Assembly: GCA_016210115.1 (NCBI GenBank)
Contig: JACQUW010000049.1
Coordinates: 1 to 55,510, forward strand
Origin: Deltaproteobacteria bacterium
Lineage (GTDB): Bacteria; Desulfobacterota; Binatia; UBA9968
Direction: 5' to 3'
Length of the DNA stretch: 55,510 bases
Shown here: positions 1-55,510 of the stretch, in pieces
Numbering within the stretch: position 1 is the stretch's first letter
Layout: each line of letters starts with the position of its first letter
Made by a program: the position numbers and the translations under genes
Notes under the pieces: model-generated
What the model saw: only the letters and a program-made list of their open reading frames with translations
Told to the model about the DNA's origin: nothing
The model's database searches: none

Positions 1-1098
1 ATCTCCGGGCGCGCGGCAGTGGCCGCACGGAAGCGCGTGGGTGTATACGTAATAGCCGTCAATATGGACGTTGGGAATGCGATAGGTGCCTGCCAGTTTT
101 TTCGTGCCTCCGAGTCCCACCTGGGGCTTGTAGGCCGCGTAAGCTCCTGAATCAAAGATTGCGCTCGCTTCCCACGCGAGAATCTCACCTTTCTTAGTAA
201 CACCTGCCTTGAGGTTGATAATGCTGGGATGCCGCGGGCTCGAAGCCAGAAATTCCTCCTGACGTGACATGACCATTTTCACAGGACGCCCTGATTTGGA
301 CGCGAGGAAGTAGCAGAGAGGCTCGTCTAAAACCATCCCCTTGCCGCCGAAATCACCTCCCACAAAGCTCGGAATGACGCGCACTCGTGTGATCGGAAGT
401 CCGGAGACTTCCGCCATGATGCTGCGGACTCGAAAGGGCACTTTGTCCGAGCTCCACACCGTCACATTACCGTCACGGCTGATATCAACCATGGCGGCGT
501 GCGGCTCGAGGTAGCCCTGATGCACGATCTGTGTTGTAAAGGTATGCTCGAACGTGAGTTCCGCCTGGGCGAATCCTTTAGAGAGGTCGCCTTTAGAATA
601 GGAATCATGGTAAAAAATGTTTGTGTGCTTCGCGGGAGCTGGAAGTCCCCCATAGGTGTGAAGGTTCTCGTGAACGAGGAGTGAGCTGTCTTTCATGGCC
701 TCTTTGACGTCGAGCACCGCGGGCAGCTCCTCATACTGAACATCGATAAGAGTTACAGCCTCCCGTGCCGTTTCCTCGTCTACCGCCGCCACCGCCGCCA
801 CTTTCTCGCCTATGAACCGCACTTCGTTTCGCGCCAAAATCGGAACGTCACGCACCCTTAAGCCGAGCAAAATATCCGGGACATCTTGCGCCGTAATGAC
901 TGCCTTGACGCCGGGAAGGGCCTCGGCCTTACGGGTGTCGATACTCACGATACGAGCATGCGGAAAAGGTGAGCGTTTGGCCAAGCCATAGAGCATGCCG
1001 GGCAGCATCACATCCGCCGTGTAAGCGGCTCCACCGGTGACTTTGGCTACCGCATCGATTCGGGGTACAGATTTCCCTACTACGTAGAAGTCAGACAT
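1..1098 (-). CDS. Xanthine dehydrogenase-family molybdopterin-binding subunit (partial, 3' end beyond window)
   Basis: Reading leftwards from an ATG at 1098 gives 366 codons without a stop up to the window edge, so only the N-terminal half is present. Residues about 15-130 match the a/b hammerhead domain of CoxL/XdhB-type proteins (PGVKAVITAQDVP, RNEVRFIGEKVAAVAA). The molybdopterin domain follows, with LEPHAAM, GGDFGGKG and a C-terminal GHCRAPGD, the usual Mo-pterin landmarks. The start is fixed by an AAGGAGG ribosome site 5 bases upstream. The family hydroxylates aldehydes, CO, purines or aromatic N-heterocycles together with FeS and FAD subunits; neither partner is visible here and the substrate cannot be told. 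It is divergent from the flavin oxidoreductase at 1485. Confidence 0.92.
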   Translation of the reverse strand, partial: MSDFYVVGKSVPRIDAVAKVTGGAAYTADVMLPGMLYGLAKRSPFPHARIVSIDTRKAEALPGVKAVITAQDVPDILLGLRVRDVPILARNEVRFIGEKVAAVAAVDEETAREAVTLIDVQYEELPAVLDVKEAMKDSSLLVHENLHTYGGLPAPAKHTNIFYHDSYSKGDLSKGFAQAELTFEHTFTTQIVHQGYLEPHAAMVDISRDGNVTVWSSDKVPFRVRSIMAEVSGLPITRVRVIPSFVGGDFGGKGMVLDEPLCYFLASKSGRPVKMVMSRQEEFLASSPRHPSIINLKAGVTKKGEILAWEASAIFDSGAYAAYKPQVGLGGTKKLAGTYRIPNVHIDGYYVYTHALPCGHCRAPGD

Positions 1099-1484
1099 CG
1101 AGGCCTCCTTCGCGGCAACGGCTGCGGACTTGTTATTGAGTTATGAGCAAGGAGAACACAACATTTCCGCAATGAAACGCGCGCCACAGCAACTCAACGC
1201 TTCACTACGGGAAGCGGGACAGGTGTGACGTGAGCAAACTTTGTGCCATGACGTTTCGACAGGAAACCTGCTTCGGTATGGGCTAGATTTCACTGTGGAG
1301 AAAAGAGGTATGAGATTTGTTAGCAAGATCACGGGAGTTCGCTACCCACGGAATCCGGCGAGAAGAAACCCGTAGAAAAGCTTCGAAATCCACATGAGAC
1401 CTAGCTGCGTTTTTTTCAAATGTTGGAAAACCACTGCTGCTAAGTTGCACGAGTAGGAATAGAGATCAGAGGAAAGATTCGAGC
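1099..1484. other. Intergenic region between divergent genes
   Basis: 386 bases separating the divergent molybdenum hydroxylase and flavin oxidoreductase genes. Short open frames occur on both strands but none has a ribosome site or family resemblance. Both promoters must lie here; I could not pick out a convincing -35/-10 pair, and there is no palindrome or repeat. Confidence 0.5.
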
Positions 1485-2672
1485 ATGAAATACCAAAAGC
1501 TGTTTACTCCTCTAACTATAAGAGGTCTTACTTTTCCGAACAGGATCATGAGAACGTCAATGGTTTCAGGCCTCGCAACAGAGGAAGGATTCGTCACCGA
1601 CGCCCTAAAGGAAAGATACCAGCGTGAAGCCGGAGGCGGGGCCGGATCAATCGTCGTCGAAGCCGCAGTGATTCTTCCGTCAAGGAGCTCGTACAATCTA
1701 CGAATCAGCGACGGGTCCTTCGTCGATGGGCTGAGACACCTCATGGATGCAATCCGCAAGGTGAATCCACAGCCCAAAGTCGGTATTCAGATCATGCACT
1801 TTCTGAAGATCGCGAGAAGCGGCTGGAGACAGAAAGTCGAGGATTTCAAGCCCGAAGAACTGCCCATCATTGTCGAGCAGCATGTAAAGGCCGCAGGCCG
1901 TGCCCTGTCGGCTGGATTCGATTTCATTGAAATTCACATGGCCCATGCTTACACCCTCTCATCGTTTCTCTCCCGGTCAAACAAAAGAAGCCATCCCTAC
2001 GGCGGCAGGCTTGAGAACCGCTTAAGACTGCCTATAGAGGTTTATCGAGCAGTGCGCGAGACTGTGGGCGATCGCTATCCTTTGGGTGTAAGAATCAACG
2101 GCGAGGATTTCACTATCGAGGGAAATACCCTGCTCCAAAGCACCCGGATCGCGAGAAGGCTTGCCCGGCTTGGCGTTGACTACATCAGCGTCTCCGCCGG
2201 TAGTCGCTTTGAAGACGCCGCGACGCCTGCGCCCAACACGCCGCCGGACCCTATGTCCGGGTACAGCGGCCACAGGATGAGTCCAGCCTGGTGGTTTCCC
2301 GACAGAACACATAGCCATCTGGCTGAAGCGATTCATAATTATGTGAGGGCTGGAGGATACGACGTTCCCATCGTGACCGTAGGAAAGATTCGAACTCCGC
2401 TTCAGGCTGAGCAGCTACTGGAGGAAAACAAGGCAGATATCATAGGCTTATGCCGCCCCTTGCTCTGCGATCCGGACTGGCCCATGAAGGCCAGGGAGGG
2501 CAGGGAAAAGGACATCGTGAAATGCACCGGCTGCAACTGGTGTCTCGAGGCTGACTCAAGATACGAAAAGGTGACCTGCTCCCGGTGGCCAAAGGGTGTC
2601 CTCGCCGCGCCGTCACCTTTTCTGCCGAGCATGGCCGGTCCTTCCGAGCTTCCGGAGGATGCGTCGCTGTAA
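1485..2672 (+). CDS. NADH:flavin oxidoreductase, Old Yellow Enzyme / dienoyl-CoA reductase-type
   Basis: 395 residues. The FMN TIM barrel begins at once (KLFTPLTIRGLTFPNRI). The family landmark is at 151-178: HMAHAYTLSSFLSRSNKR followed by PYGGRLENR. The usual substrate-binding H-x-x-H is H151/H154, with Y156 in the active-site loop. Near the C-terminus Cys347, Cys350, Cys353 and Cys365 form the C-x2-C-x2-C-x11-C pattern that binds a 4Fe-4S cluster in 2,4-dienoyl-CoA reductase-like members. The protein stops soon after it, so the FAD/NADH domain of FadH-type enzymes is absent and a separate electron donor is likely. A ribosome site (AGAGGAAAG) precedes the ATG. The substrate is unknown; an activated C=C bond is expected from the family. 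Confidence 0.9.
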   Translation: MKYQKLFTPLTIRGLTFPNRIMRTSMVSGLATEEGFVTDALKERYQREAGGGAGSIVVEAAVILPSRSSYNLRISDGSFVDGLRHLMDAIRKVNPQPKVGIQIMHFLKIARSGWRQKVEDFKPEELPIIVEQHVKAAGRALSAGFDFIEIHMAHAYTLSSFLSRSNKRSHPYGGRLENRLRLPIEVYRAVRETVGDRYPLGVRINGEDFTIEGNTLLQSTRIARRLARLGVDYISVSAGSRFEDAATPAPNTPPDPMSGYSGHRMSPAWWFPDRTHSHLAEAIHNYVRAGGYDVPIVTVGKIRTPLQAEQLLEENKADIIGLCRPLLCDPDWPMKAREGREKDIVKCTGCNWCLEADSRYEKVTCSRWPKGVLAAPSPFLPSMAGPSELPEDASL

Positions 2673-2683
2673 CTCCGCATAAT

Positions 2684-2725
2684 CTCCTCGCCCTTCACCG
2701 GAGGGAGAGGATAAAAGGTGAGGGT
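2684..2725. repeat. Degenerate CCCTC/GAGGG hairpin repeat
   Basis: Begins CTCCTCGCCCTTCACCGGAG and continues with GGGAGAGGAT and AGGTGAGGGTG. It has the same organisation as the better-preserved copies near 25135, 28040, 29210 and 50766. It lies between the oxidoreductase stop and the preferred start at 2759, so it is probably untranslated. Confidence 0.55.
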
Positions 2726-2758
2726 GGTGCGGTTTGGACATTGCCCGTCCTCACGTCG

Positions 2759-3121
2759 ATGAAATCCGGAAGAAAATCATTTCCGACGGTTGTAAACCTC
2801 TTCATCTACGGCACCCTGATGGACAAGTCCCAACTCTATCAGATCACGCTCAAGCATTTTCCCACCTCGCCCGCGATTCTCAAAGATTACAGGAAGCTGA
2901 TCTCGACCCTGGGCTACCCTTATATTGTCCCTTCAAAGGGCTCCACAGTTGACGGCCTGCTCATCAGAAATGTTGACGCGGCATCGTTGAAAAGGCTCGA
3001 CGAATACGAAGACGAAAGCCGGCTTTATTTTCGCAAACCAGTTATTGTCACAAGTGGCGGCAAGAAATACCCTTGCGAAGTTTACGTAGGCAACGAAAAA
3101 ATACTCCGCCCGCGATCTTAG
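2759..3121 (+). CDS. AIG2-like / gamma-glutamylcyclotransferase-fold protein
   Basis: 120 residues from the ATG at 2759. The frame stays open back to 2585, but that extension overlaps the previous gene and a repeat. The family signature is the YGTLMDKSQL loop near the N-terminus, and LDEYEDESRLYFRKPVIV carries the acidic residues at the catalytic Glu position. The C-terminus (PCEVYVGNEKIL) matches the usual end strand. Members cleave gamma-glutamyl amines or peptides, but many are uncharacterised, so the substrate is open. No strong ribosome site is visible. The gene converges with the nuclease pseudogene, whose stop (3118-3120) overlaps this gene's last bases. Confidence 0.8.
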   Translation: MKSGRKSFPTVVNLFIYGTLMDKSQLYQITLKHFPTSPAILKDYRKLISTLGYPYIVPSKGSTVDGLLIRNVDAASLKRLDEYEDESRLYFRKPVIVTSGGKKYPCEVYVGNEKILRPRS

Positions 3122-4872
3122 ACCCTTACACCCCGGGGCCGGCGAGAGCCATCTTTCATCGCTTTCGCCCATTCTCTGTCGGGAATAAGAATTTCTGGAA
3201 ATCCCATAAGGAGTATCTCCAATGACTGAGCAAACCCGTCCAGCCCAGGATATAATGTGGCCCGATTCATATTCATGCGATGCAATTTCCGCAAAATCTT
3301 CTTTCTAAGATCGGGCGGGTCGTTCTCTATTCGAATCTCCCAAAGATGATTTCCAAAATCCGGCTTTGAATCCGTTTCCGTCGCGAGAGCCGTGAGGTTT
3401 TCTTCAAAAGGAATTGAGATATCACCTGGACAAGGAAATGTTCCGTGCTGGATGACTAATCTCTCATTCAGCGTGTAAGCGTTTATGGGGCAAACAAACG
3501 GCTTCTTTGCCATGAACACGTCACGAAAAGTTTCAAGTTTGGTCACGTTCGTTTGTTCAGCAGAAGAAATGACCTGATATCCTGTCGGAGTGACTTGCAA
3601 CCATCCACCACCCGATCTAAGAATTTCCAGAAATTTTTGTTTGTTGTCAGAGATATCTTCGAATTGGCGAATGAGAAACAGCAGATCAGTCGTCCGGATT
3701 ATTAGGACGTTCAGTTTTTTGGCGTGATCGATTTGCTCGCCGGGAACTGCAGTCTCAAATCGCTCTTTGATCCCACCAACTGACATTTCGTTGTTTATAA
3801 TCAACACCCCGGACACCGAAGGAGACAGGCCGGCTCTTTCGCGATGTGAATCAACTTGGTTAACGTGTTCCCTCTTGATTCCGGCTTTTGTCCCCTTGAT
3901 TTACACGAATACAATAGCCTCGCCTGTATGCTCGTCGAGGATTTTCGCATCCTCCCGAAATTCCTCTGGTGCGTCCACCTCTAATGCAAAGAAACCTCGG
4001 AGGATAGCGACCACCACTCTTTCTTTAAGGATATCGCCAGAGGTGCTTAAGATCGCTTTATAATCCTTCCATGCTTGAATTTGACCTTCCCGCTCGGCAA
4101 TTTGCTTCTGTAAAGCCTCTATCTCTGAACCAAGCTTGTCCTCAGTTGCAAATTTGAATTCATCAAGCCACGCTGGAACTTCTCCGATTCGTTTTTGCCT
4201 GTAATCGAGGATCGCGCCGGATACTTCGGTGGCAATTAAGTTGAGGGTTACGACATCCCTTTTTGTGGTATGAAATGGAAGAAAGAAAACCCGATGGGTC
4301 CATTCAATTGCTACAGCCGTACCCCCAGATTCAGCAATAATCTGGAGTTGCTTTTCCCGGTTGTACGGTAACTCGAAAGCCGTGTTTACGACGCCATAAC
4401 CCTTCAAATATGGTCTGAATTCATCGCGTTTAGTGTTGAATATTGTCAGGCCGTCGATTGTCTGCCTCTTGTGTTTTGTTATTTCCAACGCGTTCAGGAT
4501 TCTTTTACATAAATCAGTGTCATCAATGTCCTGCGAATGCCAATCCCCTTGGGGTATTTTGTCGATAATAGACCCCACAAGAAAGCACACCCATCTCCCA
4601 TCTTCGATCATATTGAACACCTGTTTCTGCCGCCCTTGTAGAAGCGCTTTCTGGACCCGGACTTCTGCGTAACTTCGGTGGTAATCAATCTTTTCGAAGA
4701 TTCCTTGAGGAATGATTGCGCCGTCAGCCTGATCCAACGCCCCGTGGCTTTCTAAAGGCAGGAACTGTACCTGTGCATTACCTCCTACTGAGACCGGCGT
4801 ACCCGCTACTGGAAATCCCAAGGCATCGAACCCGTAAGCAATAATCCGTAGCTTCTTATTCGGCTTAGGCAT
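3118..4872 (-). pseudogene. PD-(D/E)XK nuclease with C-terminal half FRG domain, interrupted by TAA at 3901-3903
   Basis: Two open frames in the same register (3901-4872, 323 aa; and 3904 down to 3118) are separated only by one TAA. Before the stop the protein reads REDAKILDEHTGEAIVFV; after it, IKGTKAGIKREHVNQVDSHR. Joined, this is the nuclease core D-x(n)-V-[E]-I-K-G-T with the Glu codon replaced by a stop (GAA to TAA, one base). D308 or D313 would be the acidic partner and codon 326 the Lys. An N-terminal region of unknown function and a likely coiled coil (about 255-280) come first. After the nuclease core, GVLIINNEM and LNVLIIRTTDLLFLI continue the domain. The C-terminus (NERLVIQHGTF, MNMNRATLYPGLDGFAQSL) matches the second half of FRG domains; the FRG first half is missing. 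The GTG at 3816 is probably not a real start. It is the last gene of the defence operon, 18 bases after the helicase. Confidence 0.82.
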
Positions 4873-4890
4873 ATTCTTCTGCTAAAGTTA

Positions 4891-7683
4891 CTATCGATGC
4901 AGTCCGACCAGCGTGATATTCAACCCAATTCGTGATTGGCGGCTGGGCAGCCAGTTGTTTATTTCAGCTTCCAACGTGCCTTCAATTGCAGATCGAGCCT
5001 GCGCAACATCCACCGCTCCATTGAGTGAGCCTTCTCTTTCATCGGTCGGGAAATGCTGGAGTGTCCGGACTTCGCCTGTTGAAGGCTTGTACATCAGCGT
5101 AATGACTCGACTCTGGATGAGGCCGCGTTCATCTCGACGGCGCACGAGATAGCGCGCACAGACAGCGCCCGCCGCGAGATCTGAAACCTCACCGGTTAAC
5201 GCCGCAGATCGGATTTCCTCCAAGAGGGCGTCCACAAGCGGATGTCCGATACCGCCCAGCTCGCACGCGCGATTGCGGAGCGCAATGTCCCGGTCGAAAC
5301 AAACTTTTTCGTACCTGGGGAGCAGGCGATATTTGCGCTGCAACGCGTCGGGACAAATGAAGGTCCAAAATTCGCCTGCCGGGATGGCGCCGCCACCGAG
5401 CTTCAGGATCGCTGTCCGAACCCACTCCCCAAGCTCAGACAACGAATAGCGTCCTTCCAGTGTTCGATAATGCTCAAGATTGAATTGCCCGAGGTCTTGG
5501 GCGAGGCGATCCAGCGCTTCACGGGCACGCAGCGCCTCCTGGATCATGCGCTGGAGTTCTGTATCCGTCCGTCGATAATCCCGGTCCACGAGGGCGCGCT
5601 TGTAGAGATCCTGATAGTCAGGACGGCTTCCCAGGTAACCGAGAATATCGCTCCGAAAATCCTCCAATGGCTTTCCTTGCGCGTCAGTCTTGCCGATGGA
5701 TCGCGCGATATCATAGAGCTTATTCTCCAGCAGGCCGTAGATTTGCTCTTCAACCGTATCCTGCGCCAGCAAGTTATAAACCTGCACTGTTTCTTCCTGG
5801 CCATATCGGTGGATCCGGCCAATTCTCTGCTCGACAGCCATGGGGTTCCAGGGTAAGTCGTAGTTGAAAACAATGTGGCCGATTTGAAGATTGATGCCTT
5901 CCCCGCCCGCTGACGTGCTGATCAGAAACCGCGCGCCATCCTCATCCCAAAACGATTCCATGGCCGCGATCTTGTCCTCCAGCGGGCCGCCAACGATTCG
6001 CGCCATGCGCTGCGGTCCGTAGATTTTGCCTAATTCCTCAGACAGGAATTCAAGCGTGTCGCGGTACTGCGTGAAGATCACGAATCGCTCGTCTGGTTTT
6101 TCGCGGCACAGTTCACTAATAGCTCGGACCAGCGTATCGAAACGCCGATCGGTTCCCTTGGGGACTAGTTGGATCAGTTCCCGAACCTTCTCAATCTCCC
6201 GAGGGATATCAGCTTCGGCGTAGACGCCTTCTTCGGCTTCTTCGTCTCCGTCGAGCGACCAAGAAGTAGTCTCGTAGTCCTCTTCCATCCGCTTCAAAAG
6301 TCTCCGCCGAACGCGCAGGACATAGGCTTCGGCATCGACGTTATCGGTTGTCTGTTCGCCGAGAATGGCCCGAGCCACCTGCAGCATCTCGTCCTGAATC
6401 TTGAGGATTGCTTCGCTGTTGGACGCCCCCGACCGGCGTTTGGCTTCCAAGGCCAGTTGCTTACGCGCCAATAAGACGAGAAGGCGACGACGAAGAGCCT
6501 GGCGAATAGCACGCGGGCTGGACGACATGATCTTCTGAAAAGTGGCCATCACAAAGCCAATGGCACGCTGCTGACGGGTCGTCCGCGACTGATTGATCCC
6601 GGCGGCGTTGTACCCTTCACGAAGGTATTCACTCAGCCGGTCGTAGAATTCGCGCTCACGCGGTGCGAGTGGAAAACGCTCCGTGTGGACCTGACGGCGA
6701 CGGAAGATCGGATCTCCCTTTGCATCCGTTACTTCGCGCTTTGTACGCCGAATCATGACCCGTGCCAGCATGCCCCGGTGATCACCCAATTCGTCCGGGC
6801 TCGTAAAGAGCTGATCGTTAAGTAATTGGACCAAGGACCAGAACTGGAATGGATTACCTTGATGGGGAGTGGCTGACAGGAACAGTAGGTCCCGCGTATG
6901 GCTCCGCAGAGCCTCCGCTAGTTTGTAGTTTTGCGTCGTGACTGTTTTTTTTCCGGTCCGGGTTCGAGACAAGTGATGCGCTTCGTCAAAAACAATCACG
7001 TCCCACCTGGGCGCACCAAGCAACCGCTGGATCCTGCGGGACTGCTTGAGGGTATCAATAGACGCAATAACCCACGGGTGCGTCTCCCACGAAGCCGTTC
7101 CATAGTCATAAAAATCATGTCCAAGAATCGAACAATGCAGCCGGAAGCAATCGCGCAATTCATTCTGCCAGTTCTTCACCAAACCAGCCGGTGTAACGAT
7201 GAGAACCCGTTCGGCTTCACCTCGGGCGTTCAACTCTCGAAGAAGCATGCCCGTCTCGATCGTCTTCCCGAGCCCGACCTCATCTGCGATGAGACTACGC
7301 CGTTCAGCCATCGCAACCATGTCATGGACCAGCAGGATCTGATGAGGAAGGAGATTAACCCGGCTGGCCGATAGCTCCCCACCTGAATTCGAGTGCGCAA
7401 GGTCAATGGCAATCTGTTTAACTCTGTACGCTGTGGCGTCGTCCAATGGCCCTCCCATAAGCCGCTGCCACAGGTCTCCTGTTTTCTCCAAGAGCTCTAC
7501 TGGAAAGGCCTCCAACCTTCGGCCGTTCGGTGTGTCAAAGACCACATCGGCCTGGTAGAACCCTGCCGTCTCGGCGACACGCAACACCTCGCCAATCCCA
7601 AGCTCAGGATGGAAAGGAACGCGTACCTTGTCATTAGGCGCAATCGATGCCCTGACGTCGTAACTTAAAGCCTGTTCACTCAT
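4891..7683 (-). CDS. SNF2/HepA-type DNA helicase-translocase of the defence operon
   Basis: 930 residues and intact. ATPase lobe 1 has DEVGLGKT (Walker A, 134-141), DEAHHL (233-238) and SATP (270-273). A long helical insert spans about 380-500, with an acidic patch near 478-492. Lobe 2 has FVIFTQYRDT, STSAGGEGINLQ and QRIGRIHRYGQ (motif VI, 619-629). The C-terminal 280 residues are an unassigned extension. The layout matches RapA/HepA-like helicases and DISARM DrmD-type proteins, which move along DNA rather than unwinding it. Its ATG overlaps an upstream TGA (ATGA at 7680-7683), so translation is coupled to the preceding frame. Inferred role: invader-DNA sensing or translocation alongside the methylase and nuclease. 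Confidence 0.93.
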   Translation of the reverse strand: MSEQALSYDVRASIAPNDKVRVPFHPELGIGEVLRVAETAGFYQADVVFDTPNGRRLEAFPVELLEKTGDLWQRLMGGPLDDATAYRVKQIAIDLAHSNSGGELSASRVNLLPHQILLVHDMVAMAERRSLIADEVGLGKTIETGMLLRELNARGEAERVLIVTPAGLVKNWQNELRDCFRLHCSILGHDFYDYGTASWETHPWVIASIDTLKQSRRIQRLLGAPRWDVIVFDEAHHLSRTRTGKKTVTTQNYKLAEALRSHTRDLLFLSATPHQGNPFQFWSLVQLLNDQLFTSPDELGDHRGMLARVMIRRTKREVTDAKGDPIFRRRQVHTERFPLAPREREFYDRLSEYLREGYNAAGINQSRTTRQQRAIGFVMATFQKIMSSSPRAIRQALRRRLLVLLARKQLALEAKRRSGASNSEAILKIQDEMLQVARAILGEQTTDNVDAEAYVLRVRRRLLKRMEEDYETTSWSLDGDEEAEEGVYAEADIPREIEKVRELIQLVPKGTDRRFDTLVRAISELCREKPDERFVIFTQYRDTLEFLSEELGKIYGPQRMARIVGGPLEDKIAAMESFWDEDGARFLISTSAGGEGINLQIGHIVFNYDLPWNPMAVEQRIGRIHRYGQEETVQVYNLLAQDTVEEQIYGLLENKLYDIARSIGKTDAQGKPLEDFRSDILGYLGSRPDYQDLYKRALVDRDYRRTDTELQRMIQEALRAREALDRLAQDLGQFNLEHYRTLEGRYSLSELGEWVRTAILKLGGGAIPAGEFWTFICPDALQRKYRLLPRYEKVCFDRDIALRNRACELGGIGHPLVDALLEEIRSAALTGEVSDLAAGAVCARYLVRRRDERGLIQSRVITLMYKPSTGEVRTLQHFPTDEREGSLNGAVDVAQARSAIEGTLEAEINNWLPSRQSRIGLNITLVGLHR

Positions 7684-9527
7684 GTAAGATTAAACCCCAC
7701 AAGAAAAAATTCTGTCCCGTTTGGTCCTTCCTGCCGTATGGGAGTTCCGAAGATTGGTCGCAAGCTCATGTGCCTCCTGAGACCAGCCTCGACCCAGAAA
7801 TCATCCGAGCGCTGAAGCCGCTGATGGAAGACTAGCTGGACGTCGGTTCCCATGCTGGAGTACAGGTCATTTGCCCGAGAAGCCAAAACGTTGTGAATAA
7901 AATTTCCAATGTGTTCGAAACGGCACACAACAGCATTTCCTTCAGTGTCTGATCCTCCTCTGCGATGATACCTTGGAGCACTGTGCTTAGAGCTAGCAGT
8001 TGGCGTGGGGCGAACATATCAGCCCAATTTCGGTAATTATGCTTTATCATCTGATTGGTGTTGTATCCCTCAGGAATTGCGCTCTTCGGGTAAGGCAACT
8101 TATCTTTATGCTGGTCCCACAAGGCTTCTGCACGTTGCAGCCTCCGCATGTCAGAAACGCTGAAGCGCTTGAAGAACTTTCCGCCGTCCGAGACCAGAAG
8201 ACACGCAGCTTTTACTGTCTCTCGCGCGGTTACACTTTTCTGGTGGGTCGTCCCAAAAGAGGGATCGCTCTCACGAGTGTTAAAAAACGTGACCTGGCTG
8301 TCATGATCCTCAGACTCTTCATCGTATGCAACGCACAGGTAGGCTTGAAGCGCATAGGGTCGAATCGGCAGTCGCTGATGCTGAGGCAAGGTCCGAATGC
8401 TGGCAATAATGTCATCCTGTTGACCGCAAGAACATCGGAACTTTCCTTTCTGGGGCACGTTCCCCTTTCTGGGGTCGTAGCTATAGTGGCAGCTCGGGCA
8501 GGTTACCTCCTCCTCAGGTAATGGTCCACGCCATTGCCACACGGCTTCACACGATGGGCAAAATAACACTGCCAGAGCAACGCTCTTCTTCTGCTTCGTC
8601 GCACTGGGCACTTGCATGCGCACCTGTTTCTCACAATGAGGACAAGGGACATTGGCTTGCCACATGGCTCCGCGCCCGCGCGCCTTCGGGGGCTCTGGAG
8701 CATAACTCCAAAGACTTGTAGGTCTTCCTTCCCCCCCACTACCCCGGGGAGCATTAACCATCAGAGCCGGTTCTGCGATAAGGGACGCAAGCTCGACTTC
8801 CCAATCAAAAGTCTTTCGACAGGCTGGGCACATTGCGTCACGATGATAACGAATCTTTGGTGCTTTTTGCAAGGATATAGTCCGTAAACAGCGGGACCTC
8901 GCGACGGCAATTTTGATCAGTGCAGATTGCTGATCTGACCCAAAACGTGTAGATGACATCGGCTTCGAGATTGTCGCCCACATCTGTCTTGTACAAACTG
9001 AGGAGAGTCTCTTTGAGTGGTCGCCCCTCGTTCCATGCGACGGGTCGCGCGGCGAGTCGCTCGAAAGCTGCTTTCAGCGCGTCCAGGTCTACAGGCTCGA
9101 TTTCGGTCTTGACGATAAACCAAGCGACCGGATTTAAGTCAATGCCGATAACGCGGCAACCAAGGCGAAGGGCTTCAATAACAGTGGTTCCTCCGCCCAT
9201 GAACGGATCCAAAATAGTTTTGTCCTTAGTGTCTGGGTCATTCGAATGGTCTTTATAGAATTCCTCCATGAGATCGGTCGGGGTGCCATCGCCTTGCACC
9301 GCTGGCTTGAGTGTCCCCAAGAGGATGGCGCGGAACACGCAGGAGGCCCTACGGGCGAACCATTTGTGCATCTGGTAGATGGGTTTGAAGGAGTTACGTT
9401 CCGGGACGGCCAGCTGGTTGATTTCAACGATTGGGAACCCGACTTCGATCGCCCGCCTCCCCTGCATGAGCGCCGGCGAGATTGCGGAGTCTGTTGATTG
9501 AAGAGTAGGCGGCAATTGCGTGTTCAT
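7680..9527 (-). pseudogene. DUF1156-type Zn-ribbon adenine-specific DNA methyltransferase, frameshifted and truncated
   Basis: The first frame (9527-8838) has the DUF1156 hallmark MHKWFARR (53-60) and SAM motif I DPFMGGGTT (107-115), then runs into DYILAK and ends in nonsense. The match continues one base shifted as APKIRYHRDAMCPAC; the switch is at an A5 run (T5 at 8864-8868), and A4 would restore ILAKAPKIRYH. The second frame holds Zn-ribbon pairs (CPAC, CPHC, CPSC twice) and the family segment NYRNWADMFAPRQLLAL, then stops at 7832. The expected C-terminal 250-300 residues with motif IV (DPPY) are missing. A third stretch, back in the first frame (7928-7680), ends in an ATGA overlap with the helicase, so it is probably the remnant of the original C-terminus. 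It starts in an ATGA overlap with the PIN gene. Catalytically dead as read, unless the shift is an assembly error. Confidence 0.8.
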
Positions 9528-10042
9528 GACCTTGAAGGAAGCTTTACGTCTGAAGGTGCATAGACCGTAATCTCTTTAATGGCACCGAACCGTCCGTCCG
9601 CTGAGGCTAAGGCGTCGGCCTCCAGTCGGAGGGCCATTGCGGCGATCAATGAGTCGTTCGTCAACAACCCGAACCGTTCCTGGATCTCAAGAGCTTTGTC
9701 CAGAAGATCGCTCTCATGACAGGGTTCAAACGCCAGGCCGAGAGTCACGAGGGCCTTGATCTTATCTCGATACATGGTCAGCCCTTTGACCACTTCCGGT
9801 TTCGCCGCAAGCTGCCGAGCGGGATTCGTCCCGCGGACGTGTCCGAGCATGATAGCTTCTGTGACCATCAATCGATGCATGGTTTCCTGCCACACGGGCT
9901 GGGGCAATACCCCGGTCACATCGCGTCCTTCAATGCGACGCAGGAGCCGCTGGGCTTGCAGAGAGGCCCCTTGTTCCGCGTAGATCAGAACATTGGTGTC
10001 GAGCACGCAAAGGCTCCCGCTGGGGATATCATCAAGGTTCAT
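9524..10042 (-). CDS. PIN-domain (VapC-like) ribonuclease inside the defence operon
   Basis: 172 residues from an ATG that overlaps the antitoxin stop (ATGA at 10039-10042); the frame continues upstream but overlaps that gene. PIN acidic residues are at LDTNVLIYAE (near residue 17), PVWQET, LLTNDSLIAA and ASADGRF, the standard four-Asp/Glu metal site of VapC ribonucleases. Its own TGA overlaps the methyltransferase ATG (9524-9527). With the ribbon-helix-helix gene before it, this is a type II toxin-antitoxin pair co-transcribed between the PglZ and methylase genes. Whether it acts as a toxin or as a working nuclease of the system cannot be told. Confidence 0.88.
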   Translation of the reverse strand: MNLDDIPSGSLCVLDTNVLIYAEQGASLQAQRLLRRIEGRDVTGVLPQPVWQETMHRLMVTEAIMLGHVRGTNPARQLAAKPEVVKGLTMYRDKIKALVTLGLAFEPCHESDLLDKALEIQERFGLLTNDSLIAAMALRLEADALASADGRFGAIKEITVYAPSDVKLPSRS

Positions 10043-10281
10043 AACTCCCACATATCCTCTTCGAGCACATGGCGAAGCTGGTCCGGCGGGATCTTCATGG
10101 GTCGTTCGCAAAAGAGGTGATACGCCATCTTCCGTTCCTTCGGCGTCGCCGCATCCTTGCGAAGATATTCCACGAGTGCATCCTGGATCAGATCGCTAAG
10201 AGGCCGCCCCTCCTCGGCGGCGCGCCGTTTCGCCAGCCGCATAATGTCTTCTTCAATTAGCGTGCCGATTTTTTGTTTCAT
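10039..10281 (-). CDS. Ribbon-helix-helix antitoxin, partner of the operon's PIN protein
   Basis: 80 residues. The N-terminus KQKIGTLIEEDIMRLAKRRA followed by EEGRPLSDLIQDALVEYL fits a CopG/RHH fold: one strand for DNA binding, then two helices. The C-terminal tail (about 45-80), rich in charged and hydrophobic residues, would wrap the PIN toxin. The ATG lies 29 bases inside the end of pglZ, and the stop overlaps the PIN start by 4 bases. RHH antitoxins usually repress their own operon; here there is no separate promoter, so any autoregulation would act at the main promoter near 13900 (inference). Confidence 0.82.
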   Translation of the reverse strand: MKQKIGTLIEEDIMRLAKRRAAEEGRPLSDLIQDALVEYLRKDAATPKERKMAYHLFCERPMKIPPDQLRHVLEEDMWEL

Positions 10282-11287
10282 GTTGTGTCTCCTTTGGGCC
10301 CAGCACTAACCAGGGTGTTAACATCTCCATGAGACTGAGCCCGCCATGCCGATAGATTGAGTTACTCGGTGATGTCGCTTGCGGGCGGTTGTGGACGCGA
10401 CCAGCTATCACCGCCAGCCGGCGCGCAGGGTCAATCCATAGGCCAGGCCTTTTCTCCGGCAACTCTTCTGCCGAAGAAAACTCGCGGTACCGCCTGCCTT
10501 CAAGAGGCCGATCGACTCCGTTTAATCTCGGCTCACTTAGACCTGGACCTAAGAAGATGTAACCGTGATCACTTGTAACAAGAACCGGGCGTGCCTGCGG
10601 CAGTTTTTGAACCGTGCGTATCCAGACGGTCTGGAGCATGTCCCAGATGGAGTCAAATAATGCTGCTGTGGCCGCAAGCGTATCCATGAACCGCATGTCG
10701 GGAAATCGCATCCATAGCAACACGGTTTCTGTTCCTTCCGGGATTCTGATTTGATCGGTGGGCTGCCTTATCCAATGAGCTTGGATTCCTTGTTCGCGGA
10801 GCTCTCGACGACCGGGAAGATCCGAAGGCGAAATCGGCGGAAGGCCAAGCCCCATCCGCTGGCCTATGAAGATCTCCGTTTCGCTCGGCACGGCGGCGAA
10901 GCCGTAGCTTTGCTCCAATATGGGCCGGCCAGAGGCGGCAGCCAATTCTGCGAGCCGAGGAAGCTCACGGATGGAACACCCATCCAGAATCACGACCGAT
11001 GCGCCGGGGTATTGGTCTAAAAAGGCTCGAATACTGCGATTTGGCGGCGGCGCTGCGGCAAGCTCATCGTAAAGTGACTCGCCCGCTAGGGTCAGCAGCG
11101 TCTCCCGATGATGGACGAGAGTTTCTCCCTGAAGCAGGTATTCGGCCGGCTTCTGCCCGACAGCCCGGTACCGGTCCATCGTCCAAACCTCGGTCATGAG
11201 CCAGTTTATCAGTCGAGGCAGTCGGAATCCGGGCTGAGTCAGCTCATCCAATAGCGCGCGATCAAGTACTGGGCCTTGCACGCTCAT
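10253..11287 (-). CDS. pglZ: PglZ-domain protein (alkaline-phosphatase superfamily)
   Basis: 344 residues from an ATG at 11287 that overlaps the ATPase stop (ATGA). A longer frame back to 11404 lies wholly inside that gene and is rejected. PglZ landmarks: VVILDGCSIRELP (D102 region, first metal ligand), LVTSDHGYIFL (238-242, T-S-D-H-G) and YRHGGLSLMEMLTPWLVL (HGG at 314-316). PglZ is shared by BREX, Pgl and related phage-defence systems and is thought to act as a phosphatase or nuclease-like effector; its exact reaction is unsettled. At 344 aa it is shorter than BREX PglZ (about 800 aa) and holds little beyond the core. Intact. Confidence 0.9.
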   Translation of the reverse strand: MSVQGPVLDRALLDELTQPGFRLPRLINWLMTEVWTMDRYRAVGQKPAEYLLQGETLVHHRETLLTLAGESLYDELAAAPPPNRSIRAFLDQYPGASVVILDGCSIRELPRLAELAAASGRPILEQSYGFAAVPSETEIFIGQRMGLGLPPISPSDLPGRRELREQGIQAHWIRQPTDQIRIPEGTETVLLWMRFPDMRFMDTLAATAALFDSIWDMLQTVWIRTVQKLPQARPVLVTSDHGYIFLGPGLSEPRLNGVDRPLEGRRYREFSSAEELPEKRPGLWIDPARRLAVIAGRVHNRPQATSPSNSIYRHGGLSLMEMLTPWLVLGPKETQHETKNRHAN

Positions 11288-13890
11288 GCGTCTTCGTCTC
11301 GCTTCCGCACGACCTGAAGCCGCGCCGAGTAGTTGCCCTGCGGCAATTGAGGCAACTGCTCGCATTTGGCTTCGACTTCCGCTTTCGTCATCGGTCCGGG
11401 ACATATCAGCTCGATTTGCACGTCGAGACTGCCTCGTCCGCTAATGCCTCCTCGCACACCAGAACTAAAACCCGATAGATCGACGTCCTGCGCATTTGCC
11501 AGGATTCGGAAGCTCACCTGTTGGATCCCCGCACTACCGACATCGACAAGTCGCGCGGCGATCTGTTGTCGCAAATCTCCCGGAGAGCGAGAGAACGGGG
11601 TTGCCAACTCATCGGTATCAACTCCAGGCGGTACTGCCGTTATCGGCGGCGCAGAGACTTCGGAAGTGCCGCCGCTCGGCTGCTCGGAAGGAATCGGCAA
11701 CGGTCTCTGCACAGCCGGTGGAATACTGGCTTGAGGCCAAGGGGCACTGAGAACGGCCGCGTCCAACTCCGATGGCGTCAAGGCTACATATTCGCCGCAG
11801 AAGCTACGGCCTCGCGGTCCAAGCAAGCCCAGTGGGCGCGCATCTCTATCTTCGACAAGTAGCAGGATCGCGCCTGAGATCATGTCTTCTTTAAGTGGAA
11901 CTGGGAAGCCGAGCGTGGTCCTATAGAGTCGATCCACTTGCTCGACGGGCTGTCCGATCAAGCCAGGCAGCCGGTCCCTCAGGTGCTCCACGAAATAGGT
12001 TTGGGGATAAACTTGGGTGCGGAGGAAAGTTACAACGTCCTCACGGGTAGAGGCCTGCCCAAGTGGTTCAATCTCGAATGCCGTCCCCTCCGCTGTCTCA
12101 TCCCAGCGTTCGACTCTAATGTAAACCAGTCCTCCTTGCTTAAGTGTGTCGAGAACGAGCTTCCGTTCACGAGCGGCGATCTTTTCGTAACGGTCCCTCC
12201 GCTCAGCCGTCCGAGCTGTCCCGGCCAGGCCCGTGGCGGCTGCACACCGTCTCGCGGCAGATAATAAGTCCGAGTTGATCATGTGGTTCGCCTGGTCTTC
12301 GCGTGGCTCCAGTAACAGAATCTGATTGCGATATTCAGTCCCATGATAAAGATTGTGCCGTTCTGGATTCGAGAGCCGGCGCGGCGCAAGAACAAACCGA
12401 GGGGCTCTTTTCATACCGCTTAGAGCGGCGCGCGTCATCTCGAAATCGGTATGAATTACGGCTTGCTGTGATTCCTTGAATAACTCCGTTAGCCAAAGCC
12501 TGCCGATCTCCTGTCGCGCGGCTTCATCACTCCCTGACCGAAGCGCCTCCAGTTCCACCTTTGCTTCTTCGTTTTCCTCGATGTCGAAATAAAACCGGTC
12601 CTCTTCCTTGTGAAAATAAGAACCGTACCGGCGAAATGCCTCAAGCGTGGCTTCGAACTGGTTCGGATCGCATCCGGGCTCCGCAACGTGATGGATTAGC
12701 TCCTCCTTGGAGAGTCCCCGGGCTCGCCCTGGCACCAGGCTCGCCAGCAAAGTGGCCGAGGCAATTGCTTCGGCGTATGGTTGTCTGCTCAGATCACGGA
12801 GATTGCCGGCCGCGCAAGAAATGGTGGTGCCTGCCGGATCGAGATCCTGGAGGCGATCGGCGCAGGCAGAATCAGTCAACTTGCAGTGCGCCGCGGTGAG
12901 CAATCTGGATTCTGGTCCTGATGCATCGAGCATTGCGCCGAGAAGCCCAAGCGCTCCTCGGGTGCCCTGAAAAGCTTCGCCTCCGCCCATTCGCTCGAAG
13001 ATCAGATCGATGAGCTCGGGCAAAAAGGGAAAAGAAGATTTCAGACGCGCGAGGTAGTCATCAGTGACCTGTAAGCCCATCCGCCGCCATGTATTGAGGT
13101 ACGATTGAGTAAGATCTTCGGCGGCTTTCCGGTCGTAGGAATCAGCGTTGGAAAACAATCGGTGCCGGACAATGGCGGCGCGTTCCTCTGCTTTTCGAAA
13201 TCGAAGTTCTAATCGCTGGATTCGCTTTAAAGTGATACCGGGTTCCACCGCCCCGCTGTAGATAGCTGCGACCAGGGTGACATTAGGGCTGCGATTGGAT
13301 TCTTCTGAAATCATCTGAAGAAAACTCAGGTTTTGACTTCGCCGACCGCTGTCGAGAATGTTGGTGATTCCTCGTTCAAGTTCATCAAAGATCAGGACAA
13401 CGTGCCGGTCCTGAACCGCCGTGCGGAACTCTCCGAGGGACGGAGCGTGGTTCTCGGCCCACGTTACGCCAAGTTTCTGGCCTAGATATGTCCAAAGGGA
13501 ATCAAAGGGCAGGTACTGATCGGTGAATTTTTCCACGACCACAATAACGTCTTTGGGCGGACTCCACGAATATCCGTGCGATTCCATCCACGGCTTCGCC
13601 ACATCCGGATTTATAAAAACATGGTAGATAACGAGCAGGTCGTGTGACTTGCCTTGACCCTTCACGCCTTCTGCTAAAATGACCCCCGGCGAGTCGCCGC
13701 TGCCAAGCTGATTTCGATCGAACCTCCGGCTGAGTGACCTAAGCACTGCGTGAAGGTCTTCAGTTGGATAGGTGAGATTTAGAAACTGAGATGGATCGCG
13801 CTCAATACAAGTTTTGGGACCCGATCTCAATCTCTCAAGATCAACAAAACTGTCAATCTTGCTGGCCGAGGAGTATCGTTTCTTAAGCAT
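11284..13890 (-). CDS. DUF499/BrxC-like P-loop ATPase, first gene of the defence operon
   Basis: 868 residues. After a short basic start, FLNLTYPTEDLHAVLRSL leads to Walker A GVKGQGKS (75-82) and Walker B VVLIFDELE (about 164-172). Then comes a helical AAA-lid region with FPFLPELIDLIFERM and FQGTRGALGLLGAML, typical of DUF499 and BrxC/PglY ATPases. A middle alpha/beta region and a Pro/Ser-rich linker (about 740-775) precede a C-terminal domain ending in YSARLQVVRK. These large ATPases are core parts of BREX and DUF499-DUF1156 defence clusters. The start is supported by a strong promoter whose expected transcription start falls at the ATG; no Shine-Dalgarno is present, so a leaderless mRNA is inferred. 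Confidence 0.88.
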   Translation of the reverse strand: MLKKRYSSASKIDSFVDLERLRSGPKTCIERDPSQFLNLTYPTEDLHAVLRSLSRRFDRNQLGSGDSPGVILAEGVKGQGKSHDLLVIYHVFINPDVAKPWMESHGYSWSPPKDVIVVVEKFTDQYLPFDSLWTYLGQKLGVTWAENHAPSLGEFRTAVQDRHVVLIFDELERGITNILDSGRRSQNLSFLQMISEESNRSPNVTLVAAIYSGAVEPGITLKRIQRLELRFRKAEERAAIVRHRLFSNADSYDRKAAEDLTQSYLNTWRRMGLQVTDDYLARLKSSFPFLPELIDLIFERMGGGEAFQGTRGALGLLGAMLDASGPESRLLTAAHCKLTDSACADRLQDLDPAGTTISCAAGNLRDLSRQPYAEAIASATLLASLVPGRARGLSKEELIHHVAEPGCDPNQFEATLEAFRRYGSYFHKEEDRFYFDIEENEEAKVELEALRSGSDEAARQEIGRLWLTELFKESQQAVIHTDFEMTRAALSGMKRAPRFVLAPRRLSNPERHNLYHGTEYRNQILLLEPREDQANHMINSDLLSAARRCAAATGLAGTARTAERRDRYEKIAARERKLVLDTLKQGGLVYIRVERWDETAEGTAFEIEPLGQASTREDVVTFLRTQVYPQTYFVEHLRDRLPGLIGQPVEQVDRLYRTTLGFPVPLKEDMISGAILLLVEDRDARPLGLLGPRGRSFCGEYVALTPSELDAAVLSAPWPQASIPPAVQRPLPIPSEQPSGGTSEVSAPPITAVPPGVDTDELATPFSRSPGDLRQQIAARLVDVGSAGIQQVSFRILANAQDVDLSGFSSGVRGGISGRGSLDVQIELICPGPMTKAEVEAKCEQLPQLPQGNYSARLQVVRKRDEDA

Positions 13891-13896
13891 GGAGCA

Positions 13897-13925
13897 AGAA
13901 TACAGAAGAATTCAAGACATGTCAA
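13897..13925 (-). promoter_or_regulatory. Sigma70-type promoter of the defence operon with overlapping palindrome
   Basis: On the minus strand TTGACA (13925-13920), a 17-base spacer and TATTCT (13902-13897) form a near-consensus promoter. The expected start, about 7 bases downstream, is base 13890, the A of the first ATG. An 8-bp perfect palindrome GACATGTC (13916-13923), flanked by TTC-AA and AA-GAA, covers the -35 edge and could be a repressor site. Confidence 0.7.
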
Positions 13926-14166
13926 GAATATTTCTTATTTCTGATCACATCCGATCTTTTTTCGCGAGAACCCGGCATCAAGCGTATCCCTTTTTTCCTG
14001 CCGCGGGGGGAACGTAGTCTGACACCCCCTGCGGGCCGAGAGTAAGATTGTCGCTTTGCATTTTCCACCACATTCCTTCCACAAACTCGAGCGATCTTCC
14101 CCGGCACCGGCAACGTGTGCTACGTTCTCGCATAGAGCGTAGCGGCTGCGAGCAAGGAGGAATCTC

Positions 14167-15162
14167 ATGTCCAACACAGGCTGGAATCTCTTTCGCCTTA
14201 TTCTCGGAATTACATTTCTCACATTCAGTACGGCCCGCGCCGCCGACAGGATCAATACCTCATTTATCTCCGCCACCCCTACTGCGTCCGCGCCGATTTG
14301 GATGGCGAAAGATGCGGGCATTTTTGAGAAATATGGTTTCGATGCGACTGTGATTTTCATTTCCGGAAGCATCCGCGGAATCCAGGCGATTCTCGCCGGC
14401 GATATTCCGATTGGGGAAGGCGCAGGCCCAGGCCTGGTATCGGCGCGGCTGGCGGGCGGCGACGTTGTTGCGGTCGCAGGCACGATCAATGTCCTCCCTT
14501 ACTATCTGGTTGCGCACCCAAGCATTAAGAGACCCGAAGATTTGAGGGGTAAAATTGGCGGCAATCACATCGCCGGCACAACGGCGGAATACGCGTTGCG
14601 CATGAGCCTCAAGAGATTGGGCATTGATCCTCTGAGAGACGTACAGTTGCGGGTCATCGGCGGCACGATCGAGCGCATGGCGGCATTGCAAAAAGGGCTC
14701 GTCCAGTTCACCGTGGTGACGCAAGCGGGCAAAGCAATCGCGGAAAAAGCCGGCTTCCCCACGGTCGTTGACATGATTGCGCTGGGAATCCCATTCCCAC
14801 AAAACGGCATATACACGACGGGAAAAATGGTCCGGGAACGCCCGGATCTTGTCCAGCGCTACACGAAGGCTTATGTTGAAGCGATTCACTACTATAAAAC
14901 CCACAAAGAAGAAGCGCTGAGAATCTTAAGAAAATATTCCCGGGTCGAGGATCGGGGAGTATTGGAAGACTCTTGGGAATGGCACAGGCGCTATTTCCCC
15001 AACGCGCCCTATCCCCCCGTCGAGGGCTATCAACTGCTGCTGCAGGATGTGGCGGCGAGTAACCCCAAGGCAGCGAAGGCCAACGCCAGGGAGATGGTGG
15101 ATATGCGCTTCATCAAGGAATTGGAAGATTCGGGCTTCGTCAAAGCTCTATACGGGAAGTGA
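14167..15162 (+). CDS. NMT1/SsuA-type ABC substrate-binding protein, orphan
   Basis: 331 residues with a cleavable signal peptide (about residues 9-26, ending TARA-AD). The periplasmic fold shows the classic NMT1/THI5-like phrases: APIWMAKDAGIFEKYGFDA, then the hinge YYLVAHPSIKRPEDLRGK and QYTKAY-like helices near the C-terminus. This family binds sulfonates, nitrate/cyanate, thiamine precursors or aromatic acids, and the ligand cannot be read from sequence. An AAGGAGG site 6 bases before the ATG fixes the start. No permease or ATPase neighbours it; it sits alone between the defence operon and VapBC. Confidence 0.88.
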   Translation: MSNTGWNLFRLILGITFLTFSTARAADRINTSFISATPTASAPIWMAKDAGIFEKYGFDATVIFISGSIRGIQAILAGDIPIGEGAGPGLVSARLAGGDVVAVAGTINVLPYYLVAHPSIKRPEDLRGKIGGNHIAGTTAEYALRMSLKRLGIDPLRDVQLRVIGGTIERMAALQKGLVQFTVVTQAGKAIAEKAGFPTVVDMIALGIPFPQNGIYTTGKMVRERPDLVQRYTKAYVEAIHYYKTHKEEALRILRKYSRVEDRGVLEDSWEWHRRYFPNAPYPPVEGYQLLLQDVAASNPKAAKANAREMVDMRFIKELEDSGFVKALYGK

Positions 15163-15222
15163 TGTGTACCCTGATTACGCTTGTTGTTTCTTGCCTCATT
15201 TCGATGCCAAGGCTAAAGAATT

Positions 15223-15624
15223 CTAGACCAGAGGCACACGCAGAAAATGGGCCAAGTCTATCTGGCGCGCATCCCTGGTAAGGAGAGAACAATTGGTTGC
15301 CCTGGCCATAGAAACGATCAACGTATCTACACTCGGGATGGTCACGCCCCTCCGTCTCATCTGGCTATGAAACTCGGCCGCTTGGAGGTGAAGCGGGTAG
15401 TCGGGTGGGGAAAGCTGATGAAAATTTTCGAGGTCGCTCCGGGCAAGCGCAAATTCTTCGGGACGGACCAGCCCCTGCAAGTATTCTTGGACAATGATAG
15501 GCGCCGTAGCAGGAGGCGGGCCTTCTTCGAGGAAACGGTCCAGGATTTGACACTCGCGATTTTCAATACCGCCGAAGTAGTCAATAAGAACGCCGGTGTC
15601 TACGAGGGGACCGAACCAGGCCAT
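15223..15624 (-). CDS. vapC: VapC-type PIN-domain ribonuclease toxin
   Basis: 133 residues, the usual VapC size. The PIN metal site is visible as VDTGVLIDYF (D9, D15), an acidic IVQEYLQGL, SVDTLIVSMA and LLTRDARQIDL. VapC toxins cut tRNA or rRNA; the target is unknown here. The ATG (15624) lies 44 bases inside the antitoxin gene, which couples their translation. The pair is transcribed leftwards and converges with the binding protein at 14167. Confidence 0.93.
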   Translation of the reverse strand: MAWFGPLVDTGVLIDYFGGIENRECQILDRFLEEGPPPATAPIIVQEYLQGLVRPEEFALARSDLENFHQLSPPDYPLHLQAAEFHSQMRRRGVTIPSVDTLIVSMARATNCSLLTRDARQIDLAHFLRVPLV

Positions 15625-15823
15625 GGGTCTCTTCCTCCCGCATCTTCTCTAAGTTCCCTTCCCAGTGGAATTGACCTCTATGCTCCCTGACTTTTCTGAG
15701 GCGTGCTAAACGAATGAGTTGTCGTAGCCCAAGATGGACAACCTCCTTCTTTGTTTTGGCCTTTGTCAGCCGCATCGCCTCAGCGAGCAGAGCCTCGTCC
15801 AGGTCGATGTTCGTGTGAGCCAT
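15581..15823 (-). CDS. vapB: VapB-type antitoxin
   Basis: 80 residues from the ATG at 15823, preceded by GGAGGAG 5 bases away; an in-frame extension to 15931 crosses the promoter and is rejected. The sequence AHTNIDLDEALLAEAMRLTK with AKTKKEVVHLGLRQLI is the standard VapB ribbon-helix-helix DNA-binding and dimerisation unit. The charged C-terminal tail binds VapC. An 11-bp inverted repeat over the promoter 22 bases upstream is the likely autorepression site. Confidence 0.92.
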   Translation of the reverse strand: MAHTNIDLDEALLAEAMRLTKAKTKKEVVHLGLRQLIRLARLRKVREHRGQFHWEGNLEKMREEETHGLVRSPRRHRRSY

Positions 15824-15844
15824 GATTTCTCCTCCGCAATATAC

Positions 15845-15882
15845 CAATGCACATATCTTAGACATTTTATGTGCATTGTCAA
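15845..15882 (-). promoter_or_regulatory. VapBC promoter and operator palindrome
   Basis: CAATGCACATA (15845-15855) and its exact complement TATGTGCATTG (15868-15878) are 12 bases apart. On the minus strand TTGACA (15882-15877) and TAAGAT (15860-15855), 16 bases apart, overlap both arms. Repressor binding to the palindrome would block polymerase, as expected for a VapB-VapC autoregulated operon. Confidence 0.75.
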
Positions 15883-16017
15883 TGAAGGCCCCCCGCCGAG
15901 AAAAGCTTCCACGACCGGCAATTGTTGACAACCGCAGGCAAACGCGAAAAGATCTTGCTCGCCAGCAGTGACGGCCTTACGGCCCACGCAAACGCAGAGC
16001 GGCCAACGTGAGGGGTC

Positions 16018-19000
16018 ATGGAGCCAAATTCCATCTTGCCTATCAGAAAATTTAAGGTGCGCGGAACAGTCGTCAAATCGGTCGAGCTGACGATTTTGGC
16101 GCTGCTTGTTCTGGCATTCGATACAGCAACCGTCTCTGCCAAATCCGTCAAAGCTACTCGGAATCGTGTTAGTGAGGGCTACGGAAAGCTTCCGCTTCAT
16201 TTCGAAGCGAATAGAGGCCAGACCGATGGTCAGGTCAGATTCCTCTCCCGTGATCGGGGCCAGACATTATATCTGACACGGGCGGAGGCTGTCTTAACCC
16301 TGCCTTCCGGCCGAACGCGAAAAACGGCTTCGCTGTGGATAAAGCTTCTCGAAGCAAATCCCGAGGTGCGCGTGATCGGCTCCCGGGAGCTTCCCGGAAA
16401 GAGCAACTACTTTATCGGCAGCGAGCCGTCGAAGTGGCGCACCAACGTCCCGCAGTATGCCGCCGTTAAGTATGAGGGCGTTTATCCCGGCATCGACCTG
16501 GTTTTTTACCACAACGAGCGCGAACTGGAATTCGATTTTGTTATCGGTCCGGGTGGGGATCCGGGTGCCATCAAACTTGCCGTCGAAGGGGCGAGCGAGA
16601 TGGAGCTTGAAAGTACGGGGAATCTCCTTCTGCTCATTTCGGGTGAGGCCGTAAGGCTGCGCAAGCCTGTTATCTACCAGGAATTGGACGGCGTCAGAAA
16701 GGAAATGGCCGGCAGCTATCGACTGAGTCCCCAATCCAGAATCGACGATCCGCAATCGGCAATCGTCGGGTTCCAGGTCGCCGCCTACGATACCGGAAGA
16801 CCCTTAATCATCGATCCTGTCCTGGAATACTCGACCTACCTGGGCGGGAACAGCGTGGATGCAGGGACCGGGCTCGCAGTTGATTCGGAAGGCAACGCCT
16901 ATGTGACCGGTCAAACCCTGTCGTCGGACTTTCCCTCGACGCCGGAGAGCTTCAATAGCGGCTTAACAGACCTCTTCGTAGCGAAGTTAAACTCCGATGG
17001 ATCGGCGCTTTTGTATGCGACTTACCTGGGCGGCACCAGCGGTGAGGTTCCGGGACGGAGCATTGCGGTGGATTCCGAGGGCAACGCCTATGTGACCGGA
17101 AGAACTCTGTCAACCGACTTTCCCACCACTCCGGGTGTGTTCAACGCGCTCCCTGGCTGCCGCTTCACCCATTGTTTCGGTGATGTCTTTGTAACCAAAC
17201 TAAACGCCACAGGCTCGGAGATCCTCTACTCTACTTATCTCGGCGATGGTGAAGGGGCGGCAATCGCTGTAAACCCTGCCGACGGCAATGCGTACATAAC
17301 GGGCACAACTCAGGGTGATTGGCCGATCACCGACGGCGCTTTGCAGAGCGTGATCGGGGGCCCCGCTTTCTGTGCGATCAGTCCCTGCGCTAAAGAGGCA
17401 TTTGTCTCCAGGCTGAATGCGGAGGGTTCTGCGCTTGTCTACTCCACTTTCCTGGGCGGCGGCGGTCAGGACCAGGGCACCGGTATCGCTGTGGATGGCG
17501 CCGGGAATGCTTATGTGACCGGCTTTACCGGTTCAAGTGATTTTCCGCTCGCCGGGGCGCTGCAGTCGAACCCCGGAGGCAGTCAAGACGCGTTCGTGGC
17601 AAAGCTTAATCCCGGCGGCTCCGGGCTTGTCTATTCCACATATCTCGGGGGCAGCGCCTTCGACCAGGGAAACGGCATCGCTGTGGATGCTTCTGGCAAT
17701 GCTTACGTCGCCGGGACTACCCGTTCGGCAAATTTTCCAACAGAGAACCCGATACAATCTTCTCTGGGCGGCAACGCCGATGTGATACTAGCGAAGCTCA
17801 ATGCCGCAGGCTCCGCGTTGGATTACTCCACTTACCTGGGCGGTAGCGGCGAAGATTTCGGTAATGGCATTGCCTTAGACGCTTCAGGCAATGCTTATGT
17901 TACCGGCAGCACCGGTTCGTCTGACTTCCCCGTACTCAGGCCTTTTCAGGAAGCCCTGCACGGTGGCGGCTTCCTTGGCAGTGACGCCTTTGTCGCAAAA
18001 ATCAACCCGCTGGGCTCCGCTCTTGCTTACTCGTCTTACCTGGGCGGGAGAGGCGACGATGGAGGTGCCGGCATCGCCGTTGACGCTCAGGGGAATGCGT
18101 ATGTAACCGGGTCCACTTCTTCAGACGATTTTCCGGCAACCGTCGGGGTGTTTCAGAGCGCGTTTAACTGCCCGCTTCCGGCCGGTCCATGTCTCGGCGA
18201 TGCTTTCGTAAGCAAAATTGCCGGTTCGCCGCCGGTCGCGGACGCCGGGGCTGATCGGCAGATCATTGTACAGCAGGGTTTGCCGGTGATGCTGGACGGC
18301 ACCAAGAGCAGCGACCCGGATGGCGATTCCTTGAGTTTCCAATGGACGCAGATCTCTGGACCGCCAGTCGAGCTGGCGGCCGGCGACACCGCCACTCCCA
18401 CTTTTGCCGCGCCTGACGTGGGAAGCGATGGGGCGACATTGGTTTTTGAGCTGGTCGTAAGCGACGGAATTCTTAACAGCGCGCCGGATACAGTGACGAT
18501 CGCAGTGATCAATCCCGGGGACGCGGCTTGCGCTGCGGCGAGCGAAATTCAAGCTCTCATCAACAATCCGGGAACGCCGGCCAAGACTGTGAAATCGCTT
18601 CAGACCGCTTTGACGAGCGCCAATAGGGCTTGTGCCCTGCTAGGCAATCCAGACTTCCTTGGGGCCTTCAATGAGATAAAAAAAGCGGTCTCTTCGCTCG
18701 AGAGCGCGGCCAAAGCCGGGGCGAATGTGGCCTCAATTATCGGCGACCTGACAGATTTCGTGCGGCTTGTCACGAGCATAAAAATCGGCGAGGCGGTTTC
18801 GAAAGTATGCGCATCAGAAAAGAACGTGCGAAGCGCGCAAAAGAACTTTAATCTGGGGCTCACGGCCAGCAAAGCCAGTCTGGCCATCACCCGCTTTATT
18901 ACAGCCTTAAAGAACGCGGTAACGGGAATTTCAGCGCGGGTGGACGTCACGGGAAGCTGGGCCGGCACGCTGAAAGGCAAGCAAGGCCGTCAATCGGCCA

Positions 19001-19257
19001 ATATTCCGATTCTGGCAAACTTCGTCCACTCAGGCACTCATGTTACAGGGAACTTTCAGGAGTTTTTCTCCGCCGGTTCCGGTAATTTGACGGGAACGAT
19101 GTGCGCCCTTGCGCTGGTGGAGCTAAACCTGGAATTCGGCGATGGCGCCACCGGTTCCGGAACGGTCAATAAAACCGCGCATCGGCTAACGCTAAAATTG
19201 TCGGGGACCATTTCCGGTGAGCCCTTCACCGCAACCGGGACATTGACAAAGCAGTAA
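16018..19257 (+). CDS. Large exported SBBP-repeat beta-propeller protein with PKD-like domain
   Basis: 1079 residues. A hydrophobic stretch (SVELTILALLVLAFDTATVSA, about 22-40) is a probable signal. Residues about 60-265 are the conserved N-terminal module of SBBP proteins (LPLHFEANRGQTDGQVRFL, GKSNYFIGSEPSKWRTNVP). About seven SBBP repeats follow, each starting like YSTYLGG and containing GNAYVTG-type strands and an AKLN-type end. Then a PKD/REJ-like domain (ADAGADRQIIVQQGLPVML, SSDPDGDSLSFQWTQISGP), an alpha-helical segment near 850-960 and a C-terminal beta domain (DVTGSWAGTL to GTLTKQ). Such proteins are surface or secreted; a binding or structural role is inferred. A GAGGGG site precedes the ATG. 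No sorting signal is seen. Confidence 0.85.
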   Translation: MEPNSILPIRKFKVRGTVVKSVELTILALLVLAFDTATVSAKSVKATRNRVSEGYGKLPLHFEANRGQTDGQVRFLSRDRGQTLYLTRAEAVLTLPSGRTRKTASLWIKLLEANPEVRVIGSRELPGKSNYFIGSEPSKWRTNVPQYAAVKYEGVYPGIDLVFYHNERELEFDFVIGPGGDPGAIKLAVEGASEMELESTGNLLLLISGEAVRLRKPVIYQELDGVRKEMAGSYRLSPQSRIDDPQSAIVGFQVAAYDTGRPLIIDPVLEYSTYLGGNSVDAGTGLAVDSEGNAYVTGQTLSSDFPSTPESFNSGLTDLFVAKLNSDGSALLYATYLGGTSGEVPGRSIAVDSEGNAYVTGRTLSTDFPTTPGVFNALPGCRFTHCFGDVFVTKLNATGSEILYSTYLGDGEGAAIAVNPADGNAYITGTTQGDWPITDGALQSVIGGPAFCAISPCAKEAFVSRLNAEGSALVYSTFLGGGGQDQGTGIAVDGAGNAYVTGFTGSSDFPLAGALQSNPGGSQDAFVAKLNPGGSGLVYSTYLGGSAFDQGNGIAVDASGNAYVAGTTRSANFPTENPIQSSLGGNADVILAKLNAAGSALDYSTYLGGSGEDFGNGIALDASGNAYVTGSTGSSDFPVLRPFQEALHGGGFLGSDAFVAKINPLGSALAYSSYLGGRGDDGGAGIAVDAQGNAYVTGSTSSDDFPATVGVFQSAFNCPLPAGPCLGDAFVSKIAGSPPVADAGADRQIIVQQGLPVMLDGTKSSDPDGDSLSFQWTQISGPPVELAAGDTATPTFAAPDVGSDGATLVFELVVSDGILNSAPDTVTIAVINPGDAACAAASEIQALINNPGTPAKTVKSLQTALTSANRACALLGNPDFLGAFNEIKKAVSSLESAAKAGANVASIIGDLTDFVRLVTSIKIGEAVSKVCASEKNVRSAQKNFNLGLTASKASLAITRFITALKNAVTGISARVDVTGSWAGTLKGKQGRQSANIPILANFVHSGTHVTGNFQEFFSAGSGNLTGTMCALALVELNLEFGDGATGSGTVNKTAHRLTLKLSGTISGEPFTATGTLTKQ

Positions 19258-19325
19258 CCGAAGGGGCAGGCCTGTAGATCGCGAAGAGAGTAATAAGTTA
19301 AAAGTGAAAAGCAAATCGGAGCTCA

Positions 19326-20921
19326 CTAGCGTTTCTTAGCCGGGACCCGCTGGGATTTTCTTTTCTCCCCGGTCTGGTAGTGCTCCCCTTTCAATGCAAG
19401 CTCTGCCTCCTCCTCGTCATCGCCAGACCACAATCCAAGATTGTAGCCATACCACGGCTCTTGCGGCCTCAACTTCGGTAGTTCGAGCCGTTCCCAAAGC
19501 TGTTTCGCGCGTTCCATGAACTCTTTTTTCGGCAGCGATACGGGCGGATAGTCCCATTTGCGCGTGGCGTCGATCAGCATGGCCGAACAACCGTACGTTT
19601 CGTCCAGAGGATTTTCGAGCTCTTTGCCCGGAGGCTGCGCCGACGGATCCATCTGCGGCGTGCGATTGCGGATGATCAAAACATCGCGATGGGGCTGCAT
19701 GCGAAACGCGAGAGCCCAGAAGAGCGAGTCCAGATTGCGGGGATCGATATCCTCATCGACGGCAATGACCAGCTTGCCGGTGGCGGGATTGTAGCCGACC
19801 ATGCTGTGGAGCGCCTGCCAGACATGCGCTTGATTGATCTTTTTCATTTTGATGACGCAAATCTGGCGTACGGCGATGCTGTGAAAGGCCACCTCGATAA
19901 TGCCTGGAATGTTGCACTGATCTCTTAAAAACCGCAGATAATTGCCTTCCGCCGATACCTGGCGCATGACGCTCGACTCGCTGGGCGGCATCTGGCTGAT
20001 AATCGTCGCGAGGATTGGATTCTTTCTGTGCGTGATGCATTTCACTTCGAAATACGGGTTGAGCAGTCTCTCGGCGACGTACCCGGTCGATTCGCCGAAC
20101 GGCGCTTCGGGTTCCAGGAACTCCGTTGAAATTTCTCCTTCGATCACGATCTCGGCATTCGCGGGCACCAGTAGATCGTTAGTCTTGCAGCGTACGACTT
20201 CCATGGGCGCGCCTGCAAGACCGCCGGCGATATCGAGCTCGCTCACGCTGAACGGAACCCGGGCCGGCGCTGTGTACGCCACGACGGGAGGCGCTCCCAT
20301 CACCAGTGCGGCCTGAAGCGGCAGCCCTCGCTCCTGGCATTTGCGCCAATGATAGCCACCGTGATTGCTCGAGCTTAGAAACACGCCCGTTCGGGTGGGG
20401 CTTTTGATTTGCCCGCGGTAGTTCCCGATGTTGATCAAGCCCGTCTCCGGGTCTTTGGTGAACCAGTGAGACGCCGTCGTGAACGGCGCGCAATCGTACC
20501 CGGGAGTCGAGATGGGTATCGGAAACTCACCCAATGCCTGCTTTTCCATCAAAGACGCTCCCATATGGATCTCTTCATGGACAGCAGCATTTTCAACGAT
20601 CTTCGGCGGAATCGGCTGACCCTGCGCCCGGTTCCAACGCTCAACGATTTCTTCGGGCTTGCATTGCAAGCCAAACCCATAAATCCGGCGCGACGCGGCC
20701 AAACTCCCCACGAGCACCGGAATGTCGTATTTTCTTCCCTTCGCGTCCGTGACATTGGTGAAAAGGAACGCGCGTCGCTCATCCTCGGGCAACCCTCGAA
20801 ATTGCCACCGCACCAGCGGCATCAACTCGGTGTCTTTATTGATGAGCTCGTCGATTCGAACCAAAAGCCCTGCCTTTTCCAATGCGGCCACATGTTCTCT
20901 TAAATCACGAAAATAGCCCAT
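19326..20921 (-). CDS. UbiD-family prenylated-FMN-dependent decarboxylase
   Basis: 531 residues from the ATG at 20921, which has an AAAGGAG site; the open frame extends to 21011 but that part looks non-coding. Family landmarks: NIGNYRGQIKSPTR (the Arg that contacts prFMN), HGGYHWRKCQERGLPLQAAL, IVIEGEIS and EAPFGESTGY (the Glu pair of the catalytic R-E-E triad), and AVDEDIDPRNLDSLFWAL. UbiD enzymes reversibly (de)carboxylate aromatic or unsaturated acids and need the prFMN made by a UbiX flavin prenyltransferase, which is not in the window. The basic C-terminal tail (about 30 residues) is longer than usual. The substrate is unknown. Confidence 0.93.
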   Translation of the reverse strand: MGYFRDLREHVAALEKAGLLVRIDELINKDTELMPLVRWQFRGLPEDERRAFLFTNVTDAKGRKYDIPVLVGSLAASRRIYGFGLQCKPEEIVERWNRAQGQPIPPKIVENAAVHEEIHMGASLMEKQALGEFPIPISTPGYDCAPFTTASHWFTKDPETGLINIGNYRGQIKSPTRTGVFLSSSNHGGYHWRKCQERGLPLQAALVMGAPPVVAYTAPARVPFSVSELDIAGGLAGAPMEVVRCKTNDLLVPANAEIVIEGEISTEFLEPEAPFGESTGYVAERLLNPYFEVKCITHRKNPILATIISQMPPSESSVMRQVSAEGNYLRFLRDQCNIPGIIEVAFHSIAVRQICVIKMKKINQAHVWQALHSMVGYNPATGKLVIAVDEDIDPRNLDSLFWALAFRMQPHRDVLIIRNRTPQMDPSAQPPGKELENPLDETYGCSAMLIDATRKWDYPPVSLPKKEFMERAKQLWERLELPKLRPQEPWYGYNLGLWSGDDEEEAELALKGEHYQTGEKRKSQRVPAKKR

Positions 20922-21176
20922 AGAAGGTTCTCCTTTCCCGCGCTCTGAGCTGGTGATACTTCGTTTTGCTTTCGAATACCAGTGGCATGCTCCGAACACA
21001 CACGCGGTCAAACACGTCCCACACGTGCGGACCTCGAGAGCCCTGCACGTCGGCGCGTTGTAAAAATCGCCCCATCTTGATAAAAGCGGCGTGCCGGGAA
21101 GATTTCACAAAGTGAATCCGTCGTTTGCGCAGAAACAACCTTGGCGCGACGCGATACAACACATAAAAGCCGTGAG

Positions 21177-21809
21177 ATGCCGCATCTAAGATCGCGCTTC
21201 ATTATCATCGTATCCTTGCTAGTTACGTTCTCGCTCGCCGTTTCACACTGCTCAACGGCTCTTTCTCCGCTCGATCCGGTAAAAACTGATTTTGATCCCG
21301 ATATCGACTTTAAACGCTATCGCATTTTCGGTTGGAACGATCCCCATCGAGATTCACCGCTGCCCATAGACCCGTGGCTGGAGACGTTTATTGAGAAGGA
21401 AATCAGTCGGGTTTTTCAAGCGAAAGGGTTTACCATCGTAAAAGGCGACAGACCCGATCTTCTCGTCAGCTACGATGTGATTGCCGAGCAACAAATCGTT
21501 CATCAGACACTGGATTCCGCGGTAACGGGAGACCCGCGGTACCCCACTATCCCTATTGCCAGCGGTGTCCGCATCCATACGCTTCGGAGAGCGGCTTTTG
21601 TTATCAATCTTGTTGAGCCCACCACGAAGGAGGTGCTCTGGAGCGGCATGACAAGTGGCGAGATTGATTTTATGGATCCGAAGAGAAGAATTATACTCTG
21701 GACGGGCTCGCCGACCGGCGAGGTGGAACAGAAGGCTCAGCCCCAAAGGTCACGAGAGCGCATCTCCGAGGCCGTAGAGACTATCCTCGCAGAATTCCCG
21801 CCGAAATAA
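21177..21809 (+). CDS. DUF4136-type probable lipoprotein
   Basis: 210 residues from the ATG at 21177; the frame is open to 21141. Signal-like hydrophobic residues FIIIVSLLVTFSLAVSHC end in a Cys that could be lipidated, although His at -1 is unusual for a lipobox. The mature part begins VKTDFDPDIDFKRYRIFGW, the DUF4136 hallmark, and continues through LLVSYDVIAEQQIVHQ to a final helix EAVETILAEFPPK. Function unknown; family members are outer-membrane-associated lipoproteins. It is divergent from ubiD, with about 255 bases between them. Confidence 0.8.
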   Translation: MPHLRSRFIIIVSLLVTFSLAVSHCSTALSPLDPVKTDFDPDIDFKRYRIFGWNDPHRDSPLPIDPWLETFIEKEISRVFQAKGFTIVKGDRPDLLVSYDVIAEQQIVHQTLDSAVTGDPRYPTIPIASGVRIHTLRRAAFVINLVEPTTKEVLWSGMTSGEIDFMDPKRRIILWTGSPTGEVEQKAQPQRSRERISEAVETILAEFPPK

Positions 21810-21855
21810 GATGGATGGATCCCTCGGCCGCCGCAGAAAGCCCCGGCAACCGGCA

Positions 21856-23073
21856 TTAGCTCTCGGAGGTCCTTAGCGAGGGGAATTTTTTTGCGACAAT
21901 CAGCACCGCCAGCAGCCCCAAAGAGCCGCCGAGGAACAATGCGCCGGAGACGCCCAAGAGGGTCGCGGTAGTTCCAATCTGAGCATGGCCCATGTAAGAA
22001 CCTACCGAGAGAAATACTTGATCGAGGCTTTTGACCCGACCCCTCAGGGGATCCGGCGTAATAAGCTGGACCAGAGTGTCCCGTAAAGTTTCACCGACCG
22101 CATCGACAATTCCCAAGCAAAAAGCAACAGCGAGCGAGAAGGCGAAAGATCGCGAAAGGGCGAAGAAAAGCAGCCCCGCAGTATAAGAGAGAGTCACCCA
22201 GATGATGAGCCGGCCCTTGCGCTTTGGATTCCCCATCCCCAGGACAAACGCCGATCCCGCCAATGCGCCCACCGCGGGGACGCCCAGCAGCGCGCCTAAA
22301 CCAACCGGGCCGGTGCCCAGAACATCGCGGGCAAAGACCGGCATCATCGCCTTATAGGCGCCGAAGAAGTTAACGCAGGAATCCATGATGAGCAGCCCCA
22401 GAATCACTGAGTTCTGACGAACGAAAACGAGACCGTTGCGCATACTCGTTAAGGCTGATTCCTTTTGAGCGGTGTGCGGACCCGGCCGAATCCGCATGAG
22501 CAAGAAACAAACAACAACTCCGAGAAAACTCAGCGCGTCGATATAATAGGACCAACTGATGCCGAAAGCCGCGATGACAATGCCGCCCAAAAAAGGACCC
22601 GCCAGTGAAGCGATTTGACGCCAGGTGATATTCAAGGCATAGGCCACAGCTAATTGTTCGCGCCGAACCAGGTTCGGGATCATGGCAGTTCGGGCAGGGG
22701 CGTCGAAAATATTGATCGCCCCCGACAAGAAAGCGACCGCGTAGATATGCCAGACTTGCACGAGTCCTTGAGAGGTCAAAACTCCCAGGGCAGACGCGAG
22801 ACACATGGCCAGAGTTTGCGTCATCAGCAGAAGGCGTCTCCGATCCATACGGTCCGCCAGAACCCCTCCGGGTAGGGAAAAAATAATGATCGGAAGGGCT
22901 CGAAAAAGTCCCGTCAAGCCGAGCTGGAATGGGGAGTTGGTGATCTCATAGACCTGCCACGCGACAGCCACGGTGGAAATTTGGGTTCCGATCCCTGAAA
23001 ACAAGAGACTGGTCCAAAAAAGGCCGAAATTTCTCTGGGCGAGAACTTGCCAGGGCGTGACTTGCCGTTTCAT
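21856..23073 (-). CDS. MFS transporter (EntS/MFS_3-like exporter)
   Basis: 405 residues from the ATG at 23073; an upstream TTG at 23097 is possible. About 11-12 membrane segments. NFGLFWTSLLFSGIGTQIS at the N-terminus and the loop GGVLADRMDRRRLLL (the MFS motif A, G-x3-D-R-x-D-R-R) identify the family. ITPDPLRGRVKSLDQVFLSV near the C-terminus is typical of the MFS_3 branch that includes the enterobactin exporter EntS. The substrate is unknown. It converges with the DUF4136 gene (46 bases apart) and no partner suggests a ligand. Confidence 0.88.
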   Translation of the reverse strand: MKRQVTPWQVLAQRNFGLFWTSLLFSGIGTQISTVAVAWQVYEITNSPFQLGLTGLFRALPIIIFSLPGGVLADRMDRRRLLLMTQTLAMCLASALGVLTSQGLVQVWHIYAVAFLSGAINIFDAPARTAMIPNLVRREQLAVAYALNITWRQIASLAGPFLGGIVIAAFGISWSYYIDALSFLGVVVCFLLMRIRPGPHTAQKESALTSMRNGLVFVRQNSVILGLLIMDSCVNFFGAYKAMMPVFARDVLGTGPVGLGALLGVPAVGALAGSAFVLGMGNPKRKGRLIIWVTLSYTAGLLFFALSRSFAFSLAVAFCLGIVDAVGETLRDTLVQLITPDPLRGRVKSLDQVFLSVGSYMGHAQIGTTATLLGVSGALFLGGSLGLLAVLIVAKKFPSLRTSES

Positions 23074-23344
23074 TGGCCTGCCTGCAAATGGTGCCAAAGT
23101 TATTCGACTCGAGACCCCGCGTCAAGGCAGGATCATGGGCGTGGGACGCGACTTGGAGCCGCAAGCGCTTTTCCGGAAGGCCGAAAGGCTCCACAAACCG
23201 GTGCGCGAATGTAGCTCATCGAAAAACAATCTCTGAGCCTCGACATACCTTGCTATTACTCCGTGATAGATTTATTTTGGCGCATTGTTCGGGAACTCTC
23301 TTCTCAAGAGAAAACGCTCAGGTGGCCAAAGGAAGGGTCTTGCT

Positions 23345-24070
23345 ATGGCTGGGTACAAGTACAGAGGAAAAATCGGCTTTATCAGTCCGGCTGGCGATAC
23401 CGGCGGGTGCTTCGAGCGCTATGCTCTTCTTCCCGAGGGCGTCGTTCTGATAGTAACGACCCTGGCCGTCTCCCGGCTGGTTCCGGAGGATTTTAAGAAA
23501 GCTTTTGCGATGTATCCGGCGGCTGCTGAGCATCTGGCCGCGCAGGAATGCGATGTCATACTGGTCGCGGGTTCGTTGGTCTTTACTCACGCCGGTACCG
23601 ACGTGAGCCGGGACCTGTACCAAACAATACGCGAGTCAGTCAAGGTCCCGGTAATCATAAATCTGGAGACTCATCTGGAGGCGTTAAGGTTACTATCGGC
23701 AAAAAAAATCGTTATCGTTACGCCATACGAGGAGGCGCGCACGGATGAGAGAAAGAAGCTCTGCGAGCAGGCCGGGTTCGAAGTCGTCAATACAAAGAGT
23801 CTCGGAATCCAACGCCGCGTCGAGATCCAACAACTTTCGCCCTACACTTCCTACCGAATGGCCATGCAAGCCATCCATGAAGCTCCCGAAGCTGATGCCG
23901 TCTATCTTTCCTGTCCGGAGTGGCCCACGATCAGCATCATTGAAAAATTCGAGCAGGACACAGGCAAGCTGGTTGTCAGTCCGGTTGCAGCCGAGACGCG
24001 GGCATGCCTCAGAGCCATGGGCATTCATGAAATCACTGAAGGGTATGGCCGGCTGCTTCGGACAGTCTGA
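23345..24070 (+). CDS. Arylmalonate decarboxylase / maleate isomerase-like protein with one active-site Cys
   Basis: 241 residues from the ATG at 23345 (GGAAGGG upstream); the frame is open to 23285. KIGFISPAGDTGGCFERYAL opens the Asp/Glu racemase-fold superfamily. At the first catalytic position the protein reads VAGSLVFTHAG, without Cys; at the second, VYLSCPEWPT places Cys190, close to the single catalytic Cys188 of arylmalonate decarboxylase. This one-Cys pattern favours AMDase-like decarboxylation over two-Cys racemases and isomerases, as inference. It is 9 bases upstream of a binding protein, so the two are probably one operon with the paralog at 25198. Confidence 0.82.
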   Translation: MAGYKYRGKIGFISPAGDTGGCFERYALLPEGVVLIVTTLAVSRLVPEDFKKAFAMYPAAAEHLAAQECDVILVAGSLVFTHAGTDVSRDLYQTIRESVKVPVIINLETHLEALRLLSAKKIVIVTPYEEARTDERKKLCEQAGFEVVNTKSLGIQRRVEIQQLSPYTSYRMAMQAIHEAPEADAVYLSCPEWPTISIIEKFEQDTGKLVVSPVAAETRACLRAMGIHEITEGYGRLLRTV

Positions 24071-24079
24071 GAAGCGAGG

Positions 24080-25108
24080 ATGAAAAAAATGGGCCGGCTG
24101 GCACCTGCTTTTTTGACTGTTATCGCGAGTCTCGTCCTGGCCACGCTGCAACACGGCGTTGCACTTGCACAAGATAAACTCGCCGATGCGGCGAGAAATG
24201 AAAAAGGTATTGTACTCTACGGCTCCCCGAACACAGACGATCTGAACTTTCTTGTCAATGTGTTCACGAAAAAACACCCTTTCGTAAAGTCGAGTATTTA
24301 CCGGGCTACTTCTGCAGCGGTATTCAATAAAATCATGGCCGAGAGCCGCGCCGGGCGGCGCGCGTTCGACGCCGTGATTGTCAGCGGGTTCGAGATCCAT
24401 CTCTTGAAAAAGGCCGGTCTTTTTGAAGCCTATCTGCCCAGAGAGATCCACCGTTATCCGGCTGGCTTCAAAGATAGCGAAGGTTATTGGACTGCCTTTT
24501 TCAGCAATACCCATGTAATCTCCTACAACACCCGGCAGGTGAAGGCGGAGGACGCGCCGAAAAAGTATGAGGATCTTCTCCAACCGGCCTGGAAGGGAAG
24601 GCTCATGATGCACAGTGAGGATTACGAATGGTTTACGAATCAACTGCTGATACGAGGAGAAGAAAACGGACTAAAGCTCATGCGCGGTCTCGCCAATCAG
24701 AACATAATTTTTCGACGGGGGCACACGCTGATCCTGCAACTGGTTGCCGCCGGCGAGGCCGCTGCGTCCGTTAACTCTTATGCGTATCGGGCCGAGCGCC
24801 TGAAACAGGATGGGGCGCCGGTGCGGTGGGTGGGCGTAGAGCCGATTGTGGCGAATCTTTTGTGCATCGCGTTGGCAAAGAACGGGCCCAATCCGAATTC
24901 AGCGCGGCTCTTTATCGAGTTTGCCACTTCCAAGGAAGGTCAGACGATTGTGAGTCAAAAATTCCAGCGAGTGCCGGCGCATATGGATGTCGAAGCGAAT
25001 CCTCCCACTCTCACTCGCGGCCTCAAGCTGTGGCCCAGCAACCCTGAATTGGGGGAGAGAATCGGGCGTTACGGGAAGCTATTTCGGGAGACTTTCGGTC
25101 TGAACTAG
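24080..25108 (+). CDS. Extracellular solute-binding protein (FbpA/AfuA-like type 2 fold), orphan
   Basis: 342 residues with a signal peptide (PAFLTVIASLVLATLQHGVA, cleavage about 30). Begins KGIVLYGSPNTDDLNFLVNVF, the start of the Fe3+/thiamine/2-aminoethylphosphonate binding-protein class; then NTRQVKAEDAPKKYEDLL, PAWKGRLMM, and SARLFIEFATSKEGQTIV near the end. There is no Tyr-Tyr iron motif, so an organic ligand is more likely. It lies between two AMDase-like genes (9 bases after the first), suggesting it delivers the organic acid they act on. No permease nearby. Confidence 0.88.
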   Translation: MKKMGRLAPAFLTVIASLVLATLQHGVALAQDKLADAARNEKGIVLYGSPNTDDLNFLVNVFTKKHPFVKSSIYRATSAAVFNKIMAESRAGRRAFDAVIVSGFEIHLLKKAGLFEAYLPREIHRYPAGFKDSEGYWTAFFSNTHVISYNTRQVKAEDAPKKYEDLLQPAWKGRLMMHSEDYEWFTNQLLIRGEENGLKLMRGLANQNIIFRRGHTLILQLVAAGEAAASVNSYAYRAERLKQDGAPVRWVGVEPIVANLLCIALAKNGPNPNSARLFIEFATSKEGQTIVSQKFQRVPAHMDVEANPPTLTRGLKLWPSNPELGERIGRYGKLFRETFGLN

Positions 25109-25134
25109 GAATGAGCGCAGATTTCCAATGGCAT

Positions 25135-25170
25135 CCCTCGCCCGCTGGCGGGAGAGGGTCGGGGTGAGGG
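25135..25170. repeat. CCCTC/GAGGG hairpin repeat
   Basis: CCCTCGCCCGCTGGCGGGAG then AGGGTCGGGGTGAGGG. It folds as a short stem (CCCGC/GCGGG) with extended arms. It lies in the 89-base gap between the binding protein and the next AMDase-like gene. Confidence 0.75.
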
Positions 25171-25197
25171 ACGAGGAACAGCTCTCAGGAGGATCAA

Positions 25198-25920
25198 ATG
25201 ACTGAAACGATCCGGGCAAAAATCGGCTTTGTCAGCTCCGGCACCGGATCGAGTCCACATTATGCCAGCTTCACGCCCCTGATCCCGGAAGATGTCAGGG
25301 TCGATTTTGAAGGGTTGAACCTGCATGAGGAGTCACTCTATGAGGTGGCAGGCAAGAAGCATCTAATTGTCTCGCGAGTCAAAGATCTTGTAAAAGAACA
25401 TTCCTGGCAGGGTGTCCTGGTCAGCGCTGCGCCGTTGGAGGTTCTTAATCCGGGGCTTTTAGTGGATCTTAGAGCCGCCTTGAGCGTTCCCGTCACCACA
25501 GCGCTTGATGCATGTGTCGCCGCGCTCAAAGCCTTCTCGGCAAAGCGGGTTCTCCTGTTGACACCTTTCGAAGAGCGCATGAATCGAATGATCTGCGATT
25601 ACCTGGGCGAAGCCGGCATCGTGGCGGTAGCGCCTCATCCTTTTCGGCATCTTGGGGATGCCCTTAAGCTGAATCCGGATGAAATCTTCGAGCTCACGAG
25701 CAGAGCCCTAAAGGAAGTTGAGAGTGTCGAGGCGGTCTATTTCCAGGGGGCCGTGCTTGATCCTCTAAAGGTTTTGCAAAGGATTGAAAAGGATCTCAGG
25801 AGGACTGCTGTCGCCAGTAACCCGGCGATGCTCTGGTTTATACTTCGCAAGCTTAATCTCACCTACCGAATCCGCGGCTACGGAAGACTGGTCGATGAAT
25901 GGCCGGCTCTGCCGCTTTAA
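25198..25920 (+). CDS. Maleate isomerase/AMDase-like protein lacking catalytic cysteines
   Basis: 240 residues, start fixed by AGGAGG. Same fold and length as the protein at 23345 (KIGFVSSGTGSSPHYASF, VTTALDACVAALKAFSAKRV, LLLTPFEERMNRMI, ending TYRIRGYGRLVDEWP). However, the first catalytic site reads VSAAPLEVLN and the second VYFQGAVLDPL, with Gln183-Gly184 where the paralog has Ser-Cys190. Both cysteines are therefore missing. It may be a non-catalytic partner, a ligand sensor, or use different chemistry. Downstream of the shared binding protein in the same orientation. Confidence 0.78.
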   Translation: MTETIRAKIGFVSSGTGSSPHYASFTPLIPEDVRVDFEGLNLHEESLYEVAGKKHLIVSRVKDLVKEHSWQGVLVSAAPLEVLNPGLLVDLRAALSVPVTTALDACVAALKAFSAKRVLLLTPFEERMNRMICDYLGEAGIVAVAPHPFRHLGDALKLNPDEIFELTSRALKEVESVEAVYFQGAVLDPLKVLQRIEKDLRRTAVASNPAMLWFILRKLNLTYRIRGYGRLVDEWPALPL

Positions 25921-25930
25921 GCCCACTCTT

Positions 25931-26185
25931 ATGCCGGGCGATGGGAGAAGAGCAAAAAAGCGAAGAGCGAAGATAGCGAGCAAGCCGCCTGTTTGCCCCC
26001 ACTGCCATTCAAATACCGTTGTGCCTGTGGTCTATGGCTTACCGACTCCGGCCGTCAAACAAGCTCTAACGAAGGGCAAGGCCATTCTGAGCAGCGCTCT
26101 AGATTGGGAGGGGATGTCGGAGTGGCACTGCAAAGAGTGCGGGTGCGAATGGCGCGGGAGGTGGATCGTCTTCAGGAATCAGTAG
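25931..26185 (+). CDS. Small Zn-ribbon protein of unknown function
   Basis: 84 residues from an ATG at 25931, 10 bases after the previous stop; no clear ribosome site. Two C-x2-C pairs, CPHCHSNTVVPVVYGLPTP and WHCKECGCEWRGRW, are separated by about 40 residues, consistent with one zinc ribbon. The YG-x-P segment after the first pair and the tryptophans around the second recall a widespread family of short uncharacterised Zn-ribbon proteins. Function not assignable. It could be co-transcribed with the methyltransferase gene that starts 36 bases later. Confidence 0.65.
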   Translation: MPGDGRRAKKRRAKIASKPPVCPHCHSNTVVPVVYGLPTPAVKQALTKGKAILSSALDWEGMSEWHCKECGCEWRGRWIVFRNQ

Positions 26186-26221
26186 GATCAGTAGGCAGCC
26201 AAAAGAACCCGAAGAACCAGC

Positions 26222-26821
26222 ATGATCCGCGACGAAGATCTTATTGAGCAAATCAACGCCCTTTGGCTGCCCGTTTATCCTTATATGGCGGATCACGTGA
26301 TTGCGGCATCGGGGTTGGGCTCGGGTAAGGTTTTGGATTTCGGTCCGTTTGCCGGCGGGATAGCCGTTAGCCTTCTCGAAAAGAGACCGGAATTCCATGC
26401 GAAGGTAATGGACGAATCGGAGCGCGTGCTCCGGCTAGCTGTCGAACGGGCGTCTGCAAAAGGCTGCGCCTCGCGGCTCACTGTTGAGGGAGCGCCCGGC
26501 GACGCGATTTTCGAAAAGGACGCATCGTTCGACGTCGTCACGCTCAGAGGCGCTTTTTTCTTTCTCACCTCAACCCTTCTTCGGGAGGTGAAGCGAGTGC
26601 TCAGGCCTGGTGGATTTGGATGGATCGGAGGCGGTTATGGGCCTCTGACCCCGAACAAAGTGATTGAACCTATAGCCGATCTTTCGAGGCGGCTCAATGA
26701 GGACCTCGGGAAGCGAAGACTGGACACCCGGGACTGCGAGGAGCTTTTGGCTCAGGCAGGGATTTCTTCGCAGGCAAAAATCTCCACCGAAGGCGGACTC
26801 TGGATAGAGCTGAGGGCTTAG
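26222..26821 (+). CDS. Class I SAM-dependent methyltransferase-like protein
   Basis: 199 residues. KVLDFGPFAGGIAVSLLEK (about 36-54) is a SAM-binding motif I variant; a conserved acid follows in KVMDESERVLRLA. SFDVVTLRGAFFFL and LREVKRVLRPGGFGWIGGGY are motifs IV-V of the Methyltransf_11 group, where LRPGG is highly typical. The C-terminal half is short and shows no specific substrate domain, so the target is unknown. Motif I reads D-F-G-P-F-A-G-G rather than the common D-x-G-x-G-x-G. Confidence 0.78.
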   Translation: MIRDEDLIEQINALWLPVYPYMADHVIAASGLGSGKVLDFGPFAGGIAVSLLEKRPEFHAKVMDESERVLRLAVERASAKGCASRLTVEGAPGDAIFEKDASFDVVTLRGAFFFLTSTLLREVKRVLRPGGFGWIGGGYGPLTPNKVIEPIADLSRRLNEDLGKRRLDTRDCEELLAQAGISSQAKISTEGGLWIELRA

Positions 26822-26912
26822 CGAAAAGGTCTCTTGACTTAATTTAAGGGTATGGTGTTCTGTAAATGTTTTTCGAATTTGCGCTGTTTTCTGCCCGAAA
26901 GGAGACTTTGAG

Positions 26913-27983
26913 ATGCCAAAGCCTAAGGTGTTCGTTTTCGCGCCCGCTGACCCCACAGGAGAGGCTCATAAGATACTGGAGGATGCAGGTTGTGATCTGA
27001 TTTTGGGAGCGGCGAACTGGGAGACGCCGCAGGGGGACAGTGAGCTCGAGATGGCCAGGTTGGCGGAAGGATGCGATGCCCTTATGGGAACGTCCATTCG
27101 GAGCACGCCGATCACCCAGAAAATCATGCAGAGTTCAAAAAATCTTCGCATTGTTGCCAAATTCACGATCGGAGTCGATGACGTGGACGTGGACGCGGCA
27201 ACCGAGTTGGGCATCCTGGTCACCCATGGCCCCACGGAATCCAACTGGGGCGGTGTGGCGGAAGGGATGATCACAAACATGCTGACTTTGCTGAAGAGAG
27301 TTCGGGAGCGTGATCGGCACCTTAAGACCACAGGCGGATGGCGAGACATGGAGCTCCAGGGAACCTACCTGGGATATCGCGCCAGTGACAGCTACCCGGG
27401 CATCGTCCTGGGAATCATTGGCCTCGGGAGGATCGGCAGCCGCGTGGCCAGACTCTTGCGGCCTTGGGGCATGAGAATGATCGGTTATGATCCCTACGTC
27501 CCGGATTCGAAGTTCGAGGAGTTTGGCGTTGAGCGAGTGAGGGATCTCTCAAAGCTGCTGCGCGAGTCTGACGTGGTTACCCTGCACGTCGTGCTTACGA
27601 AAGAAACCCGGCACATGATCAGCGAGCCGCAACTGGCGTTGATGAAGCCGACCGCAATCCTCGTGAACACCTCGAGAGGCTACTGCTTGGACGAAAAGGC
27701 TTTGATTGAAGCGCTCCAAAACAAAAAGATTACCGGGGCGGCGCTCGACGTTTTTGAAAATGAGCCGCTGCCGGCCGACAGCCCCTTGCGCAAAATGGAT
27801 GATCGAGTGCTGCTCTCGCCCCACATGGTTTCCTCTAACGTTGGAAGCGGGCTCAAACCCGGCCTCCTTTGGGCGACGCGATCGGTGTTAGCCGCGCTGC
27901 GCGGGCAGGTCCCCGACAATGTGTACAACAAGGAAGTCATTTCACAGTGGGAGAGTCGTTTCGGCGGAAAGAGCATTCTGTGA
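26913..27983 (+). CDS. D-isomer-specific 2-hydroxyacid dehydrogenase (SerA/GhrB-like)
   Basis: 356 residues, ribosome site AAAGGAG. NAD-binding GLGRIG (171-175) with D193 of GYDPYVP downstream as the likely NAD-selecting acid. The catalytic triad fits the family: Arg255 in NTSRG, Glu284 in DVFENEP and His304 in LLSPHMVSS. The length suits a protein without an ACT domain. It oxidises or reduces a 2-hydroxy/2-keto acid; a hydroxyacid in catabolism is more likely than serine biosynthesis given the neighbours. The extended insert GTYLGYRASDSYPG before the Rossmann loop is notable. Confidence 0.9.
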   Translation: MPKPKVFVFAPADPTGEAHKILEDAGCDLILGAANWETPQGDSELEMARLAEGCDALMGTSIRSTPITQKIMQSSKNLRIVAKFTIGVDDVDVDAATELGILVTHGPTESNWGGVAEGMITNMLTLLKRVRERDRHLKTTGGWRDMELQGTYLGYRASDSYPGIVLGIIGLGRIGSRVARLLRPWGMRMIGYDPYVPDSKFEEFGVERVRDLSKLLRESDVVTLHVVLTKETRHMISEPQLALMKPTAILVNTSRGYCLDEKALIEALQNKKITGAALDVFENEPLPADSPLRKMDDRVLLSPHMVSSNVGSGLKPGLLWATRSVLAALRGQVPDNVYNKEVISQWESRFGGKSIL

Positions 27984-28039
27984 GGGGAAGTCACTGCGAA
28001 GTGGAATTCGTTTGAGCCGGTCATTACCGCTGTAAACAA

Positions 28040-28073
28040 CCCTCATCCTGGCCTTCTCCCCGCAGGGAGAGGG
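28040..28073. repeat. CCCTC/GAGGG hairpin repeat
   Basis: CCCTCATCCTGGCCTTCTCC followed by CCGCAGGGAGAGGG. Intergenic, between the hydroxyacid dehydrogenase and the amidohydrolase. Same family as the copies near 25135, 29210 and 50766. Confidence 0.7.
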
Positions 28074-28153
28074 AATTAATCTTCGGACATTTCCGTGGTG
28101 TCCATTTGGCAAGAGAGAATAGGCGGGATTTTTGCTAAGGAGGAAAGTTTCCG

Positions 28154-29203
28154 ATGAGAGTCATTGACGGCGATGGACATGTCGTTGAGGACCAAAAAGC
28201 TATAGCCAAGTTTCTCGTTCCCGAGCTGCGCCAGGAGCGCCTTTTGGCGGCGCTGTTTCCTCCGCTCGATCACCTGCACTCGTTCATCGGCCGCACTCCT
28301 CCGGGATCGTTCCGTAAAGTCGGGCCGGACGGCTGGCTGGAGTTTTTGGAGGATGTTGGAATCGAAACGACGGTCCTCTACACGACCGACGGACTCTCCT
28401 TCGGCAAAGTGTTTAACCGGGATTGGGCCATCGATTTGGCGCGCGCTTACAACAACTGGCTTTATGAGACCTATCTGGCCCGAAGCCCCAGGTTTAAAGG
28501 AATGGCGCTGATCCCGATGCAGGAGCCGGAAGCCGCGGTTGAAGAGCTCCGGCGGGCGGTGAAAGAGTTGGGCTTTTGCGGGGCGATGCTGCCGTCAACG
28601 GGACTGAAAGATCATTTGGGGGCGAAAGAGTACTGGCCGGTGTATCAAGAGGCTGACCGACTCGGTTGCGCGCTGGGCATTCACGGGGGCGCCCACAGCG
28701 GCCTGGGATTCGATCACATCAATGTCTATACGCCCGTGAATGCCATAGGGCACCCCACGGGACTCCTGATCAACTTCTCCGGGATCGTGTTCAACGGCGT
28801 TCTCGACCGCTTCCCGAATGCGAAGTTTGGTTTTATGGAGGGCGGCGTGGCCTGGCTTTTGGTTGCACTCGAAAGGTTCGATCGCGCCCACGAGACCCAC
28901 ATCCAGTATAATCCGCGAGGCGAGCTTTCGCCGAAAGCCGATGAGAAGGTGAGCAATTATATGCGCAAGCACATCAAGGAGGGGAGGCTCTTTATCGGCT
29001 GCGAAGGAGACGAGCCGGCGATCGCCTACGCCATCGGTCAGGTGGGAAGCGAACCCTTCATCTTCTCTTCGGATTTCCCGCACGAGGTTAACAACGAGAT
29101 GTGCAAGCACGAGATCCAGGAGCTGATGGAAATCCCGGAACTTTCTCAAAAAGACAAAGCGAACATTCTCTACGCCAACGCTGAAAGATTCTACGGTCTC
29201 TAA
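28154..29203 (+). CDS. Amidohydrolase-2 family metal-dependent hydrolase/decarboxylase
   Basis: 349 residues, ribosome site AAGGAGG. The ACMSD-like TIM barrel is shown by the N-terminal metal motif VIDGDGHV (a D-x-H variant of the H-x-H site), LGIHGGAH (barrel His), and the conserved Asp in IFSSDFPHEVNN. Family members decarboxylate aromatic acids (ACMSD, gamma-resorcylate or isovanillate decarboxylase types) or hydrolyse amides. With the UbiD and AMDase-like genes nearby, aromatic acid breakdown is plausible but inferred. The reading frame is full-length. Confidence 0.88.
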   Translation: MRVIDGDGHVVEDQKAIAKFLVPELRQERLLAALFPPLDHLHSFIGRTPPGSFRKVGPDGWLEFLEDVGIETTVLYTTDGLSFGKVFNRDWAIDLARAYNNWLYETYLARSPRFKGMALIPMQEPEAAVEELRRAVKELGFCGAMLPSTGLKDHLGAKEYWPVYQEADRLGCALGIHGGAHSGLGFDHINVYTPVNAIGHPTGLLINFSGIVFNGVLDRFPNAKFGFMEGGVAWLLVALERFDRAHETHIQYNPRGELSPKADEKVSNYMRKHIKEGRLFIGCEGDEPAIAYAIGQVGSEPFIFSSDFPHEVNNEMCKHEIQELMEIPELSQKDKANILYANAERFYGL

Positions 29204-29506
29204 TCATATCTCCTCCCCCCTTGCGGGGGAGGATTGAGGTGGGGGATCAGTTCACGCCCAGATGGTTTCGTATTAAGTGCTTTGCCGAGACGAGAATATT
29301 ACAACTTGTGTTCTCCGAATTCTCTTCTCTACGCCTTTACCTCAGATCAATGTCCAGCTAAGCCCTTTGTGACGTACAGCTTTCCCGCAGGTTGACATGG
29401 TAGGACCTTGCGGGCTATTTTCGCCGAAAATTTAGCTCCTGACGAACAATTTTACTATCAGGATCTTGTCATTCTGCTACCAGGAAGCAGAGAAGGAGGC
29501 TTTCCC
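29204..29506. other. Intergenic region holding one hairpin repeat
   Basis: 303 bases between the amidohydrolase and the small YdhR-like gene. Apart from the CCCTC-type hairpin at 29210-29245, nothing was recognised. An open frame from 29408 is the upstream extension of the next gene and lacks a ribosome site. Confidence 0.5.
29210..29245. repeat. CCCTC/GAGGG hairpin repeat
   Basis: A strong 9-bp stem TCCTCCCCC / GGGGGAGGA around a short loop, followed by TTGAGGTGGGGG. It lies 7 bases after the amidohydrolase stop and might act as a transcript end or stabilising hairpin, though no T-run follows. Confidence 0.7.
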
Positions 29507-29812
29507 ATGGTTGTTGCCGTGGTTCGGTTTCCAACCGGGGGCGCGGCCCCTGAGGAGATGAGGCGGCGCTATCGCTCGACGGCGCCGAAGTATCAGAAGG
29601 TCGCCGGATTAATCCGAAAATACTACCTTCTTTCAGAACACGGAACACACGGAGGCGGAGCTTATCTATTCGAGTCCAAAGACGCGGCGGAGAAGCTCTA
29701 TACGGCGGAATGGCGCAAGTACATCAAAGATTTTTACGGTGCCGAGCCTGAGATTCAGTATTTTGAGTGTCCCGTGGTCGTGGATAATGTCACGGGCAAA
29801 ATTCTGGATTAG
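29507..29812 (+). CDS. Small ferredoxin-like protein, YdhR/ABM-type
   Basis: 101 residues from the ATG at 29507, chosen because AAGGAGG lies just upstream; the frame is open to 29408. The pattern VVAVVRFPTG (first strand), RKYYLLSEHGTHGGGAYLFE and SKDAAEKLYTAEWRKYIKDFYG resembles YdhR-like putative mono-oxygenases and antibiotic-biosynthesis-monooxygenase-fold proteins. These are often found beside aromatic or CoA-thioester catabolic genes; activity is not shown for most. It sits 46 bases before an orphan binding protein in the same direction. Confidence 0.75.
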   Translation: MVVAVVRFPTGGAAPEEMRRRYRSTAPKYQKVAGLIRKYYLLSEHGTHGGGAYLFESKDAAEKLYTAEWRKYIKDFYGAEPEIQYFECPVVVDNVTGKILD

Positions 29813-29858
29813 TGGTCGCCCGTGGAAAAAATATGGAGTTCCCGAGGAGGGTCAGAAA

Positions 29859-30899
29859 ATGACTCGGCGAAACCAGCCGATTATATGGGAAGTCTTGGGA
29901 GTGCTCCTGCTTAGCCTCGTGTTCGGCATTGCCGCAACACCCGCTGATAGTCAAGACAAAATTCGAATTAGCTATTCGGCCCTTTCTCCGAACGTGGGGG
30001 TCCTATGGGTCGCCCGTACGGAGGGTTTTTACAAGAAACACGGGCTGGACGCTGAAATGCTTTTTATCGAAAGCGGGAGCCTGACCTCGCAGGCGCTTGC
30101 CGCGGGAGAAATCGGCGTTGCCCACAATGCAGGCGCTCCTGCCATCATCTCAAATGCTTCCGGCTCGGGTGAAATGATTATTATGGGACTGGTAAATTCC
30201 CTCGAATATAGTCTGGTCGCGACACCCAAGCTGAAAAGAGCCGAGGATCTCAAGGGGAAAAAGATCGGAGTTAGCCGTATAGGCAGTTCCTCACATGCGG
30301 CTGTAGCCATTGCTTTGGACCACTTCAAGCTTGAGCCCAAGCGCGATGGGATCACGATTATTCAAGGCGGCACCACGACGTCCCGCGTCTCTGCCCTCAA
30401 GGCCGGCTCTGTTGACGCGACCGTTGTGGATCCTTCGTTTGTTCCCTTTCTGAAAGCAGAAGGCTATAAGGAGCTCAGCTATCTGGGGGATCTGGGGATC
30501 GCCTATCAGCATGCGGCTCTGGTCGCTAACCGGGGCTACATGAAGAAAAACCGCGAGAAGGTGTTGAGAGTGGTCAAAGCCTGCATCGAGGCGACTGCCT
30601 TTATCATCCAGGATCGAAATACGGTTGAGATAAAACGGGTTCTAAACAGATACTTTAAGTTCGATGATCCTGGAAAGACCGATGACGCTTACAAGGCGGT
30701 CAAGAACTACGCGTTGGCGGCCCGAAAGCCTTATCCCACGGTTGAGGGAGTCAGTGCTCTCATCCGCTTCTTTGGGCGTTTCAACCCGGCTGTGGCCAAA
30801 ATCGCCCCGATGGATGTCATTGATACGAGTCTGGTGGAAGAGCTTGACAAAAGTGGATTCATTGAGGCGGCTTATCGTCAAGCTGCGCTCGTTAAATAG
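29859..30899 (+). CDS. NMT1/SsuA-type ABC substrate-binding protein, orphan
   Basis: 346 residues from the ATG at 29859 with GGAGG upstream. Signal peptide IIWEVLGVLLLSLVFGIAAT, cleavage about 32. The mature protein opens with IRISYSALSPNVGVLWVART and EGFYKKHGLDAEMLFIESGS, the NMT1-like signature also used by the proteins at 14167 and 30971. Family ligands range from sulfonates to aromatic acids; not readable here. No transporter genes nearby. The next gene is a paralog in tandem. Confidence 0.9.
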   Translation: MTRRNQPIIWEVLGVLLLSLVFGIAATPADSQDKIRISYSALSPNVGVLWVARTEGFYKKHGLDAEMLFIESGSLTSQALAAGEIGVAHNAGAPAIISNASGSGEMIIMGLVNSLEYSLVATPKLKRAEDLKGKKIGVSRIGSSSHAAVAIALDHFKLEPKRDGITIIQGGTTTSRVSALKAGSVDATVVDPSFVPFLKAEGYKELSYLGDLGIAYQHAALVANRGYMKKNREKVLRVVKACIEATAFIIQDRNTVEIKRVLNRYFKFDDPGKTDDAYKAVKNYALAARKPYPTVEGVSALIRFFGRFNPAVAKIAPMDVIDTSLVEELDKSGFIEAAYRQAALVK

Positions 30900-30970
30900 G
30901 GTGTTGCGCCTGGGGATTAACGCCGCGCTCGCGTGGCGCATGAACAGGTGCGTGGAAGCAAGGGGGGTAT

Positions 30971-32104
30971 ATGATCTTTCTTGATCGTATCTGGAAGCGC
31001 ATGGGTTTGCGCCCTATTACGAAGTGTCCCGCATGTGAGTGGGGAGATGACGGTTCTAAACTTCCCGTACCTGTCTGCCGTGCTGCCGCAGGCAGAAGAG
31101 CATCGCTTCAAACGAACGGATGTGAGTCGGTCTTACGGGGTTTGGTGCTCTTTTTGGTCCTCCTGTACGGGAGCTATGCTTACGCTCAGGAGAAAATAAA
31201 GCTCTCTTACAGCTCTGTAGACGGCTCGAATGCCGTTTGGTTCGTTGCCAAGGAAAGGGGCTTTTATCAGAAACATGGATTGGACGCGGACATGGTTTTT
31301 ATTCTCAGCACGACCACGAGCGTCGCAAGCCTGGTGGCCGGCGATGTGAAAGCCGGAAACGCATCGGCCGGCGCTGTGGCCAGCGCGACCCTTGCTGGCG
31401 CCAGCCTGGTCATAACGGGCTGCTTCATCAACATCCTGCCCTATGAGCTTGTCGTCCATGAATCCATCAGGTCTCCGGAGGATCTTAGAGAGAAGAGTGT
31501 TGGGATAAGCCGCGTGGGCGCCTCCTCGGATGTGGCAGCGCGCGTGCTCATTAAAGGTTTGGGACTGGAGCCGGTCAAAGAAGTCGCCATTCTCCAGGTT
31601 GGTGGTCCAGCCGAGCGCGCTGCGGCTTTTCGGACAGGTCGTATCGTCGGCTTCCCGTCTCCCCCGGGAGTGATCAAGCTCGCCAAGGGCATGCCTCACA
31701 GAGTGCTCATCAGCACGGCTGATCTCAAGAAACGATTCGATTTTCCTTACACCTGCTCGGTCATGACGAAGAGTTTTTTCGGAACCCAAAAAGACACGGT
31801 GCGGAGGCTGCTCATGGCTCTGATCGAGGCGGCCCATTTTTTTAAGACCCGCAAAGAGGAAAGCAAAAAGATTCTGGCCAAATACAGCAAGCAATACGAT
31901 GAAGCCTATCTCGAAGCCTCGTACGTGGAATATGCCCGGATCCATGATCGCGTTCCTCTCGTGACCCGGGAGGGCACAGAGGCACAGATTCGTGAAGCGC
32001 TATCTCGCAAGCCGGGGGCGAGCCTTAAGGTGGAGGACATCGTAGACGACAGCGTCGTCGTCGAGCTGGAGAAGGGCGGCTTTATCGACCGGATCTACAG
32101 GTGA
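30971..32104 (+). CDS. NMT1/SsuA-type ABC substrate-binding protein, tandem paralog
   Basis: Up to 377 residues, but the N-terminal 50 residues look atypical; the signal peptide is LRGLVLFLVLLYGSYAYAQ (about residues 55-73), so the true start may lie near 31100 at a non-ATG codon. The mature sequence (IKLSYSSVDGSNAVWFVAKE, RGFYQKHGLDADMVFI) is clearly a paralog of the protein just upstream, suggesting tandem duplication followed by divergence. No permease or ATPase accompanies the pair. Confidence 0.85.
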   Translation: MIFLDRIWKRMGLRPITKCPACEWGDDGSKLPVPVCRAAAGRRASLQTNGCESVLRGLVLFLVLLYGSYAYAQEKIKLSYSSVDGSNAVWFVAKERGFYQKHGLDADMVFILSTTTSVASLVAGDVKAGNASAGAVASATLAGASLVITGCFINILPYELVVHESIRSPEDLREKSVGISRVGASSDVAARVLIKGLGLEPVKEVAILQVGGPAERAAAFRTGRIVGFPSPPGVIKLAKGMPHRVLISTADLKKRFDFPYTCSVMTKSFFGTQKDTVRRLLMALIEAAHFFKTRKEESKKILAKYSKQYDEAYLEASYVEYARIHDRVPLVTREGTEAQIREALSRKPGASLKVEDIVDDSVVVELEKGGFIDRIYR

Positions 32105-32112
32105 GAGCATAA

Positions 32113-32739
32113 ATGAAATTTTTTGAACTCATCTCCGTCGCCGCCGTTGGATTGATCCTTTCCTCCACGGGCAAACCCCCGATCGATCTGGGTAGCTCGC
32201 CCAAACGGGATCAGAGCGGCTATCTGGCCGGGCAACTTCTGGTTGCCACGGGTGAGATCTCTGATCGCCGGTTTGCGCAGACCGTCATCTATATGGTGAT
32301 GCATAACAAAGCCGGTGCCATGGGCCTGGTGGTGAACCGTCCGGTCGCCAAGGGGCCAATGGCGGATTTGCTCAAGTCACTCGGCGCGGAAAACAAGGAC
32401 GCGAAAGGGGAAATCGTGATCCATTACGGCGGGCCCGTGGAGCCCGAAACCGGTTTTGTCCTGCACAGCGACGATTATGTCGTCAACGGCACCATCCGAG
32501 TTCGGGACGGCATTGCGGCGACGTCCAGTGTTGAGGTCCTGCGCGCCATCTCTCAAGGAAAAGGCCCGCGAGAAAGTCTCTTCGCCTTCGGTTACGCGGG
32601 ATGGGGTCCGGGACAACTGGAAGCTGAAATCAGCCGCAATGCGTGGTTCTCGATCCCGGCGGAGAAGGAATTGATTTTTGGGGCCGATGCGGAAAGTAAG
32701 TGGCAACGGGCGACGGACCGCAGGAAAGTTCCGCTTTAG
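32113..32739 (+). CDS. yqgE: YqgE/AlgH (UPF0301) family protein with N-terminal signal
   Basis: 208 residues. The YqgE core is clear: GYLAGQLLVATGEISDRRFA, TVIYMVMHNKAGAMGLVVNR, IHYGGPVEPETGFVLHS and LFAFGYAGWGPGQLEAEIS. Usual YqgE proteins are about 187 residues, lack a signal and start directly at the GxLL segment. Here about 30 extra residues (FFELISVAAVGLILSSTGKP) form a probable signal or membrane anchor, which would place the domain outside the cytoplasm. It begins 8 bases after the preceding binding protein, so it may be co-transcribed. Function of the family is poorly known. Confidence 0.87.
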   Translation: MKFFELISVAAVGLILSSTGKPPIDLGSSPKRDQSGYLAGQLLVATGEISDRRFAQTVIYMVMHNKAGAMGLVVNRPVAKGPMADLLKSLGAENKDAKGEIVIHYGGPVEPETGFVLHSDDYVVNGTIRVRDGIAATSSVEVLRAISQGKGPRESLFAFGYAGWGPGQLEAEISRNAWFSIPAEKELIFGADAESKWQRATDRRKVPL

Positions 32740-32751
32740 AGCCGGCGGAGC

Positions 32752-33261
32752 CTACTTCAGGCGGGCGGACTCGATCTTCAGGATTTTTATATCAAACATC
32801 AATGTCTTCCCGGCCAGGGGGTGATTCAGATCCAGAATTACGGTCTTCTCTTTCACCTCGCGCACGCGGACCGGGACGCCCTCGCCTTGCGGAGTTTTTG
32901 CGACCAGCACGCTGCCCGCTTTTTGGGCTTCCGCAGGAATTTTTTCACGGGGAACCTCCCGGAACTTTTTAGGATCGACGGAACCGTAGGCATCTTCGGG
33001 TTTTACTCGGACCTTCTTTACCTGATTGACTTTCATTCCGGTGAGATTTTTTTCGAGACCGGGAATGATCTGGCCTTTGCCCTGCGTGTAGGTCAGAGGC
33101 TCCTTCCCCTTGTTGGACTCGATGAGGGTTCCCTTCTCGTCCGAAAGGGTGTATTCGAAGCTCACCACAAAGCCTTCTGCGACTGATTGCTCCTTCTGTT
33201 CCTGCCCCCAAGCGTTTAGAGCCGGCAAAAGAAGCGCGAAAATAAGAAAAAGCCGTAGCAT
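32752..33261 (-). CDS. Exported FKBP-type peptidyl-prolyl isomerase (SlyD-like)
   Basis: 169 residues with a signal peptide (LRLFLIFALLLPALNAWGQ). The FKBP core reads FVVSFEYTLSDEKGTLIESN, the typical GKGQIIPGLEKNLTGMKVNQ stretch, then PEDAYGSVDPKKFREVPREK, the SlyD-type insert-in-flap start, and DLNHPLAGKTLMFDIKIL. It lacks the His-rich metal tail of E. coli SlyD. It would catalyse proline isomerisation and act as a chaperone in the periplasm. It converges with the yqgE-like gene, 12 bases apart. Confidence 0.92.
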   Translation of the reverse strand: MLRLFLIFALLLPALNAWGQEQKEQSVAEGFVVSFEYTLSDEKGTLIESNKGKEPLTYTQGKGQIIPGLEKNLTGMKVNQVKKVRVKPEDAYGSVDPKKFREVPREKIPAEAQKAGSVLVAKTPQGEGVPVRVREVKEKTVILDLNHPLAGKTLMFDIKILKIESARLK

Positions 33262-33429
33262 TGAACCTCCCGTAGAATCGGCGGCGTGGCGGCCGCAAGA
33301 TTAAGCCACAATATCCCTTTGCTGGCGAGAACTCAACTCAGCGCGTGAGCCTTAGACGCGGAGGGAGCGTGTCCCGAAGCGAGGAGACGTCCGATACTGA
33401 AATGACTTTAGGCCACCGAAACCAGAGGT

Positions 33430-33972
33430 TCAAGACCGGAAGAGCGACTTCAATTTCTTGCGCATCCTTCGCCCTGTTCGCCTTCTGATTCCCAGCCAGG
33501 TGCGCAGATAGACGTTGCGTAGGACCCAGGTGAGCGAAGAGGCCGTGCTGATCCACGGATGTTCGAATTCGAAATCCGCTTTGAATTTCTTGATCTCGAC
33601 CGCGTTGCCGAATTTTTTCCTAAAAATGGGCCGCAGATACGGCAAGTGCCGGGATTCCGCAAACAGGATCAGAGTCTGGATGGGCATGAGCGTTTTGTTG
33701 CGGGCGATATGCGCTGCGAGATCCTCCTCGTTTTTCGCGAGGACGGTGACCACATGGGTTGAAAGCTCATCCGCAGTAAAGGACGGAGCGACGGCTTCCT
33801 TTTTTAAACTTAGTTCGGTTCCGGTGTTTCCCTCATAACTGGCGAGCACCAGAAAGGTGTGGGGGCGGTAAATTTGCATCGATCTTTGCCACTGTTCCAG
33901 AGCGAGATCCAGCGCTTTACGGGAGGCCTGGGAAAGAGTTGTGGAGTTCAGGCACCCGTAAGGCATCGGCAT
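33430..33972 (-). CDS. Possible DUF218 (YdcF/SanA)-like protein
   Basis: 180 residues; not firmly recognised. The order of segments suggests a divergent DUF218 fold: an N-terminal PYGCLN loop, QIYRPHTFLVLASYEGNTGT, then an acidic AKNEEDLAAHIARNK (compare the family's S-x-N-T-x-E-N) and TLILFAESRHLPYLRPIF (compare VTS-x2-H-x-x-R). The C-terminal 30 residues are strongly basic (RRRTGRRMRKKLKSLF). No signal or membrane segment. The neighbours do not suggest a role, and no clear ribosome site is visible. Confidence 0.5.
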   Translation of the reverse strand: MPMPYGCLNSTTLSQASRKALDLALEQWQRSMQIYRPHTFLVLASYEGNTGTELSLKKEAVAPSFTADELSTHVVTVLAKNEEDLAAHIARNKTLMPIQTLILFAESRHLPYLRPIFRKKFGNAVEIKKFKADFEFEHPWISTASSLTWVLRNVYLRTWLGIRRRTGRRMRKKLKSLFRS

Positions 33973-34213
33973 AATTACAATAGTGGAAATCTCAGGCTCC
34001 CTTCCTCTGATCGATCGCTAGGTTTTTTTCCGGCCCGATCTGGGGAGCGGGCTGACTGCGCAATCTTACACCAAGTCACCAAACGCGCAAAAGAGGCAAA
34101 GTGGGATTGGGTCGTATTGCGAAATTGAAATTTCCGACGCCAGCCGTTGAATTCCAGGGTCTTTCCCTGGAAAAATAGAAGCAGAAGAGAGCGGATTTCG
34201 AACTGATGAGTTG

Positions 34214-35233
34214 ATGGTGGAAAGCTTTGTCCCACGACTGGTGAACGGGCCCTTTGAGGATCCGGTCCTTTACATCGGGTTTCGCTATAAGCGCCGGGCG
34301 ATGCTTTTCGATCTGGGCAAAATCGATTGGCTCGGTCTAAGCGAGATTCACAAAATCAGCGATGTGTTCATCTCGCACACGCATATCGATCATTTCATCG
34401 GCTTTGATCACCTGCTGCGCTGTTCTTTAAACCGCGAAGAAGATCTGAGGATCTATGGGCCCAAGGGAATCATCCAAAACGTGCAGGGCAAACTGGCGGG
34501 GTACACCTGGAATCTTATCCAGGGCTATCCGTTGAAGATCGTCGTGCGCGAGATCGATGCCGGACAGCAGACGGCCGTCCGGTTTTCGGCTGTCAAAAAG
34601 TTTGACTCCGAGCCTGTAGCCATCGGTGATTTTAGCGGCGTCCTTTTGGATGAGCCCTCCTTCGCCGTAGAGACCCGGATTCTGGACCATTCGATTTCCT
34701 GTCTGGGATTCGCTTTGAAAGAAAAGAACCGGCTGAACGTCAGGCGGGAGCGTCTGGAAGCGATGGAGCTCAAGAGCGGGCCCTGGCTGGACCAGCTCAA
34801 AAAAATGCTCCGGGAAAGGGCGCCCGAGACAACAAGACTGGAATGCTTTACGAAAAATGGGGCCAGTTTGAACCTAACTCTAAGAGAGTGGAGAGAGAAC
34901 TTGATCCTTGAAACGAGGGGGCAGAAGATCGCTTACGTCGTGGACTGCGTATTTAGTGATGCGAATATCGAGCAGATCCTCGCCCTGGCTCGAGAGGCCG
35001 ATCTGTTTTTCTGTGAAGCTGCCTTCTCTAAGGAGGATCAAGCCCGGGCGACAGAGCGGTATCATCTAACGGCCCAACAGGCGGCGGAGTTGGCCCGCAT
35101 GGCGCAGGTGAAAAAACTTATCCCGTTTCACTTTTCCCTCCGCTACGAGGCGGAGCCCAATCGACTTTTTCAGGAGGCCATGGAGGCGTTCAGCCAAACG
35201 CCGCCAAGCCGCACCGTCGGAAGAATTCCTTGA
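34214..35233 (+). CDS. RNase Z-like metallo-beta-lactamase-fold protein
   Basis: 339 residues from the ATG at 34214; a TTG lies immediately before it. The metal site SHTHIDHFIGFDHLLR (HxHxDH at 55-60) and the phrases VLYIGFRYKRRAMLFDLG and KIAYVVDCVFSD match RNase Z/ElaC-like and arylsulfatase-type MBL proteins. A final HFSLRY supplies the last His. The central insert (about 130-215) is less like ElaC and the exosite arm is not obvious, so a role in tRNA 3' processing is possible but unproven. A weak upstream purine stretch serves as ribosome site. Confidence 0.8.
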   Translation: MVESFVPRLVNGPFEDPVLYIGFRYKRRAMLFDLGKIDWLGLSEIHKISDVFISHTHIDHFIGFDHLLRCSLNREEDLRIYGPKGIIQNVQGKLAGYTWNLIQGYPLKIVVREIDAGQQTAVRFSAVKKFDSEPVAIGDFSGVLLDEPSFAVETRILDHSISCLGFALKEKNRLNVRRERLEAMELKSGPWLDQLKKMLRERAPETTRLECFTKNGASLNLTLREWRENLILETRGQKIAYVVDCVFSDANIEQILALAREADLFFCEAAFSKEDQARATERYHLTAQQAAELARMAQVKKLIPFHFSLRYEAEPNRLFQEAMEAFSQTPPSRTVGRIP

Positions 35234-35295
35234 CGCCACTTTCACGGTGAGATAGATCTTCTCAATCCGTGGACAGGAAATGGAGGAGAGAACGA

Positions 35296-36411
35296 ATGGC
35301 GCTCTTTTTTCATTCGGATGATGTCGATTATTTGATTCCCTTCAAAGAGGCTGTGCAAATTGCCGAGCAGGCCTTGCGAGACATCCCCACCCGGACAGGC
35401 GTCAATGCTCCCCGCAAGAGGCTGAATCTCCATCGCGACGTTGGTGAATACCCTTATGATACCGTCCTTAACGTGTATGCTGGAGGGTCCGCAAGCTACG
35501 GAGCCATCGGCGCCCAGGTTGCTTTACATCGTAAGGCCATCGAGGGAACTGTCCAAAAGAGACCGCCTTTCAATCCGGATCAGACGGAGCTGGCGCTGAT
35601 TTACGACACGGACACCGGTTCGCTTCTGGGAATCATGGCTCATCGCCCGCGGCATGCTCAGGGAGTTGCAGATCTGCGAACGCCGGCAACGAGTCTGGCC
35701 GGCCTCGATCACTTTGCCCGGCGGAATGCTAAAAGGGTGGGGATTTATGGCTCCGGCCACCAGGCGTGCTCAACCTTCATGGGCCTCACAGAGTTAAGAC
35801 AAATCGAGAGCGCGAAAGTTTTCAGCCCGACGCGCGCCCACCGCGAAACATTCGCGAGGCGAATGAGCGATATCACTCATCTTCCGGTGGAGCCGGTGGA
35901 TCAGCCCAGACTCGCAGCCAGGGATGCGGACATCATCCTATGCATGACGAACACCAATGTGCCCGCCATCGATGGCTCCTGGCTGGAAGAAGGGCAGTAC
36001 ATTATCTCGGTTGTCGGGAGCAATATCGAGCTGGTCAAGAGCGGCAATATCTCCGCACCCCGGCGCGAGATCGATGACGCCACACTGAAGCGGTGTAGCT
36101 TCATAGTGGCGCTCTCCAGGGAGCAGGCGATCGATTCGCAGCAGGGGGATATCTACTGGCCCGTTCAGAATCGGGTTATTTCGTGGGACAAAGTAGTCGA
36201 TATCGCGGAGGTGCTTGCGGGCCGGGCTGCGGGAAGAACGGACGACAAGCAGATCATTCTTTACAAGAATCAGGGAGGTCAGGGAATTATCGACATCGCG
36301 CTCGCCAAAAAATGTTACGAGCTGGCGCGCAAGGCGGGGAAAGGCTATGAATTGAATATCCGTCCTCGTGAGAATTGGTGGGTCCAAGGGGGAAGATCAC
36401 AGCTTTGGTGA
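35296..36411 (+). CDS. Ornithine cyclodeaminase / mu-crystallin family protein
   Basis: 371 residues from the ATG at 35296 (GGAGGAG 5 bases upstream); a GTG at 35269 is the longer alternative. The fold is clear: FHSDDVDYLIPFKEAVQIAE opens it, then RTPATSLAGLDHFARRNAKR, the Rossmann loop VGIYGSGHQACSTF and IILCMTNTNVPAIDGSWL. Members are NAD(P)-dependent imine reductases, ornithine cyclodeaminases or related dehydrogenases, so the activity is not set. The N-terminal Lys/Arg substrate residues are not confidently placed. The next gene, an MFS transporter 9 bases on, is probably co-transcribed. Confidence 0.88.
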   Translation: MALFFHSDDVDYLIPFKEAVQIAEQALRDIPTRTGVNAPRKRLNLHRDVGEYPYDTVLNVYAGGSASYGAIGAQVALHRKAIEGTVQKRPPFNPDQTELALIYDTDTGSLLGIMAHRPRHAQGVADLRTPATSLAGLDHFARRNAKRVGIYGSGHQACSTFMGLTELRQIESAKVFSPTRAHRETFARRMSDITHLPVEPVDQPRLAARDADIILCMTNTNVPAIDGSWLEEGQYIISVVGSNIELVKSGNISAPRREIDDATLKRCSFIVALSREQAIDSQQGDIYWPVQNRVISWDKVVDIAEVLAGRAAGRTDDKQIILYKNQGGQGIIDIALAKKCYELARKAGKGYELNIRPRENWWVQGGRSQLW

Positions 36412-36420
36412 TCGGCAGGC

Positions 36421-37644
36421 ATGGAACAGGCGCAATCTTCTCTTGCTTCTCTCCGCATGCTTCGCGCCGGGGAGTTCAGACTCCTCGGCGTCATCACCGG
36501 AGGCCATTTTATCATCCACTGGTTTCAGCAGTTGTTTCCCGTAGTGCTCCCCTCTATCAAAGCAGGCCTGGGCCTCAATGATATTCAGGTGGGCGCTCTC
36601 ACATCCGCGCGCCAGCTGGTCAATGGAAGCATGGATCTTCCCGCCGGGCTTCTGGCGGACTCTGTGGTCCGCTATCGCGCTCTATTGCTGGCATCCGCTA
36701 TTATCTCCATGGGAACGGCATACCTTCTTATGGGGTCGGGGACCGGGTTTGTTTCGGCCCTGCTGGGCGCCGGACTTGTAGGTTTGGGGACGGCCTTGTG
36801 GCACCCAGCGGCGGCGGCTTCCCTATCGAACCAGTTCCCAAATCGCAGGGCCACCGCGCTTTCGGTTCATGGCATGGGCGCTACGATCAGCGACACTCTG
36901 ACACCGCTCGGCGCCGGGTTACTGCTTCTGAGTTTTTCCTGGACGAGCGTGCTTAGCCTGCAAATACTGCCGGCCCTGGGCTTCGGCGTTCTCCTTTGGA
37001 TCGGGCTGGCGGGGCTTTTCTCAATTCGGGAATCTGGCGGAACCGCTTCGGCCGCAGATTTTCGCGAAATAGCGGCTTTGGTCAGGAACCCCGCTTTTGT
37101 CGGCGTTACCGTGGCGGCTGCCTTCATGTCGATGGGACGCGTGATCGTCCTAACGTTCCTGCCCATTTACATTCAGGAACACTTGAAATACTCCCCGTTC
37201 GGTTTGGGTTTTTATATCGCGCTGCTCCATGCGATGGGAACTGTGTCGCAACCGATCCTGGGTTTTCTGTCGGATCGATTTGGCCGCAAGGCGGTGCTTT
37301 TCCCGTCCTTTCTTACCCTTGGAGCGCTCTTCGCTTTACTGGCCGTTGCAAATCCGGGATTGCAGCTCGGCGTGGTTATCAGCGCCATCGGACTGTTTTT
37401 TTACACGCTCATGAACATCACCTTTGCGGCGGTCATGGATGTCGCGGCGGCAAAAATTCAGGCTTCTTCATACGGCCTTTCCTCTCTGATGGTTCAGGTG
37501 GCGGTTTTTCCAATTCCCATCCTGGCGGGTTATCTCGTTCAGAATTACGGGATTCAATACGCCTTTCTCCTGGCGAGCGGCTTTCTGTTCATGGGTGGAC
37601 TACTGGTTCTTCCGCTGAATCTTTACAGAGGCAGCAAAAGGTAA
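36421..37644 (+). CDS. MFS transporter
   Basis: 407 residues, about 12 membrane segments. The motif A loop is LPAGLLADSVVRYRALLL, and the second-half counterpart is ILGFLSDRFGRKAVLFP, very typical (G-x-L-S-D-R-F-G-R-K). A glycine-rich GLGTALWHPAAAASLS resembles the fosmidomycin-resistance-type (Fsr) branch, which exports small molecules. The start ATG is 9 bases after the cyclodeaminase-like gene; a purine-rich stretch is present but no strong ribosome site. Substrate unknown; a link to the upstream gene product is inferred from spacing only. Confidence 0.88.
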   Translation: MEQAQSSLASLRMLRAGEFRLLGVITGGHFIIHWFQQLFPVVLPSIKAGLGLNDIQVGALTSARQLVNGSMDLPAGLLADSVVRYRALLLASAIISMGTAYLLMGSGTGFVSALLGAGLVGLGTALWHPAAAASLSNQFPNRRATALSVHGMGATISDTLTPLGAGLLLLSFSWTSVLSLQILPALGFGVLLWIGLAGLFSIRESGGTASAADFREIAALVRNPAFVGVTVAAAFMSMGRVIVLTFLPIYIQEHLKYSPFGLGFYIALLHAMGTVSQPILGFLSDRFGRKAVLFPSFLTLGALFALLAVANPGLQLGVVISAIGLFFYTLMNITFAAVMDVAAAKIQASSYGLSSLMVQVAVFPIPILAGYLVQNYGIQYAFLLASGFLFMGGLLVLPLNLYRGSKR

Positions 37645-37671
37645 CCCCGTTTACTACTATATACCACTGAA

Positions 37672-37880
37672 AAATTTGCCAAGCGGAGCGTTGATTCAAG
37701 CGGCAACCCTGACTCCATCAGACAACTTCACAGAAATTGTTGATAACCCTGTTGATAAGTAGACTCGATGTAAAACCGCACGAGGGAGCGGAGGCCAGCC
37801 GGAACAAATTGCCGATTTTACGAGCAGCGAATCCTTTTAAAAATCAGTAAGCATGCTAGCTTGGCAAATTTGCCGGGCGG
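37672..37880. repeat. Direct repeats and DnaA-box-like 9-mers in a convergent intergenic region
   Basis: AAATTTGCC-RR-GCGG occurs at 37672-37686 and 37866-37880; the second copy includes the palindrome GGCAAATTTGCC (37863-37874). Between them TTATCAACA (minus strand) occurs twice, at 37738-37746 and 37750-37758, 12 bases apart, one base from the DnaA-box consensus TTATCCACA. No gene is visible. Confidence 0.45.
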
Positions 37881-38744
37881 CTATCTCGCCAGATTAATCG
37901 AAATAGTTCCCGCGACTACGCTGCTGATTCCAGCGATCGTCCTGAAATTGATCCGCTCCACATCCCTCAGGAATACCACCGAGCCCAGCAAGGCCCACAT
38001 CGGATAGGTTGCCCCCAAAGGCGCGACCACCACCACGGGTCCAAGACTCAAGGCGGTCATAATACAGAGGATCGACAGGGTCTCGCACAGGCCGGTAAAG
38101 ACGAAGGGCCAGAACGCTCGCCGATCCCAGACCAATCGCTCATCCGAACTAAAGAGCGCCAGATACGCAAAAAACCAAAGAAGGGATGAGGCGCCCATGA
38201 TGGCGCTGTAAAAGAGGGGTGCGTTCGCGAGCGAGAGCGCGTAACGCCGGATGGGGTGATTGATGCCGGTGAGACAGGCGGCCGCGAGAGGCAAAAGCAA
38301 ATGCCACCAGCGGTACGTGGGAACCAACTTCTCCGGTTTCCATGAAATCAAGACGATTCCGCAGACCACGAGCACTGTGCCCAGGAGCACGGCGGGACCC
38401 GCATGTTCCTGCAGAACCAGAATCGCAATACCTGCGCTGACCAGAGGGCTTGTAGATTGAAGCGCGCTACTGCGCGACGCGCCGATTTTATCCACACCGG
38501 TATAGGCAAACAAACGTACACCAAGCTGGGTCAGCCCCACGAACAAAAGCAAGAAGATGGTGATCAGCGGTACGTTTGGAATGCCACCGGTGAGAAAAAC
38601 CGCAGTCCAGAGGGTCACCAGCTGGATGATAATCGACAAGAAAGTGACCGTCCGCGGCGTAGAATATCTTAACCCCTTCCGGGCCAAGATCAGCGCTGTC
38701 GCATAGGAAATCGCAGTAAACAAGGCTACCAGTTGTGCAGACAT
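37881..38744 (-). CDS. EamA/DMT-superfamily transporter
   Basis: 287 residues from the ATG at 38744; a TTG at 38768 gives 8 more residues. About ten hydrophobic helices in two five-helix halves. GASRSSALQSTSPLVSAGIA and PLGATYPMWALLGSVVFLRD are the paired EamA signatures that sit near helices 4 and 9. Such proteins export amino acids or metabolites, or take up sugars; substrate unknown. It follows the RAYT gene on the same strand, 54 bases away, and converges with the MFS gene. Confidence 0.85.
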   Translation of the reverse strand: MSAQLVALFTAISYATALILARKGLRYSTPRTVTFLSIIIQLVTLWTAVFLTGGIPNVPLITIFLLLFVGLTQLGVRLFAYTGVDKIGASRSSALQSTSPLVSAGIAILVLQEHAGPAVLLGTVLVVCGIVLISWKPEKLVPTYRWWHLLLPLAAACLTGINHPIRRYALSLANAPLFYSAIMGASSLLWFFAYLALFSSDERLVWDRRAFWPFVFTGLCETLSILCIMTALSLGPVVVVAPLGATYPMWALLGSVVFLRDVERINFRTIAGISSVVAGTISINLAR

Positions 38745-38798
38745 GGGGAGAGGAAGGCCGAACTGCAACCCTAGAGGATCGGGGATTTCCTCCTGAAT

Positions 38799-39440
38799 TT
38801 AGTAGACTCCGTGGGCTTCAAACCCGCCTCTGCGATTTTCGTCGATACGCGCAGAATTGTTGACGTCCTCATCCCAACGGGCAGGATTGGTCACGATGTA
38901 TTCGCGAATACGATCCAATTCGGATTCATTGCGTATCACATGTTCGTAATAATTTCGTTGCCAAACGAGCATCCCAGGAGTGTCGCGCATTTCGTTAATA
39001 CGTTTGGTGGCGGCGGATTTGAATGCGCGAATTATCGCCCCTAACGATCCGGCGGCCACATTGATCAATGTCCGTAGGGGCGCAGCGCGCTGCGCCCCTA
39101 CGGCCTGCGCCCCTACGGAATCGCCACGTTGTTTAAACCCGGCTGCACGGCGCGCCGCGCCCCTATCATCATCGATAATCCAAACAAGCCCATGAATGTG
39201 GTTTGGCATGACCACACCTACGTCCAATTTGACATTGGGTCTCAGAACCGACGCGCGAAACCATTCATCCTGAACAATCTGTCCCACATCGTTCAACCGC
39301 ATTTTTCCTTCCACAATATCACCAAGCACACATTTCCGATTTTGCGTGCAGATAGTCACGAAGTAGACTCCGGGCTGCGTGTAATCGTATCCTTTCCACC
39401 TGATAGAATGGCGATGGTACTTTTCCAGGCCAAATTTCAT
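38799..39440 (-). CDS. REP-associated tyrosine transposase (RAYT, Y1/HUH)
   Basis: 213 residues from the ATG at 39440; the frame is open to 39506 but that part is a repeat. RAYT features: GVYFVTICTQNRKCVLGD near the start, the HUH pair GVVMPNHIHGLVWII (His81, His83), and the Tyr helix WQRNYYEHVIRNESELDRIR (Tyr164/Tyr165), followed by YIVTNPARW. RAYTs are single-copy, domesticated IS200-like enzymes that spread REP palindromes. Here a perfect 32-base palindrome and a half copy (39072-39118) lie in the coding region and encode residues about 109-123 (SVGAQAVGAQRAAPL), between the HUH and Tyr motifs. The frame remains open, so the enzyme may still work. Confidence 0.9.
   Translation of the reverse strand: MKFGLEKYHRHSIRWKGYDYTQPGVYFVTICTQNRKCVLGDIVEGKMRLNDVGQIVQDEWFRASVLRPNVKLDVGVVMPNHIHGLVWIIDDDRGAARRAAGFKQRGDSVGAQAVGAQRAAPLRTLINVAAGSLGAIIRAFKSAATKRINEMRDTPGMLVWQRNYYEHVIRNESELDRIREYIVTNPARWDEDVNNSARIDENRRGGFEAHGVY
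39072..39118. repeat. REP-like perfect palindrome plus half copy inside the RAYT gene
   Basis: CCGTAGGGGCGCAGCG followed immediately by its exact reverse complement (39072-39103), then CCTGCGCCCCTACGG (39104-39118) as an extra half. It shares the GTAGGG/CCCTAC ends with the copies at 44602 and 50843. Confidence 0.88.
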
Positions 39441-39462
39441 GCGTATATCCCTCGATTGCCGC

Positions 39463-39484
39463 GTACGGGCGCACTGCGCCCTAC
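39463..39484. repeat. Degenerate REP-like palindrome upstream of RAYT
   Basis: GTACGGGCGCACTGCGCCCT plus AC is an imperfect palindrome 22 bases before the RAYT ATG, between it and the end of the nitroreductase gene (39491). It has the GTA-GGGCGC core of the other copies. Confidence 0.65.
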
Positions 39485-39490
39485 CACGTC

Positions 39491-40156
39491 TCATTCTTTC
39501 GGCCACGCGCGAATCTCCGCGTCCCGGCGAAGCTTCTTGGAATCGTAAATCTCCCGGTGCGTGAAGGCCGCGATCTTTCTTCTGGGCTTGGCCTTAGGCC
39601 AGTTACGCGCATGACCGATCGGGACGATCCAGAGAAGACGGAGAGGTTGTGGCACTCTAAAGAGCTCTCGCAACTCAGGCTCGACCTCTTCACGCACCGA
39701 AACCCAGACGGTTCCGAGTCCCATGCTTGCAGCCGCCAACATCATATGCTCCACAGCGTTGGCTATGCTCGCCTGAAAAAGCTTTTCTCGGTCTCCGGGT
39801 TGGCGCGTCGTCAGATAGACCCGCATGGTCCGCGGGTCGCCAAGAACTAAGACCAATATACTCACGTCGCCGACATAATCTTTTTTGAGCCCCTTGTAGT
39901 GGACCGGATCTTCGGCTTTGCGCCGCTTCCATTCGTTATCGTAGATCTGTCGCACCCGCCTCATCTTCGCGCGATCGCGGGTAATCACTAACTCCCACGG
40001 CTGCGTGTTGGCTCCGGAAGGCGCCCAACGGCCCGCTTCGAGAATACTATTCAGTTGCTTTTCGGTCACCTTGCCGCTCTTATAGACCCTAACGCTCCGC
40101 CGCTTGCGGATGATCGCTGACAATTCGTCGCTTTTCACTGATTCTCCTCGGTTCAT
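39491..40156 (-). CDS. Nitroreductase-family FMN protein
   Basis: 221 residues. IIRKRRSVRVYKSGKVTEKQ, then LEAGRWAPSGANTQPWELVI form the FMN-binding N-terminus (R-R-S-x-R and the S-x-x-N-x-Q-P-W motif). ASIANAVEHMMLAAASMGLG and IVPIGHARNWPKAKPRRKIA complete the fold. These enzymes reduce nitro compounds or quinones, or act in dehalogenation and ring chemistry, with NAD(P)H. Its ATG overlaps the stop of the upstream binding protein (ATGA at 40153-40156). The 3' end reaches the REP-like palindrome upstream of RAYT. Confidence 0.9.
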   Translation of the reverse strand: MNRGESVKSDELSAIIRKRRSVRVYKSGKVTEKQLNSILEAGRWAPSGANTQPWELVITRDRAKMRRVRQIYDNEWKRRKAEDPVHYKGLKKDYVGDVSILVLVLGDPRTMRVYLTTRQPGDREKLFQASIANAVEHMMLAAASMGLGTVWVSVREEVEPELRELFRVPQPLRLLWIVPIGHARNWPKAKPRRKIAAFTHREIYDSKKLRRDAEIRAWPKE

Positions 40157-41253
40157 CGACCTCCCGCAGGTGATCTTGTCAGACCAAAGATTTCGCGAAA
40201 GTCGTTCAGGTATCGTTCCAGCGCGGATGCGAACTCCGGCGACACCACGTAATCGCCTTCAATCTGGAATTCCTTGTGTCTAACCGGCACACCTTTCATG
40301 GCAGGGCTACGGCCCATTCCGGCCAATATCTTTTGTCCTTTTTCCGACGTTATCCATTCAACGAAAAGAATGGCCGCATGCGGATGGGGCGCTCTGTTTG
40401 CCAGAAACAATCCGTGCGGGCTCAAAATCTTGGGCGACAATATGGAAAATCCCAAGGGAGCCCCTCTATCCCTCTGCTCTGCCGCGCTTTGCCCCACGAC
40501 AACAACCGCAAGCTCGTACTCCCCAGCGCTAACGAGCTGAACCGTCAGTCCCTGGCTCCTGACGAAGTGGAGGTTTTGTCTTGACAGCTCCTTGAGATAA
40601 GCAATCGCCCTGTCTCTGCCCCAGGATTGTTCCATGGCGGCAAGAAGATAGGCCGCCTCCGGGTCGAGGACCATTTTACCTTTCCACTTGGGATGGAGAA
40701 GATCCTGGTAGCTCTTAGGCGCCTGATCCGGACTGACCCATCTCGTGTTGTAGCAAAGCGCTCTCGTCTGAATAAAGATCGGATGCCAATAGCCTTTCTT
40801 ATCGTAGGTCCCGGCAATGAAGCGCGTCGTGTCAATAAAAGGATAAGGCGCAACCAGATCCGCTCTGATGATTGCGAGACCATAACTCAACTCAATTTGA
40901 ATGACATCGGCTGCGTATCTCCCGGCTCTGGCTTCGGCTAACGTCCTATTGAGAACTTCATTTCTACTTCCCCTGTACAGGTTCAGGATCACGGACGGGT
41001 ACTCGGCTTGGAACGCCTTCTGAAGAATGGGGAATGCATCGGGCAGCAGGGTTCCGTAAAGCATAACCCGCCCTTCCTTCTTGGCGCCCTCTTTCAGGTA
41101 AGCTTCCCTCTCAGCTCCCTTCAATGAGCCGGCCTTGCCAACGATCTCTCCTATGGAAGCCGAACCCGGCATTGGCCACGAGAGAAACGGAAGTAACAAT
41201 AAGAACGCGGTTCCCAGTTGCGGCCAAGCCGCCCATCCCCTTCCCTTCTTCAT
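40153..41253 (-). CDS. Extracellular solute-binding protein (FbpA/AfuA-like), orphan
   Basis: 366 residues with a signal peptide (AFLLLLPFLSWPMPGSASIG). EGRVMLYGTLLPDAFPILQK, YNTRWVSPDQAPKSYQDLLH, PKWKGKMVLDPEA and AILFVEWITSEKGQKILAGM are the same landmarks as in the proteins at 24080 and 45708, so these three are paralogs. No permease or ATPase is nearby. It is followed, with a 4-base overlap, by a nitroreductase. Ligand unknown. An upstream membrane protein gene ends 2 bases before this start. Confidence 0.9.
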   Translation of the reverse strand: MKKGRGWAAWPQLGTAFLLLLPFLSWPMPGSASIGEIVGKAGSLKGAEREAYLKEGAKKEGRVMLYGTLLPDAFPILQKAFQAEYPSVILNLYRGSRNEVLNRTLAEARAGRYAADVIQIELSYGLAIIRADLVAPYPFIDTTRFIAGTYDKKGYWHPIFIQTRALCYNTRWVSPDQAPKSYQDLLHPKWKGKMVLDPEAAYLLAAMEQSWGRDRAIAYLKELSRQNLHFVRSQGLTVQLVSAGEYELAVVVVGQSAAEQRDRGAPLGFSILSPKILSPHGLFLANRAPHPHAAILFVEWITSEKGQKILAGMGRSPAMKGVPVRHKEFQIEGDYVVSPEFASALERYLNDFREIFGLTRSPAGGR

Positions 41254-41255
41254 AT

Positions 41256-41783
41256 CTAACCGCGCGCCTCAACCTCTTTCAAAAGCGTCGCCAGATACGA
41301 TCTGGAAGGAAATTCGATGACCAGCAGCAGAAGACTGGCAATAGAGAAGAGATACTGATCCCTGACATAGCCGCCGATGGCCGCCAAAACCAATCCATAA
41401 ACCGCCATGGCTTCCACGATGGCGTAAGCGACGATCTTGCTCGTGACGTAGGACGAGACGACCTGCGCCGCGCGCTCCTCCAGAGGCGTTGTGTGCTCCT
41501 GCAAGACCTGAAGGGTCTTGTATTTCTTTGTCCCCCCGAGAATCGCCTCTTTGGCCAGAAACCGATTTCTCCACCAGATAAAAGTTCCCAAATCGATGAA
41601 CGCCAGAAGCCACAAGATCATCCGGACGGTCTCAGCGGCAGAGGAAGCTAAGAATCCGGACCTCCGCAGGACAAATTCCGTAATCCAGAGATAAATGAAG
41701 ATGCCGCTGACAAAAAACGTCCACAACAAAAGCAGGATGGTCTGCTGACTTTCCAGTGACTTTTTAAATTCCGGCCGAATCAT
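41256..41783 (-). CDS. Membrane protein of unknown function
   Basis: 175 residues with four or five hydrophobic segments: TILLLLWTFFVSGIFIYLWI, ILWLLAFIDLGTFIWW, IVEAMAVYGLVLAAIGG and LFSIASLLLLVIEF. The third pair contains KIVAYAIVEAMAVYGLVLAA, which faintly recalls the c-subunit helix of ATP synthases (A-x-x-E-A-x-x-Y-G-L), but the protein is twice that length and the resemblance may be chance. No ribosome site is obvious. It ends 2 bases before a binding-protein gene, so it may belong to that operon. Confidence 0.7.
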   Translation of the reverse strand: MIRPEFKKSLESQQTILLLLWTFFVSGIFIYLWITEFVLRRSGFLASSAAETVRMILWLLAFIDLGTFIWWRNRFLAKEAILGGTKKYKTLQVLQEHTTPLEERAAQVVSSYVTSKIVAYAIVEAMAVYGLVLAAIGGYVRDQYLFSIASLLLLVIEFPSRSYLATLLKEVEARG

Positions 41784-41879
41784 ATCTCTACAACCTCCTC
41801 AAAATAGGACCGAACTCGCGCCGTGTACTGAACCCGCAAATTTTTCGTTTCCCGCCCCGAACGTAGACATACAGGAGAT

Positions 41880-41913
41880 TGTTCATGTTTTCGGAATTCC
41901 GAAGACATGAACA
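41880..41913. repeat. 34-base near-perfect palindrome
   Basis: TGTTCATGTT then TTCGGAATTCCGAA then GACATGAACA; only one base pair mismatches. It lies in the 289-base gap between the HMG-CoA-lyase-like gene and the membrane protein. No T-run follows on either strand, so an operator or stabilising hairpin is as likely as a terminator. Confidence 0.7.
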
Positions 41914-42072
41914 TGAAATTGAAAGACGTATAACCAAAAAGAGGAAAAATTGACAGGGGGATGCCTACATTTTGACTTCCGTCAGCCGATATTGGACGCC
42001 GCCGGGAGCTTTGTCGAAGAACGATCGGCCAGGTGCGAAACAGTCTCTCAGGCGAGAGGAAGTAACGTGAAA

Positions 42073-43176
42073 TCAGGCGACCTTGGGCTTCGGAATCGGC
42101 TCCTTCCAGGGCTTTATCCCACCGCGATAGGCGCTGGGACCCAGGCGAAAATGGCGGGCTTGCTCGAAGGTTTCTACGAAAGGCATATTGGGATCGTACC
42201 AATCTTTTGAGTCGACCGGACAGGGGCCGGCTTTCGAAACATGTCCCATCGCCGGTCGCCCGAGCATCTCTTCCAGCATCCACACACAATCAATTATCCG
42301 GCCCAAATCAACACCCGTTTCGATCCCCATCCGCTCCAGCAAATGCATCAGGTCCTCTGTCGCAACCATTCCCGTAGCGCGGCCGTTTCCACAGTAGGGA
42401 CAGCCGCCGATCCCACCGATCGAGCCGTCAAGATAGACCGTGTCGCTCGCCTCCAGGCTGCGGAGGGCAGCGTAGGTGGATGACATCCCCATCCCGCGGG
42501 CATTATGAAAATGAAGCTTGAAGTGGGAAATCGTCGGCCAACGCTCTTTGATAGTCCGCAGCGTCTCCTCGACTTCGTGGGGAAAATTCCAGCTCATGGG
42601 GTCCCCCAGGCTCACGTGAGTCACCGGGATTCCGACTTCGTTCCACATCGCATGCTGCCTGCCCAGCATCTCCATCCGCTGGTCGAGTGTAAAAGGCCCG
42701 AGAAAATTGGATCCCCAGGCGGCGTTGATTCCGATGCCAGCGGCTTTGTTCCCTTTCTCTTTGGCGCGGGCAACTATCTGTGGCCACCGCTCGATTTCTT
42801 GAGCCTGGGAACGGTTGAAATTTCGGCGCACAAAGACATCGCACATGTGACAGCGCAAGTAAGGCACCGGCTCTCGTTCCAGAGTCAAAGGCGGCGAGTA
42901 CGCGCGGGCCCGTTCTTCGCCGCGCGGATTCGCCACAAGAGCGGTATACGTAATTCCGGGCTTGGGGCGAAACCGGCGAAGGAGTTCATCGATACAGGCC
43001 ATCTGGGGCGTGTATTTGGGGCTTACGAACGAGCCCACCACGATGCTTTTCAAGCCGGTTTCAGAAAGCGCTTCGAGTAACCTCACCTTTTTTTCTACAG
43101 GTATATTAACGTCCTCGATTTGCATTCCTTCCCGCATCCCCTCTTCCTTGTACTCCACCCTCGGCCACTGTCTCAT
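42073..43176 (-). CDS. HMG-CoA lyase / citramalyl-CoA lyase-like enzyme (HMGL family)
   Basis: 367 residues. The DRE-TIM barrel starts unusually, with YKEEGMREGMQIEDVNIPVE in place of the classic D-x-x-R-D-G-x-Q, so the catalytic Arg/Asp pair is altered (MREG rather than LRDG). The metal His pair is present in KLHFHNARGMGMSSTYAAL, and GIGGCPYCGNGRATGMVATE closely matches the HMG-CoA lyase GGCP signature with its active-site Cys. Family members split or form C-C bonds next to CoA or keto acids. With the CoA-transferase 50 bases upstream, a CoA-thioester degradation step is inferred. Confidence 0.85.
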   Translation of the reverse strand: MRQWPRVEYKEEGMREGMQIEDVNIPVEKKVRLLEALSETGLKSIVVGSFVSPKYTPQMACIDELLRRFRPKPGITYTALVANPRGEERARAYSPPLTLEREPVPYLRCHMCDVFVRRNFNRSQAQEIERWPQIVARAKEKGNKAAGIGINAAWGSNFLGPFTLDQRMEMLGRQHAMWNEVGIPVTHVSLGDPMSWNFPHEVEETLRTIKERWPTISHFKLHFHNARGMGMSSTYAALRSLEASDTVYLDGSIGGIGGCPYCGNGRATGMVATEDLMHLLERMGIETGVDLGRIIDCVWMLEEMLGRPAMGHVSKAGPCPVDSKDWYDPNMPFVETFEQARHFRLGPSAYRGGIKPWKEPIPKPKVA

Positions 43177-43226
43177 AGGGTCCCCCTTTATCCAAAAGAT
43201 TCCATCTTCTCTTATCAGGATAACCG

Positions 43227-44426
43227 TCAGTTGGCGAGCACCACGATTTTCTCCTTTGCCAGCTCTTCGATATCTGCGTCGCAGACCCCTAACTCCTGCA
43301 GGATTTCCCTCGTATGCTCGCCAAGTCGGGGAGGTTGCCTCCTTACTGAAAACTCAAACTCACCGCTCTCAAGCGGGAGCGCCGGAAGCCAGACCGTTTT
43401 GCGCCCGGTATTCACGGGTAGCAAACGACTTTTGTGCTCATTGAGATAAGGATCCTCGTAAAGGTCCGCGGGCGTATTTACAGGCGCGTGAGGCACCTGA
43501 GCGTTCTCCAGCTTGTTCATCAGTTTTTTGCTGTCGTACCGTCCGACGATTTCCTGAACACGCGGAAGGAGCCAATCTCTGGCCCGGGTACGCGCCTCAT
43601 TGTTCTGAAGACCGGGATGCGCGGCGAGCTCAGCCTGCTCAAACGCCTCGCAAAACTTTTCCCAGTGCCGGTTGCTCGTAACCCCGATAAATACTTGCTT
43701 TCCGTCCGCGGCGCGGAAAAGATCAAAGATGCCCCAGCGAAACCGAGTCCCCATCTTGCGGACCGGCATAGGCACAGAAGGCTCACCCGTGAAGGCGAAG
43801 TTGGCCATGTGCTGCCCTACCCAGAAGACTACGGTTTCGAAAAGCCCCGAGGTCAGCCGTTGCCCGCGACCCGTTTGGTTTCGCTGCAACAAAGCGCAGA
43901 GGATCCCGATAACCCCGTAAGTGGCCACACTGATGTCGGTCACGGACGCGCCGATCCGCAGGGGCTGGTCCGGCAATCCGGTCATATAAGCGATTCCACC
44001 CATCATCTGCACGACCTCATCGAGCGCCGGACGATGAGCATATGGTCCCGAAAGAAATCCGCTGATCGAGCACTGGATAATGCGCGGATTGATCTTGGAG
44101 ACGGTGTCGTAATCTACACCGAGTCTTTCCAGGACGCCCGGGGAATAGTTGTCGAGAATAACGTCGGATGTCGCGGCGAATTTCAGGAACAGCTCTTTCC
44201 CTTTGGTTTCCTTTAAATTGAGCGCAAAGCTCCTTTTGTTCCGGTTCAGAAAATAGAAAGTGGCAAGACCTGCCGGGTTATGCCTTGACTGGTCTCCACC
44301 GCGGGATGGGTCCTCGATCTTGATCACATCAGCCCCCAAATCGGCCAGGATCAGGCCTGCCGTGGGACCCGCCACAATGTGGCCCAACTCTATTACCTGC
44401 GTGCCTTCAAGCGGTAAACGGTTCAT
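43227..44426 (-). CDS. CaiB/BaiF family III CoA-transferase
   Basis: 399 residues. LEGTQVIELGHIVAGPTAGL and ILADLGADVIKIEDPSRGGD are the canonical start of family III CoA-transferases; KGKELFLKFAATSDVILDNY follows. The catalytic Asp is likely in the VTDISVATYG segment. Such enzymes move CoA between carboxylic acids (formyl-CoA, carnitine, benzylsuccinate types). It is transcribed with the HMGL-like gene, with 50 bases between, giving an activation-then-cleavage pair in which the transferase makes a CoA ester the lyase could split. This is inferred from order only. Confidence 0.93.
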   Translation of the reverse strand: MNRLPLEGTQVIELGHIVAGPTAGLILADLGADVIKIEDPSRGGDQSRHNPAGLATFYFLNRNKRSFALNLKETKGKELFLKFAATSDVILDNYSPGVLERLGVDYDTVSKINPRIIQCSISGFLSGPYAHRPALDEVVQMMGGIAYMTGLPDQPLRIGASVTDISVATYGVIGILCALLQRNQTGRGQRLTSGLFETVVFWVGQHMANFAFTGEPSVPMPVRKMGTRFRWGIFDLFRAADGKQVFIGVTSNRHWEKFCEAFEQAELAAHPGLQNNEARTRARDWLLPRVQEIVGRYDSKKLMNKLENAQVPHAPVNTPADLYEDPYLNEHKSRLLPVNTGRKTVWLPALPLESGEFEFSVRRQPPRLGEHTREILQELGVCDADIEELAKEKIVVLAN

Positions 44427-44601
44427 CGCATCATCCTTTAACTCTAAAATAACTTCCGGTACGGTGTCTCATCCAGGTTCAGCTCCGGTACAATTTCTCT
44501 GCCAGGCCGCCGTCTATTTTCTCTTACATCTCGGGTCCTTTTTTTTTGCATCCTGTGGCGTTTATACCCTCTTTCATATAATGACGTCTACTCCTAAGAT
44601 T

Positions 44602-44629
44602 TGTAGGGCGACCGGCCGGTCGCCCTACA
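44602..44629. repeat. Perfect 28-base REP-like palindrome
   Basis: TGTAGGGCGACCGG followed by its exact reverse complement. It lies in the 243-base intergenic gap between the CoA-transferase start and the rhomboid stop. It shares the GTAGGG/CCCTAC ends with the copies in RAYT and at 50843. Confidence 0.85.
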
Positions 44630-44669
44630 TTGCTCACGCTGATGATCGCGATAACCATGGACGATCCCT

Positions 44670-45554
44670 TCAACGAAGGGCAACGATCCAGCAACAGATG
44701 ACCACAGCGAATGCCGCGCTGCCGCAGGCCCATTGGACAAAAAGCCCTGGCCGATAAGGTATAACGAGAGCACTCAGAATTCCGAAGACACCGCCAAGCA
44801 CGAAACCGAAGAGATGAGCCAAGACGTCAACGCGCGGTCCTCCAGCCCCTAGGACCGCAAGAAGAGCAAGAGCTGCGGCAATTGGTACCCAGGCGCGGCG
44901 CCTCCGCGTTGCGCTTCGGCGCCGCTTGGCCATACCGAGGCCACCGAGCATGCCGACAGCCCCAAAAATCGCCGTCGAGGCACCTATCGAGACGTGGGGC
45001 GAACCCTGCAGAACAGCGTTGGCAAGGTTTCCACCGGCGCCGGCCAGCAGGATCAAAGCGGAACCGAGCCCCGCACCCAGCATGCCGTAGAGAGCCGCGA
45101 AAAAAACTGCCGCGGCAACAGCGTTCGTCACGGCATGGACAAAGTCGGCATGCAGGGTAAGAGCCGTCACCGTACGCCAGAGCTCGCCGATAAGTATTCG
45201 CTCGGCATTCGCGCTGCCGCGTTCGAACCAAGGCACTGTCGGGTTTTGGATGGTGGTGACGTAAAAGAATACTAGGAGCATTCCGGCAACGGCAAACCCC
45301 GCTGGCAAGCCTGTGGTCCCTTCCGGCCGATCATCCTCTTCGGGTTGCGGCGGGTTTTCTGCCTCGTATGCTGCAAGACCAGTCAGTGCTCTCTCCACCT
45401 CTTGCTCCGGCACGCTGATGACGACGCCATCCCCTGTCAGACGCAGGCTGGGGGAGAGGCCCTGAGAGACGAGAACGAGCTCCCACTCCCTTGCCAACTT
45501 GTGGTCGCGCGTAACCCGCACGGGAATTTCTACATTCCCATTCACGCGCGTCAC
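44670..45554 (-). CDS. Rhomboid-family intramembrane serine protease
   Basis: 294 residues from a GTG at 45554, which overlaps the stop of a RAYT remnant (GTGA). A soluble N-terminal domain (about 1-90) precedes the membrane part. WRTVTALTLHADFVHAVTNA is the H-A-D-x-x-H loop, GASTAIFGAVGMLGGLG carries the catalytic Ser, and LAHLFGFVLGGVFG the catalytic His, the full Ser-His dyad. It cleaves within or near transmembrane helices; substrates are not known. The intergenic palindrome at 44602 is downstream. Confidence 0.9.
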   Translation of the reverse strand: MTRVNGNVEIPVRVTRDHKLAREWELVLVSQGLSPSLRLTGDGVVISVPEQEVERALTGLAAYEAENPPQPEEDDRPEGTTGLPAGFAVAGMLLVFFYVTTIQNPTVPWFERGSANAERILIGELWRTVTALTLHADFVHAVTNAVAAAVFFAALYGMLGAGLGSALILLAGAGGNLANAVLQGSPHVSIGASTAIFGAVGMLGGLGMAKRRRSATRRRRAWVPIAAALALLAVLGAGGPRVDVLAHLFGFVLGGVFGILSALVIPYRPGLFVQWACGSAAFAVVICCWIVALR

Positions 45555-45697
45555 GGCTCCGTAGTCTCTGGAGTCGCTGCCCCAGGATTTTCGCGGTCGA
45601 ATGCCCAGCGCGCGGGATTATCCAGGACGTATTGCCGGAGGCGGTTCAAGGATTCTTCATTACGGATGATGTGTTCGTAGTACCTGGCAACGGAACG
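45551..45697 (-). pseudogene. C-terminal remnant of a REP-associated tyrosine transposase
   Basis: About 48 codons reading RSVARYYEHIIRNEESLNRL and RQYVLDNPARWAFDRENPG match the Tyr helix and C-terminus of the intact RAYT (NYYEHVIRN, YIVTNPARW). The HUH half is absent, and the upstream frame belongs to the binding-protein gene's shadow. The divergence from the intact copy shows a different, older RAYT. Its stop overlaps the GTG of the rhomboid gene. Confidence 0.85.
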
Positions 45698-45707
45698 TTT
45701 TTCAGGG

Positions 45708-46721
45708 CTATTGAATGAGCTCCTGATATTCTTTTTGATATGCGTTGTAATAGTCCGCCAGAGCCGGTTCAACGTAATAGAGCACGAGTTTACGCTGATC
45801 CAAGGACGGCGTCGGCGGGGGGATGTCCATTCTGACGGAAATAAATCCACCCTCTTGCACTACGAGTTGCCCTTCCTTTGAGAAGAGATAGTCGAGAAAA
45901 AGGCGAGCGGCATGCGGATGAGGAGCATTGGACGACAAGCCCGCGACATTGCCATACGCGGGAATGGGATTCGACGTGGTAACCCAATCTATGGGCGCCC
46001 CTTTTGACTTAAATTCCTCCACCTTGTGGGCGTGGACGACGGCCAGCACGAACTCGCCTGCGGCCATCATTTGCGTCCTCAGGGTATTTCCCCGCTCATA
46101 ACGAGGTTGTTGCGTTGAAAGTTTTTTGAAAAACTCAAAGCTCTTATCCCGGCCCCACTTTTGCCGCAACGCGGCATACCAGACCACCGCGTCTCGATCG
46201 AGACCAATTTTTCCGCCCTTCCACATCGGATCAAGGAGGTTCCACCAGTCCGGAGGGATCTTTCCCTTTGTGATCATCCGCGTATTGTATCCGACTACAT
46301 ACAAGATGATAAAGTTGCCCGTCCAAAATCCCTCTTTGTCTCTTAGACCCGCGGGAATGCCTTCTCTGTGAGCGGAGACGTAAGGAGCCAAGAGGCCCTT
46401 TTTTTTAAGGAGCTGTACGTCGAGGACATTAATCGAGGCAACATCGAAATAATGTCGGCCTGCCTGCGCCTCGGTCATAACCCTGGTCCTAAGCACCTCT
46501 CCGCCCTGCCGGAAAAGATCGACTTTGATATAAGGGTGCTTCTTCTCAAAAGATCTAATCAGCAAATTCGCCGCGGTGATATTCATCGTCGTATAGTAGG
46601 CGACCCTCCCCTCTTTTTTCGCTTTTTCCTCAGTCTCGAGATGTGTTTGAGGCAGAAGGAGAACCGGAGCGACTAAATCGTAGACGAGAAAGAAGGCCAG
46701 AAGTGCAAGGGCTTGACTCAT
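45708..46721 (-). CDS. Extracellular solute-binding protein (FbpA/AfuA-like), orphan
   Basis: 337 residues from the ATG at 46721 (GGAGGTG upstream), overlapping the deacetylase stop by 4 bases. Signal-like LALLAFFLVYDLVAPVLLL. EGRVAYYTTMNITAANLLIR, then YNTRMITKGKIPPDWWNLLD, PMWKGGKIGLDRDA and ARLFLDYLFSKEGQLVVQ follow the same order as the paralogs at 24080 and 40153. No permease nearby. Ligand unknown. It ends 10 bases before the RAYT remnant. Confidence 0.9.
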   Translation of the reverse strand: MSQALALLAFFLVYDLVAPVLLLPQTHLETEEKAKKEGRVAYYTTMNITAANLLIRSFEKKHPYIKVDLFRQGGEVLRTRVMTEAQAGRHYFDVASINVLDVQLLKKKGLLAPYVSAHREGIPAGLRDKEGFWTGNFIILYVVGYNTRMITKGKIPPDWWNLLDPMWKGGKIGLDRDAVVWYAALRQKWGRDKSFEFFKKLSTQQPRYERGNTLRTQMMAAGEFVLAVVHAHKVEEFKSKGAPIDWVTTSNPIPAYGNVAGLSSNAPHPHAARLFLDYLFSKEGQLVVQEGGFISVRMDIPPPTPSLDQRKLVLYYVEPALADYYNAYQKEYQELIQ

Positions 46722-47719
46722 GTTACACCTCCGGGCTCGGGTAAGGGCAGGCCCGTTCCGTAATTGGGCCACCGTTCGACCTGGTGGTCATGAAAGTTTT
46801 CTTTCCAATAGTTGGCTACGTCCATACAGCGTGCGAACCAGACTCCTTCATGCCTTTTTGCGTAACGAATAAACTCCCGCAGCATTTGGGCGCGAAAGGG
46901 GCGGCCGATCAAAAAAGGGTGAAGGCCCAGCAGCATCATGGAAGGGTACCGTTTTCCCTCTTCGTAAAGGTAATCGAAATTGTCCTTCCAGGTTTGAAGC
47001 ATCTCTCGATGCGTATAGCCGGTGTCCTTTGATGCCCTGCGATCCGTTAGCCAAACCCCATAGCTCAAGATAACCAGTTCTCCTGCGTCAACCTGCAAAA
47101 CATAGGGTAGTTCCTCGTGTAAAAAGGCGTTCCAGTATACGTACCCGTTCTGGACCAAAATGCCGGGCGTATCCCCGGAGGGGCGCTCCCCGGCGGAGAT
47201 ATAGCCCTTCGGCTTGAACCCAAGAACTTTCTCGAACATAGCCACAGTGCGCTCGATGTCGGCCTGCTCCTCTTCTTTCGTCTGCAACATTCCGAACTCA
47301 TGGCGCCAGTTTTCTGAGGCGAGCTCATGACCACGGCTCACAATCTCCTTCATCAAATCCGGATAAGCCTCTACCGTGGAGCCGTTCACAAAGAAGCTCG
47401 TCTTGATTTTCTCCGCCTGTAAGAGATCGAGGACACGGAAGATTCCCACGCGCTCGCCGAACTGATGCTCGGTGATGACTGTGAGCTCTTTTTTAAAACG
47501 GGCGTTAGGCGGTAATTGGCGAAACGCACCCGGATGCTGCCAGCCGGACCCGCCCAACCCCTCCTCGGGAGTTTCCATGACCACGCACGGGATCACGGCA
47601 ATGCGAGCCCTCCGGGGCCACCGGATTGGAGGCCTTCTCAATCCAAACCCGCTGCCACTAGAGCCGCGGCTTCTGTCAAGCGTCCTTTTTGAGCCCGGAG
47701 AACTCTTTCGATCTCGCAC
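46718..47719 (-). CDS. Polysaccharide deacetylase family protein (NodB/PuuE-like)
   Basis: 333 residues from a GTG at 47719 with AGGAG 6 bases upstream; the frame is open to 47746. NodB features: FGERVGIFRVLDLLQAEKIK and TSFFVNGSTVEAYPDLMKEI, then VSRGHELASENWRHEFGML (the H-E-x-x-N-H type metal motif is only partly kept: His in RGHELASENWRHE), then RPSGDTPGILVQNGYVYW and LLGLHPFLIGRPFRAQML. The N-terminal ERKKR-rich region is basic and not a signal. The PuuE-like branch acts on small amides such as allantoin rather than polysaccharide. ATGA coupling to the binding protein suggests a shared ligand. Confidence 0.85.
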   Translation of the reverse strand: MRDRKSSPGSKRTLDRSRGSSGSGFGLRRPPIRWPRRARIAVIPCVVMETPEEGLGGSGWQHPGAFRQLPPNARFKKELTVITEHQFGERVGIFRVLDLLQAEKIKTSFFVNGSTVEAYPDLMKEIVSRGHELASENWRHEFGMLQTKEEEQADIERTVAMFEKVLGFKPKGYISAGERPSGDTPGILVQNGYVYWNAFLHEELPYVLQVDAGELVILSYGVWLTDRRASKDTGYTHREMLQTWKDNFDYLYEEGKRYPSMMLLGLHPFLIGRPFRAQMLREFIRYAKRHEGVWFARCMDVANYWKENFHDHQVERWPNYGTGLPLPEPGGVT

Positions 47720-47971
47720 GTTTTTCTCCTTTCCTTTAGCCAGCACTACACGGTTTTGTGCCCCACGATTGTGATCACGTAACGTGGACGAAATTCAGAC
47801 GGTCCGGCCCGACGTCAGAGAGGCGATGCCGCCAGGCAGATAATGTGGGGCAGTAGTATCCGGTGAGCGGTAGTTATGTCAAGGGGCGAATCGGACCAGG
47901 GTTCGTCAGAAAATCAGGCTTGCCGGCCGGGGTGCTTCTCGTCTAATATCGCGTGCGGTTGGTTAAGCCCA

Positions 47972-49879
47972 ATGACAAGAAAGAGAAGCTTCGGCATCCT
48001 ATCCTCGCTCGTTTCGTTTCTGCTCATTGGCATCGTCAATCTTCAGGCGCGTGAGTTGGAATGGCGTGCGCTGGATGTCATCGCCAGACTCGACCGGGAT
48101 GGGAGGCTTCACGTTATCGAGCGTCATGCAATGCTATTTACCGGCGATTGGAACGGGGGAGAGCGACGCTTCCGATTGGAGTTCGGGCAGCAGCTAAAAC
48201 TCCATCGCGTCTCGAAGGTCGATCCGGTCTCGAATACAGAGAGTGCTTTATCGCGAGGCGACCTTTCTCAGGTCGACCATTTTGCCTGGCATGACTCGAC
48301 CACTCTCCGCTGGCGAAGCCGGCGCCCTGGCGACCCTCCGTTCAAACGGACCGAAATCGTCTACGTTCTGGAATACAGTCTCTCGAACATATTGGTTCCC
48401 GAAAAAAACGGGTTCTTCCTCGACCATGACTTCGCCTTTCCGGATCGCCCCGGCCCGATTCGTGCTTTCTCGCTCCAGCTTCAAATTGATCCGGCATGGC
48501 GACCGCTAATCGCTTTTCCGAAAGTGCTGCAGCTTGGATCGCTTTTGCCTGGGCAGGACGTCGTCCTCGCAGTGCCTTTCGAGTACGTTGCTCAAGGCCG
48601 GCCGGCGGCTGTTCGTATGGGAGCCTCAGCCGCCACACGTTATGCTCTGATTATCATTCTCCTGGCCGCTTTAACGTTTGGCTATGGCCACTTCTATCGC
48701 CGAGAGAAATCGCTTGGTCGATTCGATCCGCTGCTCCCGATTGACGCTATCGATGAGAAGTGGCTGCGGGGGAACCTGCTTCAAATGCCTCCAGAGGTGG
48801 CCGGCGCTGCGTGGGACGATACGACCGCCGCTCCGGAAGTGGCTGCCGTATTGGCGCGTCTGGTCACGGAGCAGAAGATCCGAACGCATATCGAAAAAAA
48901 AGGGGGTTGGATTTTCCGTAAAGACGTCCTCCATCTGGATCTTCTGGCGGAGCGCGAGAATCTGAATCGCTATGAAACGAATCTGGTAAACGCGCTTTTT
49001 TTTAACGGGAGCAGCACAGACACCGAGCGGATTCGAAAGAGGTACCGCAGTCGCGGTTTCGATCCCGCCTCCAAAATCAGAAGCAGTCTCAGCTCTCTGG
49101 TAAAACGCCTAATCAGGCTGGAACCGAAGCCTCCCCAACCATCGAGACAATTAGCGATCGCTGCCATGGCGGCGGGGCTTGCCTTTCTCTCTTTCGCGGT
49201 TTTTCTCGGGCGAGAGGAAGGCGTTTTTGCGCTTACTGTAGTGGGCCTCACAGCCGTTTTTTACGCCGCTGCCGCCCGCCAGGCGACTCTTTCACGCAAG
49301 TACGTTATGTTCGTGCGGCTTCGCTTGATCAAATGTCTGCTTCCAATCCTGGCCTACCTAATAGCCGCGATGCTTCTTGTCGCCACGAATCCGTTTCAGT
49401 TGAGTGGCTTTCTCCTCTCGGGCACAGCCTTGCTCGGTTTTGCCGCTTTTCTCGACGTCCTGAAAAAAGCGATGTGTCAGGACGGAAGGGAAAGAATAGC
49501 GCTGAAGAAGAGACTGGCCTCGGCCCGCCGCTATTTTATTCAACAACTGAAACTCCCAAGGCCGCAACTCAAAGACGAGTGGCTGCCTTACCTGATCGCT
49601 TTTGGGCTTGGCCCCGATGTCGATCGCTGGTTTAGAGCATATGGAGGTTCCGTCACGGCTGCAGTGTCGGCTTCCGATTTTGGATCGTCGATAAGCCAGG
49701 CCGGCGGATGGACCGGTGGAGGTGGCAGATTCGGTGGGGCCGGAGCGACGGGCTCGTGGGCGGCGGCGGTAGGAGACGTGGCCTCCGGGGTCAGCAGCTC
49801 GAGTTCAGGTAGCTCGGGTGGAGGAGGGGGAAGCAGTGGTGGCGGCTCCTCCGGTGGTGGAGGAGGGGGGGGATGGTAG
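47972..49879 (+). CDS. DUF2207-like membrane protein with Gly/Ser-rich tail
   Basis: 635 residues from the ATG at 47972; the frame is open to 47876 with no family match there. Signal or anchor FGILSSLVSFLLIGIVNLQA, then a soluble beta domain (REWRALDVIARLDRDGRLHV to VPFEYV) as in DUF2207. Helices follow at ATRYALIIILLAALTFGYGH, AIAAMAAGLAFLSFAVFLG, ALTVVGLTAVFYAAA and ILAYLIAAMLLVATNPFQ. The tail from about residue 570 is almost only Gly, Ser and Ala, ending in poly-Gly and Trp. Such tails are common in this family. Function unknown; an extracellular or envelope role is inferred. An array of heptamers follows the stop. Confidence 0.8.
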   Translation: MTRKRSFGILSSLVSFLLIGIVNLQARELEWRALDVIARLDRDGRLHVIERHAMLFTGDWNGGERRFRLEFGQQLKLHRVSKVDPVSNTESALSRGDLSQVDHFAWHDSTTLRWRSRRPGDPPFKRTEIVYVLEYSLSNILVPEKNGFFLDHDFAFPDRPGPIRAFSLQLQIDPAWRPLIAFPKVLQLGSLLPGQDVVLAVPFEYVAQGRPAAVRMGASAATRYALIIILLAALTFGYGHFYRREKSLGRFDPLLPIDAIDEKWLRGNLLQMPPEVAGAAWDDTTAAPEVAAVLARLVTEQKIRTHIEKKGGWIFRKDVLHLDLLAERENLNRYETNLVNALFFNGSSTDTERIRKRYRSRGFDPASKIRSSLSSLVKRLIRLEPKPPQPSRQLAIAAMAAGLAFLSFAVFLGREEGVFALTVVGLTAVFYAAAARQATLSRKYVMFVRLRLIKCLLPILAYLIAAMLLVATNPFQLSGFLLSGTALLGFAAFLDVLKKAMCQDGRERIALKKRLASARRYFIQQLKLPRPQLKDEWLPYLIAFGLGPDVDRWFRAYGGSVTAAVSASDFGSSISQAGGWTGGGGRFGGAGATGSWAAAVGDVASGVSSSSSGSSGGGGGSSGGGSSGGGGGGGW

Positions 49880-49885
49880 CGAATA

Positions 49886-50002
49886 GTTAATGGTCAATAG
49901 TCAACGGTCAATCGTGAATAGTGAATTCGCGCCATTTGCAATTCGCCATTGACTATTGACCAATGACCATTGACTATTTGTCATTGACTAATAACCATTA
50001 AC
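49886..50002. repeat. Inverted array of degenerate heptamers
   Basis: Six tandem 7-mers of the type GTCAATR (GTTAATG, GTCAATA, GTCAACG, GTCAATC, GTGAATA, GTGAATT) at 49886-49927 are followed, after a 19-base loop, by eight of the complementary type YATTGAC (CATTGAC, TATTGAC, CAATGAC and others) at 49947-50002. The two halves are in register and could fold into a stem of about 40 bases between two convergent genes. Confidence 0.9.
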
Positions 50003-50013
50003 CGTTTTTACCG

Positions 50014-50766
50014 TCAACGCGTGCTCGCGTAATAATCGACTCGCCTTTCGAGAAAGGCGATCGCCTCTGAAACCGCGAAAGCGAACATAAAGACGACAAT
50101 CACAAGAGCCCAGAACTCTTCCATCAAGAAGTGCTGCGAGTAAAGCTCGAACAACTCTCCGACTCCGATGATGGACACCAGGAGTTGGCCGATAACCACC
50201 CCCTTCACCCCACGGATCGAGCCCAGTCGCAATCCGGCAAGGATCTCGGGCAGCGCGCTCAGAATCAGCACTTTGGTGTAAACCTGGTGCGTCCGCGCGC
50301 CGAAGGCGCGCGCCATTTCAACCAGTGATCGGTCCGCCTGTTTGACCCCGACCTGCGTGTCGAGAATGATCACAAAAACTGCGAAGAGGAAGACCGTCAC
50401 GACGACGGTCGTCTCGCCGATCCCGATCACCGCCATCAGGATCGGCACCAGAGCGGAGATGGGCGCGCTGACGAAAATATTGACCCACAATCCGAGGATC
50501 CTTTCCAGGCTCCGTACCCGAGCCATGAGGAAACCGGTGGGAATGCCGGCCAGGACGGCGAGCGCCATGCCGATCACAAACGAGCGGAGCGAGATCGAAA
50601 CCGCCGCGTTGAACTTCTCCGTCGGGAGGATTGTTATCCCCGCCGCGATGACCCGCGAGAAAGGCGGGACGATGCTCGAGAGCTTTGCCTGGCCGATCAG
50701 CTCCCAAACGATAAACCAGATCACCAGTGAGAAAAAGATCGGAACTTTTCTGCCGAAAATAACCAC
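50014..50766 (-). CDS. ABC transporter permease (SsuC/TauC-like)
   Basis: 250 residues from a GTG at 50766. An ATG at 50859 would add 31 residues encoded by two repeats, which do not look like protein; the GTG form has exactly the length of the partner permease (250 aa). About six membrane segments. The EAA loop, for ATPase contact, reads DRSLVEMARAFGARTHQVYT and continues KVLILSALPEILAGLRLG. SAPISALVPILMAVIGIGET is typical of the BPD_transp_1 fold of SsuC/TauC. It is the last gene of the importer operon, after an ATPase. Confidence 0.88.
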   Translation of the reverse strand: MVIFGRKVPIFFSLVIWFIVWELIGQAKLSSIVPPFSRVIAAGITILPTEKFNAAVSISLRSFVIGMALAVLAGIPTGFLMARVRSLERILGLWVNIFVSAPISALVPILMAVIGIGETTVVVTVFLFAVFVIILDTQVGVKQADRSLVEMARAFGARTHQVYTKVLILSALPEILAGLRLGSIRGVKGVVIGQLLVSIIGVGELFELYSQHFLMEEFWALVIVVFMFAFAVSEAIAFLERRVDYYASTR

Positions 50767-50800
50767 CTCACCCTCGCCCTCTCCCGCAAGCGGGCGAGGG
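50766..50800. repeat. CCCTC/GAGGG hairpin repeat
   Basis: CCTCACCCTCGCCCTCTCCC then GCAAGCGGGCGAGGG. It begins at the first base of the permease GTG and extends upstream, so on the minus strand it forms the 5' leader next to the start codon. Confidence 0.75.
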
Positions 50801-50842
50801 AATTCTCGTTGACGAGCCGCAGGCGCGAAGAAATCGGCAACC

Positions 50843-50874
50843 GTGTAGGGGCACGGCATGCCGTGTCCCTACAC
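50843..50874. repeat. REP-like palindrome providing the ABC ATPase stop codon
   Basis: GTGTAGGGGCACGGCA and TGCCGTGTCCCTACAC, a 32-base palindrome with one mismatched pair. On the minus strand the ATPase reading frame ends in its GTG-TAG (stop 50871-50869), and its centre GGCATGCC carries the alternative permease ATG at 50859. Confidence 0.85.
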
Positions 50875-51633
50875 GTACTGCTTCAGGATTTGCCATATCT
50901 CTTCCACGACGTCCAGATAATTTTTGTCGCGCCTGATTTCTTCCGGATTCTTTCCAGTGCGGTCGATGTTCGGCTGAATGAATCTCGATATCGTTCCGGG
51001 CCGCGGCGAAAGAAGAATGATCTGATCCGACAGATAGGCCGCCTCTTCGATGCTGTGCGTCACAAAAATCACAGTCTTTTTCTTCTCTCTTAGCAGGTCG
51101 AGCAATTCTTCCTGGAACTTCCGCCGGGTCTGCTCGTCCACCGAAGAGAACGGCTCATCCATCAGAATGATGTCGGAATCGACTGCCAGGGCTCGCGCGA
51201 GCCCGACCCGCTGGCGCATACCCCCGGAGAGCTGGTGCGGGTAACTCGACTCGAAGCCGAAAAGCCCGGCTTCGGCGATATGCTTGCGCGCGATCTCATT
51301 TCGCTCAGCCTTCGGAACCCCGCGCAGCTCCAGGCCGAAGGCCACATTTCTCAGCACGTTCGCCCAGGGAAGCAGCGCGAAATCCTGAAAGACGAATGCG
51401 CGCTCCGGCCCCGGTCCGTCCACCTTCTTTCCTTTCACCCAGACCTCGCCCCGGCTCGGAAAGATTAAACCGGCAATGATTTTCAGAAGCGTCGTTTTGC
51501 CACACCCGCTCGGGCCCAAGAGCGTGCTGAGCCGGCCGCGAGGGATGACCAGGTTGATCCCCTTGAGCGCTTCGACACCGCCGTCGTACGTTTTGGAGAT
51601 TTCTCTCGCCTCCACTATCACATCAGCCGCCAT
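50869..51633 (-). CDS. ABC transporter ATPase (SsuB/TauB-like)
   Basis: 254 residues. Walker A GPSGCGKTT (40-48), Q-loop VFQDFALLPW, signature LSGGMRQR (135-142), Walker B DIILMDEPFS and switch His in VFVTHSIEEAAYLSDQIILL. These are the nitrate/sulfonate/taurine ATPase hallmarks. It powers the two permeases on either side. The ATG is 2 bases after the upstream permease stop. The last codons lie in a REP-like palindrome that supplies the stop. Confidence 0.95.
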   Translation of the reverse strand: MAADVIVEAREISKTYDGGVEALKGINLVIPRGRLSTLLGPSGCGKTTLLKIIAGLIFPSRGEVWVKGKKVDGPGPERAFVFQDFALLPWANVLRNVAFGLELRGVPKAERNEIARKHIAEAGLFGFESSYPHQLSGGMRQRVGLARALAVDSDIILMDEPFSSVDEQTRRKFQEELLDLLREKKKTVIFVTHSIEEAAYLSDQIILLSPRPGTISRFIQPNIDRTGKNPEEIRRDKNYLDVVEEIWQILKQYV

Positions 51634-51635
51634 CC

Positions 51636-52388
51636 TCAGGATCCTCGAATTTCAGGCGGAAAAATTTTCTGCTCGAGCCGTTCGAGGCCATGAATCGCGA
51701 GCGCCGCGATGATAATAATCGAGGCGATCGCCGCGAACATCTCGGGATAATCGGCCACCGAGCTGTGATAGGTGATGAGATCCCCGATTCCCGTCGGCGT
51801 GATCAGAAGCTCGGCGATGACAATGCCGATGAAACCCATTGCCAGGCCGAGCCTCAGCCCGGCAAAGATCAGCGCGCCCGCGTGGGGGAGGATTATCTTG
51901 ATCACCTCCTGCTGTCGTGTTCCGAGAAAAGCACGACACATTTGGATAAGCGAGGGATTGGTGTTGCGGATTCCTTTGTACGAGTTCATCACGATGACAG
52001 GCGCAGCCAGGAAGACGACCGCGAGCACTTTCGAGGTAAGCCCGATTCCGTAAATGTAGGTGATCAGCGGGATCATTGCAGCCATCGGCGCCGCCTGCAA
52101 AATGATGAAAACCGGCAGGCTGAACCACTCGATGGCGCGTGAGAGCCCCATCCCGATTCCGAAGCCGATTCCCGCAAGCCCGCAGAGAACGATCCCCAGG
52201 ACCAGCGGTTGAAGAGTTGAGAGGTAGGCTTTCAGAAGGCTTCCGTCCGCCGCCATGCGCAGCAGCGCCAGAAGAGTCTTACTGAAAGGCGGGAAGGCGA
52301 GACTTACCGGCCAGCGGCCCGCAAGCTCCCATAACCCAAAAAAGAGCGCGAAAGAGAGCAGCTGCCAGACGAGGTGTCGCTTCGCCAT
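51636..52388 (-). CDS. ABC transporter permease (SsuC/TauC-like)
   Basis: 250 residues, about six membrane segments. LAFPPFSKTLLALLRMAADG opens it. AAPMAAMIPLITYIYGIGLT and the ATPase-contact loop PSLIQMCRAFLGTRQQEVIK, then IILPHAGALIFAGLRLGLAM, fit BPD_transp_1. It pairs with the permease at 50014 (same length), so the importer is a heterodimer in the membrane. The gene lies between the binding protein (81 bases upstream) and the ATPase (2 bases downstream). Confidence 0.92.
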   Translation of the reverse strand: MAKRHLVWQLLSFALFFGLWELAGRWPVSLAFPPFSKTLLALLRMAADGSLLKAYLSTLQPLVLGIVLCGLAGIGFGIGMGLSRAIEWFSLPVFIILQAAPMAAMIPLITYIYGIGLTSKVLAVVFLAAPVIVMNSYKGIRNTNPSLIQMCRAFLGTRQQEVIKIILPHAGALIFAGLRLGLAMGFIGIVIAELLITPTGIGDLITYHSSVADYPEMFAAIASIIIIAALAIHGLERLEQKIFPPEIRGS

Positions 52389-52469
52389 CGGTGCTTTACC
52401 CTGATCCCCGAAAGTTTCCGCTTCCGCCAGGAGAGTAGAACGAACCCACCCACTCGAAGCATCGTTCGC

Positions 52470-53459
52470 CTACTTTACATTCGCGAGCGCCGCCTTGAGC
52501 GGGGCAAGATACCAGAAGTCTTCGACCTTCAGGTTTTCGCCCTTAAGCGCTCCGGAGAGGCGAAAGAACTCCAGGTCGTTTTTTGCCGCTTGCTCGCCGC
52601 CGCCGTCGTTAGGAAAAACCCCGTTCTTTACCGCTTCCTGGAAAAAAGGGAGGATCTCATTTTCCATTTTGGCGGGCAGCTCTTTCAACAAACCCCGCTT
52701 TTTTCGTTGCTCCACAACCCAACCGGGGTTCGCGTTTATCGCTCGCGCTACCTTGGTCAGCTCTTCGATAAAGATTCGGACAGCAGTCTGGTTTTTGTCC
52801 AGGAATTCCCTGGCGGCGAAAAGCGCCTCGTCGCTCGCTTTTACATTGCCCAGTGGCAGAATGATGAATTTGTCCGGCGCATCCTTCATAACCAGGTTCT
52901 TGTTAGGCGCATCCAGAATCGTCGCCTTGATATTGCCTTTCAGTAGGGCGAGCGCGCGCACCTGAGACCCCGGGACGTAACTGATGCTTTTGTACTTGAT
53001 GCCATGCTCCTTCGCCGCGAGGTTCATGATCGCCTCGGTTCCCGAGCCCCGACCTTGCACCGCAATCTCCTGCCCGTCCAGGTCTTTCCACCCTTTGTAA
53101 AACTCTTTGTTAACCACCGGAAAAAATTGGAGCGCGTTGAGTTGATAAAAGAAACGGATCGGGACCTGTATTTTCTGAAGAGCCGCGTAAGGGGTTCCCT
53201 GACCAACATCGACCTGGCCGTTGATCACGGCCTGGGTCGCGACCTCCTCGCTTTTAAATGCTGTGACCTCCACGTCCACCCCGCGTGCCTTTGCCTGTTC
53301 CACGGCGATCAGGAGCGGCAGCTCATCGATTGAGATGACGTCTCCCAAGGCATACCTGATCTTCGTTCGGCCTTGCGCCGAAACATCGCTTGAAATCAGC
53401 CAGGTGAGCGTTAGCAGAAAAATAACCGCCGTCAGCAAAATTCTGCGTAAGGTAAGCAT
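52470..53459 (-). CDS. NMT1/SsuA-type substrate-binding protein of the complete importer
   Basis: 329 residues, signal peptide ILLTAVIFLLTLTWLISSDV, ribosome site GGAGAGG. TKIRYALGDVISIDELPLLI and KARGVDVEVTAFKSEEVATQ begin the NMT1-like fold; DGQEIAVQGRGSGTEAIMNL and LALLKGNIKATILDAPNKNL complete lobe 2. It is the only binding protein in the window with its own permeases and ATPase. Ligand unknown. It is transcribed from a recognisable promoter 40-65 bases upstream. Confidence 0.93.
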   Translation of the reverse strand: MLTLRRILLTAVIFLLTLTWLISSDVSAQGRTKIRYALGDVISIDELPLLIAVEQAKARGVDVEVTAFKSEEVATQAVINGQVDVGQGTPYAALQKIQVPIRFFYQLNALQFFPVVNKEFYKGWKDLDGQEIAVQGRGSGTEAIMNLAAKEHGIKYKSISYVPGSQVRALALLKGNIKATILDAPNKNLVMKDAPDKFIILPLGNVKASDEALFAAREFLDKNQTAVRIFIEELTKVARAINANPGWVVEQRKKRGLLKELPAKMENEILPFFQEAVKNGVFPNDGGGEQAAKNDLEFFRLSGALKGENLKVEDFWYLAPLKAALANVK

Positions 53460-53497
53460 GGGCCTCTCCTTTCAGTCTCCGTCGAGTATCGCGCTTG

Positions 53498-53525
53498 AGT
53501 ATGGCAAATCAAAACAGAGTGTCAA
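53498..53525 (-). promoter_or_regulatory. Probable promoter of the ABC importer operon
   Basis: TTGACA (53525-53520), 16 bases, CATACT (53503-53498), minus strand. The expected transcription start near 53491 leaves a leader of about 32 bases with a ribosome site before the ATG at 53459. Confidence 0.55.
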
Positions 53526-53551
53526 GATCTAAACCGCAAGCGATTGGCCTC

Positions 53552-54169
53552 TCAGCTCCCGTCAAGATGGCTGGTGTCACCCCAGGTTTGCAGCATCCAT
53601 TCTCCGTCGCCATAGGTGAAAATGTTCAGACTGCTGTTGGGGAATCCGAACCGCCGGGGAGCTTCAAGCGGAATGAAAAGCGCGTGTCTGAAAAGACCAT
53701 TGAGAACGCCGCCGTGGGTTACCACCACTATGCATTGACCGGAATGGTTTTTGGCGAGCTGATCGAGAAACGAGATGTTTCGCTCGACCTGCTGGCGCAG
53801 GCTCTCGCCTCCCGGAACGATGTAATCCGGATCTCTTAATCGGTGGCGCTCGTATTCCTCCGGATAAGCGGTTCTTATTTCTTCATCTGTGAGAGCCTGA
53901 AAGATACCGAGGTTTCGCTCTCTCAGCCTGGCATCAGCCACGACGGAATGGCCGGTCGCATCCGATATGATTCGAGCAGTCTGGTACGCTCTGCCAAGAT
54001 CGCTGCTATAAAGCGCGCTGAAGCGTCGATGCTTCAGGCGAGCGGCAAGAAGGTGAGCCTGGCGCTCGCCCTGGGGAGTCAGGGGGCTATCAAAATGGCC
54101 TTGCCATCTTTTCTCGATGTTCCAGGTCGTTTGGCCATGACGAACAACGATAAGGTCGGTTCGGTTCAT
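53552..54169 (-). CDS. Histidine phosphatase family protein (phosphoglycerate mutase/CobC-like)
   Basis: 205 residues from the ATG at 54169; a TTG at 54178 lies in a repeat. LIVVRHGQTTWNIEKRWQGH has the R-H-G catalytic His, LYSSDLGRAYQTARIISDAT the second Arg, DARLRERNLGIFQALTDEEI the catalytic Glu region, and VVVTHGGVLNGLF the second His. This set matches CobC and GpmB-like phosphatases acting on small phosphoesters. The heptamer array ends 5 bases before the ATG, so no ordinary ribosome site is present. Confidence 0.93.
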   Translation of the reverse strand: MNRTDLIVVRHGQTTWNIEKRWQGHFDSPLTPQGERQAHLLAARLKHRRFSALYSSDLGRAYQTARIISDATGHSVVADARLRERNLGIFQALTDEEIRTAYPEEYERHRLRDPDYIVPGGESLRQQVERNISFLDQLAKNHSGQCIVVVTHGGVLNGLFRHALFIPLEAPRRFGFPNSSLNIFTYGDGEWMLQTWGDTSHLDGS

Positions 54170-54173
54170 ACCG

Positions 54174-54380
54174 GTCAATAGTCAACTGTCAATGGTCAAT
54201 AGTGGCTAATCGTCAATTGTGAATGGTCAATAGTGGTTAATGGTTAATGCGTCAATGGTGAATAGCAGGTCGTCAACAGTAAATCGTCCAATCGTCGATA
54301 GTGGAAGTTTTGCCATTGACTAATGACATTTGACTATTGACTAAGGAGCTAGCATTGACTAATGACTCTTGACTATTGAC
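54174..54380. repeat. Second inverted array of degenerate heptamers
   Basis: From 54174 a run of GTCAATR-like units (GTCAATA, GTCAACT, GTCAATG, GTCAATA, GTCAATT, GTGAATG, with some 8-10-base variants) to about 54308; then CATTGAC, TAATGAC, ATTTGAC, TATTGAC, a gap, CATTGAC, TAATGAC, TCTTGAC, TATTGAC at 54314-54380. It fills the whole space between two genes and its last base is in the stop codon of the TAXI gene. Confidence 0.88.
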
Positions 54381-55501
54381 TATAACAATCCGTGCTCTCG
54401 ATAATATCGTTCGGCTCCGGGGTGGAGGGGAATGTCCAGCGGCCCCTCCTCCGTGCTCCGGCAAAGAGAAGACATGGAAGGAGTTTGAGCAGAATCGTAT
54501 GGAATTGTCTCGTGGAGACGGTCCAGAACCGCCACGATGTGATATGCAAGCTCCTCCGGGAGGCTGGCATGCGTCACGATAGGCCATCCGCTAAAATCGA
54601 CGACCTCAGTCGATTCCGGAATATCGCCCAGGAGCCGGCCTCCCGCGAGGCGCGCGCGCCGGAAGCCGTAACGCTCCAGCCTGGCCAGCGCTTTCCCGGA
54701 GAACGGCAGAAACACCATTCCGTTATCCAGCGCCAGCTGTCCCCAGGAATCCATACCTTCATCGATCACCGCGTTGATCTCACCCGATATGATTCCTTCT
54801 CGCCGCCTGGGATTGCTCGGCCTGACGACCGGTTCTAGGGTGCCGCCCCATTCAATAAAGGACTCCAGGCTTAGGCCATGCGCTTTAAGAAAAGCGCCTA
54901 TGGCAAAGTCGACGCAATCGTTGGTGGCCACCGAAACACGCAGCTTCGGACGTTTTCCTTTGAGATCTTCCATCGATCGCACACCGACATTTCCGGCCAC
55001 AGCCATAACGAGACGGTCCCAGGAAGGAAACACCGCCAGCGCTCGCAAGGGATAGGAGATGCGGAACGGTCCCTTTCCCAGGTAAGCCATGCTGGTAATG
55101 ACCGAAGGATTGATCCAGCCGACGTCGAGCTTCCCTGATCCCACGAGCCGCGCTCCCTTGAGCCCGCTGCACCACGCCGGGCTCACCGCAAAACTAAACG
55201 GATAAGGAGGTCCGGCTTGCGCTGAGCCCCCAGGTAATTCGACCTTCAGCCGCACAGCGCTCGTCATCAGAGTCGGCACGGTCTCGTACAACCCGGCAAG
55301 AATTCGGGTCGCAATGCCCGCCCGCATCAGGCTGGCGCTCATGGGTTTAACGCTGCGATCATCGTACACGGCGGAAGCTTCCTCTCTTTCCTCGATGCTA
55401 TATCCGAAGCAAAAAAACGTCGAAACTAGACCTAAAATAAGCGAGCTTAAAGTTGATCGATAATTTTCATGCGAGCACAAGGCCCACCGCGAAGCTGCCA
55501 T
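54380..55501 (-). CDS. TRAP-TAXI family solute-binding protein
   Basis: 373 residues from the ATG at 55501, near the window edge, so an upstream start cannot be ruled out. A hydrophobic stretch (LSSLILGLVSTFFCFGYS) is signal-like. The TAXI domain is recognised by MRAGIATRILAGLYETVPTL, LDVGWINPSVITSMAYLGKG, MEDLKGKRPKLRVS, DFAIGAFLKAHGLSLESFIE and INAVIDEGMDSWGQLALDNG. The usual N-terminal TAXI phrase (T-x-G-G-x-G-G-x-Y) is not present. The protein binds a small solute for a TRAP importer, but no membrane components are in the window. Stop overlaps a heptamer array. Confidence 0.85.
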   Translation of the reverse strand: MAASRWALCSHENYRSTLSSLILGLVSTFFCFGYSIEEREEASAVYDDRSVKPMSASLMRAGIATRILAGLYETVPTLMTSAVRLKVELPGGSAQAGPPYPFSFAVSPAWCSGLKGARLVGSGKLDVGWINPSVITSMAYLGKGPFRISYPLRALAVFPSWDRLVMAVAGNVGVRSMEDLKGKRPKLRVSVATNDCVDFAIGAFLKAHGLSLESFIEWGGTLEPVVRPSNPRRREGIISGEINAVIDEGMDSWGQLALDNGMVFLPFSGKALARLERYGFRRARLAGGRLLGDIPESTEVVDFSGWPIVTHASLPEELAYHIVAVLDRLHETIPYDSAQTPSMSSLCRSTEEGPLDIPLHPGAERYYREHGLL

Positions 55502-55510
55502 GCCCCGCAA

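What the first reader, a model, noticed from the sequence alone, without database searches (positions are those of the whole stretch)
3118..13890. Probable antiviral operon combining DUF499-like ATPase, PglZ, RHH-PIN, DUF1156 methylase, SNF2 helicase and PD-(D/E)XK-FRG nuclease
Seen: seven genes in one direction with 4-base ATGA overlaps at four junctions (11284, 10039, 9524, 7680), a 29-base overlap at 10253-10281 and an 18-base gap before the nuclease. Known: PglZ, BrxC/DUF499 ATPases, DUF1156 methylases and SNF2 helicases each occur in BREX, DISARM or DUF499-DUF1156 defence clusters. The set here does not match those types as I know them: no PglX, BrxL or BrxA/B, and no DrmA/DrmB/DrmC. The short 344-residue PglZ, the embedded PIN pair and the terminal nuclease-FRG protein may define an undescribed type. 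Inferred function: methylation-based self/non-self restriction of phage.
Basis: partly seen in the sequence, partly recalled or inferred. Interest (0 to 1): 0.93.

Follow-up and report, generated by a model that had tools for sequence, protein, structure and literature searches.

The report
Broken BREX-like operon with embedded toxin
This stretch is a decayed copy of a recently described BREX-related operon, a kind predicted to defend bacteria against phages, and many of its relatives in diverse bacterial phyla keep a two-gene pair resembling an antitoxin and a toxin at one fixed place inside it, where the pair likely serves as a backup against infection.

Summary
The gene order is real, but two of the seven "genes" are broken and one does not belong. 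By content the operon fits the Type-3 BR (BREX-Related) systems published in January 2026 (PMC12839542): DUF499-type ATPase, stand-alone PglZ, DUF1156 methylase, nuclease-free SNF2 helicase, small iSTAND-like protein. Here the methylase has a frame change and has lost its DPPY half; one deletion fuses it to the tail of the iSTAND-like gene. The terminal nuclease has an in-frame stop in its catalytic motif and runs into an FRG-gene remnant. Its family was found in 0 of 47 genomes with related loci, so it is a neighbour. The new part is the RHH-PIN pair. It lies downstream of PglZ in 27 of 52 related loci, plus the window; in the PglZ tree these fall in two clades covering at least eight phyla. 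Its divergence tracks PglZ (r = 0.84). It stays open in 8 of 9 loci with a damaged core gene, and is absent from 60 of 60 fetched HmaB-type loci. The paper's main text describes no such pair and says Type-3 BR lacks backup nucleases or keeps them in limited instances. Likely role: built-in suicide or retention module. New variant of a known kind.

The parts
11284..13890 (-). DUF499/HmaC-like AAA ATPase, 868 aa, open; Walker A GVKGQGKS visible
   Evidence: PADLOC HmaC 2e-21; NCBIfam DUF499_antiphage 5.6e-14, far under its cut-off; Pfam DUF499 only 0.022
10253..11287 (-). Short stand-alone PglZ, 344 aa, open
   Evidence: PADLOC PglZ 3.7e-5; family of ~333 aa, some members carry PF08665; DGCS, TSDHG, HNR, RHGG motifs invariant in 25 rows
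10039..10281 (-). RHH protein, 80 aa, antitoxin-like
   Evidence: Weak Pfam DUF6364 0.0012 and RHH_5 0.023, under their cut-offs; PHROG Arc-like repressor 4.4e-5
9524..10042 (-). PIN-domain protein, 172 aa, open, acidic residues kept
   Evidence: Pfam PIN 1.5e-11; D15, E53, D112, D149 invariant in 23 of 23 rows
7907..9527 (-). Remnant of DUF1156 adenine methylase, N-terminal half in two frames, motif I present, DPPY half lost
7680..7922 (-). Remnant (residues 64-143) of the small conserved iSTAND-like protein 'c4'
   Evidence: fold of an intact relative
4891..7683 (-). SNF2 helicase, 930 aa, no nuclease domain found
   Evidence: Pfam SNF2-rel 5.1e-22 and Helicase_C 5.2e-19; PADLOC BrxH 2.3e-100, HmaA 8e-98; RapA in PDB 6.2e-38
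13897..13925 (-). Promoter-like site TTGACA-17-TATTCT just before the ATPase start
   Evidence: 5 such sites found against 6.4 expected in shuffles, so weak
3484..4872 (-). Neighbouring nuclease gene, broken by a stop at 3901-3903; judged not part of the system (3' limit approximate)
   Evidence: fold of a relative
3214..3477 (-). FRG-like C-terminal remnant

Best explanation
The locus is a broken copy of a Type-3 BREX-Related (BR) operon, and it belongs to a branch in which an RHH-PIN gene pair sits downstream of PglZ and is predicted to work as a built-in suicide or retention switch. Shown here: a recurring order ATPase - PglZ - RHH - PIN - methylase - small iSTAND-like protein - SNF2 helicase; overlapping or nearly touching genes at most PglZ-RHH-PIN junctions; divergence of the pair that tracks the core genes; loss of the methylase's catalytic half and of the N-terminal part of the iSTAND-like gene in the window. 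Inferred, following PMC12839542 and the BREX work it cites: in intact relatives the methylase marks self DNA, the ATPase with the iSTAND-like protein scans for foreign DNA, the helicase moves along DNA, and PglZ nicks it. Inferred here and untested: RHH holds the PIN RNase inactive and represses transcription; when an invader disables the complex, or the operon is lost, RHH falls and PIN cuts RNA to stop growth. In the window, restriction and modification are presumably off, while RHH, PIN, ATPase, PglZ and helicase remain open frames.
For: Core content matches the published Type-3 BR description. RHH and PIN downstream of PglZ in 27 of 52 loci, the methylase in view behind them in 21 of those 27; in the PglZ tree all 25 RHH-PIN rows lie in two groups, 12 of 12 and 13 of 17 rows, the other 4 rows having unreadable junctions. 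Distance correlations: RHH-PIN 0.90, PIN with core genes 0.69-0.84, core with core 0.73-0.94. RHH overlaps PIN by 4 bases in 20 of 27 loci. PIN acidic residues invariant in 23 of 23 rows; dN/dS of PIN against L001 0.07 (dS high). RHH and PIN both full length in 8 of 9 loci with a damaged core gene. This PIN family in 0 of 60 fetched HmaB-type loci. In the window's own genome a second DUF499-methylase locus carries a PIN of the same family, 36% identical.
Confidence: 0.62

Rival explanations
1. The RHH-PIN pair is an ordinary VapBC-like addiction module that entered the operon early and is kept because losing it harms the cell, with no part in immunity.
For: Two-gene antitoxin-first layout; free RHH-PIN pairs exist in genomes without neighbouring BR genes; the pair stays open in 8 of 9 decayed loci; the PglZ-methylase junction also takes Fic, DUF3800 and another PIN-RHH pair.
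Against: Fixed place in two clades spanning many phyla, divergence tracking PglZ, and absence from 60 of 60 HmaB-type loci are more than a drifting passenger would be expected to give.
Confidence: 0.27
2. RHH and PIN chiefly regulate the operon: RHH as repressor, PIN trimming the operon's own messenger RNA.
For: Arc-like repressor match of RHH; central place and tight gene overlaps; PIN acidic residues kept.
Against: Nothing here shows operator sites or RNA targets; many related systems lack the pair.
Confidence: 0.08
3. One reading: an undescribed seven-gene defence type whose effector is a PD-(D/E)XK-FRG nuclease.
For: The nuclease gene follows the helicase by 18 bases on the same strand, and a relative's C domain has a FokI-like fold.
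Against: Nuclease family in 0 of 47 genomes with related loci and 1 of 395 phylum genomes, the own one; relatives carry no FRG part; the rest matches a published subtype.
Confidence: 0.03

Closest known systems
Type-3 BR (BREX-Related) systems, Rakesh and Krishnan 2026, PMC12839542 (abstract, sections 18, 29, 33, 40, part 1 of 35, and passages seen)
   Same: DUF499-type ATPase, DUF1156 methylase with doubled CxxC motifs in relatives, helicase without nuclease, stand-alone PglZ, small iSTAND-like gene
   Different: A resident RHH-PIN pair downstream of PglZ, not described in the main text; the window copy has lost methylase and iSTAND-like function
Type-1 BR / Hma (HmaA, HmaB, HmaC)
   Same: Helicase, methylase and ATPase are homologous
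   Different: PglZ present, no nuclease domain found on the helicase, extra small gene, RHH-PIN
BREX (types 1-6)
   Same: PglZ, BrxC-like ATPase, BrxH-like helicase
   Different: No BrxA, BrxB, BrxL or PglX gene recognised by PADLOC among the window's genes beyond noise; PglZ much shorter
VapBC toxin-antitoxin pairs
   Same: Small RHH gene overlapping a PIN gene, antitoxin first
   Different: PIN of ~170 aa; its profile matches no solved structure at E 0.01; fixed inside a BR operon

Membership tests
Type-3 BR | DUF499-type AAA ATPase | tested here: met
   PADLOC HmaC 2e-21, DUF499 1.5e-10; weak in Pfam
Type-3 BR | Stand-alone PglZ without fusions | tested here: met
   344 aa, family ~333 aa, some members with PF08665; window protein itself only weak hits
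Type-3 BR | DUF1156 N6-adenine methylase gene | tested here: met
   Present as a remnant: DUF1156 1.2e-6 and motif I; DPPY half lost. Intact in relatives such as L001, L008, L011. Met by descent, not as a working gene
Type-3 BR | SNF2 helicase without fused nuclease | tested here: met
   930 aa; Pfam shows helicase domains only
Type-3 BR | iSTAND protein (82% of taxa in the paper) | tested here: inconclusive
Type-3 BR | ATPase in the Type-3 clade of the DUF499 tree | not tested
   Published tree and accession lists not available here
Hma / Type-1 BR | Helicase with C-terminal nuclease (79% of taxa in the paper), no PglZ | tested here: not met
   No nuclease domain on the 930-aa helicase; PglZ present
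BREX | BrxA/BrxB/BrxL and PglX-type genes | tested here: not met
   Only noise-level hits: BrxA 0.046, PglXI 0.0075, among the nine window reading frames scanned
DISARM | DrmA, DrmB, DrmC with DrmD or DrmMI | tested here: not met
   Only the helicase matches DrmD/DrmA profiles; 338.8 bits against the NCBIfam DrmD cut-off of 610
VapBC toxin-antitoxin | Overlapping RHH and PIN genes with conserved PIN acidic residues | tested here: met
   RHH assignment by profile is weak
VapBC toxin-antitoxin | PIN toxic alone and neutralised by RHH | not testable with these tools
   Needs expression experiments

The most novel reading that the evidence does not exclude
A large branch of Type-3 BR systems has a resident RHH-PIN suicide switch: the pair is a working part of the immune machine, inherited with it across many phyla and translated in step with PglZ and the methylase, so that sabotage of the complex by a phage, or loss of the operon, frees the RNase and kills or stalls the cell. 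The same junction is filled elsewhere by another PIN-RHH pair and by Fic enzymes, which would make it a dedicated effector slot.
Probability: 0.33. Interest if true: 0.72.

Novelty: new variant of a known kind. Interest (0 to 1): 0.5.

Why it matters
Type-3 BR was described in 2026 as relying on PglZ with few or no backup nucleases. A conserved PIN RNase with an antitoxin-like partner in two large branches would add an RNA-cutting arm, and gives a clear test of whether toxin-antitoxin pairs can be integral parts of restriction-type immunity rather than passengers. The broken window copy and the separately broken L013, L002 and L049 also show methylase and iSTAND-like gene damaged together, a hint that the iSTAND-like protein is needed for restriction.

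Tried and rejected
Seven-gene type with a nuclease-FRG effector: rejected. In one search I gave 48 of 52 loci (47 genomes), leaving out L015, L032, L035 and L039; the tool warns that an empty answer without a positive genome in the set is weak. The same model did ring in the own genome.

Viruses and plasmids: 14 viral stretches matched the PglZ pattern and 0 of 14 encoded a relative; no plasmid record matched the window PglZ. Insertion sequence at the deletion point: only short 16-19-nt repeats found. Profiles of nuclease and PIN matched no solved structure; PglZ gave only a short tail match to response regulators, E 0.036. c4: no Foldseek match at E 0.001.

Counts (read by hand): pair present in 27 of 52; readable but without this pair in 21 of 52 (11 with PglZ next to methylase: L023, L026, L028, L030-L035, L038, L039; another PIN in L027, L047, L052; Fic in L036, L037; DUF3800 in L041; a gene without Pfam hit in L020; L019, L024, L029 unclear); 4 of 52 end too soon (L005, L007, L009, L015; L007 shows the first half of RHH, L015 has 0.4 kb left without a hit). 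L004 has a 1,608-aa gene between PglZ and RHH. Methylase, whole or partial, is in view behind the pair in 21 of 27. Damaged-core count: 9 of 28 loci, window included (window, L002, L012, L013, L022, L044, L049, L050, L051); L003, where no methylase shows in the last 2.1 kb, was set aside as unclear; L012 and L044 are frame breaks only, which may be base errors; L055 was dropped as a duplicate of L008. The distance test left out L013, L049, L050, L051. The tree left out PglZ pieces under 180 aa and includes one duplicate pair counted among the 25 (L008, L055). The spacing script picks the start codon nearest the upstream stop, which favours tight spacing. The 60 HmaB-type loci (L099-L158) are 60 places chosen from the list (72 of 395 genomes positive), many cut by contig ends; one (L156) may itself be PglZ-linked. 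The last line ('62 of 62') is a slip of my script: its per-locus lists show PIN only in L088 and L089, both found through the PIN search. dS was saturated or undefined for most pairs, and no ratio was obtained for the methylase remnant.

Full report
OBSERVATION. ATPase, PglZ-like, RHH, PIN and SNF2 genes are single open frames. The methylase and the terminal nuclease are not. Region 7680-9527 holds methylase residues 9-228 in one frame (9503-8859), residues 223-539 in another (8878-7907), and then residues 64-143 of a different small protein (7922-7683), measured against L001. Against L001 about 1.7 kb is missing, including the DPPY motif at residue 645. Region 3118-4872 is one frame with a TAA at 3901-3903 inside the catalytic motif; intact relatives exist, about 440 aa long, and end before the FRG-like tail. 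That tail matches only the end of PADLOC PDC-S15 profiles.

KNOWN SYSTEM. Rakesh and Krishnan 2026 (PMC12839542; I saw the abstract, sections 18, 29, 33 and 40, part 1 of 2 of section 35, and search passages) define Type-3 BR systems by DUF499 ATPase, N6-methylase, nuclease-free helicase, stand-alone PglZ and, in 82% of taxa, an iSTAND. The window operon fits that content. The paper says that Type-3 BR neighbourhoods lack conserved stand-alone nucleases (section 33) and that Type-3 BR either lacks auxiliary and backup nucleases or retains them in limited instances (section 40). A search of its main text found no RHH, VapBC or Fic; PIN RNases are called less commonly observed (and passages). 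Its supplements could not be read here, so cases may be listed there. PMC13326643 (passages only) repeats that type 3 lacks an endonuclease. PMC7641849 and PMC3710099 (passages only) describe DUF499-methylase-helicase operons near PIN-GNAT-EVE genes or with HEPN fusions, not this arrangement. Searches behind the statement that I found the pair nowhere in print: all in one open-access library.

THE RHH-PIN PAIR. A scan of one genome per species gave 52 loci. RHH and PIN lie downstream of PglZ in 27 of 52; 21 of 52 have a readable stretch without them; 4 of 52 end too soon. In the PglZ tree the 25 RHH-PIN rows, window and one duplicate included, fall in two groups: 12 of 12 rows (Verrucomicrobiota, Lentisphaerota, Bacteroidota and two unnamed bacteria), and 13 of 17 rows (Acidobacteriota, Methylomirabilota, Nitrospirota, Pseudomonadota, Thermodesulfobacteriota), the other four having unreadable junctions. 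None of the remaining 23 rows has the pair. The tree is rooted at the midpoint only. Distance correlations: PIN-PglZ 0.84, RHH-PIN 0.90, PIN with the five core genes 0.69-0.84, RHH with them 0.65-0.86, core with core 0.73-0.94, each p 0.001 by permutation; shared descent alone can give such values, so they show joint inheritance, not function. RHH overlaps PIN by ATGA in 20 of 27 loci; PglZ and RHH are within -60 to +25 bases in 23 of 27; PIN and methylase in 14 of 21. PIN residues D15, E53, D112 and D149 are invariant in 23 of 23 rows. This PIN family is in 0 of 60 fetched HmaB-type loci of the phylum. In the phylum 18 of 395 genomes have a PIN match at E 1e-10; besides the BR-linked ones these include a PIN in a second DUF499-methylase locus of the window's own genome (L088, 36% identity; HmaB 2e-101, HmaC 1.9e-89; no helicase in the stretch seen), one beside a DUF499-like ATPase (L089), and pairs or single PINs with no BR gene nearby. 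An independent sample of 327 genomes of the Verrucomicrobiota-side phylum gave 7 PglZ matches, 3 of them strong, all three already among the RHH-PIN loci.

DECAY. In 9 of 28 RHH-PIN loci (window included) at least one core gene is damaged: window, L002, L012, L013, L022, L044, L049, L050, L051. RHH and PIN are both full length in 8 of these 9 (L050 has a truncated PIN), and the helicase in 7 of 7 where it is in view. Over all 28 loci RHH is full length in 27 and PIN in 27. In window, L002, L013 and L049 the methylase is truncated or gone together with the N-terminal part of c4; L051, with a whole c4 and no methylase, is the exception. L013 has break points different from the window's and also lacks the N half of PglZ. 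Losing modification and the iSTAND-like protein in one step would be safe for the cell if that protein is needed for restriction; this is inference.

OTHER FILLINGS. L027 and L047 carry a different PIN followed by a FitA-like RHH (reverse order), L052 the start of such a PIN, L036 and L037 a Fic protein, L041 a DUF3800 protein. Loci with the pair can carry further genes beside it: DUF3800 (L016), AbiEii (L025), Schlafen-like (L042), a phosphoesterase-NACHT protein (L004), an OLD-like ATPase (L006). So the junction is a cargo site, which weakens the claim that RHH-PIN is essential but fits toxin-like effectors being favoured there.

HOST. The genome has 8.35 Mb in 431 contigs, completeness 99.19, contamination 8.94. 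A same-phylum genome, G093, has a PglZ identical to that of L005, a record titled Thermodesulfobacteriota. Ten other window proteins sampled are mostly metabolic or transport genes, none a known defence family. Base errors cannot be excluded for the single stop or the frame change, but would not explain the fusion deletion.

VERDICT. A relic of a published kind of system, in a branch with a conserved RHH-PIN pair that I found nowhere described. New variant of a known kind.

Noticed in passing
L088 (G000:C195:15000-27966), 5402-12870: A second DUF499-methylase locus in the window's own genome: HmaB-like methylase, PIN of the same family, two small frames, HmaC-like ATPase; upstream a Fic piece, a Ppl-like PHP-ATPase and a Schlafen-type gene.
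   Followed up: partly
L111 (G000:C244:1-14900), 31-12271: A further DUF499 locus of the own genome (helicase, methylase, ATPase order); its methylase lies in two overlapping frames, so it may be broken too.
   Followed up: no
window 3118-4872; family alignment A3: Nuclease family of about 440 aa without Pfam names: predicted class-I amidotransferase-like N domain with invariant Trp and Cys joined to a FokI-like nuclease domain.
   Followed up: partly
L013, 1045-2822: A close relative decayed on its own: first ~117 residues of methylase fused to the last residues of c4, and the N half of PglZ missing.
   Followed up: yes
L004, 11095-15921: A 1,608-aa phosphoesterase-NACHT protein inserted between PglZ and RHH.
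   Followed up: no
L036 11064-12116; L037 11076-12140; L148 768-1829: Fic proteins at the PglZ-methylase junction of Type-3-like loci, and a related Fic just upstream of an HmaB-type methylase.
   Followed up: no
L002, 705-11072: Permuted order: tail of c4, helicase, ATPase, PglZ, RHH, PIN, then a PHP-ATPase-like gene; methylase not found.
   Followed up: no
window 13887-13925: Promoter-like site whose second hexamer ends six bases before the ATPase start codon, so a leaderless message is possible.
   Followed up: no
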